This document shows, piece by piece, positions 1-60,383 of a stretch of DNA of 60,383 nt. Numbering within the stretch: the stretch's first letter is position 1; each line of letters starts with the position of its first letter. The position numbers and the translations under genes are program-made. The stretch lies in contig JBCDCH010000021.1 in the NCBI GenBank assembly GCA_039182125.1, positions 1 through 60,383 on the forward strand. Direction: 5' to 3'. The notes below the pieces were generated by a model. The model was not told the origin of the DNA. It made no database searches and saw only the letters and a program-made list of their open reading frames with translations. The stretch comes from Planctomycetota bacterium (lineage in GTDB: Bacteria; Planctomycetota; Phycisphaerae; Tepidisphaerales; Tepidisphaeraceae).

Positions 1-32
1 CAACGCAGCTATGGGTGACTTGCGAAAGGCTT

Positions 33-58
33 AGCTGCGTTGCTCCGCAACGCGGTTC
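33..58. repeat. REP-like short palindromic repeat, copy 1
   Basis: A 26-nt sequence identical to positions 49053-49078. Its core is the hairpin GCGTTGCTCCGCAACGC, a 7-bp stem with a 3-nt loop. Positions 1-10 (CAACGCAGCT) are the reverse complement of 33-42, so this copy also has a longer-range inverted arm. Both copies lie just upstream of a gene start. A REP/BIME-like role is an inference from two copies. Confidence 0.55.
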
Positions 59-92
59 TGCAACTGTCTTCGATATCTCGCATGCAGCGGAC

Positions 93-1058
93 GTGAAGAA
101 GTTCCGAACGTGGGCCGCGGTTGTGCTGTGGGGCGTGCTCGTTGCCGTTGTCGGTGCCGTCGCGTTGGCGAACGTGTCGCCGGACGATCTCGCCGGTGAG
201 TCGGCGTGGCGGGCGTGGCAGTTTCGGTTGCTCGTGGCACAGTTTCATGTTGCCTGCTGCGTGCTCGTTGGCGGTGTCGTAGCGCTCGCGCTTCGGCGGT
301 GGTGGCTTGCGGCGACGGCGGGCGTCGTGGCGATCGTGATGGGCGCGCTGGTGCAGGTCGGACCGAGCGCGGCGACGCCGAGCGGGCCGACGCTGCGGGT
401 GGTGTCGGCGAACGTGTATTTCCTCAACCCGAGAGCCGAGCGGGCCGCAGCCGACCTCGCAAACCTCGACGCCGATTTGTTGCTTCTGCAGGAGTGGAAC
501 CCGCTGCACATCGAGCCGTTCGCCGCGGCGTTCGGCGAGTCGCACCCGTACCGCCTCTCGCACCCGGCGCGGGATCCGAACGGCTTTGCGATTTACAGCA
601 AGGTGCCGTTCCGACTCGAGCCGACCGATGAATCGGGGCTCGAGCAGAAGGTCCGCCGGGTCCGCCTGCAGGTTAACTTCGATGAGCAGGACTGGATCGT
701 CTACAACGTCCACCCCAGTTCCCCCGGCAGCACCGCCGGTGTTCACGCGAACCGCATCCAAAGCAAGGCGCTGGCCGAGATGATCGCGGGTGAGACGCTG
801 CCGACGGTCGTCGCCGGCGACTTCAATCACACGCCCAACACGTGGAACGCCGACGCAATCCGCGCGTCCGGCGTCACCGGCCGAGGTTCGGCGGGCACGT
901 GGCCGTTCAATCGCGGGCTGCGTCGGATTTTCTGGCCGAAGTTCCGTATTGACGACGTGCTGGTGAGCGAGGACCTCGGCGTGTGGCCGCTCGGGACTTT
1001 CAATGTTGCCGGCGCGGACCACCACGCGGTGCTCGCGGAGGTGGGGCGGGCCGAGTGA
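93..1058 (+). CDS. Endonuclease/exonuclease/phosphatase (EEP) family membrane protein
   Basis: A 321-aa protein. The N-terminal third has three hydrophobic segments (roughly residues 6-26, 40-65 and 70-88). The EEP catalytic domain follows, with the family motifs LRVVSANVYFLN, LLLQEW (metal-binding Glu), VYNVHPSSP, VVAGDFNHTP (GDFN) and a C-terminal ADHHAVLAEV containing the catalytic His. It is probably a metal-dependent phosphodiesterase or nuclease facing the periplasm; the substrate is unknown. The open frame extends to an ATG at 15, but that start would place the repeat at 33-58 inside the gene, so GTG 93 (VKKFRTWAAV) is preferred. The next gene starts 16 bp downstream on the same strand. 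Confidence 0.8.
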   Translation: MKKFRTWAAVVLWGVLVAVVGAVALANVSPDDLAGESAWRAWQFRLLVAQFHVACCVLVGGVVALALRRWWLAATAGVVAIVMGALVQVGPSAATPSGPTLRVVSANVYFLNPRAERAAADLANLDADLLLLQEWNPLHIEPFAAAFGESHPYRLSHPARDPNGFAIYSKVPFRLEPTDESGLEQKVRRVRLQVNFDEQDWIVYNVHPSSPGSTAGVHANRIQSKALAEMIAGETLPTVVAGDFNHTPNTWNADAIRASGVTGRGSAGTWPFNRGLRRIFWPKFRIDDVLVSEDLGVWPLGTFNVAGADHHAVLAEVGRAE

Positions 1059-1063
1059 AGCGC

Positions 1064-1069
1064 TACCGT
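1064..1069 (+). promoter_or_regulatory. TAnnnT -10-like element before DUF255 gene
   Basis: TACCGT ends 5 nt before ATG 1075, leaving no room for a Shine-Dalgarno. It is one of the TAnnnT elements discussed in the leaderless-transcription finding. It lies just past the stop of the upstream gene, so it would be an internal promoter. Confidence 0.35.
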
Positions 1070-1074
1070 GTCGC

Positions 1075-3268
<2,194 letters not shown>

Positions 3269-3270
<2 letters not shown>

Positions 3271-3296
3271 CGCCTACGGTTGAAGCCGTGGGCGTT
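3269..3296 (+). terminator. Hairpin after DUF255 gene
   Basis: AACGCCTACGG (3269-3279) pairs with CCGTGGGCGTT (3286-3296): 11 bp including one G-U, with a 6-nt loop. It begins within the stop codon of the preceding gene. No U-tract follows, so termination is uncertain. It argues against starting pepA at the in-frame ATG 3280. Confidence 0.45.
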
Positions 3297-3324
3297 GGGT
3301 ATTGGATCGCATACCCTTTCGCCA

Positions 3325-4755
3325 ATGCCCGTCTCCACCAGCACTGCCGTGAACGTGTCCGTTGTTTCCAAGGCTCCGAAGACCGATGCGGTCGTGGAGT
3401 TTGCCAATGAGCAGGGCGGGTCGCCGGCGGTCGAAGCGTTGCGCGGCGCGAAGCTATTTGCCGGCAAGCCGAACGAGCTGGCGTTGACGGTCGCGGACGA
3501 CGCGACGCTGGCGGTGGTCGGGCTCGGCGACGGTTCGGTCAAGCACGTCCGAAGCGGGTCGGCGTTGGCCGCGCGTCGGTTGCGTAAGCAGGGGGTCGCG
3601 TCGGTACTACTTCGGCTGGAAGAAACGGACGAGGCGCAGGTCGAGGCGGCCGTCGCTGGCTTCGTGATCGGCTGCTTCAACTTTACCGACTATCGCGGTA
3701 CGGCGGCGAAGCCGGACAACGGTGCGAAGAAGCTCAAAATCGCCATCGCGACACGTCACAAGGCTGCGGTGAAACGCGGTGAGGCGATCGGCTTGGCGCA
3801 GAACTTTGCTCGCAATGTTGCCTCCACGCCGGGCAACGACCTCTACCCCGACAGCCTCGCCAAGATCGCTCGCAAGCTCGCCAACCAGCACAAGGGCCTG
3901 ACCTGCAAGGTGATGGACGAGAAGAAGCTGGCGGAGATGAAGATGGGTGGCATCCTCGCCGTCGGTCAAGGCTCGGCCCGCAAGCCGCGCATGATCGTGC
4001 TCGAGCACAAGGGCGGCAAGAAGAACGAGAAGCCGCTGCTGGTCGTGGGCAAGAGCATCACGTTCGACACCGGCGGCATCAGCATCAAGCCCGCGGCGAA
4101 CATGGGCGCGATGATCTACGACAAGTGCGGCGGCATGGCCGTGCTCGGGCTGATGCACGCCGTCGCGGCGCTCGGTGTGAAACGGAACGTCGTGGGCATC
4201 CTCAGTGCTGCCGAGAACATGCCCGGCGACAACGCCTACCGCCCCGGCGACATCATCACGATGTACAACGGGATCACGGTCGAAGTGACCAACACCGACG
4301 CTGAGGGCCGACTGGTTCTTGGCGATGCGATCGCTTGGGGCTGCAAGACGTACAAGCCGTCGGGCTGTGTCGATCTAGCGACGCTCACCGGCGGCTGCGT
4401 GGTCGCACTCGGCGAGCAGCGGGCCGGGTCGTGGAGCAACGATGACGACTTCGCCGCCGACGTGCAATCCGCAGCCGACGCGACCGACGAGCCGGTCTGG
4501 CGGATGCCATTGGGCGAAGATTTCGCCGAGCAGTTGCGTGGATCGGTCAGTGCGGACGTGGTGAACTCGCCGGGGCGATGGGGCAGCGCTTGCACGGCCG
4601 CGCAGTTCCTGCAGCACTTCGTGCCCGACGGTACGCCATGGGTCCACCTCGACATCGCCGGCCCGGCCGAAACGCCGCGCGATCTGCCGCTGTACCCGAA
4701 AGGCCCGACCGGCTTCGGCGTGCGAACGCTGGTGAAGCTCGCCGAGAACGGTTAA
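3325..4755 (+). CDS. pepA: Leucyl aminopeptidase, M17 family
   Basis: A 476-aa cytosolic aminopeptidase that removes N-terminal residues from peptides using two metal ions. The M17 signature is intact: VGKSITFDTGG with Lys243 and Asp248, a downstream metal-binding Asp in MIYDKCGG, and NTDAEGR at 323-329 carrying the metal-binding Asp325/Glu327 and the catalytic Arg329. The N-terminal ~170 residues form the less conserved macro-like domain. Start 3325 (MPVSTSTAV) is preferred because the upstream ATG at 3280 lies in a hairpin, and because TACCCT (3312-3317) sits 7 nt before 3325. The gene ends convergently with the hydrolase gene; the two stop codons share TTAA at 4752-4755. Confidence 0.93.
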   Translation: MPVSTSTAVNVSVVSKAPKTDAVVEFANEQGGSPAVEALRGAKLFAGKPNELALTVADDATLAVVGLGDGSVKHVRSGSALAARRLRKQGVASVLLRLEETDEAQVEAAVAGFVIGCFNFTDYRGTAAKPDNGAKKLKIAIATRHKAAVKRGEAIGLAQNFARNVASTPGNDLYPDSLAKIARKLANQHKGLTCKVMDEKKLAEMKMGGILAVGQGSARKPRMIVLEHKGGKKNEKPLLVVGKSITFDTGGISIKPAANMGAMIYDKCGGMAVLGLMHAVAALGVKRNVVGILSAAENMPGDNAYRPGDIITMYNGITVEVTNTDAEGRLVLGDAIAWGCKTYKPSGCVDLATLTGGCVVALGEQRAGSWSNDDDFAADVQSAADATDEPVWRMPLGEDFAEQLRGSVSADVVNSPGRWGSACTAAQFLQHFVPDGTPWVHLDIAGPAETPRDLPLYPKGPTGFGVRTLVKLAENG

Positions 4756-5471
4756 TCCGCCTGCTCGTCGAGCCAACTCAGGCCGGCGGCGATGTTGCCG
4801 AATATGTCGCCGTGCCAGCCGTGGCCGCCGTTGTAGGTTTGGAACTCCACAGTCGCACCGGCATCGCCAAGCATTCGCTCGGCGTTGCGGGCGAGGTTGA
4901 TCCGACAGACCTGATCCTGCGGTGAGTGCAACAGGTACAACGCCTTGCCGTCGACGCGGTCGATCGGTTGATGCCAGCCGGGGTAGAACACACTCATCGC
5001 GATGAGTGCTCCGTCGATGCCCAGGTCTTCGTCGAGCAGAAGCGCATAGCACGCCGGCCCGCCGCTGGACCAGCCGAAGACGAACTCACGGGCGTCATCG
5101 AGTGCATGCTCGGCGGCGATCGCAGCGCGGGCCTCGGCGATATGTTGTTCGACCGTGAAAGCTTGTCGCTCGGGCTCGCGCGGCAGGAGGAACTCGGTCG
5201 GCCAGACGGTGTTGTCACCGGGATTGAGCGGCGTCGCGATGAGCTGCACGGTGAGGCAATCGTTCGGCACCGCGTTGGCCGCGATGTTCTTTACGAAGGG
5301 CGCGAAGTCCGCCGACCCATCGCCGCCGGGCAGCACGAACACCACACCCCAACCATCATCGGGCGCGTCACCCGGCGGTACGTGCAAGATGTACTGCATC
5401 GTTGGCTCGTCGGCCGGATGCAGCGGCACGGGAGCGATCAGAACCAACGTAAGCAGAGCCGCGACGACCAT
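4752..5471 (-). CDS. Secreted alpha/beta-hydrolase (esterase-like)
   Basis: A 239-aa protein. A hydrophobic N-terminal stretch (residues 2-18) looks like a signal peptide. The nucleophile elbow is GWSSGGPACYALL (G-x-S-x-G). A late Asp in LLHSPQDQVCRI and a His in YNGGHGWHGD complete a plausible Ser-Asp-His triad. Length and motifs resemble the phospholipase/carboxylesterase or dienelactone-hydrolase group; the substrate cannot be told. TAGCTT lies 5 nt upstream of the ATG on the minus strand (complement of 5477-5482). The gene is convergent with pepA. Confidence 0.75.
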   Translation of the reverse strand: MVVAALLTLVLIAPVPLHPADEPTMQYILHVPPGDAPDDGWGVVFVLPGGDGSADFAPFVKNIAANAVPNDCLTVQLIATPLNPGDNTVWPTEFLLPREPERQAFTVEQHIAEARAAIAAEHALDDAREFVFGWSSGGPACYALLLDEDLGIDGALIAMSVFYPGWHQPIDRVDGKALYLLHSPQDQVCRINLARNAERMLGDAGATVEFQTYNGGHGWHGDIFGNIAAGLSWLDEQAD

Positions 5472-5501
5472 GCCTCAAGCTACTAAAGACACGCAATCGC
5501 G

Positions 5502-6146
5502 TCAATCCTTCGGCTTGGCGAAGAGTTCGTCGACGCCGACGTCCACGGTCGCATCCGTCGCGGTCGGTAAACGGAGCGTGTCGCCGGCGCGGAGAGTGTG
5601 CACGGTGTCGTACCGCGCTTTGTCAGGCATGGGCTTGGTGTAAACCTCGACGCAGCGGTCGGGGATGTTGACGATGACGTACATCGGTGCTGACGCCCTG
5701 GCGTACCCGCGGAGCTTGACGGTGCGGTCCCGCCGGAGCGAATCGTCGGCGACCTCGATCACGCACAACGCATCGGCGACCGTGGGGTGATTGGGAACGT
5801 AGTCGCGGAGCGAACCGCAGATGATGCAGGCATCGGGCTAAGGTTGATGGTCTTCGAGACACCCCAGCGGTTGTTGCGTGTTCAGGAAACAGCCTTGTTC
5901 AGCGAACATCGGCTTGAGGTCGCTGAAGAACTCGACAAGCAGGCGGTGCCAAAAGCCAATCGACATCGGGTCTTCCCCTCGTGCGTTGCGGAGTTTGCGG
6001 ACGATGACGCCGTCGAGCAGTTCGTGTGTCGCATCCTCGGGAATCAGCCCGATGCGCACCATCTCCATCATGTCGTCCACGGTGAACCGCTTGGACGGCA
6101 GAACGTCGTGGGTGCTGGTCGAGGTGGGGCTGTCGATCGCGGACAT
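5502..6146 (-). pseudogene. Uma2-family (DUF820) restriction-endonuclease-like gene interrupted by an amber codon
   Basis: The minus-strand frame reads as one Uma2-type protein of about 214 codons except for an in-frame TAG at 5838-5840. Upstream of the stop are the family features FTVDDMMEMVRIGLIPED and HELLDGVIVRKL. Downstream the same frame continues with PDACIICGSLRDYV, ALCVIEVADDSL (PD-(D/E)XK-type core) and KLRGYARASAPMYVIVNI. One base change (TCG Ser to TAG) would explain the break. A strong Shine-Dalgarno (AGGAGG) sits 6-7 nt before ATG 6146, so this start is preferred over the in-frame 6191. The gene is either a recent pseudogene, a readthrough case, or a base-calling error. Confidence 0.75.
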
Positions 6147-6202
6147 GGAAGCCTCCTTGGGAAGTTTAACCGATGCCGACGTGGTTGGCACTACGATGTT
6201 TC

Positions 6203-7255
6203 ATGCGAATCGGGCGACGTTTGATCTGGGGAGTTGTCGGCGGGCTGCTGTGTTTTGTTTGTGCAACTTCTCACGCGTCGCTCGAACCGACCAAAACGTG
6301 GTACGCCCCGGGACAGCCGATCATCGTCAAGAACACCGCCGCCGAGGTGGTTGAAGTTCGGCTGACCGACTTCATCGGCCGCATCATCGACCCGCCGGAG
6401 ACGCTCGAACTCGGTCCGGGGGACGAGGTGAACTTGTCCGATGTGTTTCCGTTGCGTCTGGTGAACACATACGTTGTTTACGCGGTTCCGCCGGCGGCGG
6501 AATCGATGCGGGACTTTCTCGGGACGCCGTTGGTCGTGAATGTTCGCGGTGACGATCGGCCGGGCGCGACGGACGGGCCCGTGGTGACGAAGGTCGTTCC
6601 GCTGGAGTTCGCGGAGATGCAAACCGACAGCGGGCAGCTGCGGCTGGCTTTTTACTACAACGCCGCGCCCCGGACGGTGACGAACTTTCTCGACTTGTCT
6701 CGCGGCGGCTTTTACGACGGGCTGGACTTTCATCGCGTGTTGCCGGGGTACTTGATTCAGGGCGGCGATCCGCTGGGCGATGGGACTGGTGGGCCGGGGT
6801 ATCGGCTTGCGGCGGAGTTCAATGATGTCCCGTTGCTCCCGGGCACGGTGGCGATGTCGCGCGTGGTCGACCCGCTCGAGCGCCAGGGCGCGCTGCCGCG
6901 CCGCGCGGCGGCCGACTCGGCGGGCAGCCAGTTTTTCATGCTGCTCGATCCCGACGAGCAGCAGATCGAGGGCCTTCGGCGGCGCTACACGGTGTTCGCG
7001 CGGGTGGTCGACGGGATGGACGTGCTGGGCGCGTTGGGGATGCGCGCGGGCGAGCGGCCGGTGATTCGTGACGTCGAGGTCAAGCCGGTCACCGCGACGG
7101 CCAATCCGTATCCGCGTCTGCTGGCAAGTCCGATCGACGGCAGTTTGTTGGTGCCGCCCGGGATCGAGCCGACGACCCGGCCGTCAACCCGACCTGCGAC
7201 GCGCCCGACCACGAGGCCGTCGGCGACGAGGCCGACCACGCAGCCCACGAGGTAG
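6203..7255 (+). CDS. Secreted cyclophilin-type peptidyl-prolyl cis-trans isomerase
   Basis: A 350-aa protein. Residues 1-24 form a signal peptide (basic start, then WGVVGGLLCFVCA). A ~110-residue N-terminal domain of unknown type precedes the cyclophilin domain, which shows the family features NFLDLSRGGFYDGLDFHRV, GYLIQGGDPLGDG and a degenerate GSQFFMLL. The C-terminus is a 27-residue Thr/Arg/Pro-rich repeat tail (TRPSTRPATRPTTRP), probably disordered. It is likely a periplasmic folding catalyst. Start 6203 (MRIGRRLIWG) fits the signal peptide and has TACGAT 5 nt upstream; the in-frame ATG 6173 would overlap the divergent Uma2 promoter region. Confidence 0.85.
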   Translation: MRIGRRLIWGVVGGLLCFVCATSHASLEPTKTWYAPGQPIIVKNTAAEVVEVRLTDFIGRIIDPPETLELGPGDEVNLSDVFPLRLVNTYVVYAVPPAAESMRDFLGTPLVVNVRGDDRPGATDGPVVTKVVPLEFAEMQTDSGQLRLAFYYNAAPRTVTNFLDLSRGGFYDGLDFHRVLPGYLIQGGDPLGDGTGGPGYRLAAEFNDVPLLPGTVAMSRVVDPLERQGALPRRAAADSAGSQFFMLLDPDEQQIEGLRRRYTVFARVVDGMDVLGALGMRAGERPVIRDVEVKPVTATANPYPRLLASPIDGSLLVPPGIEPTTRPSTRPATRPTTRPSATRPTTQPTR

Positions 7256-7298
7256 CCGAACGGCGCCTACCATCCGTTTCGACATTGCTTGGTCGCGT
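7256..7298. other. Intergenic leader before SRP RNA
   Basis: No gene seen. This short stretch between the cyclophilin stop and the SRP RNA should hold the RNA promoter. TTGG-containing motifs are present but no convincing -35/-10 pair was identified. Confidence 0.3.
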
Positions 7299-7420
7299 CG
7301 CCGCCGGAGGCGGCCGGGCCGAGGCAAGCCGCGGCGGTGAACCGGGTCAGGTCCGAAAGGAAGCAGCCCTAAACCAGTCCATGGTTGTGCTCTCGGGAAC
7401 CCGGCCTCCTTCGGCGGCGG
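7299..7420 (+). ncRNA. ffs: Signal recognition particle RNA (4.5S/small SRP RNA)
   Basis: The domain IV signature is unmistakable: GGGTCAGGTCCGAAAGGAAG followed by CAGCCCTAA at about 7343-7371. Flanking sequence folds into the expected long rod: GGCCGGG (7312-7318) pairs with CCCGGCC (7400-7406), CCGAG (7319-7323) with CTCGG (7392-7396), and CGCCGCCG (7299-7306) with CGGCGGCG (7412-7419). The RNA binds Ffh and targets membrane and secreted proteins. Exact ends are estimated from the pairing. No separate protein-coding gene overlaps it. Confidence 0.9.
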
Positions 7421-7546
7421 TCGTTTCAGGAGTTGGATTGGCCGTGTGCCGGTGAGGCAGGAGAAGATCGGCCGCGCTTCTGCTAGCCTCTTACCGCCGA
7501 TCGCCCTGACCCGTGTCTCGCCACTTCGCCAAGTTGTTTCCTCCCC

Positions 7547-8524
7547 ATGCGTCTTCTCATCGTCGCCACCCTGAACAAGCCTCGCGTGAAGCCCGCGGTG
7601 GAAGCCTTGCTTCCCTGGCTGGCCGAGCGGGTCGAACTCGTCGGCGTCGACGACGGCTATGACGGTGACCACGAAGATGCGGCCGGCGACTACATCCCTT
7701 CTCACGAAGGCGTCATCCCCGTCGATATCGAAGACGACAACGTCGAGTGCGACTTGGAAACCATCGACATGGACGCGGTGCTCGTTCTCGGCGGTGACGG
7801 GACGCTGTTGAGCGTTGCTCGGCGGCTCGGTGGGCGACAGGTGCCGGTGATGGGCGTGAACTACGGCCGGCTGGGGTTCCTGGCCAATTTCACGCCCGAA
7901 GAACTGCACCCGTCGTTCGAGCAGTTCCTACGCGGCGAGCTGCCGATCAATCCCAGGCAGATGTTGGACGTGAGCGTCGTGCCTCACACCAGCGGGTGCG
8001 ATTGGCTCAACGACGAGTCGGTCGCTCGCAACCGACGTTTCCACACGCTCGGGCTCAACGACGCGGTGCTCACCGCCGGGCAGCCGTTTCACATGATCGA
8101 CATGGAGCTGAGCGTCGACGGCGACAGCGGCGTGCGGTACTTCGGCGATGGCGTGATCGTGTCGACGCCCAGCGGCTCGACGGCGTACAACGTTTCGGCC
8201 GGTGGACCGATTCTCAATCCGCCGGTGCAGGGGTTCTGCATCACGCCGATCTGCCCGCACTCGCTCAGCTTCAGGCCGGTGGTCATCGCCAGCACCTGCA
8301 AGATCGCGGTTCATGCGCGGAGCGTGAACGACGGAACCACGCTCGTGGTGGACGGGCAGGATTGTTGCCGGATGCACGCCGGCGATCGCGTCGTGCTCCG
8401 TAAGGCACCGCAGGACTTGCTTCTCGTGGAGAATCCGGCCGCGCGGCGTTGGCGGGCGTTGGCCGAAAAGCTGCATTGGGCCAGCACCCCGCGTTACAAC
8501 CCCGCGGACATGCAGGACGAGTGA
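7547..8524 (+). CDS. nadK: NAD(+) kinase
   Basis: A 325-aa ATP-dependent NAD kinase that makes NADP. The diagnostic GGDGT motif is at about residues 82-86 (LVLGGDGTLLSVAR). The second conserved element is GDGVIVSTPSGSTAYNVSAG, with NDAVL upstream. At 325 aa it is slightly longer than typical bacterial NadK, owing to an acidic insert around residues 45-72. No Shine-Dalgarno is obvious; CTCCCC precedes the ATG. Confidence 0.93.
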   Translation: MRLLIVATLNKPRVKPAVEALLPWLAERVELVGVDDGYDGDHEDAAGDYIPSHEGVIPVDIEDDNVECDLETIDMDAVLVLGGDGTLLSVARRLGGRQVPVMGVNYGRLGFLANFTPEELHPSFEQFLRGELPINPRQMLDVSVVPHTSGCDWLNDESVARNRRFHTLGLNDAVLTAGQPFHMIDMELSVDGDSGVRYFGDGVIVSTPSGSTAYNVSAGGPILNPPVQGFCITPICPHSLSFRPVVIASTCKIAVHARSVNDGTTLVVDGQDCCRMHAGDRVVLRKAPQDLLLVENPAARRWRALAEKLHWASTPRYNPADMQDE

Positions 8525-8552
8525 TTGCCGCCGCTTGCGAGTAAATACTTGC

Positions 8553-8567
8553 AACCCAGCGGGTTTT
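8553..8567 (+). terminator. Possible weak terminator after nadK
   Basis: AACCC (8553-8557) pairs with GGGTT (8561-8565) around AGC, followed by TT. A second imperfect stem (TTGCGAGT/ACTTGCAA, 8535-8554) lies immediately upstream. Short stems; weak support. Confidence 0.3.
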
Positions 8568-8593
8568 CGCCGATGTTGGGATCGGATTAAGCC

Positions 8594-8815
8594 ATGCTCG
8601 AAATTCTCAACGAAGGTATCCAGCGCGTCCAAGCACTACCCGAGGGGGATCAGGGCCCGTTGACGACCTGGCTCTACGGCTGGGTCATCGTCAACGTGAT
8701 TTACTACCTGGTTCTCGGGGTGGTCGTGATTTGGCTGGGGATCCGGATCATCAACGCGATGATGTCCGCATTGCGTGAGGCCAACCGTGTCGCCGCGCAA
8801 ACGCCCGGCGGGTGA
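8594..8815 (+). CDS. Small single-pass membrane protein, unknown function
   Basis: A 73-aa protein. A hydrophobic segment of about 25 residues (WVIVNVIYYLVLGVVVIWLGI) sits in the middle, flanked by a charged N-terminus and a C-terminus with basic residues. No family recognised. The following gene begins 10 nt after its stop, also on the plus strand, and is itself membrane-anchored, so the two probably form a pair. Confidence 0.6.
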   Translation: MLEILNEGIQRVQALPEGDQGPLTTWLYGWVIVNVIYYLVLGVVVIWLGIRIINAMMSALREANRVAAQTPGG

Positions 8816-8825
8816 GTGTTCAGGG

Positions 8826-9587
8826 GTGTATCCGGTGCTTGCCGTCGAAGAGTTTCATCCGTTCTTTTTCCTGCTGCCCGATTCCCTCGGGTTGCTGGAG
8901 TATCTGTTCATCATCGAACTGGCATGGCTGGTGGCGATGGCGATCTACGGATTCGCATTGCGCAAGCTCGTCCGCAACCCGCGCGACAGCGTGGTCGTGT
9001 TTCACCGGATCTTCTGGCGCATCTTCCTATATCCGAAGAAGACCGCCGCGCTCGAGGCGTACGACGCGCCGATGAGCGTGGCGACGCTCGACGACTTCGA
9101 CGCGCCGATCCTCGACATCCCTGCCGACGACGGCTGGTCGAGCGGATCGGCGGAGGCTTCGTTCGGCACATCCAACGCCGACACGGCCGGCGGTACGTCG
9201 GTTGGTGGAACGGGGATGGGCGTCGACATGCCCGGTGCCGATGTTGACGTCGACATGCTCGCGGAGATGGACGGCCCGCCGCCCGAGCCCGAACCGATGG
9301 CCGCCGAGGACACCGGCGAGATCGAGATCAACGTCGAGCTTCAGTCCAACGCGCCGGGCCTCGCGGTGGCCGGCATGGTGGGTGACACCATCACCGTTCG
9401 CGTCCCTTGTAGCGCCGAAGACGGCATCGCCAACCGCCACGTCGTTCACGCCCTTTGCCACGTTCTGCAACTCGAAAGCTATCAGATCACGCTCCTACGC
9501 GGCCACGCCAAGGGCAGCAAGACCTTCCGCCTCGCTGGGACGTCGCTGCAGAAGGTGCAGCAACGGGTGATGTCGGCGTCGAACTAG
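8826..9587 (+). CDS. Membrane-anchored protein with C-terminal YggU/DUF167-like domain
   Basis: A 253-aa protein if started at GTG 8826 (GTG 8835 is equally possible). Residues ~15-45 form a hydrophobic segment (LEYLFIIELAWLVAMAIYGF). An acidic, low-complexity linker follows (rich in Asp/Gly/Met/Pro, ~75-165). The last ~75 residues resemble the YggU/DUF167 fold: INVELQSNAPGLAVAGMVGD, then ITVRVPCSAEDGIANRHVVH and a final KGSKTFRLAG. Stand-alone YggU proteins are ~95-aa soluble proteins of unknown function, so a membrane-tethered version is unusual. The domain match is by motif spacing only. Confidence 0.6.
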   Translation: MYPVLAVEEFHPFFFLLPDSLGLLEYLFIIELAWLVAMAIYGFALRKLVRNPRDSVVVFHRIFWRIFLYPKKTAALEAYDAPMSVATLDDFDAPILDIPADDGWSSGSAEASFGTSNADTAGGTSVGGTGMGVDMPGADVDVDMLAEMDGPPPEPEPMAAEDTGEIEINVELQSNAPGLAVAGMVGDTITVRVPCSAEDGIANRHVVHALCHVLQLESYQITLLRGHAKGSKTFRLAGTSLQKVQQRVMSASN

Positions 9588-9664
9588 CGTTATCAGATTC
9601 TTTGCGCTGTATGCGTTATCGGTCACGAGCGGTTGGCTAACGAGCATGGCGGGGGCGTGTCCGA

Positions 9665-9670
9665 TACATT
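9665..9670 (+). promoter_or_regulatory. TAnnnT -10-like element
   Basis: TACATT lies 6 nt before ATG 9677 and 3 nt before ATG 9674, favouring 9677 as a leaderless start. Confidence 0.35.
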
Positions 9671-9676
9671 CTGATG

Positions 9677-10255
9677 ATGACCGTTGCTCGCCAGATCGCT
9701 GCCACTGTTATTGCCGTGACGGGTTTGTCGGTGCTCGTCGCCGCCCAGACCACGCGGCCCGGAGCCGCCGAGGTCGCCGAGGAGACTTCCGCGACGGCAC
9801 CCGCCACGACGCCGGCGGACGAGGTGTCGGAGGAGGCGAGCGACGTGCTCGACGACATGTTCGCCGAGGATCCGATGAACGATCCGTCGAGCGCCGGCAC
9901 CGCACTGCGAGCCGATCCGATTGCGCCGAGCTTTGATGTGTCGTCGGGTAGCGCGGCGGTTGATCCCACCGCGCCGACCTTACGGGTCATGCGTGAGGGG
10001 ACGTTTTTGGTCGACCGGGTCGGCCGGGTCGAACGTAGCCGGGACGGTTCGTTGCCGATGTTCATCTTCGAATCCGACGGCGACGCGCTGCAGGACCCCC
10101 CGGTGATGCTCATGCCGAATCTGAAGTTGATGGCGCTCGAAGACGCGCTCGACGCCGCCGAGGGCGAGTCGCTCCGCTTCCGGATTACCGGCGAACTGAC
10201 CGAGTATCGCGGCCGCAACTACGTCCTGCTGCAAAAAGTCATCGTGGTGCAGTGA
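9677..10255 (+). CDS. Secreted protein of unknown function
   Basis: A 192-aa protein with a clear signal peptide (basic start, then ATVIAVTGLSVLVAAQ). An acidic Ala/Thr/Glu-rich region follows to about residue 95, then a compact ~95-residue C-terminal domain (LRVMREGTFLVDRVGRVERS, PPVMLMPNLKLMALED, FRITGELTEYRGRNYVLL). The C-terminal part looks like a small beta-rich domain ending in an OB-like strand pattern; I do not recognise a named family. The next gene follows 21 nt downstream and is also membrane-associated. Confidence 0.65.
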   Translation: MTVARQIAATVIAVTGLSVLVAAQTTRPGAAEVAEETSATAPATTPADEVSEEASDVLDDMFAEDPMNDPSSAGTALRADPIAPSFDVSSGSAAVDPTAPTLRVMREGTFLVDRVGRVERSRDGSLPMFIFESDGDALQDPPVMLMPNLKLMALEDALDAAEGESLRFRITGELTEYRGRNYVLLQKVIVVQ

Positions 10256-10276
10256 TCCGCGTGGTGTAATGCACAC

Positions 10277-11647
10277 GTGTCGCTCGCCGCGCCGATTGCG
10301 TTATTACTGTTGCTGCCGTGGTTGGCGGTGGCGTGGTGGTTGATGCGAGGGCGAGGGGCGTCGGCGGTGGTGCCGCACTTGCCGCTGTGGCCGGCGACAC
10401 GCTCGGCATCGACGGCGCGATCGCGTCGCTTGCCGCCTTGGTACATGATGCTCATGCTGCTGGCGTTGCTGGCGGGGATCGTGGGGCTTGCCGAGCCGCG
10501 GACGAATCGAACGTCGATCACTGTCGTGTTCGATCGTGGGCTGACGATGCCGCCGACTCGTGCGGCCGACTTGCCGGTCGGCGATTACCTGGGGGTCAAC
10601 GTGCCCGCCAACGCGGTGCGTTCGGTGCCGTGGCGCACGGACCTCGGCCAAGCGCGGCGTGAACATCCCGACGCGTTGTTCGTCACCGATCAGCCCATCG
10701 ACGCCCTGCGGGCGCGACTGGCTGCAATCGAGAACGTCGGCATTGATCATGTCGGCGTCGACGAAACTGGTGTGCTTGTGCGGTTGCGTGGGCAAGGACA
10801 ACGGGCCGTACGTATCGGGCAAGTTCATGCCGACGTTCGCGTTGATGGCTCGGCCGAGGTGGTGCTCGATGTGGCACCGACGACTGACCGGCTGGTTGTC
10901 GAACTCGCGCCGGCTGACGCGATCACGGCGGACGATCGTTTCTTTCTCGTTCGTGCGTCGGCCGAGCCACGCGTGGTTGTCGATGGTTCGGTCGATCCGG
11001 CGGTGGGTCGGTTCGCGGCGGTGTGGTCGACGGAGCGGGGTGGCGATGGCGTGCGTGTGTTGCTGACGACGGACGAAGCGGCATCGGGGCCGGCGGTGGT
11101 GTTCGCTCGTGGGCCGTTCGTGCCGGTCGCGGGTGCGTTGAGCGTTGTGCCCGGCCCGATCACGAACGACGTCCGCTGGGCACGCTGGTTGGACCAGGCG
11201 ACAGCCGCTCCGATGCCCGAAGGCTTTCGGGCCGTCGTGAGCTTGGGCGGCGTGCCGGTGGTCGGTGAAAGTGCAGGCCGGGTGTGGATCGGCCTCGACC
11301 CCGCCAGCGTTTCGGCGCGGCCGGACTGGGTGGTGCTCCTGGCCAATGCGGTAACCCATGTGGGCGGTGCGCCGGTGTGGACGTCGGAGCCGATCACTGT
11401 TTTTCCCCCGGGTGAACTCGTTACCACAGCCGATCCGAGCTACGCACCCTCGCCGGGCATCTACGAGGTTGATGGTGTTCCCACGGCGTACAACGCGGCA
11501 GTGGCGGAGCCACGCGGGGCGCCGGGGCCGTTGGTCTTGCCGACGGAAACGTGGGCGGGCGTGAGTTATCGGCGGTCGTGTTTCGCGGTGGCGGCGGTGT
11601 TGTGGTTGTCGGGGCTGGCCGGTTGGTGGCGTCTGGGGCGTCCTTGA
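10277..11647 (+). CDS. BatA-like N-terminal domain membrane protein
   Basis: A 456-aa protein starting at GTG 10277, with TGTAAT (10265-10270) just upstream. Residues 1-75 look like the aerotolerance-regulator (BatA) N-terminal module: a first TM (APIALLLLLPWLAVAWWLM), a short loop with VVPHLPLWP, and a second TM (MMLMLLALLAGIVGLAEP). There is no von Willebrand A domain with an intact MIDAS. The middle is a large periplasmic region, and a third TM lies near the C-terminus (VAAVLWLSGLAGWW). The full Bat operon (MoxR, DUF58) is not in this window. Confidence 0.6.
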   Translation: MSLAAPIALLLLLPWLAVAWWLMRGRGASAVVPHLPLWPATRSASTARSRRLPPWYMMLMLLALLAGIVGLAEPRTNRTSITVVFDRGLTMPPTRAADLPVGDYLGVNVPANAVRSVPWRTDLGQARREHPDALFVTDQPIDALRARLAAIENVGIDHVGVDETGVLVRLRGQGQRAVRIGQVHADVRVDGSAEVVLDVAPTTDRLVVELAPADAITADDRFFLVRASAEPRVVVDGSVDPAVGRFAAVWSTERGGDGVRVLLTTDEAASGPAVVFARGPFVPVAGALSVVPGPITNDVRWARWLDQATAAPMPEGFRAVVSLGGVPVVGESAGRVWIGLDPASVSARPDWVVLLANAVTHVGGAPVWTSEPITVFPPGELVTTADPSYAPSPGIYEVDGVPTAYNAAVAEPRGAPGPLVLPTETWAGVSYRRSCFAVAAVLWLSGLAGWWRLGRP

Positions 11648-11684
11648 CACCCCCATTGGGCAAACTTAACGTCACACGGTGCGG

Positions 11685-11700
11685 GCAAATGCTGATTTGC
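11685..11700 (+). promoter_or_regulatory. Hairpin in leader of STAS gene
   Basis: GCAAAT (11685-11690) pairs with ATTTGC (11695-11700) around GCTG, with flanking GCGG/CGC partly extending the stem. TTGACA (11644-11649) upstream is a good -35 match with a weak -10 (TAACGT, 11667-11672). This may be a promoter plus 5'-UTR hairpin for the STAS gene, or a terminator of the preceding gene. Confidence 0.3.
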
Positions 11701-11793
11701 CGCTACACCATCGGCCCTGATTCGGCCGATCCCATACCTATCGCCCGGCCAATCGGGCGAGGTCCGACCTCCCACCTTCGCCCAGAGATTGCA

Positions 11794-12153
11794 ATGCCCG
11801 ACAGCTCCACGCCCGTTGCGGTGGTCGATGAAAAAGATGTTCGCATCATCGAATTCACCGACAGCAAAATTCTGGACGAAGCCAACATCGAGGAGATCGG
11901 TGCCAAGCTCTTTCAGCTCATCGGCGAGAAGGAACGCCCGAAGCTGATGTTGGATTTTTCCAACGTTGATCACCTCTCCAGTGCCGCACTTGGCAAGCTG
12001 ATCCAGGCGAACAACGAGGTTCGCAATCGCAACGGCCAGCTCCGGCTTTGCGGGATCAAGCCGCAGATCTTTGAAGTCTTCGCGATCACCAAGCTCGATC
12101 AGATTTTCAAGATCTACCCGACCCGCAGCGACGCGATGGCCAGCTACAACTGA
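11794..12153 (+). CDS. STAS-domain anti-sigma factor antagonist (RsbV/SpoIIAA-like)
   Basis: A 119-aa single STAS domain. The central motif LDFSNVDHLSSAALGKLI contains the phosphorylatable Ser found in partner-switching antagonists. In such systems the unphosphorylated form sequesters an RsbW-type kinase and frees a sigma factor or other target. An RsbW-like ATPase gene follows ~100 nt downstream, supporting the pairing. The frame is open upstream to 11551, but the upstream part overlaps the previous gene and a leader hairpin, so ATG 11794 is chosen. Confidence 0.85.
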   Translation: MPDSSTPVAVVDEKDVRIIEFTDSKILDEANIEEIGAKLFQLIGEKERPKLMLDFSNVDHLSSAALGKLIQANNEVRNRNGQLRLCGIKPQIFEVFAITKLDQIFKIYPTRSDAMASYN

Positions 12154-12160
12154 GCCGAAT

Positions 12161-12194
12161 CGGCCCGATGCCATGATTCGTCGGGCCGGTGTGT
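12161..12194 (+). terminator. Hairpin between STAS and ATPase genes
   Basis: CGGCCCGA (12161-12168) pairs perfectly with TCGGGCCG (12181-12188), followed by GTGTGTTT. It could terminate or attenuate transcription between the two partner-switching genes, setting their ratio. Confidence 0.45.
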
Positions 12195-12256
12195 TTGATC
12201 CCGTTTGACTGGTTCTGGAACGCTTTTTGTGGGGTAACACTCGAATCGTGGCAGGC

Positions 12257-12721
12257 ATGTCAGCCAACTCGACCGCGACCAGCCCGCAAGGCCCTGACGA
12301 TGGAACCTTGCGGTTTCACATCGTCTCGGATTTCGATGAGGGCAAGCGCGTCCAGAAGCGCATCCTCGATGAGGTCGAGCGGTACGACTTTAGCGCCGAT
12401 GCGGTTTTCGCGATCAAGCTCGCCCTTGAGGAAGCATTGATCAACGCCATCAAGCATGGCAATCGGCTCGACCCCGACAAGCGGGTCAAGATCGAGGCGA
12501 CGGTCGACGAAACCGCCGCCCGTATCATGATCCACGACGAGGGTGCGGGCTTCATCCGTGACAAGGTGCCCGACCCGACCCTCGAGGAGAACATCGAGAA
12601 GTGCAGCGGTCGGGGGATCCTGCTGATCGAGGCGTACATGACCGAGGCCGAGTGGACCGATCACGGACGCCGGCTCGAGATGGTCAAGCTCAACGCCGCC
12701 GAGCCGCCGACCGTGCCATAA
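12257..12721 (+). CDS. RsbW/SpoIIAB-like anti-sigma regulatory ATPase/kinase
   Basis: A 154-aa GHKL-type ATPase domain (HATPase_c_2). The N-box is ALEEALINAIKHGN, the G1 box IHDEGAGF, and the G2-like element GRGILLIEAYM. It is expected to bind and phosphorylate the STAS protein encoded just upstream and to hold an effector inactive. No sigma factor or PP2C phosphatase gene is nearby. ATG 12257 (MSANSTATSP) is chosen; GTG 12248 is possible. Confidence 0.85.
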   Translation: MSANSTATSPQGPDDGTLRFHIVSDFDEGKRVQKRILDEVERYDFSADAVFAIKLALEEALINAIKHGNRLDPDKRVKIEATVDETAARIMIHDEGAGFIRDKVPDPTLEENIEKCSGRGILLIEAYMTEAEWTDHGRRLEMVKLNAAEPPTVP

Positions 12722-12812
12722 CCGTCGAGGCGGACATCGGGACGCGGTAGGTCGGTAGGTCTGGCGGCATACTGTCCACACCCCGCGTTCCGACTCCTTT
12801 CGCCTTGCCGCC

Positions 12813-14012
12813 ATGTTTCTGCCGTTACGAACCGATGTCCCGCTGCGTCACACGCCGTACATGAACGGCGCGTTGATCTTGGTGAACATGGTGTTGTTCG
12901 CGGCGCAGTTGATTTTCAGCCCGCGGTTCAGCTTGGACGGTGGGATCACGCGGCCGGGTTTCGATCTCACGGCGTTCGGCGCGCTCCAGCCCCTTGATCC
13001 GCACTGGTGGAACTTCATCACCTACGCGTTCATGCATTCGCAGGCCGACCTGTTGCACCTGGTGTTCAACATGGTCTTTCTCTACATCTTCGGCAACGCC
13101 GTCAACGAAAAGCTTGGGCACTGGGGTTATCTCGGGCTGTACCTTGGCGGGGCGGCCTTTGCCGGACTGGCTCACGCGCTGGGCAGTCTCAACCCCGTCA
13201 TCGGTGCGAGCGGCGCGATGTGGACCGTGATCGGTGCGTACATCGTGCTCTTCCCGCGGGCCCGGGTGACGGTGCTGTACTTTTTCTTTCTCATCGGAAC
13301 GCTGGTCATCCCGGGCCTCTGGCTCGTGGGCATCTACCTCGTGCTCGACGTGCTCGGGTTGCTGGGCATCGGCATCTTCGGCGGCGGCAACACGGCCCAT
13401 CTGGCTCACTTGGGCGGGGCATTGTTCGGCGTGGTGGTGTCGCTCGGATTGCTCTGGCTCAAGCTCCTGCCGCGCGACGACTTCGACGCGCTGGCGTTGA
13501 TCAACCGATGGAACCGTCGCCGCCAGTTCCGCGACATGACCGCCCGTGGCTTCGATCCGTTCGACGCCACCGCGCGATTCGCCGACGAGAAGAAGTCACC
13601 GGCCAAGTCTGATCCGAAGCTCGATCAAATTCAGGACTTGCGTGCGGAGATTTCCGAGACGCTCGGCACGGGCGACGAGGAAAGCGCCGCCGAGAAGTAC
13701 CGCCAACTCGTTGCCATCGACGAGCAGCAGGTGCTCAGCGCCCACAACCAACTGCTCGTCGCCGGCACTTACTACCGGCAAGGCGCCTACGCCGATGCGG
13801 CCGCCGGGTACGAACGTTACTTGCGTGTCTATCCGCGTCACGATCAGGCGGACCAGACGCGGTTTATGCTCGGTCTCATCTACAACCGCTACCTCGGCCG
13901 ACCCGAAGACGCGAAGCGTCACCTCGAAGCCGTCGTGGACCGCCTGCACGATCCGGAAGAGGTCGAGATTGCACGGGAAGAGTTGGAAAAGACCAACGTT
14001 GCAGCCAAGTAG
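12813..14012 (+). CDS. Rhomboid-family intramembrane serine protease with C-terminal TPR-like region
   Basis: A 399-aa protein. Residues ~15-215 form the rhomboid core with about six TMs. The catalytic Ser133 lies in IGASGAMWTVIGAY and the catalytic His199 in TAHLAHLGGALFG. The HSQADLLHLVFNMVFLYIFG segment matches the conserved TM2 region. After ~240 the protein is soluble and ends with a region resembling TPR helices (EKYRQLVAIDEQQ, AAAGYERYLRVYPRHDQ). It cleaves membrane substrates within the bilayer; the substrate is unknown. A second rhomboid is at 23544-24404. Confidence 0.88.
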   Translation: MFLPLRTDVPLRHTPYMNGALILVNMVLFAAQLIFSPRFSLDGGITRPGFDLTAFGALQPLDPHWWNFITYAFMHSQADLLHLVFNMVFLYIFGNAVNEKLGHWGYLGLYLGGAAFAGLAHALGSLNPVIGASGAMWTVIGAYIVLFPRARVTVLYFFFLIGTLVIPGLWLVGIYLVLDVLGLLGIGIFGGGNTAHLAHLGGALFGVVVSLGLLWLKLLPRDDFDALALINRWNRRRQFRDMTARGFDPFDATARFADEKKSPAKSDPKLDQIQDLRAEISETLGTGDEESAAEKYRQLVAIDEQQVLSAHNQLLVAGTYYRQGAYADAAAGYERYLRVYPRHDQADQTRFMLGLIYNRYLGRPEDAKRHLEAVVDRLHDPEEVEIAREELEKTNVAAK

Positions 14013-14028
14013 GAATCTTCGGCCGCAG

Positions 14029-14826
14029 TCAGGGTGACTCGTCGGATTGGCTTGGTGTCAACACCACTTCCCACACCTCCGGCGGGCACCACGTGCGGAC
14101 GTGGTGGGTGCTGCAACCGAGCCCGGTACCGACGAGCAGGACGGCGTTTTCGTAACGGTGCGCGCCACGGTGAAAGCCGGGGCCGAGTGTGTCGTGAGTG
14201 ATGAGCGGCTTGCCGCCGGGGAGGCAGACCTGCCCGCCGTGCGTGTGGCCTGCGAGGACGAGTGACGCGCCCAAGGGCCCGTGCGTCCGCAGCGCGTCGG
14301 GATAATGCGTGAGCAGCACGCGCGGCCGCTCCGGCTCCGGCAGCGTTCCAAGCCACGCCCGGCTGACCTCCCCGCGCCGGACGCCCGCAAGCCCGACGAT
14401 CTCCAGCCCGCCCGCAAAGGCCAACTGGTTGCAAAGCACCGTTACGCCCATGTCGCCGAGCTTGGGGATGAGCAAGTCCGTGTCGTGATTCCCGACGATC
14501 GCGAAGACGCCGTGCTTGGCGGTGAAGCCGGCCAGGAGTTTTCGCAAGATCGGCACCGCTTCGCGATGGTCGAAACGGTCGTCGACGTAATCGCCGGTCA
14601 TCAGAATCAGGTCCGGCGTGTTATCGGCGATCCGTGCAAGCAGCTTGTCGTAAGCCGGCTGCCAACGGGGTAGGGCGTGGATGTCGGTGATGTGCAATAT
14701 CCGGAGCGGCTCGGGAACGTCGACGCCGGTCACGGTGAGGCGCTTTCGGGTGAAGCCCGTGGTCCGGCCGAGCACGAAGTTCGGGCCGTGTTCGAGCGTT
14801 TCGGTCTGAAAGTGCGGCGTTCCCAT
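14029..14826 (-). CDS. Calcineurin-like metallophosphoesterase (YaeI-like)
   Basis: A 265-aa protein with the full metal-ligand set: HITDIHAL (DxH), MTGDYVDD (GD), VGNHD (GNHD), LTHYPD and LAGHTHGGQ (GHxHGG). The layout resembles YaeI-type phosphodiester hydrolases. No clear signal peptide is seen from the chosen start MGTPHFQTE (14826); the in-frame upstream extension overlaps the divergent gene and lacks family similarity. It ends 16 nt from the convergent rhomboid gene. Confidence 0.85.
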   Translation of the reverse strand: MGTPHFQTETLEHGPNFVLGRTTGFTRKRLTVTGVDVPEPLRILHITDIHALPRWQPAYDKLLARIADNTPDLILMTGDYVDDRFDHREAVPILRKLLAGFTAKHGVFAIVGNHDTDLLIPKLGDMGVTVLCNQLAFAGGLEIVGLAGVRRGEVSRAWLGTLPEPERPRVLLTHYPDALRTHGPLGASLVLAGHTHGGQVCLPGGKPLITHDTLGPGFHRGAHRYENAVLLVGTGLGCSTHHVRTWCPPEVWEVVLTPSQSDESP

Positions 14827-14917
14827 GGATGCTCGAATGTCGCCTGCGAGAGATGAATCGTCACCCAAGGGCGGTCGGCTTTGCGGCTCGGCGGCGCGGC
14901 GATACCATAGCCCGACC

Positions 14918-15403
14918 ATGCCTCGCGGCCCCCGTTCCAATCCGACGACCATCGCTTTGTGGGTCAACGCTGTTCTGCTGTGCGGGATTCTCGTGGCACT
15001 GCTCGGCCGGTCGATCCCCGGCGGCAACGAGGCGTTCGCCCAACAGGCAATGCCCCCGATCGCCGGCGGCGGCGGTTTGTTCTTCATGCCTGGCCAGATC
15101 GACAGCAACCTCTACGGCGTGTATGCCATGGACGTCGACCGCCAGACGCTGATGGTTTACACGTTCGTGCGTGGCGAGAAGACGCTCCGTTTGACGGCGG
15201 CGCGGGACATCAGTTTCGACCGCGACCTGCGGCGGTACAACACCGACCCGCACCCCGACGACATCGCCGAACTGCTCAGCCGTGAGGCGGACGATGCCCG
15301 TGTCAGAGAGAGCGGTGAGAACGCCGCCCGCAGCACGGCCGAAGACCCCAACGCCAACAACGACGGCACCCCCGATTCACCCGGTGAATCACCCAACGAA
15401 TGA
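14918..15403 (+). CDS. Membrane-anchored protein of unknown function
   Basis: A 161-aa protein with one N-terminal TM/signal anchor (ALWVNAVLLCGILVALLG). A small beta-rich domain follows (GGGLFFMPGQ, LYGVYAMDVDRQTLMVYTF, LRLTAARDISFDRDL), then a ~50-residue acidic, disordered tail. No named family recognised. TACCAT (14903-14908) lies 9 nt before the ATG. It may be co-transcribed with the HTH-membrane gene that begins ~58 nt later. Confidence 0.65.
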   Translation: MPRGPRSNPTTIALWVNAVLLCGILVALLGRSIPGGNEAFAQQAMPPIAGGGGLFFMPGQIDSNLYGVYAMDVDRQTLMVYTFVRGEKTLRLTAARDISFDRDLRRYNTDPHPDDIAELLSREADDARVRESGENAARSTAEDPNANNDGTPDSPGESPNE

Positions 15404-15460
15404 TCCCGCCCGCGGCGAATGAATGCGCCCCGGCAATACCCCACCCCAGGAAACGTACAG

Positions 15461-16414
15461 ATGGCCAAGATGTTCTACACGTCGGAAGAAGCTCAGGAAG
15501 CCCTGGGCCTCGATGAAGAGGGACTCAAGCAGCTCACCCGCGAGGGCAAGCTCCGCGAGTTCCGTGATGGTTCGCGCATCATGTACAAGTCCGATCAGGT
15601 CGACAGCCTTCGCGGCGAGACCGGCGGCGATGCGGTCGACCTTGCCGGCGATTCGATGGGTGACTCGATCGGTTTGGCCGACTCGGCGGGCGCGTCCGGT
15701 TCGGCCATCGGTCTGGCCGACACGGGCGACACCGGTGGTGGCCTCGGGCTCAGCCCCGACGACACGGCGGCCGACCTCGGCCTCTCCGGCAGCCTCGGCG
15801 GCGTCCCCAGTCCCTCCGACACCGGCTCCGGCTCGGGCATCACCGTTCTCGAAGACACCGGCGCCGGCGACCCCGCCGCCCAGACCGCCATCTCCGCTTC
15901 CGTCTCTGATCAGATCAACCTCGAAGCCACCGGCTCCGGGTCCGGCCTGCTCGACCTCACCCGCGAGCAGGACGACACCTCGCTCGGCGCCGACGTCCTC
16001 GACGACATCGGTCCCGGCGGCACGGGCCTCGGCGGCAGCGTTGGCGGGTCCATGGGCGGCAGCTTCGGCGGGTCCGGCTCGAACATGGGCGGCACCGCCC
16101 TCGGCCAGGCCGTCCCCGGACAGACCATGGCCACGCCCGTCCCCGGCCAGGTGCCGATGGCCGCGGCCGCTGCGGCGTACGACCCGTCGTCCGCAGCCTT
16201 TGCCGGTCTCGCACTCGGCGGGATCATCGCCTCGTTCATCGGCCTGCTTGCTGTGGCCGGTCTCGCACTCCGCGCCGTGCCCGGCGTTCTCGCACCGATC
16301 ACTACGCCTGGAGAAGCCGGCGACAACGCGCTGATCTACGTGCTGGTCGGCGGCTTGGTGCTCTCGGTTATCCTCGCCGCGATCGGCTTTGTCATCGGCA
16401 AGTCGTCGTCCTAA
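15461..16414 (+). CDS. Membrane-anchored protein with N-terminal MerR/excisionase-like HTH
   Basis: A 317-aa protein. Residues 1-50 form a helix-turn-helix of the excisionase/MerR type (FYTSEEAQEALGLDEEGL, then KLREFRDGSRIMYKSDQV). A long Asp/Gly/Ser-rich low-complexity linker (~55-235) with repeated SIGLADS/IGLADTG units follows. Two hydrophobic segments at the C-terminus (GLALGGIIASFIGLLAVAGL and LIYVLVGGLVLSVILAAIGF) anchor it in the membrane. The HTH fold is inferred from pattern. The next gene is an OmpA-type lipoprotein. ATG 15461 (MAKMFYTSEE) is chosen over 15419 because the HTH starts there. Confidence 0.7.
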   Translation: MAKMFYTSEEAQEALGLDEEGLKQLTREGKLREFRDGSRIMYKSDQVDSLRGETGGDAVDLAGDSMGDSIGLADSAGASGSAIGLADTGDTGGGLGLSPDDTAADLGLSGSLGGVPSPSDTGSGSGITVLEDTGAGDPAAQTAISASVSDQINLEATGSGSGLLDLTREQDDTSLGADVLDDIGPGGTGLGGSVGGSMGGSFGGSGSNMGGTALGQAVPGQTMATPVPGQVPMAAAAAAYDPSSAAFAGLALGGIIASFIGLLAVAGLALRAVPGVLAPITTPGEAGDNALIYVLVGGLVLSVILAAIGFVIGKSSS

Positions 16415-16482
16415 GTCCAACTGCCCCTCACCGCCGAGCAGGGACGCTCGACGCACCTACAGCCCGGAACGGATCCCACACC

Positions 16483-17352
16483 ATGACCAAGAAGAATTTG
16501 CTCATCGCCGCCGGACTCTCGGCGCTCTCGCTCGGCCTCGTCGGCTGCGTCCCCCAGGAAAAGTACAACGCCCTGCGCATCGAGAAAGAAGCCCTCGAAG
16601 CCCAGATCAACGAAGCCCAGTCCGACCAGCTCGCTGCCCGGCGTGAAGCCGATTTGCTCCGCAGCCAGGTCGGCCAACTCTCCGGCGGCAACGAGTCGGT
16701 CGCCGCGCTCATCGCCGGTAAGGATCGCCAGATCGATCAGCTGCGTACCGAGAACACCGACCTGCTCGCGGCTTACGAGGCCGCCCTTCAGGAAGGTGCC
16801 CCGGCATTGCCCGCACCGGTCATCAACGACCTGAACCGTTTCGCCGACGCCAATCCCGGCCTCGTTGAGTTCGACGAACGGACCGGCACGATCCGCTTCA
16901 GTTCGGATCTGACTTTCGGCTCGGGAAGCGCGGTGCTCAACCCGTCGGCCGGCGAAGCGATTAGCCAGTTCGCGTCGATCCTGCAGAACGACACAATCGC
17001 CGAGTACGAGTTGCTCATCGCTGGTCACACCGACAATGTCCCGGTGTCCAACCCCGCGACCCGGCAGAAGCACCCGGACAACTGGTACCTCTCCAGCCAC
17101 CGCGCGATCAGCGTCGCCGAAGCGTTGCGGCGTAACGGCGTGGCCAAGGAGCGCTTCGCCGTGGCCGGCTACGCCGACCAGCGTCCGGTCGCCGACAACG
17201 GCACCACCGCCGGCAAGGCCGCCAACCGCCGCGTCGAGGTGCTCATCCTCCCGACCAAGGCCCCGACCGGGACACCCGCTGGCCAGCCCCGCATGGCCGC
17301 CGAAGAGGTTGTCCCCGTCGAAACCGATGGCGGCCTCGAGCCGTTGAAGTAG
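16483..17352 (+). CDS. OmpA-family peptidoglycan-binding lipoprotein
   Basis: A 289-aa protein. The lipobox LGLVGC puts the lipidated Cys at 22. Residues ~25-105 form a coiled coil (heptad-rich, KEALEAQINEAQSDQLAARR). The OmpA_C/MotB-like domain occupies ~125-270, with LLIAGHTDNVPV, NWYLSSHRAISVAEALRRNG and a final NRRVEVLI. The insert between the HTDN and SSHRA elements resembles MotB-like proteins more than Pal. It probably tethers the outer membrane to the cell wall. A perfect hairpin terminator follows. Confidence 0.88.
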   Translation: MTKKNLLIAAGLSALSLGLVGCVPQEKYNALRIEKEALEAQINEAQSDQLAARREADLLRSQVGQLSGGNESVAALIAGKDRQIDQLRTENTDLLAAYEAALQEGAPALPAPVINDLNRFADANPGLVEFDERTGTIRFSSDLTFGSGSAVLNPSAGEAISQFASILQNDTIAEYELLIAGHTDNVPVSNPATRQKHPDNWYLSSHRAISVAEALRRNGVAKERFAVAGYADQRPVADNGTTAGKAANRRVEVLILPTKAPTGTPAGQPRMAAEEVVPVETDGGLEPLK

Positions 17353-17377
17353 TTCGTCACCCAGCCGATTTGCGAAC

Positions 17378-17421
17378 CAACGCAGCCACGCGCTTTCGAG
17401 CCCGTGGCTGCGTTGTCGTTT
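17378..17421 (+). terminator. Terminator between ompA-like gene and solute-binding protein gene
   Basis: CAACGCAGCCACG (17378-17390) pairs perfectly with CGTGGCTGCGTTG (17403-17415), a 13-bp stem with a 12-nt loop, followed by TCGTTT. It lies between convergent genes and could serve both strands. Confidence 0.7.
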
Positions 17422-17443
17422 GCACCGTCGCCTCGAACGCGGG

Positions 17444-18580
17444 TTATCTTTGAGCGTCGATGAGCTTCGCGGTGAGTGCGGCACTACCCCGCGCCACGTC
17501 GGGGCCGGCGGCGCGACCCGGGACTTCGTCAGCAAGGTCGGCATACAGAAGCCCGATGCGTTGTTCGCCGAACCATGCGTTGGGCCGAGCGAGGGCCGGG
17601 TGCGCGCGGCCTGCCTTGTCGGCGGGCACGATTCGTGTGTGCCGAAAGCGTGCTTCGAGCGCCGCGTCGGTCAGTAGCAACTGCTTCAACACCGCCCAAG
17701 CCGCGTCGGGGTCGGGATGGTCGGCGGGGATGCCGAGCATGGTGCCGCCCCACACGCTGGTGCGCGTGTCGCCCGGTTCGAAGATCGGCAGGGGCCGCAT
17801 CGCGAGCTTGCCGCGCAGCTTGTCGGTTTCGAGATAGGCGATCCGCCAGTCGGGCGTGAGAAACGCCCCGAGATCACCGCGTTCCAAGTCCTGCACCCAC
17901 CCGACCGGCCCGGCAGATGCGTCGGTCGCCACGCCGTCGCGAACGAGTGACGCATAGAAGTCGATCGTGTCATCAACGGTCGCATTGTCGTCGGTCACGT
18001 CGGTGCCGCGTTGGAGCAACATGAGCCGGAGGTGGCTCGCCGAGGCGGTCGGTAGTTCCAGCGCCGGCTTGTCGGTCGCGGCGGTGTAAGTCCGCAGTGC
18101 AGCGGCCAACTCGTCCCATGTCCGCGGTGATTCCAGGTCCACGCCCGCCGCATCGAACAGGTCCCGGCGATACGTCAGTGTCACCGGATGCACGTCCTGC
18201 GGAACGCCATGGATGATGCCGTCTCGTGACCACGCCGAGAGTGTCGAGGGCGGAAACTCACCAAGCAGGCCGTCGCGTTCGAGCAGCATGTTGAGGGGCA
18301 GCAGTCGGCCGGCGGTGATGTGCTTGTCGACGTGGTTGACCTCGATCTCGACCACGTCCGGCAGCAACTCCGGTCCATCGGCGGTGAGTAGGCGCAGGTC
18401 GATCGCCCGCATCTGCATGAGCCGGACGTCGGCAACGTCGAGATCGCGGTAGGTGTCGGCGTGGGTTGGCGCGAATGCCCAAACGACCGGACCGGTCGTC
18501 GGATTCGTCGGCGAAACGAGAAGGAGAGTGGCGCCGACCGTCGCGAGTACCACGCAAAGCCAAAACGGTCGTCCGGGCAT
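17444..18580 (-). CDS. Extracellular solute-binding protein (family 1, sugar-type)
   Basis: A 378-aa protein with an N-terminal signal/anchor (FWLCVVLATVGATLLLVSP). Family-1 binding protein features include GIIHGVPQDVHPVTLTYRRD, TWDELAAALRTY and a C-terminal GGTMLGIPADHPDPDAAW. It would deliver a sugar-like solute to an ABC importer, but no permease or import ATPase gene is adjacent, so it is an orphan here. TAACGT lies 7 nt upstream of its ATG (complement of 18588-18593). It follows the EIIA-type PTS gene with a 10-nt gap. Confidence 0.78.
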   Translation of the reverse strand: MPGRPFWLCVVLATVGATLLLVSPTNPTTGPVVWAFAPTHADTYRDLDVADVRLMQMRAIDLRLLTADGPELLPDVVEIEVNHVDKHITAGRLLPLNMLLERDGLLGEFPPSTLSAWSRDGIIHGVPQDVHPVTLTYRRDLFDAAGVDLESPRTWDELAAALRTYTAATDKPALELPTASASHLRLMLLQRGTDVTDDNATVDDTIDFYASLVRDGVATDASAGPVGWVQDLERGDLGAFLTPDWRIAYLETDKLRGKLAMRPLPIFEPGDTRTSVWGGTMLGIPADHPDPDAAWAVLKQLLLTDAALEARFRHTRIVPADKAGRAHPALARPNAWFGEQRIGLLYADLADEVPGRAAGPDVARGSAALTAKLIDAQR

Positions 18581-18590
18581 GTCCGCGACG

Positions 18591-19052
18591 TTACATCGAC
18601 TCTTCCTGCTTGACGATCAGGTCGTACATCGCCGAGGCGTTTTCGGCGGTCTGGAGCTTGGTTCGGAAGGTGTCGATGATCATCAGCCGGCTGATCTTGC
18701 CGAGGGCGGTGATGTGCGGGCCGGTCTTGTCCGGTGGGCTGGCCAAGAGCCAGATCAGGTTGACGGGTTTGCCGTCGATCGAGGCGAAGTCGATACCCTG
18801 GGCGGGTCGACCGATGGCGATGACGAGCTGCTTGACGCCGTGGGTCTTGCCGTGAGGGATGGCGAGTCCGTTGCCGATGCCGGTGGTGCGGGTGGATTCG
18901 CGCTCGAGGATCGCGCTGAGCACCTTCTCACTGTCGGTGATCTCACCGTTACTCGCGAGCAAGTTCACCAACTCGGTGATGGCGGCGGTTTTATCCGTCG
19001 CCTGGAGAGGGGCGACGATGCTTTGCGGTTTGAGAATTTCAGTGAGGCGCAT
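18591..19052 (-). CDS. PTS EIIA-type protein (EIIA-Ntr/PtsN-like)
   Basis: A 153-aa single EIIA domain of the fructose/mannitol/Ntr class. The phosphorylation site is His67 in LAIPHGKT. The rest of the fold pattern is present (IGRPAQGIDFASIDGKPVNL, LASPPDKTGPHITAL). No EIIB or EIIC genes are nearby, so a regulatory (PtsN) role is more likely than sugar transport; this is inferred. It shares strand and close spacing with the downstream solute-binding protein gene. Confidence 0.88.
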   Translation of the reverse strand: MRLTEILKPQSIVAPLQATDKTAAITELVNLLASNGEITDSEKVLSAILERESTRTTGIGNGLAIPHGKTHGVKQLVIAIGRPAQGIDFASIDGKPVNLIWLLASPPDKTGPHITALGKISRLMIIDTFRTKLQTAENASAMYDLIVKQEESM

Positions 19053-19112
19053 GGCGGTGGACCAGTGTGCGGGGTCGGCTTGGGTGGCGATGCTAGGGTC
19101 GGCTTCGCCGCG

Positions 19113-19144
19113 CCGCTAGGTTTCCCCCAGACCGCTAGGTTTCC
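19113..19144. repeat. 13-bp direct repeat spanning a stop codon
   Basis: CCGCTAGGTTTCC occurs at 19113-19125 and 19132-19144, a 19-bp period. The second copy contains the stop codon of the archaemetzincin-like gene. Probably a small tandem duplication. Confidence 0.6.
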
Positions 19145-20388
19145 TCGTCGACCAGCGCGACGTGGCGGAAGTACTGCTGTTTCTCGAAGCCGGCACCGAG
19201 CGAGCCGATCACGATCCCCAGCGATGCGATGAAGCCGGCCAGCGTGAGATAGTGCATCAGGCCAACTTCCCCGATGCTTGCCGCCCAACCACCGACGACG
19301 GCGGGCGGGTAGATCACCCATGCTGCCAGCAGCACCGTGCCGAAGAGCACCGCGTAAGTCGTGGCCATGCCGATCACGATCGAGACAATGGTCGCGAGAT
19401 TGCCGACCGCCCGCTGCTCGCTGAGTAGGCGTGTTCCACGTTGGACGAGGAGCCGTTGCTTGAGGATGATGTAATGGCTGGTTCCACCGAGTGTGAGCAC
19501 CGACAGGATTAGCACCACCCACCACCGTTGGCTCATCCCCAACTCCCACGCCTCGGCGGTCATCAGCAGGATGAACAGCGTCGATGCCGCGGCGGTCGTG
19601 AGCTTGCTCAGACGTAGCGGAAACTCCCACGGGGCCATGCGGACGACGGCCTTGAAAATGTCGTCAGTGTTGTGAAACAGGACACGCAGGTGGAACTTGA
19701 TCGGCGTGCGGTGTGCCGGGCCGTGCATGCGTTCCTCGATGCGGGCGTCGGCGACTTCGTTGAGTTCGTGGGTGAGCACCTGCATCGCGTCGAGGCCGAA
19801 GTTCCGCATCCGGTCCAGGTCGGCGGCACAAGTGAGGTTGTGCATGAAGTCCCCGTCGTCATCACTGTGCGGGGCGTCGAGCAGGTGACCGATCAGGTGC
19901 AGCGCGAGCGCTTCGAGGCGTTTGGCGAGGACGTCGATTCGGACGTTGGTGTCCGTCTCGCCGGCGGCTTCCGGATCGATCCGGGCCGTCGAGATGGCGG
20001 CGACGGTCATTGCCCGGCTCGGCGCGGCCATCGCGAAAGGCTTGTCGATCGTTTTCAGGTCTTCGTCCGTGACCACGAGTGCCGCGTCCCATCGGTTTGC
20101 ATCGCGTTCACTCGCGCCGATGTCCAGGAGCGTGACGGTATCGCCGGCGACGTGTTCGGAGGCTTCGCCGCGTCGACGCAGGACCGGCGTCTTCCAGTCG
20201 AACGCGTCGAACAGCCCCGCGAGCCGATCGAGTACGGCCTTGCTCGCACGTTGCAAAGCGGCCAGGTCGACCTCGTCGGGCCGACCGACCACCACCCAGC
20301 CGATCTCGACGGTAAGCGGCGTCGGGTCACCGCTCGTCGCGGCAACGTCGTCGGGCACACCGGGCAATGGGCAGGTGGCGTAAGACAT
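19135..20388 (-). CDS. Archaemetzincin-like pseudo-peptidase fused to a multi-pass membrane domain
   Basis: A 417-aa protein. Residues ~95-185 read like an archaemetzincin: WDAALVVTDEDLKT, then AISTARIDPEA, then ALHLIGHLLDAPH with His164, His168 and His174 at exact metzincin spacing (HxxxHxxxxxH), followed by a possible Met-turn (FMHN, Met182). The catalytic Glu after the first His is Leu and the Gly at position 8 is Asp, so zinc may bind without hydrolysis. A second motif, LTHELNE, lies at 205-211. The C-terminal ~155 residues carry four to five TMs. The gene sits 11 nt after upp. The assignment comes from motif spacing, not a search. Confidence 0.6.
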   Translation of the reverse strand: MSYATCPLPGVPDDVAATSGDPTPLTVEIGWVVVGRPDEVDLAALQRASKAVLDRLAGLFDAFDWKTPVLRRRGEASEHVAGDTVTLLDIGASERDANRWDAALVVTDEDLKTIDKPFAMAAPSRAMTVAAISTARIDPEAAGETDTNVRIDVLAKRLEALALHLIGHLLDAPHSDDDGDFMHNLTCAADLDRMRNFGLDAMQVLTHELNEVADARIEERMHGPAHRTPIKFHLRVLFHNTDDIFKAVVRMAPWEFPLRLSKLTTAAASTLFILLMTAEAWELGMSQRWWVVLILSVLTLGGTSHYIILKQRLLVQRGTRLLSEQRAVGNLATIVSIVIGMATTYAVLFGTVLLAAWVIYPPAVVGGWAASIGEVGLMHYLTLAGFIASLGIVIGSLGAGFEKQQYFRHVALVDEET

Positions 20389-20399
20389 GGCGCTTGGGG

Positions 20400-21023
20400 T
20401 CAGGTGCCAAAGACCCGGTCGCCCGCATCGCCGAGTCCCGGCATGATGTAGCCTTTGGCGTTGAGTTCGCGATCGACGGCGGCGGTGTAGATCGGGATGT
20501 CGCCGTGCTGTTCGTGGAGGGCGGCGATGCCCTCAGGGGCGGCGACGAGGCAAAGGAACCGCATCGAACCCACGCCGGCATTCTTCAGGAAAGTCGCGGC
20601 CGAGATCGCGCTGCCGCCGGTCGCGAGCATCGGGTCGATCAGCAGCACCTCCGTCTCTGCGATGTCCGGCGGGAGCTTGTCGTAGTACGCCTCGGGGTCG
20701 AGCGTTGATTCGTTGCGTTCCATGCCGAGGTGACCCACGCGGGCTTCGGGCAGAATGCGCAGCACGCCGGAGGCCATCCCGAGCCCGGCCCGAAGGATCG
20801 GCACCAACGTCACCGGCCGGGCGAGTACCTGGCCGACCGTCTTCTCCATCGGCGTCTGGATCGGCCGTGGCGTCGTCGGGAACGCCCGCGTCACCTCGTA
20901 CGTCATCAGCATCGCGATCTCTTCGAGCAGTACCCGAAACGCGCGGTAGCCCGTCGCGAAGTCACGCAGTTCGGTCAGCTTGGTCTGAATGACCGGATGC
21001 TCGATGACGTGGACCTGGTGCAT
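20400..21023 (-). CDS. upp: Uracil phosphoribosyltransferase
   Basis: A 207-aa enzyme converting uracil and PRPP to UMP (pyrimidine salvage). The PRPP-binding loop is VLLIDPMLATGGSA. Other signatures are LVPILRAGLGM, GMERNEST and the C-terminal GYIMPGLGDAGDR that contacts uracil. Length matches the family. It lies in a tight minus-strand run, 12 nt after leuD and 11 nt before the archaemetzincin-like gene. Confidence 0.95.
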   Translation of the reverse strand: MHQVHVIEHPVIQTKLTELRDFATGYRAFRVLLEEIAMLMTYEVTRAFPTTPRPIQTPMEKTVGQVLARPVTLVPILRAGLGMASGVLRILPEARVGHLGMERNESTLDPEAYYDKLPPDIAETEVLLIDPMLATGGSAISAATFLKNAGVGSMRFLCLVAAPEGIAALHEQHGDIPIYTAAVDRELNAKGYIMPGLGDAGDRVFGT

Positions 21024-21035
21024 GCGGTGATCGCC

Positions 21036-21596
21036 TTACTTTGCAAGCATGCCGGTTTCACGGGCGTAGGCGAAAACCCCGCCCGCGTTGACGATGGGGA
21101 GGACGTCGCCGAGGGGTTCGAGGGAGTAGTTCTTGCCGCTGGTTTGGTTCTTGAGCGTCAGGGCGTCGAGGTCGACTTCGAGTTGATCGCCGGTTTTGAT
21201 TTCCTCGACCAGGCGGGTGAGGCATTCGAGCGGGAGCAGGTAGCCGCCGTTGACGCTGTTGCGGAAGAAGATGCGTGCGTAGAACTCGGCGATGACGCAT
21301 TTGACGCCGGCCTCGGCCAGGGCGAGCGGGGCGTGTTCGCGGGAGGAGCCGCAGCCGAAGTTCTTGCCGCCGATGATGATCGGGTACTGGCTTTTGAACT
21401 CGCCTTCGGGGACGAAGCGGATGTTGCCCTCGGGCAGGCCGGCCTCGGCTTCGGGGACGCCGCTGTTGGCGTACATGCCGAAGTACTTGCGCTCCTCATC
21501 GTCGGCCGGGTTGTAGCTGAGGAACTGGGCCGGGATGATCTGGTCGGTGTCGATGTTGTCGCCGAGGACGTACGCGGGGCCGGTGATGACAGGCAT
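21036..21596 (-). CDS. leuD: 3-isopropylmalate dehydratase small subunit (LeuD-like)
   Basis: A 186-aa swivelling-domain subunit of the aconitase superfamily: GDNIDTDQIIPAQFL, then IIGGKNFGCGSSREHAP (the hallmark), then FARIFFRN-like FYARIFFRNSVNGG. It pairs with a large 4Fe-4S subunit (leuC), not found here. Homoaconitase or dimethylmaleate hydratase small subunits look similar, so substrate is not certain. TATCGT lies 5 nt upstream of the ATG (complement of 21602-21607). Confidence 0.88.
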   Translation of the reverse strand: MPVITGPAYVLGDNIDTDQIIPAQFLSYNPADDEERKYFGMYANSGVPEAEAGLPEGNIRFVPEGEFKSQYPIIIGGKNFGCGSSREHAPLALAEAGVKCVIAEFYARIFFRNSVNGGYLLPLECLTRLVEEIKTGDQLEVDLDALTLKNQTSGKNYSLEPLGDVLPIVNAGGVFAYARETGMLAK

Positions 21597-21610
21597 GCGA
21601 AACGATAGCG

Positions 21611-22339
21611 CTACCGGGCGTCGGCGACCTGCTTGGGCGGGAAGAGCCGATCGAAGCGATCTTCCCAGATTTGGTCGGCGACCCGCATGCCGCGGTTCTG
21701 TACGTCGATGATGGCCTGGCCCTGCGCGCCCGGCTGGAAGTTCCAGGTGAAGTTGGAGGCGAGCCGGAGCGTGATGGCCTTGATCTCGACCCCACGTCGT
21801 ACTTGGAGCGTGACGAAGTCGCCGCCGTTGAGAGCGGTGAGGACGCCGATGAGATCCCAGCCCGAGCGGATCGGTAGTTGGCCGTCTGGGCCGAAGCCGA
21901 CGATGACGTCGCCGGGCCGCAGGTGCTGGAACGCGGGGAAGCCGATGTGGACCTTGCGGATGAACACGCCGTCGCCGGCCTCGTCGTCCAGATTACCGAA
22001 GGCGGCAGCCGGCTCGGTCGGGAACTGCACGCCGAGAAATCCGCCCTCGCCGCGCATTTTGCCGGCCTCGCTCGCGATCGAGACGTGATTGACGATGGTC
22101 CGCAGGGCGTCGCGTTGGTTGAGGTTGAGCTCCGGGAGTGCCTCGGCGGCGTCGGCCAATGCCGCCAGTTGGCGGGCGTTGAGGTCCATGAGCTGGGTGC
22201 GTGCCGTCGTTCGGACTTCCGGGTCGGCGGAGCCGAGGTCGGCGACGAGCCGCTCCAGGCGGTTCGGTGCCGCGGCGGCCGTGCAAATGACCGTCAACAT
22301 CAGCAGCAGCGTCAGCGAAAAGGCATGTCGATACATCAC
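21611..22339 (-). CDS. Secreted PDZ-domain protein
   Basis: A 242-aa protein with a signal peptide (FSLTLLLMLTVICTAAAA). Residues ~28-90 are helical and resemble HEAT-type repeats (LVADLGSADPEVRTTARTQL). A PDZ-like domain covers ~98-205, with GFLGVQF, GVFIRKVHIGFPAFQHLRPG, and VTLQVRRGVEIKAITLRL. It is probably a periplasmic scaffold or adaptor; there is no protease domain. It sits 14 nt before leuD in the same minus-strand run. Confidence 0.75.
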   Translation of the reverse strand: MMYRHAFSLTLLLMLTVICTAAAAPNRLERLVADLGSADPEVRTTARTQLMDLNARQLAALADAAEALPELNLNQRDALRTIVNHVSIASEAGKMRGEGGFLGVQFPTEPAAAFGNLDDEAGDGVFIRKVHIGFPAFQHLRPGDVIVGFGPDGQLPIRSGWDLIGVLTALNGGDFVTLQVRRGVEIKAITLRLASNFTWNFQPGAQGQAIIDVQNRGMRVADQIWEDRFDRLFPPKQVADAR

Positions 22340-22356
22340 GGGCCTCCGGGGTCAGT

Positions 22357-23433
22357 TTAGTCCGCGACCATCGCCACGAGGTCGTCGGTCGACTTCTGCA
22401 GCCACTGGATTTTACTGACGACCATGTTCAGAAACGCACCACCCTCGAGCCGGCCGAACTGCCCCGTCGCCGCGATCGGGAAGACCGCCTCGGCGATGAG
22501 CGCCTCGATCATCAAGGCGGGAATGACACGCAGCTCGGCAGTGGAGAGTTGGGCGACGGCGTCGTAGCCGCGGAGGAAGCGTTTGAAGCGGGACTGGTCG
22601 ATGTGGCTCGGCCATTTCGAGACGTCGTCGCCGCCGCCGAGGATGGAGAACTGCAACGCGCCGTTGGCGGTGTCGATGATGCGGGGGAGCTTGCGGGCCG
22701 AGTCGTAGTCGATGACGGCGACAACGTGATCCTCGTGGAAGAGCATGTTGCCCGGATGCCAGTCGCCGTGGACGATCTGGTCGGCCCAGCCGGCGAGACC
22801 GGCGTCGTTGACGAACGTCGCGGCCTCGGCGTAGCTGTCGGCGAGGAACTTGCAGCTGGCGCGGACATCCTTCTTGCCACGCATGGCTTCGGCGATGGTG
22901 CCGAGCCCTTTGCGGACGGCCGGCGCTTCGTGGTAACTGCCTCGCGGCGGCTCCCATTGGGCGGAAAAACTGTCGAGCAGCGTGTGGTACACCGCCTGCA
23001 CTCGGCCCGAGTCGTAGGTGGCTTCGAGGGTCTGTGGGTAGCCGCTGCCGGGGATGTACTCGAACATCTCGTAAATCGCGCCCTCCCATTGCAGCATGGA
23101 GTTGTTGTCCCGCCGCGTGCCGATGAGGTGAGGCAGCGGAAACTGCTTGTCGGCCAAGTGCAGCTGCAGCGCGTGGCAGAACGCGACCTTGAACGGGTCG
23201 TCCCGGCCACGGGCGCGACGCTTAAGCAGAAAGCGACCCGTGTCGGTGTCGATCTGGAGCTTGGGCGCCTTGCGAGAGCCGCGGTTGAACTCGCGCATGC
23301 GTTGGATCACGCCCAGGTCGTAGTGGGAGAGGACGGTCGCGAGTTCTTCGGTGCCGTACTTCTCGCGGCCGTCTTGACCGACGGGACGGTCGATCTCGCG
23401 TGCGGGCCCGGCAGATTCGGCGGCTTGCGGCAC
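22357..23433 (-). CDS. Aminoglycoside phosphotransferase (APH)/choline-kinase-fold protein
   Basis: A 358-aa kinase-like protein. Motifs are IVHGDWHPGNMLF (the Brenner-type catalytic loop H-G-D-x-x-x-x-N) and VVAVIDYDSARKLPRI (the DFG-equivalent metal-binding Asp). The N-lobe has FLLKRRARG with the likely ATP-binding Lys. Its substrate is not evident; resistance should not be assumed, since this fold phosphorylates many small molecules. GTG 23433 is chosen: TACACT lies 6 nt upstream (complement of 23440-23445), and the longer frame would overlap the divergent rhomboid start. Confidence 0.75.
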   Translation of the reverse strand: MPQAAESAGPAREIDRPVGQDGREKYGTEELATVLSHYDLGVIQRMREFNRGSRKAPKLQIDTDTGRFLLKRRARGRDDPFKVAFCHALQLHLADKQFPLPHLIGTRRDNNSMLQWEGAIYEMFEYIPGSGYPQTLEATYDSGRVQAVYHTLLDSFSAQWEPPRGSYHEAPAVRKGLGTIAEAMRGKKDVRASCKFLADSYAEAATFVNDAGLAGWADQIVHGDWHPGNMLFHEDHVVAVIDYDSARKLPRIIDTANGALQFSILGGGDDVSKWPSHIDQSRFKRFLRGYDAVAQLSTAELRVIPALMIEALIAEAVFPIAATGQFGRLEGGAFLNMVVSKIQWLQKSTDDLVAMVAD

Positions 23434-23543
23434 GCCTTGAGTGTATGGGCAAGATGCGATGGTTACGAACCCCCAACCCAGGTACGGCTGTTCGGTAGCC
23501 TGGCTTGCAACCTCCGAGCCGCTCGGCGCTAACATCGTTATCA

Positions 23544-24404
23544 ATGGGCATCAATGACCGCGACTATGTGCGTAGCAGGCCGACCAACGCCGTGGGTATG
23601 AGCGGTGCGGGGATCGGCCAGATGTCCGGCTGGTCGGTCACGACTTGGTTGATCGCGATCTGTGTCGCCGTCTTCATCATCGATCTTCTCCTGATGAACA
23701 CGGACTTTGCCTATGGCAGAGGCCAGGTGAACATCGACGGGAATGTCGTCGAGGTCTATGTACCGGTGCTGGAGGCCATCGAGCTGGCCGAGCAAGGCAA
23801 GATGATCCCCATCGGCCGGGTTGCACCGATCGAGCGTTGGGGGTTCTTCAGTGCCGACACCGCCGTCTTCGGCGGCCAACTTTGGCGCTGGATCAGTTTC
23901 CAATTCCTTCATGCCGGTGGGTGGCACTTGCTCGGCAACATGATCGGGCTGTACTTCTTCGGCTCGCTCATCGAAAACTACCTCGGCCGACGGCGGTTCC
24001 TCGCGTTCTACTTGCTCTGCGGCGTGGCGGGGCCGGTGATCTACGGCATGTTCGCGTTGGCCGGCATTCTCTCGACGACGTCGAGCACGCCGCTGATCGG
24101 GGCATCGGCGGGGGTGTTCGGCATCCTCGCGGCCGCGGCGGTGATCGCGCCCAACGCCACCGAGCTGGTCTACGGCATCCTGCCAATGCAACTCAAGACC
24201 ATGGCGTTGCTCCTGCTGGGATATGCTGAGTTCATGGTGTTCACCAACGGCAACAACGCTGGCGGCGAAGCGGCCCACCTCGGCGGGGCCGCGCTGGGCT
24301 ACCTCCTCATCCGCCATCCCGAGTGGCTTAACTGGGCCGACAAGGGCCCGCACCTGGGTTTGCCCAAACCCAAGGGGCCGTCGCACATGCGGTACACCGG
24401 CTAG
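23544..24404 (+). CDS. Rhomboid-family intramembrane serine protease
   Basis: A 286-aa protein with about six to seven TMs. The catalytic Ser188 is in LIGASAGVFGILAAAAV and His245 in GEAAHLGGAALGYLL. HAGGWHLLGNMIGLYFFG matches the conserved TM2 His/Asn element. A ~55-residue periplasmic loop follows the first TM. ATG 23544 (MGINDRDYV) is chosen over 23505. It differs from the rhomboid at 12813 in lacking a TPR tail. Confidence 0.9.
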   Translation: MGINDRDYVRSRPTNAVGMSGAGIGQMSGWSVTTWLIAICVAVFIIDLLLMNTDFAYGRGQVNIDGNVVEVYVPVLEAIELAEQGKMIPIGRVAPIERWGFFSADTAVFGGQLWRWISFQFLHAGGWHLLGNMIGLYFFGSLIENYLGRRRFLAFYLLCGVAGPVIYGMFALAGILSTTSSTPLIGASAGVFGILAAAAVIAPNATELVYGILPMQLKTMALLLLGYAEFMVFTNGNNAGGEAAHLGGAALGYLLIRHPEWLNWADKGPHLGLPKPKGPSHMRYTG

Positions 24405-24424
24405 TTCCGCCCTACGGTGTGCCC

Positions 24425-25102
24425 GTGTCCGAACCGCTGATCGATGTCCGCGACTTGCGCAAGACCTATCTCATGGGAGAGGCGCAGGTCGAGGTGCTGC
24501 GCGGTGTGGATGTGTCGGTGAAGCGGGGCGAGTTTCTCGCCATCGAAGGCCGCAGTGGTAGCGGCAAGAGCACGCTACTCCACCTGATGGGGCTGCTCGA
24601 CGACCCGGACGAAGGAATGGTTCGCCTCTTCGGCGAGGAGGTGCCACGCGGCAAGAAGGCGCTGCTGCGCAACACGAAGATCGGCTTCGTGTTCCAGTTC
24701 TACCACCTATTGCCGGAGTTGAACGTCCTGCAGAACACGCAGCTGGCGGCGATGGTCCCGCACGCCGGTCAGCCGGACAAGAAGACGATGCGGCAGCGGG
24801 CGACGGACCTGCTCGACCTGTTCGGATTGGCCGACCGCCTGAACCACCGCCCGTCGCAGTTGTCCGGCGGGGAGCGGCAACGGGTGGCGATCGCGCGGGC
24901 GCTGATGAACGAGCCGGAGCTATTGCTCGCCGACGAGCCGACGGGCAACCTCGACTTCGAGACCGGCGAGAAGATCATGGAAGAGCTCGGTCGGCTCCAC
25001 GCCGAGCGTGGCCAGACGCTCGTGATGGTCACGCATGATCGCGCGTTGGCGAGAACGGCGGACCGTGATCTCGTCCTCAAGGACGGGAAGCTGGTAAGCT
25101 AA
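24425..25102 (+). CDS. ABC transporter ATPase, LolD/MacB type
   Basis: A 225-aa ATPase. Walker A is GRSGSGKSTLL, the signature motif LSGGERQRVAIARAL, Walker B LLLADEPTGNLD, and the switch His lies in MVTHDRAL. The sequence is typical of the LolD/MacB/FtsE group, which acts in lipoprotein release or mechanotransmission rather than import. No cognate permease is adjacent. GTG 24425 (MSEPLIDVRDL) is preferred over GTG 24419 because TACGGT (24413-24418) ends 6 nt before it. Confidence 0.88.
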   Translation: MSEPLIDVRDLRKTYLMGEAQVEVLRGVDVSVKRGEFLAIEGRSGSGKSTLLHLMGLLDDPDEGMVRLFGEEVPRGKKALLRNTKIGFVFQFYHLLPELNVLQNTQLAAMVPHAGQPDKKTMRQRATDLLDLFGLADRLNHRPSQLSGGERQRVAIARALMNEPELLLADEPTGNLDFETGEKIMEELGRLHAERGQTLVMVTHDRALARTADRDLVLKDGKLVS

Positions 25103-25127
25103 TGAATGAACCCACCGCGGAGGAACG

Positions 25128-26039
25128 ATGTCGGCTGACTTGAAAATCTGGATGAACGGCGAGCTGGTCCCCCAAGCCAATGCAACCGTGAGCGTGTTCG
25201 ACCACGGCTTGCTCTACGGCGACGGCGTGTTTGAAGGCATTCGTGCCTACGACGGCCACATTTTCGAGGAACGCGCCCACATCAACCGGTTGTTCGAATC
25301 GGCCAAAGCCTTGCGGCTCACGATCCCGTACACACCCGACGAGTTGTCCAAAGCCATGCACGATGCCCTCGCCGCCAACGGGCTCAGCGACGGTTATCTG
25401 CGGTTGGTCGTGACCCGCGGCGTGGGTGATCTGGGCCTCGACCCCAATCGTTGCTCGCGGGCCACCGTGTTCTGCATTGCTTCGACGATCCGGATTTACC
25501 CACAGGAGATGTACGACAACGGCATGTCGATCATCACCAGCAGTTGGACCAAGAACCACCCCAACGCCACACCGCCGCGGGTCAAGAGTTTGAACTATCT
25601 CAACAGCGTCTTGGCCAAGATCGAGGCGAACGATGCCGGCGTTCCCGAGGCGGTGATGCTCAATCACTTAGGTCAGGTTGCCGAATGCACGGCCGACAAC
25701 ATTTTCGTCGTCGAGGGCACCACCGTGTACACCCCGCCCAAGGCTGACGGCATTCTCGACGGGGTGACGCGGGCCGTGGTGCTGCGGATCGCGGGGCAGA
25801 TCGGCATCGACGCGGCCGAGCGGACGCTGATCCGCCACGATCTCTACTCCGCCGCCGAGTGCTTCCTGACCGGCACGGCCGCCGAGGTGATCCCGGTGAC
25901 GCGGATCGACGGTCGCCCGATCGGTCGAGGAGTGCCGGGGCCGATCACGCGGAAACTCAAGACCGCGTTCGAGGCGTACTGCCGTGGCAGTCGGGCCAAA
26001 ACCGCAGCCCATGCGTCGGCAGTGCAAGCACCCGCATGA
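25128..26039 (+). CDS. ilvE: Branched-chain amino-acid aminotransferase
   Basis: A 303-aa class IV PLP aminotransferase. The family start GLLYGDGVFEGIRAY is intact, the PLP-binding Lys153 lies in RVKSLNYLNSVLAKIEA, and the phosphate/cofactor loops VAECTADNIFVV and AAECFLTGTAAEVIPV are present. It interconverts branched-chain 2-oxo acids and amino acids using glutamate. A GGAGGAACG Shine-Dalgarno directly precedes the ATG. A D-amino-acid transaminase is the main alternative. Confidence 0.92.
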   Translation: MSADLKIWMNGELVPQANATVSVFDHGLLYGDGVFEGIRAYDGHIFEERAHINRLFESAKALRLTIPYTPDELSKAMHDALAANGLSDGYLRLVVTRGVGDLGLDPNRCSRATVFCIASTIRIYPQEMYDNGMSIITSSWTKNHPNATPPRVKSLNYLNSVLAKIEANDAGVPEAVMLNHLGQVAECTADNIFVVEGTTVYTPPKADGILDGVTRAVVLRIAGQIGIDAAERTLIRHDLYSAAECFLTGTAAEVIPVTRIDGRPIGRGVPGPITRKLKTAFEAYCRGSRAKTAAHASAVQAPA

Positions 26040-26072
26040 GCGATTTTTGCGGCTGAACCGGTGTCAGAGCGT

Positions 26073-26101
26073 TTGACGACGGGTTTCCGGCCCATTAGGT
26101 T
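26073..26101 (+). promoter_or_regulatory. Candidate sigma70-type promoter of histone-like gene
   Basis: TTGACG (26073-26078), a 17-nt spacer, then TAGGTT (26096-26101). A small inverted repeat, GTTTC-ATC-GAAAC, overlaps the -10 region and could be an operator. The predicted leader is ~75 nt and includes GGAG 8 nt before the start. Confidence 0.35.
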
Positions 26102-26182
26102 TCATCGAAACGCGAACCGGCCCCGTCGCCGGAAGAACCCACGTTTACCCCCGCCGTCACACCCAACCCGTTGGAGACCATC

Positions 26183-26362
26183 ATGCCCATGCCGGAATTT
26201 GAAAAGCTCAAGGAACTGATCAGCGAAGCCTCTGAAGACGTCGAAAAGGCCGTTGGTGGCAACAAGGCCGCCGGCACCCGCGTCCGCAAACGCATGCAGG
26301 AGATCAAGAACGCCGCTCAGGAAGTTCGCGTGAAGATCCTGGAAGTCCGCACCGGCGATTAA
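26183..26362 (+). CDS. Histone H1-like (Hc1-type) small DNA-binding protein
   Basis: A 59-aa highly charged helical protein. The segment GGNKAAGTRVRKRMQEIKNA is characteristic of the Hc1-like histone H1 family seen in chlamydiae, planctomycetes and Bacteroidetes, where the usual form is KGNKAAGTRxRKxLQELK. It is probably nucleoid-associated. Start ATG 26183 has GGAG at suitable spacing; an in-frame ATG 26171 is less likely. The C-terminal Lys/Ala-rich tail of chlamydial HctA is absent. A strong terminator makes it monocistronic. Confidence 0.75.
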   Translation: MPMPEFEKLKELISEASEDVEKAVGGNKAAGTRVRKRMQEIKNAAQEVRVKILEVRTGD

Positions 26363-26394
26363 TGCCGCATTAATCACCACTTGACGGATTTCCC

Positions 26395-26453
26395 CGGCAA
26401 AGCCGTGGACGCCGGTCCTCAAACCCGGGCCGTCCGCGGCTTTGCCGCTTTCT
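26395..26453 (+). terminator. Strong intrinsic terminator of histone-like gene
   Basis: A 17-bp stem: 26395-26411 (CGGCAAAGCCGTGGACG) pairs with 26431-26447 (CGTCCGCGGCTTTGCCG), including one U-G pair, with a 19-nt loop and followed by CTTTCTC. Confidence 0.75.
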
Positions 26454-26481
26454 CCCCCGATCCGCCCCCGAACCGACCGCC

Positions 26482-26952
26482 ATGCCGCCCACCGTTCTTT
26501 ACGACCTCAGTGACCTCGACCTCGACCGCCAACTCGATGACATTCCGGCCATCGAAGACATCAACCCGCAGCGCGGCGATATGCTTCACGTCAACGGCAT
26601 CTGCCACGTCGCCGACGACGGGGCGATCGGCTTCAAGGATATCCGCGATGACGAATTCTGGGTTCCAGGTCACATACCCGGCCGGCCGTTGCTGCCGGGT
26701 GTGATCATGCTCGAAGCCGCCGCTCAGGTCGCAAGTTACTACACCAAGGTCGGACTTGGCTGGGAGGGGTTCATCGGCTTCGGCGGGATCGAAAACTGCA
26801 AGTTCCGCAAGGAAGTCCTCCCGGGCGGTCGCATGTACATCCTTGTCAAACTCATCGAGCAGCGCCACCGTCGTGTTCGGTGTAACGCCCAGGGCCTGGT
26901 CAACGGTTCCGTCGTGTTCGAGGCCGACATCATCGGCACGAAGATGGGCTGA
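26482..26952 (+). CDS. FabZ-type 3-hydroxyacyl-ACP dehydratase family protein
   Basis: A 156-aa hot-dog fold protein. The FabZ active-site element is present as VPGHIPGRPLLPGVIMLEAA, with the catalytic His and Glu. It would dehydrate 3-hydroxyacyl-ACP in fatty-acid synthesis. The N-terminus (LSDLDLDRQLDDIPAIEDIN) is atypical, lacking the usual LPHRYPFLLVD, so it may be a FabZ/FabA-like paralogue acting on another acyl chain. No other fab genes are adjacent. Confidence 0.8.
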   Translation: MPPTVLYDLSDLDLDRQLDDIPAIEDINPQRGDMLHVNGICHVADDGAIGFKDIRDDEFWVPGHIPGRPLLPGVIMLEAAAQVASYYTKVGLGWEGFIGFGGIENCKFRKEVLPGGRMYILVKLIEQRHRRVRCNAQGLVNGSVVFEADIIGTKMG

Positions 26953-27021
26953 AGCCCCTCCCACGTCCGAACGAGCGGGCGAGTCTGGCGAATCGCGGGG
27001 CGTTGGGCCGATACGTCCACC

Positions 27022-27564
27022 GTGTCACGCTACGTTCCGTTGCTTGTTCTCCTGATCGCCATCGGTTGCCAAACCGTCGAGAAGCCGACCGCGTTCGTTC
27101 GCGGGGCTAAGCTCGATTCGGTCGCGGTCGACCGGTTTACGATCGGCGTCGACGTCGCGGTGACCAACCCCAACACGTTCGATCTGCCGCTGCCGATGGT
27201 GGATTACGAAATGAGTATCCGCGAGGTGGAGTTGCTCGAAGGGCAGGCGAACACGGCGAATCTCGTGCTGCCGGCCGGGCAGACACGTTCGGTCACGGTG
27301 CCCATCACCGTCCGATACCAAGCCCTGCTCGAACTTACCGATGCGTTGCTCGCGACCGGCGGCGAGTTCGACTACCGCCTCGAAGGCGAGGCACGGTTCC
27401 GACCACCGGGATTGCCGGGGTTGCTCGGAACGGTGTCGGCACCGTTCGCGTTCGACGGGAAGCTGCCACTGCGCGAGGCACTGCGCGATCCGAAGACGCT
27501 CGCCGACCCGAACGGTCGGCGTCTCGCCGGCGAACTCTTTCGACGGTTTTTCGAGGGACGCTGA
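27022..27564 (+). CDS. LEA14-like (LEA type 2) lipoprotein
   Basis: A 180-aa protein starting at GTG 27022. Lipobox LIAIGC gives lipidated Cys16. The rest matches a LEA type-2/WHy-like immunoglobulin fold: VAVTNPNTFDLPLPMVDYEM, then VLPAGQTRSVTVPITVRY. Such lipoproteins are envelope proteins of poorly known function. Its stop overlaps the next start by one base (TGATG), indicating translational coupling. Confidence 0.8.
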   Translation: MSRYVPLLVLLIAIGCQTVEKPTAFVRGAKLDSVAVDRFTIGVDVAVTNPNTFDLPLPMVDYEMSIREVELLEGQANTANLVLPAGQTRSVTVPITVRYQALLELTDALLATGGEFDYRLEGEARFRPPGLPGLLGTVSAPFAFDGKLPLREALRDPKTLADPNGRRLAGELFRRFFEGR

Positions 27565-27968
27565 TGCGGGTCGATACCTATCGAGATCGCCGCCGAGTGT
27601 GGACGGGCACGCCCTGGGAAGCGGCCAACGGTTACAGCCGGGCGGTCCGCGTGGGTGATCGAATTCTCGTCACCGGTACCGTCGGCGTCGAGCCCGGCGG
27701 CAGCTTCGCACCCGATGTTGCTGGGCAGACCCGCAGGGCCTTGCGGATCATTCTTGATGCCGTTGAGTCGCTCGGTGGCCAGGCCGAGGATGTCGTGCGG
27801 AATCGAATCTACCTCACCGACATCGCCGACCTGGCGGCGGCGGGCGCGGTGCACGGGGAAGTCTTCGGTGACATCCGTCCATGCCTGACCGGCCTCGCCG
27901 TCGCCGCACTGGTTGATCCGGCTTGCAAGGTCGAGATCGAATCCGAAGCCGTCGTCTCACCCGCGTAG
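27564..27968 (+). CDS. Rid-family (YjgF/YER057c/UK114) protein
   Basis: A 134-aa protein with the Rid fold: YSRAVRVGDRILVTGTVG, AGQTRRALRIILDAVESLGG, VVRNRIYLTDIADL and a C-terminal LVDPACKVEIESEAV. RidA proteins hydrolyse reactive enamine/imine intermediates from PLP enzymes. The Arg that binds substrate carboxylate in RidA would fall in VVRNRIYL, and the motif is plausible, but this divergent member may belong to Rid1-7. Coupled to the LEA lipoprotein gene. Confidence 0.83.
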   Translation: MRVDTYRDRRRVWTGTPWEAANGYSRAVRVGDRILVTGTVGVEPGGSFAPDVAGQTRRALRIILDAVESLGGQAEDVVRNRIYLTDIADLAAAGAVHGEVFGDIRPCLTGLAVAALVDPACKVEIESEAVVSPA

Positions 27969-28005
27969 CGCGGTGCAGCAAGAGTTACGGCGGTGTCGGA
28001 CACCT

Positions 28006-28359
28006 TCAGCCTTGCGGCACGTCATGGCCCAGCGCTTCAAGCGCGTCGATGACGGCGGCCACATGCATGAAGCCCGGCCCGCCCTGCATCAGCACGACGA
28101 CCTTCGCGACATCGATCAACTGCTCCGGCGTCGCGCCGGCATCGAGGGATGCCTTCACGTGGGCGAAGATGCACGGCTCGCACCGCACCGCCAGCCCGAC
28201 AGCCAACGCGCAAAGCTCTTTCTCGCGAACGCTGATCGACGCCTCGGCGAGGGTCTCGTGGTGCAGCTTGCCGAACGCGTCAGCCGTCCCGCCCAAGGCG
28301 GCACGAACCTTCTTCATCTGCGTCGGCATGTTTTCGTAGAACGTCTTGGCGTGGGACAT
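28006..28359 (-). CDS. Carboxymuconolactone-decarboxylase/AhpD-family protein
   Basis: A 117-aa all-helical protein with the AhpD-type motif CEPCIFAHVKASLDAGATPE (CxxC plus His). It likely acts as a thiol peroxidase or disulfide reductase. The GGPGFMHVAAVIDALE helix completes the fold. ATG 28359 has AGGAG 8-9 nt upstream. The ArsR-type regulator gene is 73 nt upstream on the same strand and probably controls it. Confidence 0.85.
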   Translation of the reverse strand: MSHAKTFYENMPTQMKKVRAALGGTADAFGKLHHETLAEASISVREKELCALAVGLAVRCEPCIFAHVKASLDAGATPEQLIDVAKVVVLMQGGPGFMHVAAVIDALEALGHDVPQG

Positions 28360-28432
28360 GTTGAAGCTCCTTTTGTCACTGTGGAAAATCAATCGAAACA
28401 TCGTCAGCCAACGACGCGTTGGCCGAAAAAAA

Positions 28433-28759
28433 TCATCCGCTACCGAACCGTTTCTCGACGCACTTCATGATCGACGCGAGTCCTTCCTCGGCGATGCGGT
28501 AGTAGACGGTTCGGCTCTCCTTCTCGCTGGCAAGCAGGCCACGATCACGCATGAGGCCGAGGTGTTCGCTGGCCATATGCGGCGGAATATCGCACGCTTC
28601 CGCCAGTTCGCCGACACTCCAGCGTCCCCGCAGCATGAGCTGGACCATGCGCAACCGGTGGGGATGGGCAAGGGTTCGCAGGCACTCGGCCGCCTGTTCG
28701 AGATTTTCCAACGGCGTGAGCGCCTCGTCGAGGATGGTGCCGGCCGACCGCGTTGCCAT
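28433..28759 (-). CDS. ArsR-family winged-helix transcriptional regulator
   Basis: A 108-aa regulator. The winged helix is clear: CLRTLAHPHRLRMVQLMLRG, WSVGELAEACDIPPHMASEH (recognition helix), and KESRTVYYRIAEEGL (wing). No cysteine metal site such as ELCVCDL is present; Cys27, Cys56 and Cys100 are isolated, so the signal may be redox or a non-metal ligand. TATCGT lies 6 nt before the ATG (complement of 28766-28771). It sits immediately upstream of the AhpD-like gene. Confidence 0.87.
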   Translation of the reverse strand: MATRSAGTILDEALTPLENLEQAAECLRTLAHPHRLRMVQLMLRGRWSVGELAEACDIPPHMASEHLGLMRDRGLLASEKESRTVYYRIAEEGLASIMKCVEKRFGSG

Positions 28760-28806
28760 GTCGCCACGATATCTGGCACTAATCCGATGTGTCAAGCGGT
28801 GCGGCG

Positions 28807-29703
28807 TTACGCCTCCATCGCGTTGCGAAGGCGACCGTCGGCCGCGTCGAGCCTGGCAAGCGCTTCGTCCGGATCGACGTCGAGCTTGTGCATCACGATC
28901 GCTTTCTTGACGTGGCCGTCGGCGCGATCGAGCAGGGCGAGGGATGCCTCGCGGTCCAAGCCGGTGATCTCGGCGATGATGCGGGCACCGCGGTCGACGA
29001 GCTTCACGTTGCTGGCTTTGAGGTCGACCATGAGATTGCCGTAGCACTTGCCAAGAAGGACCATGGCTGTGGTGGTCAGTTGGTTGAGCACGAGCTTGGT
29101 CGCGGTGCCGGCCTTGAGGCGGGTGGAGCCGGTGAGAACCTCGGGACCGGTGAGCGGGCGGATCTCGACGTCGACGTCGGGTTCGTTTCCGGTGTGGGGA
29201 ACGCAGGCGACGAAGATGGTGAACGCACCGCGTTCGTTGCCGCGTCGGAGGGCGCCGTGAACGAAGGGCGTGGTCCCGCCGGCGGCGATGCCACAAACGA
29301 CGTCGTCGGGGCCGACGCTTTTTTCATCGACCGCGACCGCACCGTGTTCGGGCGAGTCTTCCGCACCTTCCTGCGCGACGAACATGGCCGCCTCGCCGCC
29401 CGCGATGACGCCCTGAACCTGCCGCGGATCGGCGCGAAAGGTTGGCGGGCATTCGGAGGCGTCGAGCACGCCGAGCCGACCGGACGTGCCCGCTCCGAGG
29501 TAGATCAGTCGCCCGCCACGGCGCAGACGTTCCGCGATCGCGTCGGCAGCCTTGGCTACTTCGGCCCTCACCGCCGCGACGGCCTCGACGGCGACGCGGT
29601 CCTGCTCGTTCATCACATACACGATGTCGACCGCCGACATCGCGTCGAGGTTTGCGGAGTCGGGCAGGCGTTGTTCGGTGAGGATGTGGGAGCGGTCTTG
29701 CAC
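28807..29703 (-). CDS. murQ: N-acetylmuramic acid 6-phosphate etherase
   Basis: A 298-aa SIS-domain enzyme that cleaves the D-lactyl ether of MurNAc-6-P, giving GlcNAc-6-P. Signatures are GRLIYLGAGTSGRLGVLDAS, ECPPTF, the catalytic region VIAGGEAAM, and GSTRLKAGTATKLVLN. It starts at GTG 29703, with TACACT 10 nt upstream. It follows anmK in a two-gene cell-wall recycling unit with a 39-nt gap. Confidence 0.95.
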   Translation of the reverse strand: MQDRSHILTEQRLPDSANLDAMSAVDIVYVMNEQDRVAVEAVAAVRAEVAKAADAIAERLRRGGRLIYLGAGTSGRLGVLDASECPPTFRADPRQVQGVIAGGEAAMFVAQEGAEDSPEHGAVAVDEKSVGPDDVVCGIAAGGTTPFVHGALRRGNERGAFTIFVACVPHTGNEPDVDVEIRPLTGPEVLTGSTRLKAGTATKLVLNQLTTTAMVLLGKCYGNLMVDLKASNVKLVDRGARIIAEITGLDREASLALLDRADGHVKKAIVMHKLDVDPDEALARLDAADGRLRNAMEA

Positions 29704-29742
29704 GGGAGGCGGAAGTGTAACTCGCGGCGACCGAGGGTCACG

Positions 29743-30915
29743 TTACGGCCGTGGCGTGATCGCCCCGAGCACGACAGACCGCGACGCCCCGGTTGCGCTG
29801 GGCACGTTCGATGGCTCCCCGTCCAACGTCGCCGCACCGAGCAGGGCAAACGCGACGGCTTCCTTGGCGTCAGTCGGAACGCCGTGGTCGGCGGTCGTGG
29901 CAAAGCGAATCCGATCAAGCCGGTAGGTTTGGGAGTCCTCGATAACCTGCCGACGCAGGTCGAGATTTGACCAGCCGCCGCCGCTGACGATGACATCCGT
30001 CGGCTCGTCGGCGGCTATGTCAACGAGTGCCTCGGCGATGGCTTGGGACGCGATGCCATTGGCCGTACGAAGAGCGAAACCCAGCTGGTGTTCTGTGATC
30101 GTCAGGTATGGATCGAACAAGTTGTGCGCGGAGGCCTTCTGCTCGAACTTGTCAATCAGCTCCGGGACATCCAACGACTTCGGCGGGCGGCGGGAGAAGA
30201 AATCGAACTCCTCGAGCATCTCGAGACAAGCCACCCCACTCTTGCACTCGCCTCCCATTGCCCTCCAGCCACCTTCATCGAAAGCCGCATCCCCCCGTGT
30301 TCGCATGATGTGATCGCTCAAGCAGTTTGCCGGACCGCAGTCGAAGGCGATGACGTCTTCGAGTTCGCAACCCGCTGGCAGATACGTCAGGTTCGCGATG
30401 CCACCGAGGTTGAGGAGGACGCGGTGCTTGGTCGGATGGCGGAAGAGCAGCCAGTCGGCGAACGGGACCAGCGGGGCGCCTTGCCCGCCCGCGGCGAGGT
30501 CGGCCCGGCGGAAGTCGCTGATCACCTGACAGCCCGTGTGCCACGCGAGCAGGGCAGGGTCGAACAGCTGAATCGTGTCGGGCGGCTCGTGGAAGAACGT
30601 CTGCCCATGCACCGCGATCGCGGCGATGTCGTCTGATGTCAGGCCGGCGGAGTCCATGCACGCTTTCGCCGCGTCGGCGTGGACGAGGGTCAGGGCGCGA
30701 CAGATCGCCGCATACTCGGCGAAGCTGCCATGACCGTCGCCGCGAAGTTTAAAGATGCGTGCCCGAAGGTTCGGCTCGTAGGGAGCGTGCGTGTGACGCA
30801 GCAGCTCGGCGGACATCCCGCGTCCCCGGCCGGTGATGCGAACAGCCGCGGCATCGACGCCGTCGGCGCTGGTGCCGCTCATCATGCCCAACAAAATGCG
30901 TGCGTCGGTGTCCAT
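29743..30915 (-). CDS. anmK: Anhydro-N-acetylmuramic acid kinase
   Basis: A 390-aa ASKHA-fold kinase that opens and phosphorylates 1,6-anhydroMurNAc to MurNAc-6-P, the MurQ substrate. Diagnostic motifs are LLGMMSGTSADGVDAAAVRI, IAVHGQTFFHEP, LLNLGGIANLTYLP and DVIVSGGGWSN. Its pairing with murQ supports peptidoglycan turnover in this organism. TACCCT lies 9 nt upstream of the ATG (complement of 30925-30930). Confidence 0.95.
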   Translation of the reverse strand: MDTDARILLGMMSGTSADGVDAAAVRITGRGRGMSAELLRHTHAPYEPNLRARIFKLRGDGHGSFAEYAAICRALTLVHADAAKACMDSAGLTSDDIAAIAVHGQTFFHEPPDTIQLFDPALLAWHTGCQVISDFRRADLAAGGQGAPLVPFADWLLFRHPTKHRVLLNLGGIANLTYLPAGCELEDVIAFDCGPANCLSDHIMRTRGDAAFDEGGWRAMGGECKSGVACLEMLEEFDFFSRRPPKSLDVPELIDKFEQKASAHNLFDPYLTITEHQLGFALRTANGIASQAIAEALVDIAADEPTDVIVSGGGWSNLDLRRQVIEDSQTYRLDRIRFATTADHGVPTDAKEAVAFALLGAATLDGEPSNVPSATGASRSVVLGAITPRP

Positions 30916-30951
30916 CCGACGATTAGGGTATCGTCGGGGCGGTGGGTGCCG

Positions 30952-30983
30952 TATACTTTAAAACGACGACCCAGTCAGGAGGT
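30952..30983 (+). promoter_or_regulatory. clpS promoter -10 and Shine-Dalgarno
   Basis: TATACT (30952-30957) is a good -10 hexamer. AGGAGG lies at about 30977-30982, 9 nt before ATG 30992. clpS thus has a conventional leader, unlike many neighbours. Confidence 0.5.
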
Positions 30984-30991
30984 CCGCAGCC

Positions 30992-31354
30992 ATGGCCGAT
31001 CAGGAACAGGACATCCCGAAGTACGACCCGGACGATGATAACAAGTCGGGCGGCACCGCGACCAAGTCACCGCCGAAGTCGGACAAGAAGTCGTCACCCA
31101 AGAAGCGTCCGCCGGGCATGCTCCCGCCGTGGAAAGTGCTGCTGCACAATGACGATTCGAACGACATCGAGTACGTCATCGACACGGTGCTCGGCCTGAC
31201 GCCGCTCAAGGAGCAGGAAGCCACCCTCCGCACGATCGAGGCCCACAAGCAGGGCGTCGCGTTGCTTTTGGTGACACACAAGGAGCGGGCGGAGCTTTAC
31301 GAGGATCAGTTCAAGAGCAAGGGCTTGACCGTCTCGATCGAACCCGCCGAGTGA
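30992..31354 (+). CDS. clpS: ATP-dependent Clp protease adaptor ClpS
   Basis: A 120-aa adaptor that delivers N-degron substrates to ClpAP/ClpCP. The core PPWKVLLHNDDSNDIEYVID contains the conserved N-end-recognition Asn/Asp pair, and VTHKERAELYEDQ is the C-terminal helix. The N-terminal ~40 residues are a Lys/Ser/Pro-rich flexible extension. No clpA/clpC is adjacent. Confidence 0.93.
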   Translation: MADQEQDIPKYDPDDDNKSGGTATKSPPKSDKKSSPKKRPPGMLPPWKVLLHNDDSNDIEYVIDTVLGLTPLKEQEATLRTIEAHKQGVALLLVTHKERAELYEDQFKSKGLTVSIEPAE

Positions 31355-31416
31355 GCGGTTGCGGCGGCCGTCCGTGCGGTTGCTGAGAATGGCCGACTTC
31401 GTCCGATAATCATCCC

Positions 31417-31857
31417 ATGCGCGTCGCGATACTTCTTGCTGCACTTTTGGTGTTTGGCTGCAATCCGTCCTCCGCGCCGGGCCTCGCCGGCGAGTGGTCA
31501 GCGTTGCCTCGGGCGACCGTGGTTTACGACGGCTTTGGCAATCGCTTCGACGCGGTGACGGTCGACCTGACCGAAGGGCCGACATTGACGGACACGCGGT
31601 TCGAGCGGATGACGCCGCTGCTTGTACGGGCCGAGTCGTCGTCCCAGTTCGTGATGCTCAGGCCGGACGAAGTGCCGACCGGGCCGGTCCAAATCAACGG
31701 CAAGCTCGTGCCCAAGCACTTGGTATTCGGTCGGCCGACCGCCGACAGCCCTAGCCGCACCATCGCCCGGCGGGAAATGCTCCGTAACGGTCAACCCGTT
31801 TACGAGTACGTCCTGGTCGTTGGCAAACTCGAGCCGTCCGAAGTGACTACTCAATGA
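31417..31857 (+). CDS. Lipoprotein of unknown function
   Basis: A 146-aa protein with a short signal peptide and lipobox LLVFGC (Cys15). The remainder is a predicted beta-rich domain; no family is recognised. A -10-like GATAAT (31405-31410) lies 6 nt before the ATG, compatible with leaderless transcription. It ends 11 bp inside the convergent kinase gene end. Confidence 0.6.
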   Translation: MRVAILLAALLVFGCNPSSAPGLAGEWSALPRATVVYDGFGNRFDAVTVDLTEGPTLTDTRFERMTPLLVRAESSSQFVMLRPDEVPTGPVQINGKLVPKHLVFGRPTADSPSRTIARREMLRNGQPVYEYVLVVGKLEPSEVTTQ

Positions 31858-33535
31858 CTTCGATTTGGTCGGGGCTGTTCACGACCATCTGCGGCTTGTC
31901 GCGGTAGATGCTGACGGTGCCGGTGACGCGGATGGTGTTGCCGTGGATACCTTCGCCGTGTTCGCCGCCGAACGCTTGGGCCATGGCTTCAAAGTCGCGC
32001 GGGAACCAGGCGAGCGTGAAGCCGTCACGGATGTTGACGCCTTCGAAGCCGACGGTGAAGACTTTGCCCGTGCCGCTGAGGCGTGCGAACGACACGTTAC
32101 CCTCGACGGTGACGCGACTGCCGTCGGCGGCCATCAGGGCATCACGGTCGGACACGGAGATCGCATCGGACGCGACGGGCTTTTGTTCCGCGGGCGGTTC
32201 GACCGGTTCCGGCGTTGGTTCCGCCTCGGGTTCTGGTACGACGATGGGTGCGAGGCGTTCGACCGGCGGAGTCATGATCGGCGGTCGCGTCTCTACCGGT
32301 TCCTCGGCAGGAAGCTCTACGGCGGGGCGTTCGACGGCAGGTTCTTCAGCGGGCGGCTGCACGGCGGCGATATCTTCTCTGTCGTCTCCGGTGAGCATGC
32401 CCGCCGTGACGAGAACACCGACCACGACCACGGCCGCAACGCCACCGAGGATCAGCGGCGTCGACGACGTCTTGCGTTTGGCCGGACGCCGAGCCGTCAT
32501 CGGTGTCGGCGTGGTCGCGGCCGGGGGCAACGGCGCGACCGATCCGCTCGCGTTGGCCGGCAGGGCGGCGAACGTGCGAAGCGCCTTTGCGAAAGTGCCG
32601 AGATCCTTGGGTCGCTGCGACGGGTCCTTGGACAAGGCCTGCTCCATCAGCGCGGTCAGCCCATCGGGGACGTCGGACCGAAAGTCGGTTACGGGCGCGA
32701 TCGGTTCGTCCATCTGGGCACGCAGCACCGCTTCTCGCTCGTTGGTGTTGCCGCGGTTGGCCGGATCGGTCAGATGCTCGAACGGTTTGCGGCCGGTCAG
32801 CAGGAAGAACAACGTGCATGCCAGTGAGTACAGGTCAGCCCGGGGAGAGGCCGGGTTGTTGCACACGACTTCCGGGGCGACGTAATGCGGTGTACCGGCC
32901 GTGCGGTTGGAGATGCCCGGGTCGGACGGATCGTCGATCTGCGCCAAGCCGAAGTCGACGACCTTGCAGGTCCCGGTGCGGCTGAGCATGAGGTTGCCCG
33001 GCTTGATGTCGCGGTGGAGCACGCCGTTCTGGTGGGCGAAATGCAACGCATCGGCGGCATCCGCGCAGAGCCGACAGGCTCGGTCGACCGCAAGGGGGCC
33101 GTGGGCGTGGACTGCCTCCTTGAGCGTGCCGCCGGGTTGCAGTTCCATCGCGATGAACAGCAGGTTATGGGCCTCGCCGATCTCGTAGACCTGAGCGATA
33201 TTGGGGTGCTCGAGTCCGGCGACGGCGCGGGCTTCGTGGAGGACTTTGGCGGTGGTCTCCTTGGTCGATCCGCGACCCCGGGACCGCAACACCTTGAGCG
33301 CGACACGCCGCTTGAGCGAACGATCCTCGGCCTCGAACACGCGACCCCAACTGCCTTGACCCAGCAACGACAGCAGTCGGAATCGGCCGATCCGTTTTCC
33401 GAGCCACTTGGGTGTGACGTGGGTGCCGGACTTGTCCTCGAACGCGGCGGCGAACTCGCTGAGCGAACCGGCCGTCACGCTCCCCGGCGTGTTGTCGCTG
33501 CTCCCACCGTCATTACTTGTCGGCTTCTCGGCCAT
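31847..33535 (-). CDS. Membrane-anchored Ser/Thr protein kinase with C-terminal OB-fold-like domain
   Basis: A 562-aa protein. The Hanks-type kinase occupies ~50-320: Gly-loop GQGSWGRV 59-66, Lys81, HRD 174-176 in VLHRDIKPGNLML, DFG 194-196, and APE 220-222. A Pro/Thr-rich linker leads to a TM (LGGVAAVVVVGVLVTAGML, ~360-380), then a Glu/Pro-rich stalk. The last ~110 residues (DAISVSDRDALMAADG, VTVEGNVSFARL, IRVTGTVSIYRDKPQM) look like an OB-fold stress-sensor or ligand-binding module outside the membrane. TAAACT lies 9 nt upstream. It follows gltA by 12 nt. Confidence 0.9.
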   Translation of the reverse strand: MAEKPTSNDGGSSDNTPGSVTAGSLSEFAAAFEDKSGTHVTPKWLGKRIGRFRLLSLLGQGSWGRVFEAEDRSLKRRVALKVLRSRGRGSTKETTAKVLHEARAVAGLEHPNIAQVYEIGEAHNLLFIAMELQPGGTLKEAVHAHGPLAVDRACRLCADAADALHFAHQNGVLHRDIKPGNLMLSRTGTCKVVDFGLAQIDDPSDPGISNRTAGTPHYVAPEVVCNNPASPRADLYSLACTLFFLLTGRKPFEHLTDPANRGNTNEREAVLRAQMDEPIAPVTDFRSDVPDGLTALMEQALSKDPSQRPKDLGTFAKALRTFAALPANASGSVAPLPPAATTPTPMTARRPAKRKTSSTPLILGGVAAVVVVGVLVTAGMLTGDDREDIAAVQPPAEEPAVERPAVELPAEEPVETRPPIMTPPVERLAPIVVPEPEAEPTPEPVEPPAEQKPVASDAISVSDRDALMAADGSRVTVEGNVSFARLSGTGKVFTVGFEGVNIRDGFTLAWFPRDFEAMAQAFGGEHGEGIHGNTIRVTGTVSIYRDKPQMVVNSPDQIEVIE

Positions 33536-33547
33536 GGTGCAAGAAGT

Positions 33548-34825
33548 TTACCGTTCGGCGATTGGCGTTACGTGTTGATCGGTCTTGCCCGTGTAAAGCT
33601 GACGGGGGCGATAGATCTTGCCCTTCTGGTCGCGAACTTCCTTGTACTGGGCAATCCAGCCCGGCATGCGGCCGATGGCGAAGAGCACCGTGAACATGTC
33701 CGTCGGAATGCCCATCGCGCGCATGATGATGCCGCTGTAGAAGTCGACGTTCGGGTAGAGGTTGCGGCTTACGAAGTAGTCGTCGGCCAGTGCCGCCGCC
33801 TCGAGTTTCTTGGCGATCTCCAGCAGCGGGTCATCGGCACGGTCCAGGCTCGCGAGCACCGCCTCGGCCTGACCCTTGAGGATTTTCGCGCGCGGGTCGT
33901 AATTCTTGTAGACCGGATGGCCAAAGCCGAACAGGCGGTACTTCTTGTCCTTCACACCGGCGATGAACTTGTCGGCGTCGAGGTCAGGATCGTTGTGGAT
34001 CGACTCGAGCTGATTCATGATCTCGACGTTGGCCCCGCCGTGGAGCGGTCCCCAGAGGGCACAGATGGCTGCGGCACAGGACGCGAACAGATTGGCGTGG
34101 GAACTGCCGACCATCCGGCAGGTCGACGCCGAGCAGTTTTGCTCATGGTCGGCATGGAGCAGGAAAATCAGGTCCAACGCCTTGGCCATCGCGGGGTTGA
34201 AATCCTCCTTGCCGAACTTCATTTTCAGGAAGTTCAGCGTGTAGTCGCACTCGTCGCGGTTGCGCACATCGGCAAGCTTGCCTTCACGGTGGCGGTAGAT
34301 GGCGGCGGCGAGCGTCGCGACCTTGGCGATGAGTTTGGTGGCGGTCAGGTCGAAGTGTTCCTCGTAGTCGACGTCGAGGACTTCGGGGTGGTAGCCGCAA
34401 AGGCCGTTGAGACTGGCCGAAAGCATGGCCATCGGCGATGCGTCAGGCGGGAAGCCGTTCAGGATGGAGAGCAGCCGGTCGTGGACCGGGGTGTGTTCGC
34501 AGACGGTGCTGATGAAGTGTTCCAGGGCGTCCTGAGTGGGCAGTTCGCCCCAGATGAGCAGGTAGGCGACTTCGAGAAAGCTGCAATGCTCGGCCAGTTC
34601 GTCGATATGGATGCCGCGATAGCGGAGAACGCCTTCCTCGGGGTTGATGAACGTGATCGCCGATTCGCATGAGCCGGTGTTGCGATAGCCGGGGTCGAAG
34701 GTGATGAGCCCGGAAGACCCACGCAGCTTGGTCACATCGACGGCACGTTCGCCTTCGGAGCCGGTGTGGGTGGGTAGAGAGAGTTCATTTCCGTCGCAAT
34801 GGAGGGTGGCGTTATCGGCAGACAT
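33548..34825 (-). CDS. gltA: Citrate synthase
   Basis: A 425-aa TCA-cycle enzyme condensing oxaloacetate and acetyl-CoA. Catalytic-region motifs are LLHADHEQNCSASTCRMVGS, LWGPLHGGANVEIM (catalytic His) and FGFGHPVYKNYDPRAKILK (His and CoA-binding). Length and N-terminal beta-domain (LRGSSGLITFDPGYRNTGSC) match the hexameric type II group. TATGAT lies 8 nt before the ATG. The kinase gene follows after 12 nt. Confidence 0.96.
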   Translation of the reverse strand: MSADNATLHCDGNELSLPTHTGSEGERAVDVTKLRGSSGLITFDPGYRNTGSCESAITFINPEEGVLRYRGIHIDELAEHCSFLEVAYLLIWGELPTQDALEHFISTVCEHTPVHDRLLSILNGFPPDASPMAMLSASLNGLCGYHPEVLDVDYEEHFDLTATKLIAKVATLAAAIYRHREGKLADVRNRDECDYTLNFLKMKFGKEDFNPAMAKALDLIFLLHADHEQNCSASTCRMVGSSHANLFASCAAAICALWGPLHGGANVEIMNQLESIHNDPDLDADKFIAGVKDKKYRLFGFGHPVYKNYDPRAKILKGQAEAVLASLDRADDPLLEIAKKLEAAALADDYFVSRNLYPNVDFYSGIIMRAMGIPTDMFTVLFAIGRMPGWIAQYKEVRDQKGKIYRPRQLYTGKTDQHVTPIAER

Positions 34826-34833
34826 CAGACTTG

Positions 34834-34863
34834 ATCATATCCGGTCGGTGGGACGGACGTCAG
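34834..34863 (-). promoter_or_regulatory. Candidate gltA promoter
   Basis: On the minus strand, CTGACG (complement of 34858-34863), an 18-nt spacer, and TATGAT (complement of 34834-34839) ending 8 nt before the ATG. The start site would fall at or near the ATG, predicting a leaderless or very short leader mRNA. Confidence 0.45.
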
Positions 34864-34924
34864 GTTTCGGAATACTTGCGCGGCCTTGCCCATCGTCACG
34901 TTGGACTTGGGTGCGGCAGCGGTT

Positions 34925-35644
34925 TCAGCTAACGACCGCTACCCGGCGCTCGGCATGTGAGGCGACTAGTCGTTCAAAGTTGTCGAACTCCTCGTCAGAA
35001 ACGCGATACAGGTCGGATGTACTCCCTTGCATCAACGACGAAAGGCCAAGTTCCAGCTGAGACCGGCTCGGCGTAGGTGGAGCCTGATCGGGCTGAAGAA
35101 AAGTACGTCGCTTGATTTCGAGCCGTTGATGGACGGCGTCTTGTGACACGGGCATGCCACGATTGAGCTTGCACAGATCCAGAATGTCGATGCCATGTAA
35201 AACACCGGAACCCAGAACGGCCTTCTCGATCGCGACGACCTTGTCAGCGACCCAGTCAGCTGAGGACTGGAACCACAACTCGACGCCCCCGTGGCTCGAA
35301 AGAAAAGGAAGCCTCACCAGTTCGATACTCTTACTCCTGAGGTCAGTAAGGTGAACTGATGTCGGAAGTGTTCCGGTCAAACGTCGACCGGGAATGGCGT
35401 GTATCGCTTCATCTCTTGTGGCGTTCAGTATTCGGCGTACCACCGACCACCTGCTTGAGTCCACATCAAGTGAGCCCCTGAAAACCACGTCGATGTCATT
35501 CGGGCAACGGTCGATAATGCGGTGGCACCAGGCTGAAAAGCTCCCAAACAGGCCCAAATTCGACCGTAACCACTCACGGCTACTGAACGCAGTGAGAAAT
35601 TGGTCCAGGAAAGTACGTTGTGGTTCATTCATCTTCGGGGTCAT
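34925..35644 (-). CDS. Nucleotidyltransferase-like protein (MNT/AbiEii-like)
   Basis: A 239-aa protein. GLFGSFSAWCHRI followed by NDIDVVFRG fits the nucleotidyltransferase pattern GS...DxD. Later motifs (ADWVADKVVAIEKA, GIDILDLCKLNRGM) resemble AbiEii/DUF1814-type toxins. Lower GC and different codon use than neighbours. Start 35644 overlaps the end of the upstream secreted-protein gene; ATG 35632 is the alternative, using the overlapping ATGAATGA. No antitoxin-like partner with HTH is present, so toxin function is not assumed. Confidence 0.5.
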   Translation of the reverse strand: MTPKMNEPQRTFLDQFLTAFSSREWLRSNLGLFGSFSAWCHRIIDRCPNDIDVVFRGSLDVDSSRWSVVRRILNATRDEAIHAIPGRRLTGTLPTSVHLTDLRSKSIELVRLPFLSSHGGVELWFQSSADWVADKVVAIEKAVLGSGVLHGIDILDLCKLNRGMPVSQDAVHQRLEIKRRTFLQPDQAPPTPSRSQLELGLSSLMQGSTSDLYRVSDEEFDNFERLVASHAERRVAVVS

Positions 35645-36536
35645 TCGGTGGTTCCTCGTTTGCCGGAGGGCGAAGAAAAGACTCGATTAAGCTATCCGCC
35701 GTGGCTGATGCTTGTTGGCCAACGATCGTCATTTTTGCATCAAAGCGATAGTTCCCCGCGTCATCGAAAGCCACGAAACGAAAAACGGCCGACTTGCCTT
35801 CCACCTCATCTGTTTTCGCGATCAAGAGCCGAGTGTCTTCAAGATCAACTACGTTGACATCATTTCTGTGATCACGGAGATCATTAAGCACCCATGTCCG
35901 GCCAACGCTTTCGGGAAGATTCTCCGCATTGACTAGTGAAAGGACTGTTTGGAAATCGAATTCGCCCCGGCGATCGTCGCGACTAAGCTCCGCCGCAAGC
36001 TCATTCCGGATGATCAGTGACTGCATGCCGCCGCTCATCACGAAACGGATTAGTATGTCTAACGAAGATGACGACATCGAGCGGTGGTCGTTTCTATTGG
36101 TGGTCGTGTCAACCAGTATCCTGCTTGTGCCGGGTGGCGGGACAAAAACAAACTCGTTGACACGCCAGATTCCAGGGACATTCGAGCTAAGGATATTTCT
36201 TGAGGCGATATCGCCCCTAGGCCGTTTATCTGTCAAAGTTAGGGAGTAGTGGGCTTGGGAGGAGCTCATGTCGACTTTCAGCGGCTCTAATTCAGCATGA
36301 TCTTGTTCGGTGGGATTGTTGCGCTGAATCATAATGTGCGTGCTGTCGATGTCGGCAGGTAACTGAAGGGTCTCGCCAAAGAAACTTAGCGAGATGATCT
36401 CTGTTTCGCTGTTGTCTGTGCTGGTTCCCGCCTTTTGAGCGTATGATTGCATGCTCGTGTGTAATGTGATTACTACAGAAGCCAGCACTGTGAGCCGCAC
36501 GAGTATGGTAACAATGTTTGTCACAGGTGTTTGCAT
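35625..36536 (-). CDS. Secreted or membrane-anchored protein of unknown function
   Basis: A 303-aa protein with an N-terminal signal/anchor (IVTILVRLTVLASVVITLH). It is Ser/Asn/Asp-rich and predicted mostly beta, ending in an acidic Pro/Glu tail. No family recognised. ATG 36536 (MQTPVTN) is chosen over TTG 36596 because the signal segment begins there. GC is clearly lower (near 48-50%) than flanking genes, suggesting horizontal origin. It overlaps the nucleotidyltransferase-like gene and is likely co-translated with it. Confidence 0.55.
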   Translation of the reverse strand: MQTPVTNIVTILVRLTVLASVVITLHTSMQSYAQKAGTSTDNSETEIISLSFFGETLQLPADIDSTHIMIQRNNPTEQDHAELEPLKVDMSSSQAHYSLTLTDKRPRGDIASRNILSSNVPGIWRVNEFVFVPPPGTSRILVDTTTNRNDHRSMSSSSLDILIRFVMSGGMQSLIIRNELAAELSRDDRRGEFDFQTVLSLVNAENLPESVGRTWVLNDLRDHRNDVNVVDLEDTRLLIAKTDEVEGKSAVFRFVAFDDAGNYRFDAKMTIVGQQASATADSLIESFLRPPANEEPPNDPEDE

Positions 36537-36932
36537 TTGGTAAATCGTGATCCGCTGGGAAGGGAGGGTCTGCCAATCGATTCCGCGGTCAGTCAAAATT
36601 ATTTTGTCCGCAGCAGGTTAAATGTTGCTCCGGGATGAGTGTCCGGCCTCAATGATGTATCCGATGTCGGCCTGACGCGTTGCAAGTTTGGGCTGGCAAG
36701 ATCGAGATTTCTCTTCTCTAGCCGTTGCGGCAGCGGTGTTACTTGATCGGTAGGTTGGATATTCGCGGTTTCAGGAAACAGTCGTCGATACTTGAGGCTG
36801 GTGTTGGTTTGGATTGTGCTTGCTGGCACGTCGTTACATCGCTGTTTTGTAGTTTCGAGAACCGAGTTTAAGTCATAACCCGGTGCTGTGTTATGCGGTG
36901 ATACGTCAGGATACTTCGGTGTAGAATCAGGC
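36537..36932. other. AT-richer intergenic stretch with an uncertain minus-strand ORF
   Basis: A 396-nt gap between divergent genes. A minus-strand frame at 36599-36934 could encode 111 aa (rich in Thr/Pro/Asn/Arg, ending NLLRTK) just upstream of the secreted-protein gene, but it has no recognisable domain, start signal or codon bias. TAGAAT at 36922-36927 belongs to the plus-strand gene. Confidence 0.35.
36922..36927 (+). promoter_or_regulatory. TAnnnT -10 element of glycosyltransferase gene
   Basis: TAGAAT ends 5 nt before ATG 36933. TGATAC at 36899-36904 is a possible -35 with a 17-nt spacer. It predicts a transcript starting at the ATG. Confidence 0.45.
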
Positions 36933-38915
36933 ATGCATCAAGCTGGCGTTTACGAAGTCAAGGGGCCACAGCCGTCGGTCGAGGTTGCGCGGGTGCCGGA
37001 AGAGATGCGGGCGTTGCATGATCAAGAAGTGGTCGCGCAAGAACGGGAGGAGGATGCGCCACGATCAGGCGTGCGAGTTCTCCCGGAAAGCCTGTTCATC
37101 GATGAAGCCAGTGGCCGGCGGTGGGGCATGTCGATGCTCATGCTTGCTGTGGCGGTCGGGTACTTCGTCCTGCTGCTCGGCTATTGGTCGCCCGCGCATC
37201 CAGGTTCCAACCAGCACGGTTATCTCACCGGCGCGCGCAACTTCATCGAGTATGGGCACACGGGATTCGTGCCCGAGACGCCGTACGAGTTCATCGGGGC
37301 GATGTACGTCATGCCAACGCCCGAGAACGGCACGGTTTTCCCGAAGTACCCAGCCGGGCTTAGTGCGCTCATGGCCGGCGGCATGCTCATCGCCGATGCG
37401 GTCGGTGGTGACCCGGTCGTGGGGGCGCACCTCGTGAGTCCGGTCATGGCGACGCTCGGCTTGCTGGGCGTGTTCTACCTCATCCGCCCGGTCGCCGGCA
37501 GCTTCGCGGCGTTGCTCGGGGCAGTCACGCTTGGCTGTTCGCAGGTCTACTTCACGCTCGCGGTCAATCCGAACAGTCATGCGACGGATACGGCGCTTGC
37601 GGCGATCGGGTTCGCGTTGTTGCTGCGGTGGATGCGGAAAGGCAACTTCCTCGTCGGCATGCTCGGTGGCGGGATCGTCGGCCTTGCGGCAACGGTGCGC
37701 TACACCGACGGCGTGCTCGGGCTGGCGGTGTTCGTGGCTTGCGTCGGTGCGATCTACTGGAAGCGACCGGTGACGTACCTCAAGGCCGCTTTGCCCTTAC
37801 TAGCTTGGCTTGTTCCCGTCGCCGCACTCTACGCCCACAACTGGTACCACATGGAAACCCTCACCGGTTACGACTCGACCAACGAATCGTCGGCGTTCCG
37901 TGTGAGTTGGTTCGTCGAGAACTGGGAACGCACCGTCCGTCTCATTCACGACGAGGGGCTGATCTTCCTTTTCGGTCCCGGTGTGTTCGGCGTGTTTCTG
38001 TTATTGGCCAAGTCACCCCGACTGGGGCTGACGATGCTCGCCTGGCTCATCCCGTCGGCGCTGCTGTACTCGGCGTACTACTACGCCCCGAACTATTCGA
38101 TCGCATATCTGCGGTTCTTCATGGTGATCATGCCGGTGATCGTGATGGGGGCGTTCTTCGTGCTTGGCCGGGGTGTGATGAACAACCCGGCGTTCGCGGG
38201 GCGTTGGTCGCAGGCGGCGGCGTCGATCGCAGCGGGGGCGGTCGTGCTCCTCGCGTGCATCGTCGGCACCACCCGCGCGGCGTACGGTAACGAAGCGTCG
38301 CTCATGCTCGGTTTCACACTCGAAAAAGCCAAAGCCGACAATGCCAACCATGCGTCTCTCGGCAACGCAGTCCGCCGGGTCGCGCCGGAGGGGAGTTTGG
38401 TCGTCACGTTCACTGGCGGCATCGACGGTTTCGCGCAGCATTTGCAGTTTGCCGGCGGTTATGAGTTGTACGCGGAGAATGCCTGGAGCCGGTCAGGCAT
38501 GCGGAGCTTCGGTTGGATGGCTGCGGACAAAGACGACGTGCCCAACCCGATCGACCCGAACTTGCTTGCATTTCGGCGTGAGCATTACGACGGCAAAAGT
38601 TCAGCTGACTTGAAGCTCATTGGCATTCGTACCATCAACGACGCGCTGGCCGACGGTCGGCGGGTGTTCATCGTCACCACGCCCGGCCGTGAAGATGATT
38701 TGCTCGGCGGTGCTTTTGACGCGGAGGTGCTAGTGCGTTGGACGAGCACGCCGCAGGTGTTCGCACAGGCCGAGGCCGAACCCGAAGACGATGGCCGTCG
38801 TCGCGGTTGGGGCAAGGCTCGCAGCACACCCCAGACCCGCGTCCTCAACGCCACCCGCCAGAATTACGTGATCGCCGAACTCAAGCGAAAGCCGGCCGAG
38901 TTCGCCATACGCTGA
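36933..38915 (+). CDS. Multi-pass membrane glycosyltransferase-like protein (GT-C/ArnT-like)
   Basis: A 660-aa protein with a ~65-residue cytoplasmic N-terminus and about 11-12 TMs (for example MLMLAVAVGYFVLLLGYW and VVGAHLVSPVMATLGLLGVF), then a ~200-residue soluble C-terminal domain. The first extracytoplasmic loop carries acidic residues typical of the GT-C fold (YEFIGAMYVMPTPENGTVFP, then KYPAGLSALMAG, as in ArnT/PMT-like enzymes). It probably transfers a sugar from a polyprenyl donor. It lies 6 nt upstream of hslV. ATG 36933 is preferred over 36888 by the promoter element. Confidence 0.7.
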   Translation: MHQAGVYEVKGPQPSVEVARVPEEMRALHDQEVVAQEREEDAPRSGVRVLPESLFIDEASGRRWGMSMLMLAVAVGYFVLLLGYWSPAHPGSNQHGYLTGARNFIEYGHTGFVPETPYEFIGAMYVMPTPENGTVFPKYPAGLSALMAGGMLIADAVGGDPVVGAHLVSPVMATLGLLGVFYLIRPVAGSFAALLGAVTLGCSQVYFTLAVNPNSHATDTALAAIGFALLLRWMRKGNFLVGMLGGGIVGLAATVRYTDGVLGLAVFVACVGAIYWKRPVTYLKAALPLLAWLVPVAALYAHNWYHMETLTGYDSTNESSAFRVSWFVENWERTVRLIHDEGLIFLFGPGVFGVFLLLAKSPRLGLTMLAWLIPSALLYSAYYYAPNYSIAYLRFFMVIMPVIVMGAFFVLGRGVMNNPAFAGRWSQAAASIAAGAVVLLACIVGTTRAAYGNEASLMLGFTLEKAKADNANHASLGNAVRRVAPEGSLVVTFTGGIDGFAQHLQFAGGYELYAENAWSRSGMRSFGWMAADKDDVPNPIDPNLLAFRREHYDGKSSADLKLIGIRTINDALADGRRVFIVTTPGREDDLLGGAFDAEVLVRWTSTPQVFAQAEAEPEDDGRRRGWGKARSTPQTRVLNATRQNYVIAELKRKPAEFAIR

Positions 38916-38921
38916 CCCATC

Positions 38922-39497
38922 ATGCAATACCGTGCCACCACCATCCTGAGTGTCCGCCGCGACGGTATGGTCGCCCTCGGCGGCGACGGGCAAGTGAGCC
39001 TCGGTGACACGATCGCCAAAGCCGACGCAAACAAGATCCGTCGTCTCAACGGCGACAAGGTGCTGTGCGGTTTCGCCGGCAGCGCGGCCGACGCGTTCGC
39101 GCTCATGGAACGATTCGAAACCAAGCTCGCCGATCATCCGGACGACACCCGCCGGGCGGCCGTCGAGCTGGCCAAGGACTGGCGAACCGACCGGGCGATG
39201 CGCCGGCTCGAGGCGATGCTCGCAGTGGCCGACGCCGAGTGTTCGCTGGTGCTCAGCGGCGGTGGTGACGTGATCGAGCCGACCGATGGCGTCATCGGCA
39301 TCGGTTCCGGCGGCGTGTATGCGAGCAGCGCCGCCAAGGCCCTGCTCCGTCACTCCGACCTCGACGCTGAAGCGATCGTTCGCGCCGCGATGACCATCGC
39401 CGGCGAAACGTGCGTCTACACCAACACGAACATCATCGTGCACAGCATCGGTCAAGCCGGAACGCCTCGGAAGCCGATTCGCCAACACGGCGGCTAA
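38922..39497 (+). CDS. hslV: ATP-dependent protease peptidase subunit HslV
   Basis: A 191-aa proteasome-like subunit. Processing should expose the catalytic Thr in [10 protein letters not shown]. Family motifs [34 protein letters not shown] and [17 protein letters not shown] are intact. It forms the HslUV complex with the next gene, 9 nt downstream. TACGCT lies 8 nt upstream of its start. Confidence 0.95.
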
Positions 39498-39506
39498 CGT
39501 CTGCCC

Positions 39507-40826
39507 ATGGAGATGACCCCCCGGCAGATCGTCGACGCGCTCGACACGCACATCGTCGGCCAACATGACGCCAAGCGTGCCGTTGCCGTGGCCGTGCGAA
39601 ATCGTTGGCGTCGGCAACAACTCGATCCCGAGGTCGCCGCCGACGTATCGCCGAAGAACATTCTGATGATCGGCCCCACCGGCGTGGGCAAAACGGAAAT
39701 CGCCCGCCGTCTTGCCGCGCTGGTCGGCTCGCCGTTCGTGAAGGTGGAGGCGACCAAGTTCACCGAGGTCGGTTATCACGGCCGCGATGTCGAGGCGATG
39801 ATTCGAGACCTGCTCGACGTGTCGATCGCGCTGGTGCGGGAGGAGCAAACCGAGGCGGTCAAGGATGCCGCGGCGACGCGCGTCGAGGATCGTTTGCTCG
39901 ATCAACTCCTGCCCAAGCCGAGCGGTTTCGAGGAAGAAGAACAAGCCCGCTGGGAGCGCAGTCGGGAAAAGCTCCGGGAGCAACTACGGGCCGGTAAGCT
40001 CGAGGATCGTGAGGTCGAGGTGAGCGTCGAACGCAAAACCTCCGTCGTCGGCATGTTCGGGCCGCAGGGCGCGGAGATGGACCCGGAGATGCAGGGCATG
40101 CTCGAAGGGATGATTCCGAAGAAGCGCGACACCCGTCGCACAACCGTCGGCGAAGCACGCCGGGTGTTGCAAAGCGAGGAAGCCGAGAAGCTGATCGACA
40201 AGGACAAACTCACCCGCCAGGCGATCGAACGCTGCGAACAGACCGGCATTGTCTTCCTCGACGAGATCGACAAGGTCGCGACCAGCGGCAAGGAGTCCGG
40301 CCCGGACGTTTCGCGGCAGGGCGTGCAGCGCGACCTCTTGCCGATCGTCGAGGGGAGCGTCGTCGTCACCAAACACGGTCCGGTCAAGACCGACCACATT
40401 CTGTTCATCGCCGCCGGCGCGTTTCACCAGAGCAAGCCGAGCGATCTGATGCCGGAGTTGCAGGGGCGTTTCCCGATCCGCGTTGAGCTGGACGACTTGG
40501 GCGTCGCGGACTTCGAGCGGATCCTTGTCGAGCCGCGCAGCGCGTTGACCAAGCAGCAAACGCTGCTGCTTGGTACCGAAGGGCTGACAGTGACATTTGC
40601 CGACGACGCGATCACCGAGATGGCCAAGCTCGCCTACGACGCCAACCGTCGTCAACAAAACATCGGTGCCCGGCGGCTGTACACGATCATGGAGCGCGTT
40701 CTCGAAGATGTGAGCTTCGACGCCAGCGATCGCGAGGGCGAAGCGTTCGAGGTGACCGCCGCTTTCGTACGCGAACGGCTCGATGAAGTGATGGCCGACG
40801 AAGACTTGTCGAAGTTCGTGCTATGA
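39507..40826 (+). CDS. hslU: ATP-dependent protease ATPase subunit HslU
   Basis: A 439-aa AAA+ unfoldase. The start TPRQIVDALDTHIVGQHDAK is typical. Walker A is GPTGVGKT (56-63), Walker B GIVFLDEIDK, sensor/arginine-finger region PELQGRFPIRVEL, and the C-terminus ends near the family consensus (EDLSKFVL), which inserts into HslV. TAACGT (39495-39500) overlaps the hslV stop, 6 nt before ATG 39507. Its end overlaps the convergent gamma-CA gene by 6 bp. Confidence 0.96.
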   Translation: MEMTPRQIVDALDTHIVGQHDAKRAVAVAVRNRWRRQQLDPEVAADVSPKNILMIGPTGVGKTEIARRLAALVGSPFVKVEATKFTEVGYHGRDVEAMIRDLLDVSIALVREEQTEAVKDAAATRVEDRLLDQLLPKPSGFEEEEQARWERSREKLREQLRAGKLEDREVEVSVERKTSVVGMFGPQGAEMDPEMQGMLEGMIPKKRDTRRTTVGEARRVLQSEEAEKLIDKDKLTRQAIERCEQTGIVFLDEIDKVATSGKESGPDVSRQGVQRDLLPIVEGSVVVTKHGPVKTDHILFIAAGAFHQSKPSDLMPELQGRFPIRVELDDLGVADFERILVEPRSALTKQQTLLLGTEGLTVTFADDAITEMAKLAYDANRRQQNIGARRLYTIMERVLEDVSFDASDREGEAFEVTAAFVRERLDEVMADEDLSKFVL

Positions 40827-41342
40827 CCCGGGCGGTCGAAAGTCGCCGGCGGCGTACCTGCGTGCCAGGTCAACGTAGTGCTTGCTGAGCCAGTCAAGAT
40901 AGTCGAGTTCCTTGGGGCGGACTTCGCGGACGATCTTGCCGGGTACGCCCATCACGACGCTGCGGTCGGGAACCTGCAAGCCTGGCGGGACGGTGCAGCC
41001 GGCGGCGATCAGGCACTGGGCACCGATACTCGTCCTGCCGAGCACAACCGCGCCCATTCCGATGAGCGTACCAGGGCCGACGCGCTCGCCGTGGACGATC
41101 GCGCCGTGGCCGATGCTCACGTCGTCTCCGATCACGTTGGGCACGCCGCTGTCGCAGTGAATGCACGCGCCGTCCTGAACGTTGACGCGCGCTCCGATCG
41201 TGACGGGCGCGACGTCGCCTCGGACGACGCTGTTGAACCAGAAGTTGGCGTCGGTACCAATGCCGACAACGCCGACGATGGTGGCCGAGGGCGCGGTGTA
41301 GAAGTCGCCCGCTTGATGTTGGAACTGGACCGACCGGTTCAT
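40821..41342 (-). CDS. Gamma-class carbonic anhydrase/hexapeptide acetyltransferase-like protein
   Basis: A 173-aa left-handed beta-helix protein. The metal-site pattern is present: VVRGDVAPVTIG, NVQDGACIHCDSG (His) and SIGHGAIVHGERVG (two His), as in YrdA/CaiE-type gamma-CAs. ATG 41342 overlaps the TGA of the QueC-like gene (ATGA), so the two are coupled. Carbonic anhydrase activity is not assured in this subgroup. Confidence 0.85.
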   Translation of the reverse strand: MNRSVQFQHQAGDFYTAPSATIVGVVGIGTDANFWFNSVVRGDVAPVTIGARVNVQDGACIHCDSGVPNVIGDDVSIGHGAIVHGERVGPGTLIGMGAVVLGRTSIGAQCLIAAGCTVPPGLQVPDRSVVMGVPGKIVREVRPKELDYLDWLSKHYVDLARRYAAGDFRPPGS

Positions 41343-41836
41343 GCCGAGAGTTCCATCGGGGCGTCGACCTGTGCGGCCAGTTCGGCGATCTGGGTCGTGT
41401 TCAGGTCGATCAGCGGCGTCTCGACATTGCACTGTCCGCCGCAAACGTGGCGTAGCAGATCCCCCCAGAGCTGCGTGAACTCTTGAGCCGTGACCAGACC
41501 GTTCGTGTCGCTCACCGAAAGGCCCAGGTAAAGCGCGGCCGCGTCAGCCTTGGCGGCGAGGCGTGCGCCGACGCCCATGAGCGGCAACAAGTCCGCGAGC
41601 CGGTCGGCGACGTTGGCCGATGGTTCCACCGGCGGCGCGGCCGGAAGCACGATCGTCTGCGCCCGTTCCGGCTTGAAGTGCTCGACCTGCCTTTCGAACG
41701 CGGTCAATTGCGGCGAGGGCCGTTCGTAACGCTCGGCGTGGATCATCACCACGCGGTGCCGCTGGGCCGCGAGTGCCGTGGTCACGATCGAGTTCGCGCC
41801 GCCGCTGCAGAGTACGATTGCCAGTTCGTTCGCCAT
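41339..41836 (-). CDS. Truncated QueC-like PP-loop protein with altered PP-loop
   Basis: A 165-aa protein matching QueC (7-cyano-7-deazaguanine synthase) at both ends: AIVLCSGGANSIVTTAL at the start and NVETPLIDLNTTQIAELAAQ near the end. The PP-loop SGGxDS reads SGGANS, with Asn15 for Asp. The protein stops (PMELSA) just where QueC normally has TWSCY and the zinc-binding CxxC segment. It lies between a zinc ADH gene (7 nt) and a gamma-CA gene (4-bp overlap), with no other queuosine genes nearby. Canonical preQ0 synthesis is unlikely. Confidence 0.7.
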   Translation of the reverse strand: MANELAIVLCSGGANSIVTTALAAQRHRVVMIHAERYERPSPQLTAFERQVEHFKPERAQTIVLPAAPPVEPSANVADRLADLLPLMGVGARLAAKADAAALYLGLSVSDTNGLVTAQEFTQLWGDLLRHVCGGQCNVETPLIDLNTTQIAELAAQVDAPMELSA

Positions 41837-41843
41837 GGATTGC

Positions 41844-42797
41844 TCACATCGTGAGGATGACCTTCAGCACGCCCGGCCGTCCGGCAAGCTCCAGCGCTTC
41901 GACGGCGTTGTCCAGTTTCATGCGTTTGTGGATCAGGCTGGCGACGTCGATGCTGCCGTTGGCCAGCGCGGCGATCGCATCGCGGAACGGTCCGCACCGG
42001 CTGCCGACGATCGTGATCTCATCCACGACGGCCTTTGCAAGGTTCATCGGTTTGTCCGCCGCGACCGTGCTCTTGAGCACCACCGTGCCGCGTGGGCGGC
42101 AGAGACTCAGCGCCAGTTCAAGCCCCGCCGTGCTGCCGGTGCAGTCGATGACCACGTCCTGGTCACTGCGTGGTTTCACGTCGGCGACGTTGCGTGATCG
42201 GACTTGCCAGCGTTCGGCGAGGGCGAGTTTCTGCGGATGCCGGCCGAGCAGCCGAACCGGTGCGCCGGCGTTGCGGACCACTTGGGCGACGAGAAGTCCG
42301 AGACGCCCGTCGCCAAGAACCGTGACCCATGTCTTCTCATCGAACCGCACTTGCTTGGTGACCTGGATGGCGGCCGCGAGGGGTTCGACGAAGACGGCCG
42401 CGTCGTCGTCAATAGTGTCGGGCAGAACATGAAGATTCTCGGCCGGCAGGCGCGTGTACTCGGCAAAACACCCGTCGCGGTCGAGAATGCCGAGCACCGT
42501 GCGGTTTCGGCAATGCGCCCGCAGGCCCCTTTGGCAAAGGTCGCAGGCAGAGCAGACGCAGTTGATCTCCCCGACGACTCGATTGCCGAGGAGCTTGGTG
42601 TCGGGCGCCGATTCGACGGTCGCGACGAACTCATGCCCGAGCACGCCGGTGAAGTTCATGTAGCCTTTGGCGAGTTCCAGATCGGTCGAGCAGACGCCGG
42701 CCTGCCAAATTTTGAGCAAGGCTTCTCCCGCCGCCGCCGGTTTCTCACGTCGTGCCTCGAGCCGCGGTCCGTCAGGCGTGAGGGTGAGGGCTTTCAT
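41844..42797 (-). CDS. Zinc-dependent medium-chain alcohol dehydrogenase
   Basis: A 317-aa MDR enzyme. Catalytic zinc ligands Cys36 and His55-Glu56 are in AGVCSTDLELAKG and GVLGHEFVATVE. Structural zinc cysteines follow (C82, C85, C88, C96 in NCVCSACDLCQRGLRAHC). The nucleotide-binding loop is VLGDGRLGLLVAQ. The substrate is unknown. It is one of the shorter MDRs (typical 340-350 aa). Gaps of 3 nt upstream and 7 nt downstream place it inside an operon. Confidence 0.87.
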   Translation of the reverse strand: MKALTLTPDGPRLEARREKPAAAGEALLKIWQAGVCSTDLELAKGYMNFTGVLGHEFVATVESAPDTKLLGNRVVGEINCVCSACDLCQRGLRAHCRNRTVLGILDRDGCFAEYTRLPAENLHVLPDTIDDDAAVFVEPLAAAIQVTKQVRFDEKTWVTVLGDGRLGLLVAQVVRNAGAPVRLLGRHPQKLALAERWQVRSRNVADVKPRSDQDVVIDCTGSTAGLELALSLCRPRGTVVLKSTVAADKPMNLAKAVVDEITIVGSRCGPFRDAIAALANGSIDVASLIHKRMKLDNAVEALELAGRPGVLKVILTM

Positions 42798-42800
42798 ACT

Positions 42801-43577
42801 TTACCCGAACGGCTTCTCGCTCTCGCTGAGGAATGTGAGCCATTGGCCGGGCCGGTAGTCGTAGTCCATGCCGGTGAGGTACTTGAGCGACTGGCCCGCT
42901 TGCCAGGCGATCGAGAAATCGTTGTCACCGACGAGGTTGGCCAGCCGGCGAGCCACGTCGAGTTGGGGGTAGTGCTTGAGCGCGTCGGCCGCAGCGATGC
43001 GGATGTCGATGTCTTCCATCTTGTCCTCGGCCACCTTCAGCAGCGGCTGGACGGCCGACTCGTCCGGCAGGTTGGAGAGGGCTTTCGCCGCTTCGAGACG
43101 CACCAGCGGTTCGTCAGCGTTCAGACTCGACACGAACACGGCCGGCTCACCGCTGCGGGTCAGGTTCAGCGCACGGATCGCAGCCGCCCGGACGGTCGGG
43201 TCGGGGTCGCTCTGGGCGTAGCCCTTGTAGACCGTGACGTAATCGGCCTGCCCGCCGAAATCTCGGCTGGCCAAGTCAAGTAGCGCCATGCGTCGGTCGG
43301 CCGGGTTGGGGCTGCGCAAGCCTCGTGCCATGTCGCCGGCGCTGGTGCCGCGCATGCGTTCGATGACCCGCTTGGGCAACTCCATGAAAATCGCCTCCAC
43401 CATCTCGCGCGACCGGTCCATCGCCCCCGGCGACCTGTCGGCCTTGGCGGCGAGGTAGGCCTGCCGCTCGTGGAAGCTCATCCCGTCGTTCTGGACCCCC
43501 ATGCTCCGGTTGCAGCCGGTGGTCAGGCCGGCGACGAGCGTGACGGTGCAGAGTGTCAATATGGTCGATCGATTCAT
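42801..43577 (-). CDS. HEAT-repeat lipoprotein
   Basis: A 258-aa protein with signal peptide and lipobox VAGLTTGC. Residues ~90-225 contain HEAT-type helical repeats (DPDPTVRAAAIRALNLT, LVRLEAAKALSNLPDESAV, IDIRIAAADALKHY). It is probably an envelope scaffold. It lies between murI and the ADH gene in one minus-strand run. Confidence 0.8.
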   Translation of the reverse strand: MNRSTILTLCTVTLVAGLTTGCNRSMGVQNDGMSFHERQAYLAAKADRSPGAMDRSREMVEAIFMELPKRVIERMRGTSAGDMARGLRSPNPADRRMALLDLASRDFGGQADYVTVYKGYAQSDPDPTVRAAAIRALNLTRSGEPAVFVSSLNADEPLVRLEAAKALSNLPDESAVQPLLKVAEDKMEDIDIRIAAADALKHYPQLDVARRLANLVGDNDFSIAWQAGQSLKYLTGMDYDYRPGQWLTFLSESEKPFG

Positions 43578-43593
43578 GGCGAAAAGGTTCGGG

Positions 43594-44469
43594 TCAGCCT
43601 GCCGCGCGTAGCGGGGCGGTATCGGTTTCGTCGTGAGGTGTCGGCGGTTCGAGTTCCAGTAGCCCCGGCGTTCCCACATGCAATCCGCAAACACGCCGAG
43701 CAAGTCGGCGGAAACGGTCGGGGTCGTCCGTGACGTGGCACTGCAGTTGTGTGTCGGTGCTCGCACCGTTGTCGGCCGAAGGCGTCACGCCTTGCAGCCG
43801 ACGGGCGAGATCGTCGGCACAAGCGGTCGCCGAGTCAATAACAACTGCCGACCGCATGTACCGCTCGAAAGTTTTTCGATACACCGCGAAGTGTCCGCAG
43901 CCCAATAGCAGCACGTCGACGCCGGCGTGACGCAGCGGCCGGGTGTACTCGCGGACGGCGGCCTTGACCAGCGGGTCGTTGTCGCCACGGCCTTCCTCGA
44001 CCATCGGCACCAACAGCGGGGCAGGCCGGAGCAGGATCTGCGATCGCATCCGGCGTGTGCCCAGTGCGACGTGATACGCCCGGCTGCGTAGCGTTCCCGA
44101 CATCGCCAGCACGCCGAGCACCGGCCGGGACTTCTCGCCGGCCGCACTGCTGACCGCCCGTGCTCCCGGCTCGACGACGCCGCTGATGCTCAGGTCCGGC
44201 ATCGCCGCACGAATCTCGTCGAGTGCAACGGCGCTGGTCGTGTTGCACGCAATGACGACATGGCAGGGGTCGTACTCGTCGCGCATCCGGCGGATGATCG
44301 AAACGGCCCGGTCGGCCGCGAAGGCCGGCGACTTGTTGCCGTAGCACGCGCCGGCCGTGTCGCCGACGTAGATCAGCCGCTGGCCGGGGCAACGCTCGGT
44401 GATCGCTTCGGCAACCGTCAGCCCGCCCAGGCCGCTGTCGAAAATCAGGATGGGTCGTTGTTCGGACAA
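43594..44469 (-). CDS. murI: Glutamate racemase
   Basis: A 291-aa enzyme that makes D-glutamate for peptidoglycan. The first catalytic region is intact: IFDSGLGGLTVAEAI with Asp11/Ser12 and VVIACNTTSAVALDEI with Cys75. The second catalytic element normally reads GCTHYPLL but here is GCGHFAVY, keeping Cys191 and His193. It starts at TTG 44469. Aspartate racemase is less likely given the family motifs. Confidence 0.88.
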   Translation of the reverse strand: MSEQRPILIFDSGLGGLTVAEAITERCPGQRLIYVGDTAGACYGNKSPAFAADRAVSIIRRMRDEYDPCHVVIACNTTSAVALDEIRAAMPDLSISGVVEPGARAVSSAAGEKSRPVLGVLAMSGTLRSRAYHVALGTRRMRSQILLRPAPLLVPMVEEGRGDNDPLVKAAVREYTRPLRHAGVDVLLLGCGHFAVYRKTFERYMRSAVVIDSATACADDLARRLQGVTPSADNGASTDTQLQCHVTDDPDRFRRLARRVCGLHVGTPGLLELEPPTPHDETDTAPLRAAG

Positions 44470-44497
44470 GGTCTCAATCCCCCGGGATGATCGGTCG

Positions 44498-44824
44498 CTA
44501 CGCCGCCAACGGGAGGGCAGCGTTTTCGCGGGGCGAGTGCCCGCCGGTCAGGGCCAAGTAAAGTCGAAACAGCGCGATTCGCAAGTTGCGCCCGCTCGAA
44601 TGGCCCTGCAACGCGTTCCAGAGCGAGAGCGTCATCGCCCCGGCCCGGCTCAGTGCGTAACGCCGGCTGCCGATGTCTGTCGCGCGGACCGCATCGGCCA
44701 CCGCCTGCGTCAAGCGGTCGACTTCGCCGGGGATCATGCCCCCGGCTGCCTCGCCGACGGCTTCGACCCGACCCATCAGGTCGTGGCAGGGCAACTCGAA
44801 CGGCAGGCGATCAACGTGGTGCAT
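44498..44824 (-). CDS. Small helical protein of unknown function
   Basis: A 108-aa protein predicted to be mostly helical (VDRLTQAVADAVRATDIG, LRIALFRLYLALTGG). No named family recognised. It is the first gene of the minus-strand run leading into murI, 28 nt upstream. TAACTT lies 4 nt upstream of the ATG. An in-frame extension to 44914 would overlap the divergent response-regulator start and is disfavoured. Confidence 0.5.
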   Translation of the reverse strand: MHHVDRLPFELPCHDLMGRVEAVGEAAGGMIPGEVDRLTQAVADAVRATDIGSRRYALSRAGAMTLSLWNALQGHSSGRNLRIALFRLYLALTGGHSPRENAALPLAA

Positions 44825-44857
44825 GCCGAAGTTATCGGACGCGGCACCGGCTTTCCC

Positions 44858-44887
44858 TTGAGTCCGGGCCGAAAGTTTTCGTACACT
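44858..44887 (+). promoter_or_regulatory. Candidate promoter of response regulator gene
   Basis: TTGAGT (44858-44863), an 18-nt spacer, then TACACT (44882-44887), 8 nt before ATG 44896. The predicted transcript is leaderless or nearly so. Confidence 0.5.
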
Positions 44888-44895
44888 GTCGCAGT

Positions 44896-45321
44896 ATGTC
44901 CGACCCCAGCACACCCACCGGCACCGCCACCGACAGCGCCCTCGACGGCAAGACGATCCTCTTCGCCGACGACGACGGTGACGTTCTGGCCTCGCTCGAA
45001 GCCGCCTTCGAGCCGACCGGGGCCAACATCCTCACCGCTCGTAACGGCAACCAGGCCGTCAGTCTCGCCGAGGCCGAGAACCCGGACCTGATCGTGCTGG
45101 ACGTGATGATGCCCGGCCGCAGCGGCTTCCTCGCCGCCGAGAAGATCAAACAAGGCAAGCTCCCCAGCGAAAAGCCCTACCTGATCATGATCACCGCCAA
45201 CGACGGCCAGCGTCACCAGATCTACGCGGAGAGCCAGATCGGCGTGAACGCGTATTTCCACAAGCCGGTGCCGCTTGAAAAGCTGCTGAACACGGCGGAG
45301 GAACTGCTGGCGGGGGAGTGA
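44896..45321 (+). CDS. Single-domain response regulator
   Basis: A 141-aa receiver domain. The acidic pocket is in ILFADDDGDVLA, the phosphoacceptor Asp in DLIVLDVMMPGRSGF, the conserved Thr in IMITANDGQR and Lys in AYFHKPVPLEKLL. There is no output domain, so it acts by protein-protein contact, CheY-like. No histidine kinase is nearby. The ~15-residue Ser/Thr/Pro N-terminus is atypical. Confidence 0.92.
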   Translation: MSDPSTPTGTATDSALDGKTILFADDDGDVLASLEAAFEPTGANILTARNGNQAVSLAEAENPDLIVLDVMMPGRSGFLAAEKIKQGKLPSEKPYLIMITANDGQRHQIYAESQIGVNAYFHKPVPLEKLLNTAEELLAGE

Positions 45322-45322
45322 A

Positions 45323-45961
45323 ATGAAGTTTTGTTTGGTCGTCTGCGCGTTGCTGCTCTTTGCGTCGATTGCATGCGACGAGCTCGGGCCAACATTCTAC
45401 GGACGGGTCGTCGATGAGCATGGGGTTGGATTGCCAGGGGTCGAAATCTTGGTGACATTAGACGAGGTCTCGATCGGTCCCGGTGGCCGGCGTCCAGGTG
45501 GCAATCGAAAAGATCTCCGTTTGTACTCGGACGAAGCCGGCGACTTTACATTTCAATGCGGTCGCTTCGACAGTGTGACCATTCTTGGGCTCAACTCGGA
45601 AGACAGAACTTGGCTCCGTGATTACGCTTGGGGCCTTGACGATCGCAAAAGGCACCTGAACAACGAGTCGTTCGACCTTGGGGGGCCAGGTATGGGCGCA
45701 GGTCGGCTGTACACACCCGACCAGAACAATCCTGCAGTTTTCCCGATGTATCCGAACGATGGCTTTGCAGGACGTGGCACAGCTTTGCCGAGCCGTGGTG
45801 GCTCAGACCTCGTTGACGGAAGAAGTTTGAGGAACAAACCCGTTGAGAAGATTCATGTGCCAAGCGTTACCCGTTGCGGGATCCAGTCTGAAGAGCAAAT
45901 CGTGGCCGATTGGAAGAAGTATTACAAACAGAAGCGAGAAGAGGGAACTCCAAAGAGATGA
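45323..45961 (+). CDS. Lipoprotein with carboxypeptidase-regulatory-like beta domain
   Basis: A 212-aa protein with signal peptide and lipobox LFASIAC (Cys18). Residues ~24-75 (FYGRVVDEHGVGLPGVEILV, then SDEAGDFTFQC) match the carboxypeptidase regulatory/CarboxypepD_reg fold. The rest is unrecognised. GC is visibly lower (around 52%) than neighbours, suggesting a different origin. It starts 2 nt after the response regulator stop. Confidence 0.65.
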   Translation: MKFCLVVCALLLFASIACDELGPTFYGRVVDEHGVGLPGVEILVTLDEVSIGPGGRRPGGNRKDLRLYSDEAGDFTFQCGRFDSVTILGLNSEDRTWLRDYAWGLDDRKRHLNNESFDLGGPGMGAGRLYTPDQNNPAVFPMYPNDGFAGRGTALPSRGGSDLVDGRSLRNKPVEKIHVPSVTRCGIQSEEQIVADWKKYYKQKREEGTPKR

Positions 45962-46012
45962 CTTATCGTCGAGTGTAGCCATCAAACTGCTTCATCTAGA
46001 GTGATGCGCACC

Positions 46013-46035
46013 GCCGCGTGCTGTCAGCACGCGGC
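46013..46035 (+). terminator. Perfect hairpin before rpsO
   Basis: GCCGCGTGCT (46013-46022) pairs with AGCACGCGGC (46026-46035) around GTC. No U-tract follows. It may terminate the preceding lipoprotein transcript or be part of the rpsO leader. Confidence 0.45.
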
Positions 46036-46166
46036 TCATGTTCCGTTGCTCTGCGTTGGGGCGTGCCTACCATGTCGACCGGTCCGCGGGTGTCGCGGGC
46101 ATTTTCATTTTGGCTCGACCGTCGCTCGGCTTCGGCTTGGCGACCGGTGACAAGGAAACCCCACCC

Positions 46167-46436
46167 ATGCCCCTGCAAGGCGAAGAAAAGAATACCGTCG
46201 TTAAGGACAACCAGACCCACGAGAAGGACACCGGCAGCCCCGAGGTGCAGGTGGCCATCTGGACCACGCGGATCAAGGAGCTCACCGAGCACCTCAAGAC
46301 GCACAAGAAGGACTTCTCCAGCCGCCGCGGCCTGCTCAAGCTCGTCGCCAAGCGTAACAACGCTCTGAAGTACCTTCAGAACAAGGACCGCGAGCGTTAC
46401 CAGGCTTTGATCAAGAAGCTCGGCCTGCGCAAGTAA
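46167..46436 (+). CDS. rpsO: 30S ribosomal protein S15
   Basis: An 89-aa protein binding 16S rRNA and the S6/S18 platform. Signatures are [39 protein letters not shown] and [16 protein letters not shown] 46167 gives the normal family length; the frame is open further upstream but without similarity. It is followed by its own terminator and then pnp, the common rpsO-pnp order. Confidence 0.96.
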
Positions 46437-46443
46437 CCCCACC

Positions 46444-46478
46444 CGGTCGGCACGGCTCACCCCGTGTCGGCCGTTTTC
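46444..46478 (+). terminator. rpsO terminator
   Basis: CGGTCGGCACGG (46444-46455) pairs with CCGTGTCGGCCG (46462-46473): 12 bp including two G-U pairs, followed by TTTTCG. Confidence 0.75.
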
Positions 46479-46559
46479 GTAACTGAACCCCATCCCAAGA
46501 CGTGCCGCCCCAGCCGATGGCCCCCGGCCCCGCGCGGCAACCCCCGCAGGGCGGGGGAT

Positions 46560-46641
46560 TTGAGATTTGAGATTTGAGATTGCAGAGCCGGAATCACTGA
46601 CCGTCGCCCAATCTGAAATCTCGAATCTGCAATCTCAAATC
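46560..46641 (+). repeat. Tandem GATTTGA repeats and inverted repeat in pnp leader
   Basis: Three tandem GATTTGA-type heptads end at about 46577. GATTTGAGATTGCAGA (46571-46586) is exactly complementary to TCTGCAATCTCAAATC (46626-46641), a 16-bp stem with a 39-nt spacer, and further AATCTGAAATCT units lie inside. The stem ends ~40 nt before the pnp start. Such a structure could be an RNase III target for pnp autoregulation, or a dispersed repeat. Confidence 0.65.
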
Positions 46642-46679
46642 CCGGCCAAGCCGGGCCTGGGGCCCACCAGGAAAATCAG

Positions 46680-48896
<2,217 letters not shown>

Positions 48897-48918
48897 TCAT
48901 CGCCGTCCGAGCTAATCC

Positions 48919-48950
48919 AAAAGCCCATGCCGTTTGGCGTGGGCTTTTGC
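48919..48950 (+). terminator. pnp terminator
   Basis: AAAAGCCCATGCC (48919-48931) pairs with GGCGTGGGCTTTT (48936-48948) around GTTT; it is A/U-flanked, so it can work on both strands. Confidence 0.85.
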
Positions 48951-49052
48951 TTGCGCCGAGTAATCAGGCGAAGTCAACCTTGGAGCGTGTCGAGCCCCAA
49001 ATACGTCGATGCGATTGCTGGTTCGAGATGCCAGTTCTGCAGTAACACGCCA

Positions 49053-49078
49053 AGCTGCGTTGCTCCGCAACGCGGTTC
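49053..49078. repeat. REP-like short palindromic repeat, copy 2
   Basis: Identical over 26 nt to positions 33-58, including the GCGTTGCTCCGCAACGC hairpin. Confidence 0.55.
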
Positions 49079-49191
49079 GATCGGTACGTCGGAACGCCAC
49101 CACGGCATGGCCGCATCCATCGACACGGCCTTGTTAAAGTGGTACCACGGGCAGGCCTTTGGCTTTCTTCACCCTCGAAGCAGGCAGAACC

Positions 49192-50745
49192 ATGAAGCGA
49201 CTTTCTCAACTCATCGCGGCCACTGCATTTTCGTTCGGTCTTTCGGTCGGTGCATTCGCACAGGACGCGGACAAGGTGAACGTCCTGTTCATTGCGGTCG
49301 ATGATCTCAAGCCGGCCATCGGGGCGTTCGGCGATCCGTTGGCGAAGACGCCGAACATGGATCGTCTTGCCGAGCGTGGCACGATCTTTACCAATGCCCA
49401 TTGTCAACAAGCCGTTTGCGCCCCGAGTCGGGTGTCGCTACTGACCGGCTTGCGGCCCGACACGACGAAAGTCTGGGACCTGCAGACGCAGATGCGTGCC
49501 GCGCTGCCGGATGTCGTGACGATACCCGGCGCGTTCAAGGGAGCCGGCTACGCGTCGGTCGGCATGGGCAAGATTTTCGACCCGCGCAGCGCCGGCGGCT
49601 ACGAGAGCATGGACGAAGTCTCTTGGTCCGAACCGTTCGTGTACGTGGAGAATGCCGCCGACAAGACGTTTTCCTACCGAGACCTCAATGTCGTCGCGCA
49701 CATCGAAGAGGTCCGTGCGAACACGGAGTTGCCGCCCGGTTGGGAAGCGCAACTCAAAGTGATTTTCCCCGACGGCAAGCCGTCGATCGACAAGGCCGAC
49801 GTGCCGGACGAGGCGTATGTGGATGGTGCGATGGCCGACTACGCGGCGGGGCGGTTGGAGGGCTACGCCGAGAGCGGCGAGGCGTTTTTCCTCGCGGTCG
49901 GTTTCCAGAAGCCGCACCTGCCGTTCAACGCGCCGAGCAAGTACTGGGACCAGTGGGACCGCGACGACTTCGAGTTGGCTGAGTTCCGCGAAACGCCCGA
50001 AGGTGCGCCGGCTTTCGCGACCCAGCCCGGCTGGGAGCTACGCAACTACGACGTCGTCGACGAAGGCCCGATCCCCGAGGACGTGCAACTCGAACTGATC
50101 CACGGCTACTACGCCGCGACCAGCTACATCGACGCGCAGGTCGGGCAGCTTCTCGACGCCCTCGACGAGACCGGCCTCGCTGACAACACCATCATCATTC
50201 TCTGGGGCGACCACGGTTGGCACCTCGGTGATCACGACATGTGGTGCAAGCACACCAACTACGAGCAGGCGACGCGCAGCCCATTGATTATCGTTGATCC
50301 GCGGATCGCTGAGCCGGTCGCGGTGAACGCAAGTCCGGTGGAGTTCGTCGACGTGTATCCGACGTTGTTGGATCTGGCCGAGATCGAGCCGCCCCATGAG
50401 ATGCACGGTGCTTCGCTGGTTCCGATCATGTCTGGCGACGCGGATCGCGTGAAGGACGTCGCCGTCAGCCAATACCCCCGCGGTGGCGGTTCGAACTCGA
50501 TGATGGGCTACGCCTACCGCACCGACCGCTACCGCCTGATCCAATGGCGTCTGCAGAACGCCAAACACGAGGGCGAAACCGACGGCCCCGTCGTTGCCAC
50601 CGAGCTGTACGACTACGAAACCGACCCCCTCGAAACCCGCAACCTCGCGACCGATCCCGATTACGTTGATGTGCTTGAAGCCATGCAGCAACTCGCGCAG
50701 CAACACCGCGAGAGCGTCGGTAAGCCTGCGGTGTTTGGCGAGTGA
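49192..50745 (+). CDS. Secreted sulfatase (iduronate-2-sulfatase-like)
   Basis: A 517-aa type I sulfatase. A signal peptide (LIAATAFSFGLSVGAFAQ) directs it out of the cytoplasm. The formylglycine motif CAPSR (76-80) carries the modified Cys76; metal ligands Asp37/Asp38 are in FIAVDDLKP and further in ILWGDHGWHLGDHDMW. SFYRDLNV-type regions and length match the iduronate/choline-like S1 subfamily. It needs a formylglycine-generating enzyme, not seen here. It would desulfate algal or other polysaccharides, as in many planctomycetes. Confidence 0.92.
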   Translation: MKRLSQLIAATAFSFGLSVGAFAQDADKVNVLFIAVDDLKPAIGAFGDPLAKTPNMDRLAERGTIFTNAHCQQAVCAPSRVSLLTGLRPDTTKVWDLQTQMRAALPDVVTIPGAFKGAGYASVGMGKIFDPRSAGGYESMDEVSWSEPFVYVENAADKTFSYRDLNVVAHIEEVRANTELPPGWEAQLKVIFPDGKPSIDKADVPDEAYVDGAMADYAAGRLEGYAESGEAFFLAVGFQKPHLPFNAPSKYWDQWDRDDFELAEFRETPEGAPAFATQPGWELRNYDVVDEGPIPEDVQLELIHGYYAATSYIDAQVGQLLDALDETGLADNTIIILWGDHGWHLGDHDMWCKHTNYEQATRSPLIIVDPRIAEPVAVNASPVEFVDVYPTLLDLAEIEPPHEMHGASLVPIMSGDADRVKDVAVSQYPRGGGSNSMMGYAYRTDRYRLIQWRLQNAKHEGETDGPVVATELYDYETDPLETRNLATDPDYVDVLEAMQQLAQQHRESVGKPAVFGE

Positions 50746-50784
50746 AAACGTAACCTTGCACGTTGTGCCGGGGCTACATGAAAA

Positions 50785-52104
50785 CTACCCATCCACCAAC
50801 TTCGTCTCCGCGGCGTTGCGGTCGAGTTGTTCGATTTCCGGCAACGCCTTGTCGCTGGCGCTGCCGAGGTCGTCGAGCTTTCTTGCGGTGGTGGCGAGAT
50901 TGCGGTCCATGCTGGACACGGCTTTGTTGTAGCTGGCGACGGACTTGTCGAGGGATCGGCCGACGTCGTGGAAGTGCTCGGCGAAGACGCGCAGGCGGTT
51001 GTGCAACTCGACGCCGAGCAGGCGGATCTCCTCGGCGTTCTCGGCGGCGCGCTGCTGGCGCCAGCCGAGCTCGACCGTGCGCAACAGCGCGATCAGCGTC
51101 GTCGGCGTGGCGAGGATCACCTTGTTTTGCAGGGCCTTTTCGATCAGGCCCGGCTGCTTGTCGACCGCGGCGTAGAGCAACGCCTCGGCCGGGACGAACA
51201 TCACGACGAACTCCGGTGTGCGGTCGAAGCGGTTCCAGTACGCCTTCTGCCCGAGCGTGGTCGCGTGTTCGGAGAGCTTCTTGGCGTGGACGGCAAGCAG
51301 CCGGTCGCGTTGCTCGGGGTCGGTGCATTCGACCGCGTCCATGAACGCTTCGCCGGGGGTCTTGGCGTCGATGATGATGGTGCGGTCGCCGGGCATGGTG
51401 ACGACCATGTCTGGGCGGGCGGCGGACTCATCTCCATTCACATGGGCCTGCGTGGTGAAGTCGAAGTGCTCGTTTAGCCCGGCCATTTCGACGAGGCGTT
51501 CGAGTTGGAGTTCGCCCCATCGGCCGCGGGTGGTCGGCTTGCTCAGGGCGGTGACGAGCTGGGTTGTTTGAACGCCGAGCTTCGCGTGGCCCTCGGCGAC
51601 TTTGCCGAGCTGTTCGACGATCTTGGCCTTGTCATCTTCGCGCTGTTTCTCCGCCTCGGCGAGGCGGGTGCGGTAGGCCTCGAGTTGTTCGCGGAGCGGC
51701 TTGAGCAGAGCATCGGTTTCGAGCTTGCGTTTCTCGGCGTCGGTGTCGAAGCGGGCCTTGGCCATGTCGAGGAAGCGCTCGTTGCTCGTGCCGAGTGAAC
51801 GCTCGGCCATGCCGGCGAAGGTCTCCTTGAGCTTCGCCTCGGCGTCGGTGAGGAGCTTGCGTTGCTGGTCGAGGTTCTGCTTCTCGGCGGCAAGTTGTTC
51901 CTCGAGCCGGGCGGCGCGGGTGTCGGCGTCCTTGGCCAGGTCACGCCATTGCTCGACGTCGGCGGCTTTGGTTTTCGCGTCCTCGGTCGCGGCGTCGGCC
52001 CGCTGGGCAGCCACGGCGGTGGCGGTGCGAAACTTCGCGACTGCCGCGAGGCTGCCGATGATCCCACCGACCAGCAAGCCGAGGATGCCCATGAGCCATT
52101 CCAT
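50785..52104 (-). CDS. rmuC: DNA recombination protein RmuC
   Basis: A 439-aa protein with an N-terminal TM (MGILGLLVGGIIGSLAAVAK), a long coiled coil (~40-170) and the RmuC domain (PTTRGRWGELQLERLVEMAG, MVVTMPGDRTIIIDAKTPGE, then FVPAEALLYAAVDKQPG). RmuC limits inversions at short repeats. TAAACT lies 7 nt upstream (complement of 52112-52117). It is divergent from the histidine phosphatase gene, sharing a ~105-nt region. Confidence 0.92.
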   Translation of the reverse strand: MEWLMGILGLLVGGIIGSLAAVAKFRTATAVAAQRADAATEDAKTKAADVEQWRDLAKDADTRAARLEEQLAAEKQNLDQQRKLLTDAEAKLKETFAGMAERSLGTSNERFLDMAKARFDTDAEKRKLETDALLKPLREQLEAYRTRLAEAEKQREDDKAKIVEQLGKVAEGHAKLGVQTTQLVTALSKPTTRGRWGELQLERLVEMAGLNEHFDFTTQAHVNGDESAARPDMVVTMPGDRTIIIDAKTPGEAFMDAVECTDPEQRDRLLAVHAKKLSEHATTLGQKAYWNRFDRTPEFVVMFVPAEALLYAAVDKQPGLIEKALQNKVILATPTTLIALLRTVELGWRQQRAAENAEEIRLLGVELHNRLRVFAEHFHDVGRSLDKSVASYNKAVSSMDRNLATTARKLDDLGSASDKALPEIEQLDRNAAETKLVDG

Positions 52105-52111
52105 GTTCGGG

Positions 52112-52203
52112 AGTTTAGCGGGGCTTCACGTCGCCGCGAGATGGTTGGCGGTACGGTGTGTCGCACCGCTTGGCTTGGCGTTGAGATTCAATCGCACTAC
52201 GCT
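52112..52203. promoter_or_regulatory. Divergent promoter region rmuC/histidine phosphatase
   Basis: It contains TAAACT (complement of 52112-52117) for rmuC, 7 nt before its start, and TACGCT (52198-52203) for the plus-strand gene, 6 nt before ATG 52210. Both predict leaderless transcripts. No clear operator was seen. Confidence 0.4.
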
Positions 52204-52209
52204 GCGGGC

Positions 52210-52875
52210 ATGATCCACTTGCTTGCCATGACCCTACTGACCGGTGTCCTCGCCGCCGAGCCGACCACCGCGTATGCCGCCGACGCCGAGAAGTCCGAAG
52301 CCGAGCTGGCTAACGACAACTTCGAGAACAAGCTCAGCGATGCCGAGTTGGTCGAAGCCCTGCGCGGCGGGGGACATGTCGTCTTCTTCCGCCACGCCCA
52401 GACCGAGAAAGACTACGCCGACCAGGTCACCGCCGATGTCAACGACGGCTCGACCCAGCGCGTGCTCTCCGAGGAAGGCTGGCATCAGGCCAAAGCCATC
52501 GGTACCGCTTGGCGTGCGCTGGAGATCCCCGTCGGGGAGGTCATCAGCAGCGAGTACTTTCGTGCCTGGCAGACGGCCGATCTCGCGTTCGGACGGTACG
52601 AGAAGAACCCGGCCCTGAACTTCTATCCGGCCGAGGATTACACCGCCGAGCAGCAGGCTCTGATGCGTGAGCGTGTGATGCCGTTGGTCACTGCGGTGCC
52701 GGCGGACGGCGTGAACACGGTGCTTGTCGGCCACGATGACCCGTTCGAGGCGGTGTCGGGCATCTACCCGGCTCCGCAGGGCGTGGCGTACGTGATGAAG
52801 CCCGACGGTGAAGGTGGCTTCGAACTGCTGGCCCGCGTGCCGTCGGAGAAGTGGACGACATTGGCCGGGGAGTAA
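52210..52875 (+). CDS. Secreted histidine-phosphatase-family protein
   Basis: A 221-aa protein with a signal peptide (MIHLLAMTLLTGVLAAEP). The RHG-type motif is FFRHAQTEKDYADQ (catalytic His), with a second His in VLVGHDDPFEAVSG. It acts outside the cytoplasm; substrate unknown. ATG 52210 is chosen by the signal peptide and the TACGCT element. Confidence 0.83.
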   Translation: MIHLLAMTLLTGVLAAEPTTAYAADAEKSEAELANDNFENKLSDAELVEALRGGGHVVFFRHAQTEKDYADQVTADVNDGSTQRVLSEEGWHQAKAIGTAWRALEIPVGEVISSEYFRAWQTADLAFGRYEKNPALNFYPAEDYTAEQQALMRERVMPLVTAVPADGVNTVLVGHDDPFEAVSGIYPAPQGVAYVMKPDGEGGFELLARVPSEKWTTLAGE

Positions 52876-52878
52876 GCC

Positions 52879-54057
52879 TTACGCCGCTCGGGGCACGGCT
52901 CGGGCGGAGGCCTTGAGAATCCACGCGCGGATGTCGTCGACGTTGCTTTCCCAGCCGCTGCTCGTGCGGACCTTGAGGAAGTCGAAGAACAGGCCATCGA
53001 CCACTTCGCCAAAGTCGCGCAGTAGGGCGATGCGCTCTTCGAAGAGCACGCGGGGTGAGTCGGCTTCCTCGACGTCGGGGAGCTTGAGGCCACCGAAGGC
53101 AAACGTCTCGGCGTTGAGCGTGAGGTTGTAGGTGTTGCCGGCACGTTCGAGGATCAGCCCGGCCTTGCGGGGGACCTTGCCGCTGCGCAGGGCGTCGAGC
53201 GCTTCGGGCATGTTGGCCGGCCCGTCGCCACGGAGCCCGTCGCGGCCGGTCATGCCGAAGACGCAATCCAGGTCCAACGCCTTGTCGAAGAACACGGTGG
53301 TCTCGCCGACAGTGCGTTGGCCGTGCAGCGTTTCGTGCCAGAGCCAGACGAGAAACTCGTTGCCGAGAAAGTCCTTGGCTTCCGGGCCTTTCGCGATCCA
53401 GGGGTATTCGGCCGCCTGACTCTCGCCTTCGGGGCCGTGGACGAACCGTGTCGGCGTGATGTCTTCGTAGTTGCGGCGCTTGCCCGAACTTTCGAGATGA
53501 CGCAATGCGAGCATCCCGGCGCTGAGCGGTACGAGTGAGACATCGAGTGCCCGGCGGAACAGTTCGGCGGTCTTCTCGACGATCGCGTTGGAGGTCGGGC
53601 CGTAGAGCGTGCCGTGGGGCAGGTCCCAAAGTAGTGGGGTCATTTTCGAGCGGCGGTGCGTGCCGGCGCGGAGTTCGTCGTCGAACCGCCGCTCGGCGTT
53701 CTGTTTGGCCTCGCGCTTCTGGGCTTTGGAGATGAAGCCGGACGGGTTGGCCGAGGCCAGGGCGTCTTCCTCCATGGTCTGGTACGCCTTCTTGATGTCG
53801 CCGGGAACCTTGTTGGTGTCGATGCGGATGCCGAGGTGGATGGCGTCAGCGTAGACGTTGTTGCCAAAGTCGAAGGTCTTGTCGAACAAGTGTCGCCCGC
53901 CGCAGAAGCCGGCCTCGACCTCGTCGGGCAGGCCCACGTTAGATACTTGCAGGCGGAACTCCGCGAGCTTGGCGAGCAGTTCCTCGTCGGGCATCTTCGG
54001 GAAGTCGCCGGTCGTGACGAATCGGCGGGCACTGATCGAACCGGAAGCGAATGGCAT
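52879..54057 (-). CDS. RdgC-like recombination-associated protein
   Basis: A 392-aa protein. I read it as RdgC-like from the KAQKREAKQNAERRF helix followed by LLWDLPHGTLYGPTSNA, VEKTAELFRRALDVSLVPLS, and a later FLGNEFLVWLWHET. E. coli RdgC is ~303 aa and forms a ring around DNA; this one is longer. No helicase or nuclease motif is seen. TACCGT lies 7 nt before ATG 54057. An in-frame extension to 54387 overlaps the divergent DegP start and is disfavoured. Confidence 0.5.
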   Translation of the reverse strand: MPFASGSISARRFVTTGDFPKMPDEELLAKLAEFRLQVSNVGLPDEVEAGFCGGRHLFDKTFDFGNNVYADAIHLGIRIDTNKVPGDIKKAYQTMEEDALASANPSGFISKAQKREAKQNAERRFDDELRAGTHRRSKMTPLLWDLPHGTLYGPTSNAIVEKTAELFRRALDVSLVPLSAGMLALRHLESSGKRRNYEDITPTRFVHGPEGESQAAEYPWIAKGPEAKDFLGNEFLVWLWHETLHGQRTVGETTVFFDKALDLDCVFGMTGRDGLRGDGPANMPEALDALRSGKVPRKAGLILERAGNTYNLTLNAETFAFGGLKLPDVEEADSPRVLFEERIALLRDFGEVVDGLFFDFLKVRTSSGWESNVDDIRAWILKASARAVPRAA

Positions 54058-54064
54058 GACCGCG

Positions 54065-54070
54065 ACGGTA
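54065..54070 (-). promoter_or_regulatory. TAnnnT element of RdgC-like gene
   Basis: TACCGT on the minus strand (complement of 54065-54070) ends 7 nt before ATG 54057. Confidence 0.4.
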
Positions 54071-54131
54071 AAGCCGGCAACCCGAGCGCCGCGCCGGCCA
54101 TCGGTGCGCGACGGGTTATGCACATTGTTTC

Positions 54132-54155
54132 GGAACCGCATGGCCACGCGGTTCC
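54132..54155. promoter_or_regulatory. 24-bp near-perfect palindrome in the RdgC-like/DegP divergent region
   Basis: GGAACCGCATGG and CCACGCGGTTCC form a dyad with 11 of 12 positions matching. It lies between the two divergent starts (54057 and 54221), so it is a candidate operator or an RNA hairpin (GGAACCGC/GCGGTTCC). Confidence 0.5.
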
Positions 54156-54220
54156 ACGGCTTTGGTTGGTCGCCGCTCAAAATGCCGCTACCGTCAGCCC
54201 ATTCAGGAGTAATGACAGCC

Positions 54221-55813
54221 ATGATCGATCCACGCATGACCAAGCTCGCCATCACGATGTTGCTGGCGTCGGGGACGCTAGCCTTCGGGCAGACGACCAA
54301 GCCGTCCACCAAGCCATCGACCCAGCCGGCCGACTTCGAGGAAGCGGCCGAGGAGGCCCGTGAGGGCGTGGCCGACGCGGCCGTCACCGGTGGTGGCGGG
54401 GTGTTCGTCGAAGCAACGCCGCAGCGTGTGGTCGATGTGACACAGAAGGTCTTCCCCGCCGTCGTCCGCCTCGACGTGGCCCAAGAGGTCTATCGCCAGG
54501 GCAAGCGGACGTTCCAGCGTGGCACCGGTAGCGGTGTGATCTTCAGCCCCGAGGGTTACATCCTGACCAACTACCACGTGGCCGGCCGGGCCGCGGAGAT
54601 CAAGATCACCCTGGCGAACAAGGAACGCGTCAACGCCCGCCTGATCGGCGACGACCACTGGACCGATCTCGCCGTCGTTCAGCTCGACATGGATGAGATT
54701 CGCGAGAAGGGCATCGAGTTTCCCTACGCCGAACTCGGCGAGAGCGGTTCGCTGATCTACGGGCAGGACGTCATCGCGATCGGGACGCCGTTCGGTTTGG
54801 CCCGCACGCTGACCATGGGCGTCGTGTCCAACACCGAGCGGACCTTCTACCCGACCGAGCAGGACATCGACGGCTACGAGACCGGCAACTTCTCCAACTG
54901 GATTCAGATGGATACGCCGATCGCTCCGGGCAACTCCGGCGGGCCGCTCGTCGATCTCAGCAGCAAAGTCGTCGGCATCAACACGCGCGGCTTTCCCGGG
55001 CAAAATCTCAACTTCGCTATCCCGATGGAGACCGCCCGCCGGGTCAAGGACGCGATCCTCAACACCGTCGAGTTCGAGGATGATGGCACGATCAAGACGC
55101 GCGGCAAGGTGATCCGTGCCGACCTCGGCATGACGCTAAAGCCGTTGCAGGATCTCGAGGATTTCTACGACATCGACGTCAACGAGGGCGTGCTCATCAG
55201 CAGCGTCGACAACGGCAGTCCGGCGAAAGAGGCCGGCGTGCGGGTGTCGGATATCTTGCTCGAGCTCAATGGCCAGCCGACCAACGTACGCTTCCCCGAA
55301 CAGCTCGCCGCCGCTCGCCGCATGGTCGCGCAACTGCCGATCGGCGAGATCGTGAAGGCGAAGCTGTTGCGCGACGGAGAGGAGTTGGAATTGGAGATGC
55401 CGGTCGTTCGGCTCGAGAGCCGGATCGGTGAGGAGCGCGAGCTTAAACAGTGGGGCGCGAGCGTCCGTGACGTCACGCGGGTCTACGCCAACCAGCGCCG
55501 GCTCAACGACGACAGCGGCGTGGTGATCACCTCCACCCGCAGCGGGTTCGCGGCGGACAAAGCCGAGATGCAAAACGGCGACGTCATCCGCAGCATCAAT
55601 GGCCAACCCGCGACCGACCTCGAAACGTTCATGGCGCTCTACGACAAGAGCGTCGAGGAGAAACAGGAGCAGGTGCTTCTACAGATCCAACGTGGCCGCG
55701 GACTCTCGCGGGCGCTGCTCAGGATCGAGTACGACGATGACGCGGAGGAAGAAGTCGACGCCCTCAAGGAAGCGGTCGAAGCCGAAGCGGAGAACCCACT
55801 GGACGCGGAATGA
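54221..55813 (+). CDS. DegP/HtrA-type serine protease with two PDZ domains
   Basis: A 530-aa protein. A signal segment (LAITMLLASGTLAFG) precedes a Thr/Pro-rich stretch and the S1C protease domain with the intact triad His119 (ILTNYHVAG), Asp149 (HWTDLAVVQL) and Ser239 (IAPGNSGGPLV). Two PDZ-like modules follow (~320-410 and ~425-510). AGGAG lies 11 nt before ATG 54221; ATG 54212 is too close to it. It likely degrades or refolds periplasmic proteins. A paralogous, catalytically dead gene follows after 50 nt. Confidence 0.9.
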   Translation: MIDPRMTKLAITMLLASGTLAFGQTTKPSTKPSTQPADFEEAAEEAREGVADAAVTGGGGVFVEATPQRVVDVTQKVFPAVVRLDVAQEVYRQGKRTFQRGTGSGVIFSPEGYILTNYHVAGRAAEIKITLANKERVNARLIGDDHWTDLAVVQLDMDEIREKGIEFPYAELGESGSLIYGQDVIAIGTPFGLARTLTMGVVSNTERTFYPTEQDIDGYETGNFSNWIQMDTPIAPGNSGGPLVDLSSKVVGINTRGFPGQNLNFAIPMETARRVKDAILNTVEFEDDGTIKTRGKVIRADLGMTLKPLQDLEDFYDIDVNEGVLISSVDNGSPAKEAGVRVSDILLELNGQPTNVRFPEQLAAARRMVAQLPIGEIVKAKLLRDGEELELEMPVVRLESRIGEERELKQWGASVRDVTRVYANQRRLNDDSGVVITSTRSGFAADKAEMQNGDVIRSINGQPATDLETFMALYDKSVEEKQEQVLLQIQRGRGLSRALLRIEYDDDAEEEVDALKEAVEAEAENPLDAE

Positions 55814-55863
55814 TTGACCTCGGATCACCCAAGCAACAGCAACATCACATCCCAAGATTTACC

Positions 55864-57345
55864 ATGAAGAACCCCACTATCGCGTCGGCCGCAGCGCTTG
55901 TTTGCCTGGCCACGTTCGGTTGCGCGCCGGAGAATCAGGTCAACGTCAACGTGACCAAGGAAGCCGAAGTCGTCTCGGTCGCTCCGGCCGCGACCATGGA
56001 CGCCCGGTCGATCGCATCGATTCAGGATCGAGCCATCGCGTCGATGGTGATTGTCGAGTTCACGTTCGACTTCGAGCGTGGTCGAGAAAAGCTACGCGGA
56101 CTCGGCACGGTCATCGACGATCAAGGCACCACGATGGTTTCGCTCGAGTTGCTTTCGCCGTTTTTCCCCAACGAGCAGATCGTCGACTTCAAGTACATCA
56201 TGGTCGATCGTGCCACGGGCATCGAGACCGAGTTGGACGCGGTGTTCAGCGGGCGCGACGAGCGTTACGGCGTGGCGTTTGTTCGGCCGGCCGAGGGTGT
56301 CGAGCTTGACGTGCCGCCGTTGACGTTCGTCGATGATGTCGTCGAGCCGGGCGAGTTGGTGGTGAGCGTGAGCCGGATGGGCAAGCCGGCGATGTACCAG
56401 CCATACGTGCAGGTGAGCCGGGTGATGGCGAACGTGCGCGGTCCGGTGCCGCAGACACTGGTGAGTTCGTCGGGCCTTGGCATGATCGGCTCGCCGGTGT
56501 TCAACACCGACGGGGTCGCGGTCGGCTTCGTCAACTCGTCCGACGATCACGCCCCGTTCATGGACATTGGCAACGGCGAAGCAATGCGTTCGGCGTTCCA
56601 GGATGCGCCGCGCCAGTTCCACCCGGCCGGCGATTTCCTGCCCGCCCTCGAAAATCCACCCACGCCCGAGAGTCCGATCCGCATGTCCAACCTCGGCGTC
56701 GCCGCACTCAGCGGCCTGCTCGACAAGGAAATCGCCAAGTTCTACGACCTCGAAGGCACGCCGACCGTGGTCATCGGCGACGTGATCGACGGCTTCCCCG
56801 CCGCCGAAGCGGGCGTGCAGAGCGGCGACATGGTGATCGCCGTCGACGGCGCGAAGATCCCGCAAGGCGATACGCCCGAGGAAGCACCCGAGATTTTCCA
56901 ACGCTCACTCATGCGTCGCTCGGTTGGCGAAGAGGTGACGCTCACCGTCATCCGCGACACGCCCGATGGCGTGGAACGCCTCGACGTCCCGGTCACCCTC
57001 GGCGAGCGTCCGCAACAGGAAAACGCCGTCGAGCGAGAGTACTTCGAAGACCTCGGCTTCACTGTCCGCGAGGTCGTGTTCGCCGACTTGTACAATCTCA
57101 AGGCCGACCCCGACACCACCGGCGTCGTTGTCTCGTTCATCCGCCCGCAGTCGGCTGCCCAGACCGGAACCCTCGGGTTCAACGACCTGATTACCGACAT
57201 CAACCAGCTTCCGGTCGAGTCGATCGAGCAGTTCACTCAGGTATACAAAGCACTGCGTGAGGAGACGCCCGAAGAGGACATCGTTCTGACGGTGCGGCGC
57301 GGAGTCGATACGGAGATCGTCCGTATCGAGCCGCCGCGCGAGTAA
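55864..57345 (+). CDS. Lipoprotein pseudoprotease, DegP-like with PDZ domains
   Basis: A 493-aa protein with lipobox VCLATFGC (Cys20). It aligns with the upstream DegP-type protein but the triad is lost: the His position is Glu95 (VSLELLSP), the Asp position Gly136 (ERYGVAFVRP), and the GNSGGP Ser is Ile208 (GMIGSPVF). PDZ-like segments are intact (GTPTVVIGDVIDGFPAAEAG, TTGVVVSFIRPQSAAQTG). It is probably a membrane-tethered regulator or adaptor of the active protease encoded just upstream. A strong terminator follows. Confidence 0.8.
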   Translation: MKNPTIASAAALVCLATFGCAPENQVNVNVTKEAEVVSVAPAATMDARSIASIQDRAIASMVIVEFTFDFERGREKLRGLGTVIDDQGTTMVSLELLSPFFPNEQIVDFKYIMVDRATGIETELDAVFSGRDERYGVAFVRPAEGVELDVPPLTFVDDVVEPGELVVSVSRMGKPAMYQPYVQVSRVMANVRGPVPQTLVSSSGLGMIGSPVFNTDGVAVGFVNSSDDHAPFMDIGNGEAMRSAFQDAPRQFHPAGDFLPALENPPTPESPIRMSNLGVAALSGLLDKEIAKFYDLEGTPTVVIGDVIDGFPAAEAGVQSGDMVIAVDGAKIPQGDTPEEAPEIFQRSLMRRSVGEEVTLTVIRDTPDGVERLDVPVTLGERPQQENAVEREYFEDLGFTVREVVFADLYNLKADPDTTGVVVSFIRPQSAAQTGTLGFNDLITDINQLPVESIEQFTQVYKALREETPEEDIVLTVRRGVDTEIVRIEPPRE

Positions 57346-57368
57346 GTGGCGGAATGATGGGGTAAATG

Positions 57369-57422
57369 CAGAAGTGCCGAGGAATGAGTTTCGTCATCTC
57401 ATCTCTCGGCACTTCTGTATTT
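57369..57422 (+). terminator. Terminator after DegP-pseudoprotease unit
   Basis: CAGAAGTGCCGAG (57369-57381) pairs perfectly with CTCGGCACTTCTG (57405-57417), followed by TATTTAT. It may be bidirectional, since the small ORF on the minus strand ends at 57421. Confidence 0.8.
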
Positions 57423-57525
57423 ATCTCTCACCGACGCTCAGGCTGGGCAGCCACGTCGCCCAGATCACAAGCACGATCGCGGCGATGAGCAACACTTCGG
57501 CGATGATGCGCAGGGTGAGTTTCAT
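57421..57525 (-). CDS. 34-aa single-TM microprotein
   Basis: A minus-strand reading frame from ATG 57525 to TAA 57421-57423. It is short and basic at the start (MKLTLRIIAE) followed by a hydrophobic segment (VLLIAAIVLVIW). TATGCT lies 8 nt before the ATG (complement of 57534-57539), matching the start-proximal motif of many genes here. No family. Confidence 0.4.
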   Translation of the reverse strand: MKLTLRIIAEVLLIAAIVLVIWATWLPSLSVGER

Positions 57526-57586
57526 CAGCCCTGAGCATATCCGCATTGTGTAGCGGTGGCGACGGAGACGCCCGTGGGCGTTGCGT

Positions 57587-58036
57587 TCACGTTACCTTCG
57601 GCCCGCGGCGCTTGAGCATCGTCTCGTAGCAGAAAGCGAAGAACGCCGGCCACCACAGCAGGTCGTTGGTGAGAATCGTCGCCCCGAGCCACTTCGGTAG
57701 TGCCTCGAGATAGAACGCGCCGTACACGAACCCGATCGGGCCGAAGATTTTGCCGAGCGTCGCGATCAGGATGAACGGCGCGTAGCGCTCCGGATCCCGT
57801 GCGGCAGACCAGTAGCCTAGCGCGAAGACTAGCACGAACATCCCGATGCACTGCCAGAACAGGTTCGTCACCGGCGTCGTCTCGATCGTTGCCAACTCCA
57901 GCGTCCACCCCGGCGCCAAGATGACCACCACGCCCCAAATCATGTTGTAAATCGCCGCGGCGTAGAAGAACCAGCGGTAAACGGTGCGACGCGGCTCGGG
58001 GATGCGCGGCGTGACAGGGGGATCGATCAGACGCAT
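57587..58036 (-). CDS. Four-TM membrane protein of unknown function
   Basis: A 149-aa protein with about four TMs (FFYAAAIYNMIWGVVVILA, LFWQCIGMFVLVFALGYW, LIATLGKIFGPIGFVYGAF, DLLWWPAFFAFCYE). It resembles small 4-TM proteins of the DoxX/TspO size class but no signature is seen. TACGCT lies 5 nt upstream of its ATG. Confidence 0.6.
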   Translation of the reverse strand: MRLIDPPVTPRIPEPRRTVYRWFFYAAAIYNMIWGVVVILAPGWTLELATIETTPVTNLFWQCIGMFVLVFALGYWSAARDPERYAPFILIATLGKIFGPIGFVYGAFYLEALPKWLGATILTNDLLWWPAFFAFCYETMLKRRGPKVT

Positions 58037-58088
58037 GGCAAAGCGTAGGTGCAGCCCCGGTATCTCACTTTCAGGAACCGCGTCGCCG

Positions 58089-59798
58089 TTACATCCGCTC
58101 GGGATGTTCGATGCCGAGCAGGCCCAGACCCGTCGCCAGCGTTTGCCCCATCGCGTGGCAGAGCGAGAGACGATGCGTTTGTTCGTCGCTGCCGAGGACG
58201 GGGTTGTTCTCGAAGAAGCCGCTGAACATGCATGCGAGTTCGTAGAGGTAGGTGCAAAGGTGGTGCGGCTTGAGCTCGCGGGCGACGAGTTCGACGACTT
58301 CGGGGAAGCGCAGGATGTGCTTGGCCAGTGGCAGTTCGTGGTTGGGTTCGAGTTCGTGCAGCTGCGGCGTAAACGTTTCGAAGTCGACGCCGCCCTTGCG
58401 GAAGATGCCGCGGCATCGGCAGTAGGCGTACTGCAGGTACGGCGCGGTATTGCCGTTGAGGCTGAGCATCGCGTCCCAGTCGAAGACGTAATCGCTGGTC
58501 CGATCGCGGGCCATGTCGAAGTATTTCACCGCACCGATACCGACCGCCTCGGCGATGGCGACGCGTTCCTCGGAAGGGAGCTTTGAGGACTTATCGTCGA
58601 CCAGTTCCTTGGCCCGGCGGACGGCTTCCTCGAGCACGTCGCCGAGCTTGACGTTGTCGCCGCTGCGGGTTTTGAGCGGCTTGTTGTCGTCGCCCATGAT
58701 CGTGCCATACGCGGCATGTTCGAGCGACACGCCGTCCGGGATCCAGCCGGCCGCTTTGACCGTCGCGAACACCTGCGCGAAGTGCTGGCTCTGCCGGTAG
58801 TCGACGAAGTACAGGATGCGGTCGGCTTTGAGCTGCTTGGCCCGGTACTCCGCCGCGGCGAGGTCGGTGGTGCCGTACCCGAAGCCCCCGCCGGACTTTT
58901 CGACCATGAGCGGGGCTTTGTACCCGCCCTGGAAACTGACGGTCGCGCCGTCGGATTTTTCGACGACGCCCGCTTCAAGCAGTTCGTCGACCATCGGCCG
59001 TAGCCACTCGTTGTAGAACGACTCGCCGCGTTCGTGGTCGACGGTCAACTCGACGCCGAGCCGCTTGTAAACGGCCAGATAGTGCTTGCGGGTCTCGTCG
59101 ACGAGTCGTTGCCAGGCGGCCCGCTCGGGTTGGTCTCCACGTTGCAGCGCGACGACCGCGGCGCGGGCGGTGTCGGCAAAGGCGGGATCTTCGTCGAATC
59201 GTTGCTTGGAATCCCGGTAGAACTGATCAAGGTCGCCGATGCCCGCCTCGGCGTCGGCTTCGACCTCCCGCAGGTGGGCGATGAGCATGCCGAAGGGCGT
59301 ACCCCAGTCGCCGACGTGGTTCTGGCGAATCACGTTGTGGCCCAGCGCGCGCATGATCCTGGCGATCGCATCGCCAAGGATCGTGCCGCGGAGGTGACCG
59401 ATGTGCATCTGCTTTGCGATGTTCGGCGACGAGTATTCGACGACGACGGTCTGCTTCGGCCCCGCCGGCGCTACCTCGCCGGCGTGGTTCAACTGTCCGG
59501 CGATCCATACCGGGGAGAGCGTGACGTTGATGAACCCCGGCCCGGCGATTTCGAGCTTCTCGACCATCGCACAGGCCGCGAACTTATCCACGATGTCTTG
59601 GGCGATGTCGCGCGGCTTACGTCCGAGTTTCTTGGCCAGGCCCATCGCGGCGTTGCACTGATAATCGCCGAACTTCGGGTTGGCCGACGGGGCGACCGCG
59701 GCGTTGATCTCGCAACGGTCAAAGCCCGATACCTCGGCACAAACTTGGGCAATCGCGTCGGTGAAGGCGGTTTCGAGGGTGTGAAGCAGGCTGGACAT
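58089..59798 (-). CDS. argS: Arginyl-tRNA synthetase
   Basis: A 569-aa class I aminoacyl-tRNA synthetase. The HIGH motif is MHIGHLRGTILGD; the N-terminal Arg-tRNA additional domain and the anticodon-binding DALR domain (ACMFSGFFENNPVLGSDE) are present. As in other ArgRS, the canonical KMSKS is degenerate (LKTRSGDNVKL). ATG 59798 (MSSLLHTLETAF) is chosen over 59861. Confidence 0.95.
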   Translation of the reverse strand: MSSLLHTLETAFTDAIAQVCAEVSGFDRCEINAAVAPSANPKFGDYQCNAAMGLAKKLGRKPRDIAQDIVDKFAACAMVEKLEIAGPGFINVTLSPVWIAGQLNHAGEVAPAGPKQTVVVEYSSPNIAKQMHIGHLRGTILGDAIARIMRALGHNVIRQNHVGDWGTPFGMLIAHLREVEADAEAGIGDLDQFYRDSKQRFDEDPAFADTARAAVVALQRGDQPERAAWQRLVDETRKHYLAVYKRLGVELTVDHERGESFYNEWLRPMVDELLEAGVVEKSDGATVSFQGGYKAPLMVEKSGGGFGYGTTDLAAAEYRAKQLKADRILYFVDYRQSQHFAQVFATVKAAGWIPDGVSLEHAAYGTIMGDDNKPLKTRSGDNVKLGDVLEEAVRRAKELVDDKSSKLPSEERVAIAEAVGIGAVKYFDMARDRTSDYVFDWDAMLSLNGNTAPYLQYAYCRCRGIFRKGGVDFETFTPQLHELEPNHELPLAKHILRFPEVVELVARELKPHHLCTYLYELACMFSGFFENNPVLGSDEQTHRLSLCHAMGQTLATGLGLLGIEHPERM

Positions 59799-60023
59799 TT
59801 GAAAGGTCGGTCTGTGCGGGGCGTCGGGGGTAACACCGCAACTGCGGGCGGCGTCGCGCATGCTAGTCCCGTCGCGCCAACGGGCCGATGCGGAACAAAC
59901 GCCCGCGGAACAATCGGACGGTGCGAAACGTACAGCTGGAAAGTATGCTGTACCGATCGGTCGGCACCCTCCGGCCCTGTTCGTCGCCCCAGAGTGCTAC
60001 TCAGTGTGCAAAGGAAAATTCGT
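59799..60023. other. Intergenic region with candidate promoter/operator
   Basis: 225 nt between divergent argS and the last lipoprotein gene. GTACAGC (59930-59936) and GCTGTAC (59947-59953) form an inverted repeat overlapping TATGCT (59944-59949), a candidate -10 and operator for the plus-strand gene. No ORF seen. Confidence 0.35.
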
Positions 60024-60383
60024 ATGACGCAGTGCAATCGGTCGGACTCGGGCACGCAGTGCCAGGACAAGAAGCACCACGGCTGGCGTCGGGCCGCCAC
60101 GCAAGCGGCCATTGTTGCCGCGACGCTCGCGGCACTTCCGTTGGTTGCCTGCCAGACCGCGACCGCCGAGCCACCGGCGAGCCAGACGACGCTTCAACTC
60201 GGCGACAACGACTCGTTGGTGCTCGCCGACCTTCAGTCGGCCGCGCTGCAAGCCCTCAAGAACGGCGAACTCGACACCACCGGTGAACTGATCGAGCAGG
60301 CCGCCGCGAACAGGACAGAGAGCGCTAGGGCACACCTCAGACCACCCGTAACCGCATGCAAGGCCGTGAGCGAGAAGTTCGTG
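60024..60383 (+). CDS. Lipoprotein, 3' end outside the window
   Basis: An open frame of 120 codons without stop to the window end. ATG 60024 has AGGAA 8 nt upstream. A Cys-containing N-terminus leads to a hydrophobic segment and lipobox ALPLVAC at about residue 43; the exported part begins QTATAEPPASQTT. The mature region is Ala/Leu/Gln-rich and probably helical. No family can be assigned from the partial sequence. Confidence 0.55.
   Translation, partial: MTQCNRSDSGTQCQDKKHHGWRRAATQAAIVAATLAALPLVACQTATAEPPASQTTLQLGDNDSLVLADLQSAALQALKNGELDTTGELIEQAAANRTESARAHLRPPVTACKAVSEKFV

Follow-up and report, generated by a model that had tools for sequence, protein, structure and literature searches.

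Archaemetzincins are poorly understood. Their Cys4-bearing signature is HEXXHXXGXXHCX4CXMX17CXXC, and the canonical member AmzA displayed no activity in vitro on typical substrates (PMC3427221), so inactivity alone would not mark the protein described here as dead. In Myxococcus CarG, the catalytic Glu is replaced by Gln, and this non-proteolytic protein acts by binding CarD (PMC3427221, PMC4374960). Judging from its name and description, the NCBIfam model NF033824, "non-proteolytic archaemetzincin-like protein," probably represents CarG. No membrane-fused or planctomycete pseudo-member is described in the titles and opening lines of abstracts of the archaemetzincin papers found, and the pseudopeptidase review PMC11266112 mentions neither M54 nor CarG.

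The window, a 60,383-nucleotide stretch of planctomycete DNA (contig JBCDCH010000021.1), encodes on its minus strand a 417-aa open reading frame (ORF P0001; 19135..20388) that is a member of a 43-strong family; all features of the gene given below lie on the same minus strand. Sequence, predicted fold, and family comparisons all support a preliminary description of this ORF as a membrane-fused archaemetzincin-like pseudo-peptidase. The N-terminal domain (residues 21 to 222; 19723..20328) contains HLIGHLLDAPH (residues 164 to 174; 19867..19899), in which His164, His168, and His174 retain the zinc-type HxxxHxxxxxH spacing of HEXXHXXGXXH and are predicted to bind zinc; Leu occupies position 165 and Asp position 171. 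Met182 (19843..19845) is located eight residues past His174, the spacing of the Met-turn Met in canonical archaemetzincins, confirming the triad and following Met that had been noticed previously. The two upstream elements that had been likened to archaemetzincins, VVTDEDL (residues 105 to 111; 20056..20076) and ISTARIDP (residues 132 to 139; 19972..19995), do align by hhalign with VTDVDL and ISLxRL of the canonical proteins. Within the family, T107 is found in 41 of 43 members, L111 and S133 in all 43, and R136 and P139 each in 41. The HxxxHxxxxxH spacing arises by chance in ~1% of shuffles of the 417-aa protein, and HxxGHxxxxxH followed at the right distance by a Met in 2e-5 of shuffles; homology is a stronger argument than these chance figures.

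The window protein matched the NCBIfam archaemetzincin model NF033823 with an E value of 7.7e-7 and the myxobacterial non-proteolytic homolog model NF033824 with an E value of 1.6e-5, at scores (29.2 and 24.7) below the curated cut-offs of 145 and 250 bits, respectively, and PF07998 was not among the Pfam matches listed for it. Using hhalign, a profile of 17 relatives aligned over 123 columns with 13 canonical planctomycete archaemetzincins (E = 1.2e-10), and the metal motif and the VTDxDL and IS..R elements were in register. The same profile matched PDB entry 3LMC at E = 8e-9, 2X7M and 3ZVS being the archaemetzincins that followed, and archaemetzincin homology was detected in 18 of 20 family members. 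An AlphaFold model of the window protein (pLDDT 84.7, pTM 0.74) predicts an archaemetzincin/metzincin fold: residues 21 to 211 superimpose on AmzA 2X7M with Z = 19.2 (rmsd 2.6, 173 residues aligned), 3LMC, 4AXQ, and 3ZVS follow with Z ~16, and adamalysins form the next group with Z ~14. The comparison with AmzA structures that had been proposed as a check therefore came out in favor of the metzincin assignment. An ordinary M54 archaemetzincin (L044:5039-5959; G000:C36), with HExxHxxGxxHC and Cys4 intact and one N-terminal transmembrane (TM) segment, is encoded elsewhere in the genome. Archaemetzincin-family matches are frequent in Planctomycetota: of 392 genomes, 151 have such matches at E ≤ 0.001 (31 above the curated cut-off), and often several of them.

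The catalytic Glu, which the preliminary description had read as Leu, is indeed Leu165 in the window protein, and Glu at this second position of the motif (Glu2) is present in two of the 43 members. The other substitution that had been pointed out, Gly8 to Asp, holds for the window protein (Asp171) but is not a family trait: it is confined to the window protein and a few relatives, and Gly is retained in 23 of 43 members. The Cys4 site is absent: Ser175 and Asp180 stand where its first two Cys would be, and a lone Cys187 is out of register. With Glu2, Gly8, and Cys4 missing, the window protein is not an archaemetzincin peptidase but rather a pseudo-archaemetzincin, and its archaemetzincin-like identity combined with loss of the catalytic residue is close to certain.

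The family, which carries no name, was found through weak NF033823 matches in other planctomycete classes and spans at least eight bacterial phyla. The 43 distinct full-length relatives are from Planctomycetota, Rhodothermia, Myxococcota, Acidobacteriota, Betaproteobacteria, Verrucomicrobiota, and Cyanobacteria. Of 196 genomes sampled from the Roseithermus class, 17 encode full-length relatives, and further carriers include Myxococcales, Thermoanaerobaculia, Rhodocyclaceae, Denitromonas, Verrucomicrobiota, and Leptolyngbya-type cyanobacteria. Other Planctomycetota lineages outside the window's own class also encode full-length relatives; single-sequence searches detected no ortholog in the sampled genomes of its own class and family. 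Weak matches in that class (E values of 1e-4 to 0.1) were, where inspected, antisense ORFs, tandem HExxHxxGLxH proteases, or unrelated membrane proteins. The tandem proteins, apparently matrixin-like, form a pair of 400 and 150 aa (L005:580-1782 and L005:33-485, also in L006 and L010) that is conserved within one genus of the class. A match at L135 (G1042:C134) contains one in-frame TAG and may represent a pseudogene, a sequencing error, or the edge of an open frame. We detected no match to the family in the phage collection and no relative in viral contigs.

Among the 43 members, His1 is conserved in 38, His5 in 34 (with Asp in four others and Glu in one), His11 in 36, and the Met-turn Met in 39; the His triad is intact in 29, and 34 possess H1, [HDE]5, and H11. 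A survey of orthologs, which had also been suggested, thus found that most retain the three His, that Glu is absent from 41 of 43, and that the TM fusion is full-length in the 43 relatives. Those 41 have a hydrophobic or small residue at position 2 (L, T, C, A, M, V, S, and others), and the helix of the metal motif contains no conserved acidic substitute for Glu2 among the 43 members. In the tree of the 43 distinct members, the two main groups comprise 32 and 11 proteins. Fitch counts on the FastTree tree, with a midpoint root chosen for convenience, gave a Glu-less root with the three His intact and one gain of Glu2; the state of the triad changed eight times, corresponding to ~8 independent losses. 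The gain is located in the L063/L149 pair, in which the catalytic Glu appears to have been regained, although repeated loss of Glu instead of a single gain could also account for the distribution. These two closely paired Rhodothermia proteins (L063:801-2009 and L149:5041-6252) have a full HELGHLNGLGH amid a Glu-less tree, both without Cys4, and with this motif, peptide hydrolysis by some members is possible. His164 ranks within the 45 best-conserved positions of the family, and L111, S133, P253, W281, E324, W368, G398, and E416, among others, are invariant in all 43 members. The dead domain exhibits dN/dS values of 0.06 to 0.25 in ten close pairs, i.e., it is under purifying selection. The pseudo-archaemetzincin domain is thus maintained, though probably not for catalysis, and taken over the family, the metal site is useful but not essential.

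The membrane domain had been described as having four or five TM helices; hydropathy, the model, and charge bias all give four rather than five. These are TM1 (residues ~263 to 277; 19558..19602), TM2 (residues ~290 to 309; 19462..19521), TM3 (residues ~328 to 357; 19318..19407), and TM4 (residues ~377 to 398; 19195..19260); TM3 is preceded by a basic, probably cytosolic loop and the invariant E324. A short, probably outer loop after TM1, AEAWELG, is conserved and contains the invariant W281. On average, a member has 3.1 K and R residues ahead of TM1 and 1.6 behind TM4, and the averages for loops 1, 2, and 3 are 0.2, 4.3, and 1.2, respectively. The positive-inside rule allows topology to be read from the distribution of K and R, and on this basis both the N and C termini are probably cytosolic.

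When modeled alone, the membrane domain gave a pLDDT of 85.8; nothing in Pfam, NCBIfam, or the PDB matched it significantly. The best structural matches (Foldseek E = 2.1; VIA-align Z = 5.2) do not assign it to a known fold and do not imply that the fold is novel. The TIGR02587 family membrane protein has a weak local likeness to the first membrane helix (T-x-E-x-W-x-x-G) but is not an established relative: the match to the membrane domain was not significant (hhalign probability 2%, E = 0.023, 33 columns), and single family members gave E values of 0.0024 to 0.07. In the planctomycete family f50 (the family of G666; 120 genomes), the membrane domain was detected exclusively in the ten genomes, and at the very places, that have the full-length protein, so that the two domains seem to form a fixed pair. 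All 43 members end with [VIL][DTN][EK]E and then exactly one residue, including those whose metal site is destroyed; the window protein ends with VDEET (19138..19152), in which E416 is invariant. A role for this tail as a general zinc-site ligand is disfavored because L070 and L147 retain IDEES and VDEEI tails alongside destroyed triads. One guess is that the fixed C terminus serves as a recognition signal of the PDZ or C-end type.

In the window, the gene is third in a tight same-strand run that begins with a LeuD-like protein with an Aconitase_C domain (21036-21596) and continues with upp, encoding uracil phosphoribosyltransferase (20400..21023), 11 bp upstream of the pseudo-archaemetzincin gene; a PTS EIIA type 2 (PTS_EIIA_2) protein (18591..19052) is encoded 82 bp downstream. 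The adjacency to upp in the preliminary description is correct for this genome, but upp is absent from every other locus examined and the neighbor therefore carries no weight; the PTS EIIA neighbor is not conserved. Two rhomboid genes (12813-14012 and 23505-24404) flank the pseudo-archaemetzincin gene within ~7 kb. A Pfam tally of 107 neighbors across the family revealed only scattered repeats and no universal partner. A Na/Ca-exchanger-family antiporter is encoded no more than ~1 kb from the family gene in L065, L070, and L161, which represent three phyla; a CPA2 antiporter with TrkA domains is found head-to-head with it in six related Rhodothermia loci (by Pfam scan in L152 only); and a chromate transporter is encoded upstream in L059. 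Proteolysis genes are also recurrent, including M16 peptidases in a Rubrivirga-like clade, rhomboid in L151 and the L152 group, and an HtrA-type protease near plasmid members. From the neighbors alone, one may speculate that the family acts in envelope or cation stress and in quality control of membrane proteins.

Additional, eroded relatives are encoded on actinobacterial plasmids of Rhodococcus, Nocardia, Arthrobacter, and Prescottella (tblastn E values of 5e-15 to 5e-6). They align with the family over their full length (hhalign E = 2.8e-26, 342 columns), their metal-site region is largely deleted or replaced, the match to archaemetzincins is lost, and their C terminus is unlike that of the family. 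Three of the plasmids encode DnaK-GrpE-DnaJ-CbpM-ClpB, an HtrA-type protease, and general stress genes within ~13 kb, and the chaperone cluster is missing from two others. Hsp20, FtsH, and a mechanosensitive-channel-domain protein are encoded near the family gene on the Arthrobacter plasmid, and Hsp20 is within 20 kb of the family gene on one plasmid. No ClpK/ClpG is annotated near the family gene on the three chaperone-bearing plasmids.

We favor, as somewhat probable, a non-proteolytic CarG-like scaffold or regulatory domain at the cytosolic face of the membrane. A dedicated four-helix domain would tether an archaemetzincin-fold domain without the catalytic Glu to the inner membrane, on its cytosolic side, and the face of the former substrate cleft would bind a partner protein, without proteolysis, as in Myxococcus CarG. 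Bound zinc may be a structural support in most lineages, and partner binding would be coupled to the membrane domain. The precedent of CarG, in which an archaemetzincin with a replaced Glu acts through protein contact, favors the scaffold; against it, most loci share no neighbor, and the antiporter link is confined to a minority of loci. The preliminary description had offered a zinc sensor or a substrate-binding scaffold, and the latter fits better. As a sensor of zinc or another metal, the Glu-less site of three His would bind cytosolic Zn2+ reversibly and signal to the membrane domain, e.g., by gating transport, and the high conservation of His164, the triad retained in 29 members (H1/[HDE]5/H11 in 34), the recurrence of cation antiporters among the neighbors, and a membrane domain that could be a small transporter or channel are consistent with this. 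However, the triad has been broken ~8 times while the fold, the membrane domain, and the C terminus were kept, with W281, E324, W368, G398, and E416 invariant. Zinc sensing thus fails as a family-wide role. Of the exchanger-adjacent members, L161 and L070 have a broken site and L065 has His5 replaced by Asp, and neither a metal regulator nor a metal transporter is a consistent neighbor. Sensing is possible in triad-intact members, unlikely across the family, and on the whole unlikely.

In another reading, the protein would be an accessory subunit of a cation antiporter: the four-helix domain would bind the antiporter, and the pseudo-peptidase would be its cytosolic regulator. Of five carrier genomes that have a close homolog of the L070 exchanger (at least 47% identity), three (L070's own included), from three phyla, encode it within ~1 kb of the pseudo-archaemetzincin gene; the head-to-head CPA2 genes and the chromate transporter add to this. 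Yet an adjacent antiporter is missing at most loci, the window's own genome has no match to the L070 exchanger at E ≤ 1e-5, and such an accessory subunit is improbable. We give little credence to a bacterial counterpart of iRhoms, in which the dead domain and the [VIL]DEE[TSL]-COOH terminus would form an adaptor for membrane proteases or chaperones, presenting or shielding substrates for rhomboid, HtrA, FtsH, or M16 and tying proteolysis to ion or envelope stress. Continued peptidase or hydrolase activity, with another acidic residue replacing Glu2 or residual activity on a narrow substrate, is very unlikely: the Met-turn and triad are retained in most members and Glu2 is present in L063 and L149, but position 2 is otherwise hydrophobic or small, no acidic substitute is conserved, and several members also lack zinc ligands. 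A decaying, functionless relic of a membrane archaemetzincin is scarcely credible. Erosion of the site, furthest in the plasmid relatives, would fit decay, but the dN/dS values, intact ORFs, exact C terminus, and retention over several phyla argue against it. Assignment of the family to any specific pathway is doubtful.

A widespread family under selection, which retains the fold and, in most members, the metal ligands but rarely has the catalytic Glu, points to a non-proteolytic use of the archaemetzincin fold well beyond CarG. Its members grade naturally from an intact HELGHLNGLGH, by way of HxxGH, to an erased site, which suits the family for locating function within the fold, and the four-helix domain and invariant C-terminal tail are new targets for annotation.

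The window protein and AmzA (MEROPS M54, PF07998, NF033823; 2X7M, 3LMC, 3ZVS, 4AXQ) have in common the fold (Z of 16 to 19), the spacing of the three His, the Met-turn, and the DL and S..R elements, whereas the window protein lacks the catalytic Glu, Gly8, and Cys4, is fused to four membrane helices, and scores under the curated cut-offs. The iRhoms and other membrane pseudoproteases likewise have a dead protease fold in the membrane under selection, but the likeness is an analogy only: iRhoms belong to an unrelated protease class, and their dead domain is itself intramembrane, whereas that of the window protein is probably cytosolic. The part of PMC8290217 considered here describes tLST stress-tolerance islands as combining chaperones, FtsH, DegP, and the KefB antiporter, which resembles the surroundings of the actinobacterial plasmid relatives (chaperones and an HtrA-type protease; Hsp20 and FtsH in Arthrobacter); any link would be drawn from three plasmids only, the tLST core (dna-hsp20-clpK/clpG) contains ClpK/ClpG where the plasmids instead have DnaK-GrpE-DnaJ-ClpB, and the family is not seen among the tLST components given there. 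CarG, ~170 aa and found only in myxobacteria, retains and requires Cys4 (PMC3427221), which the window protein lacks; both are archaemetzincin-like proteins in which the catalytic Glu has been replaced, by Gln in CarG and by Leu in the window protein.
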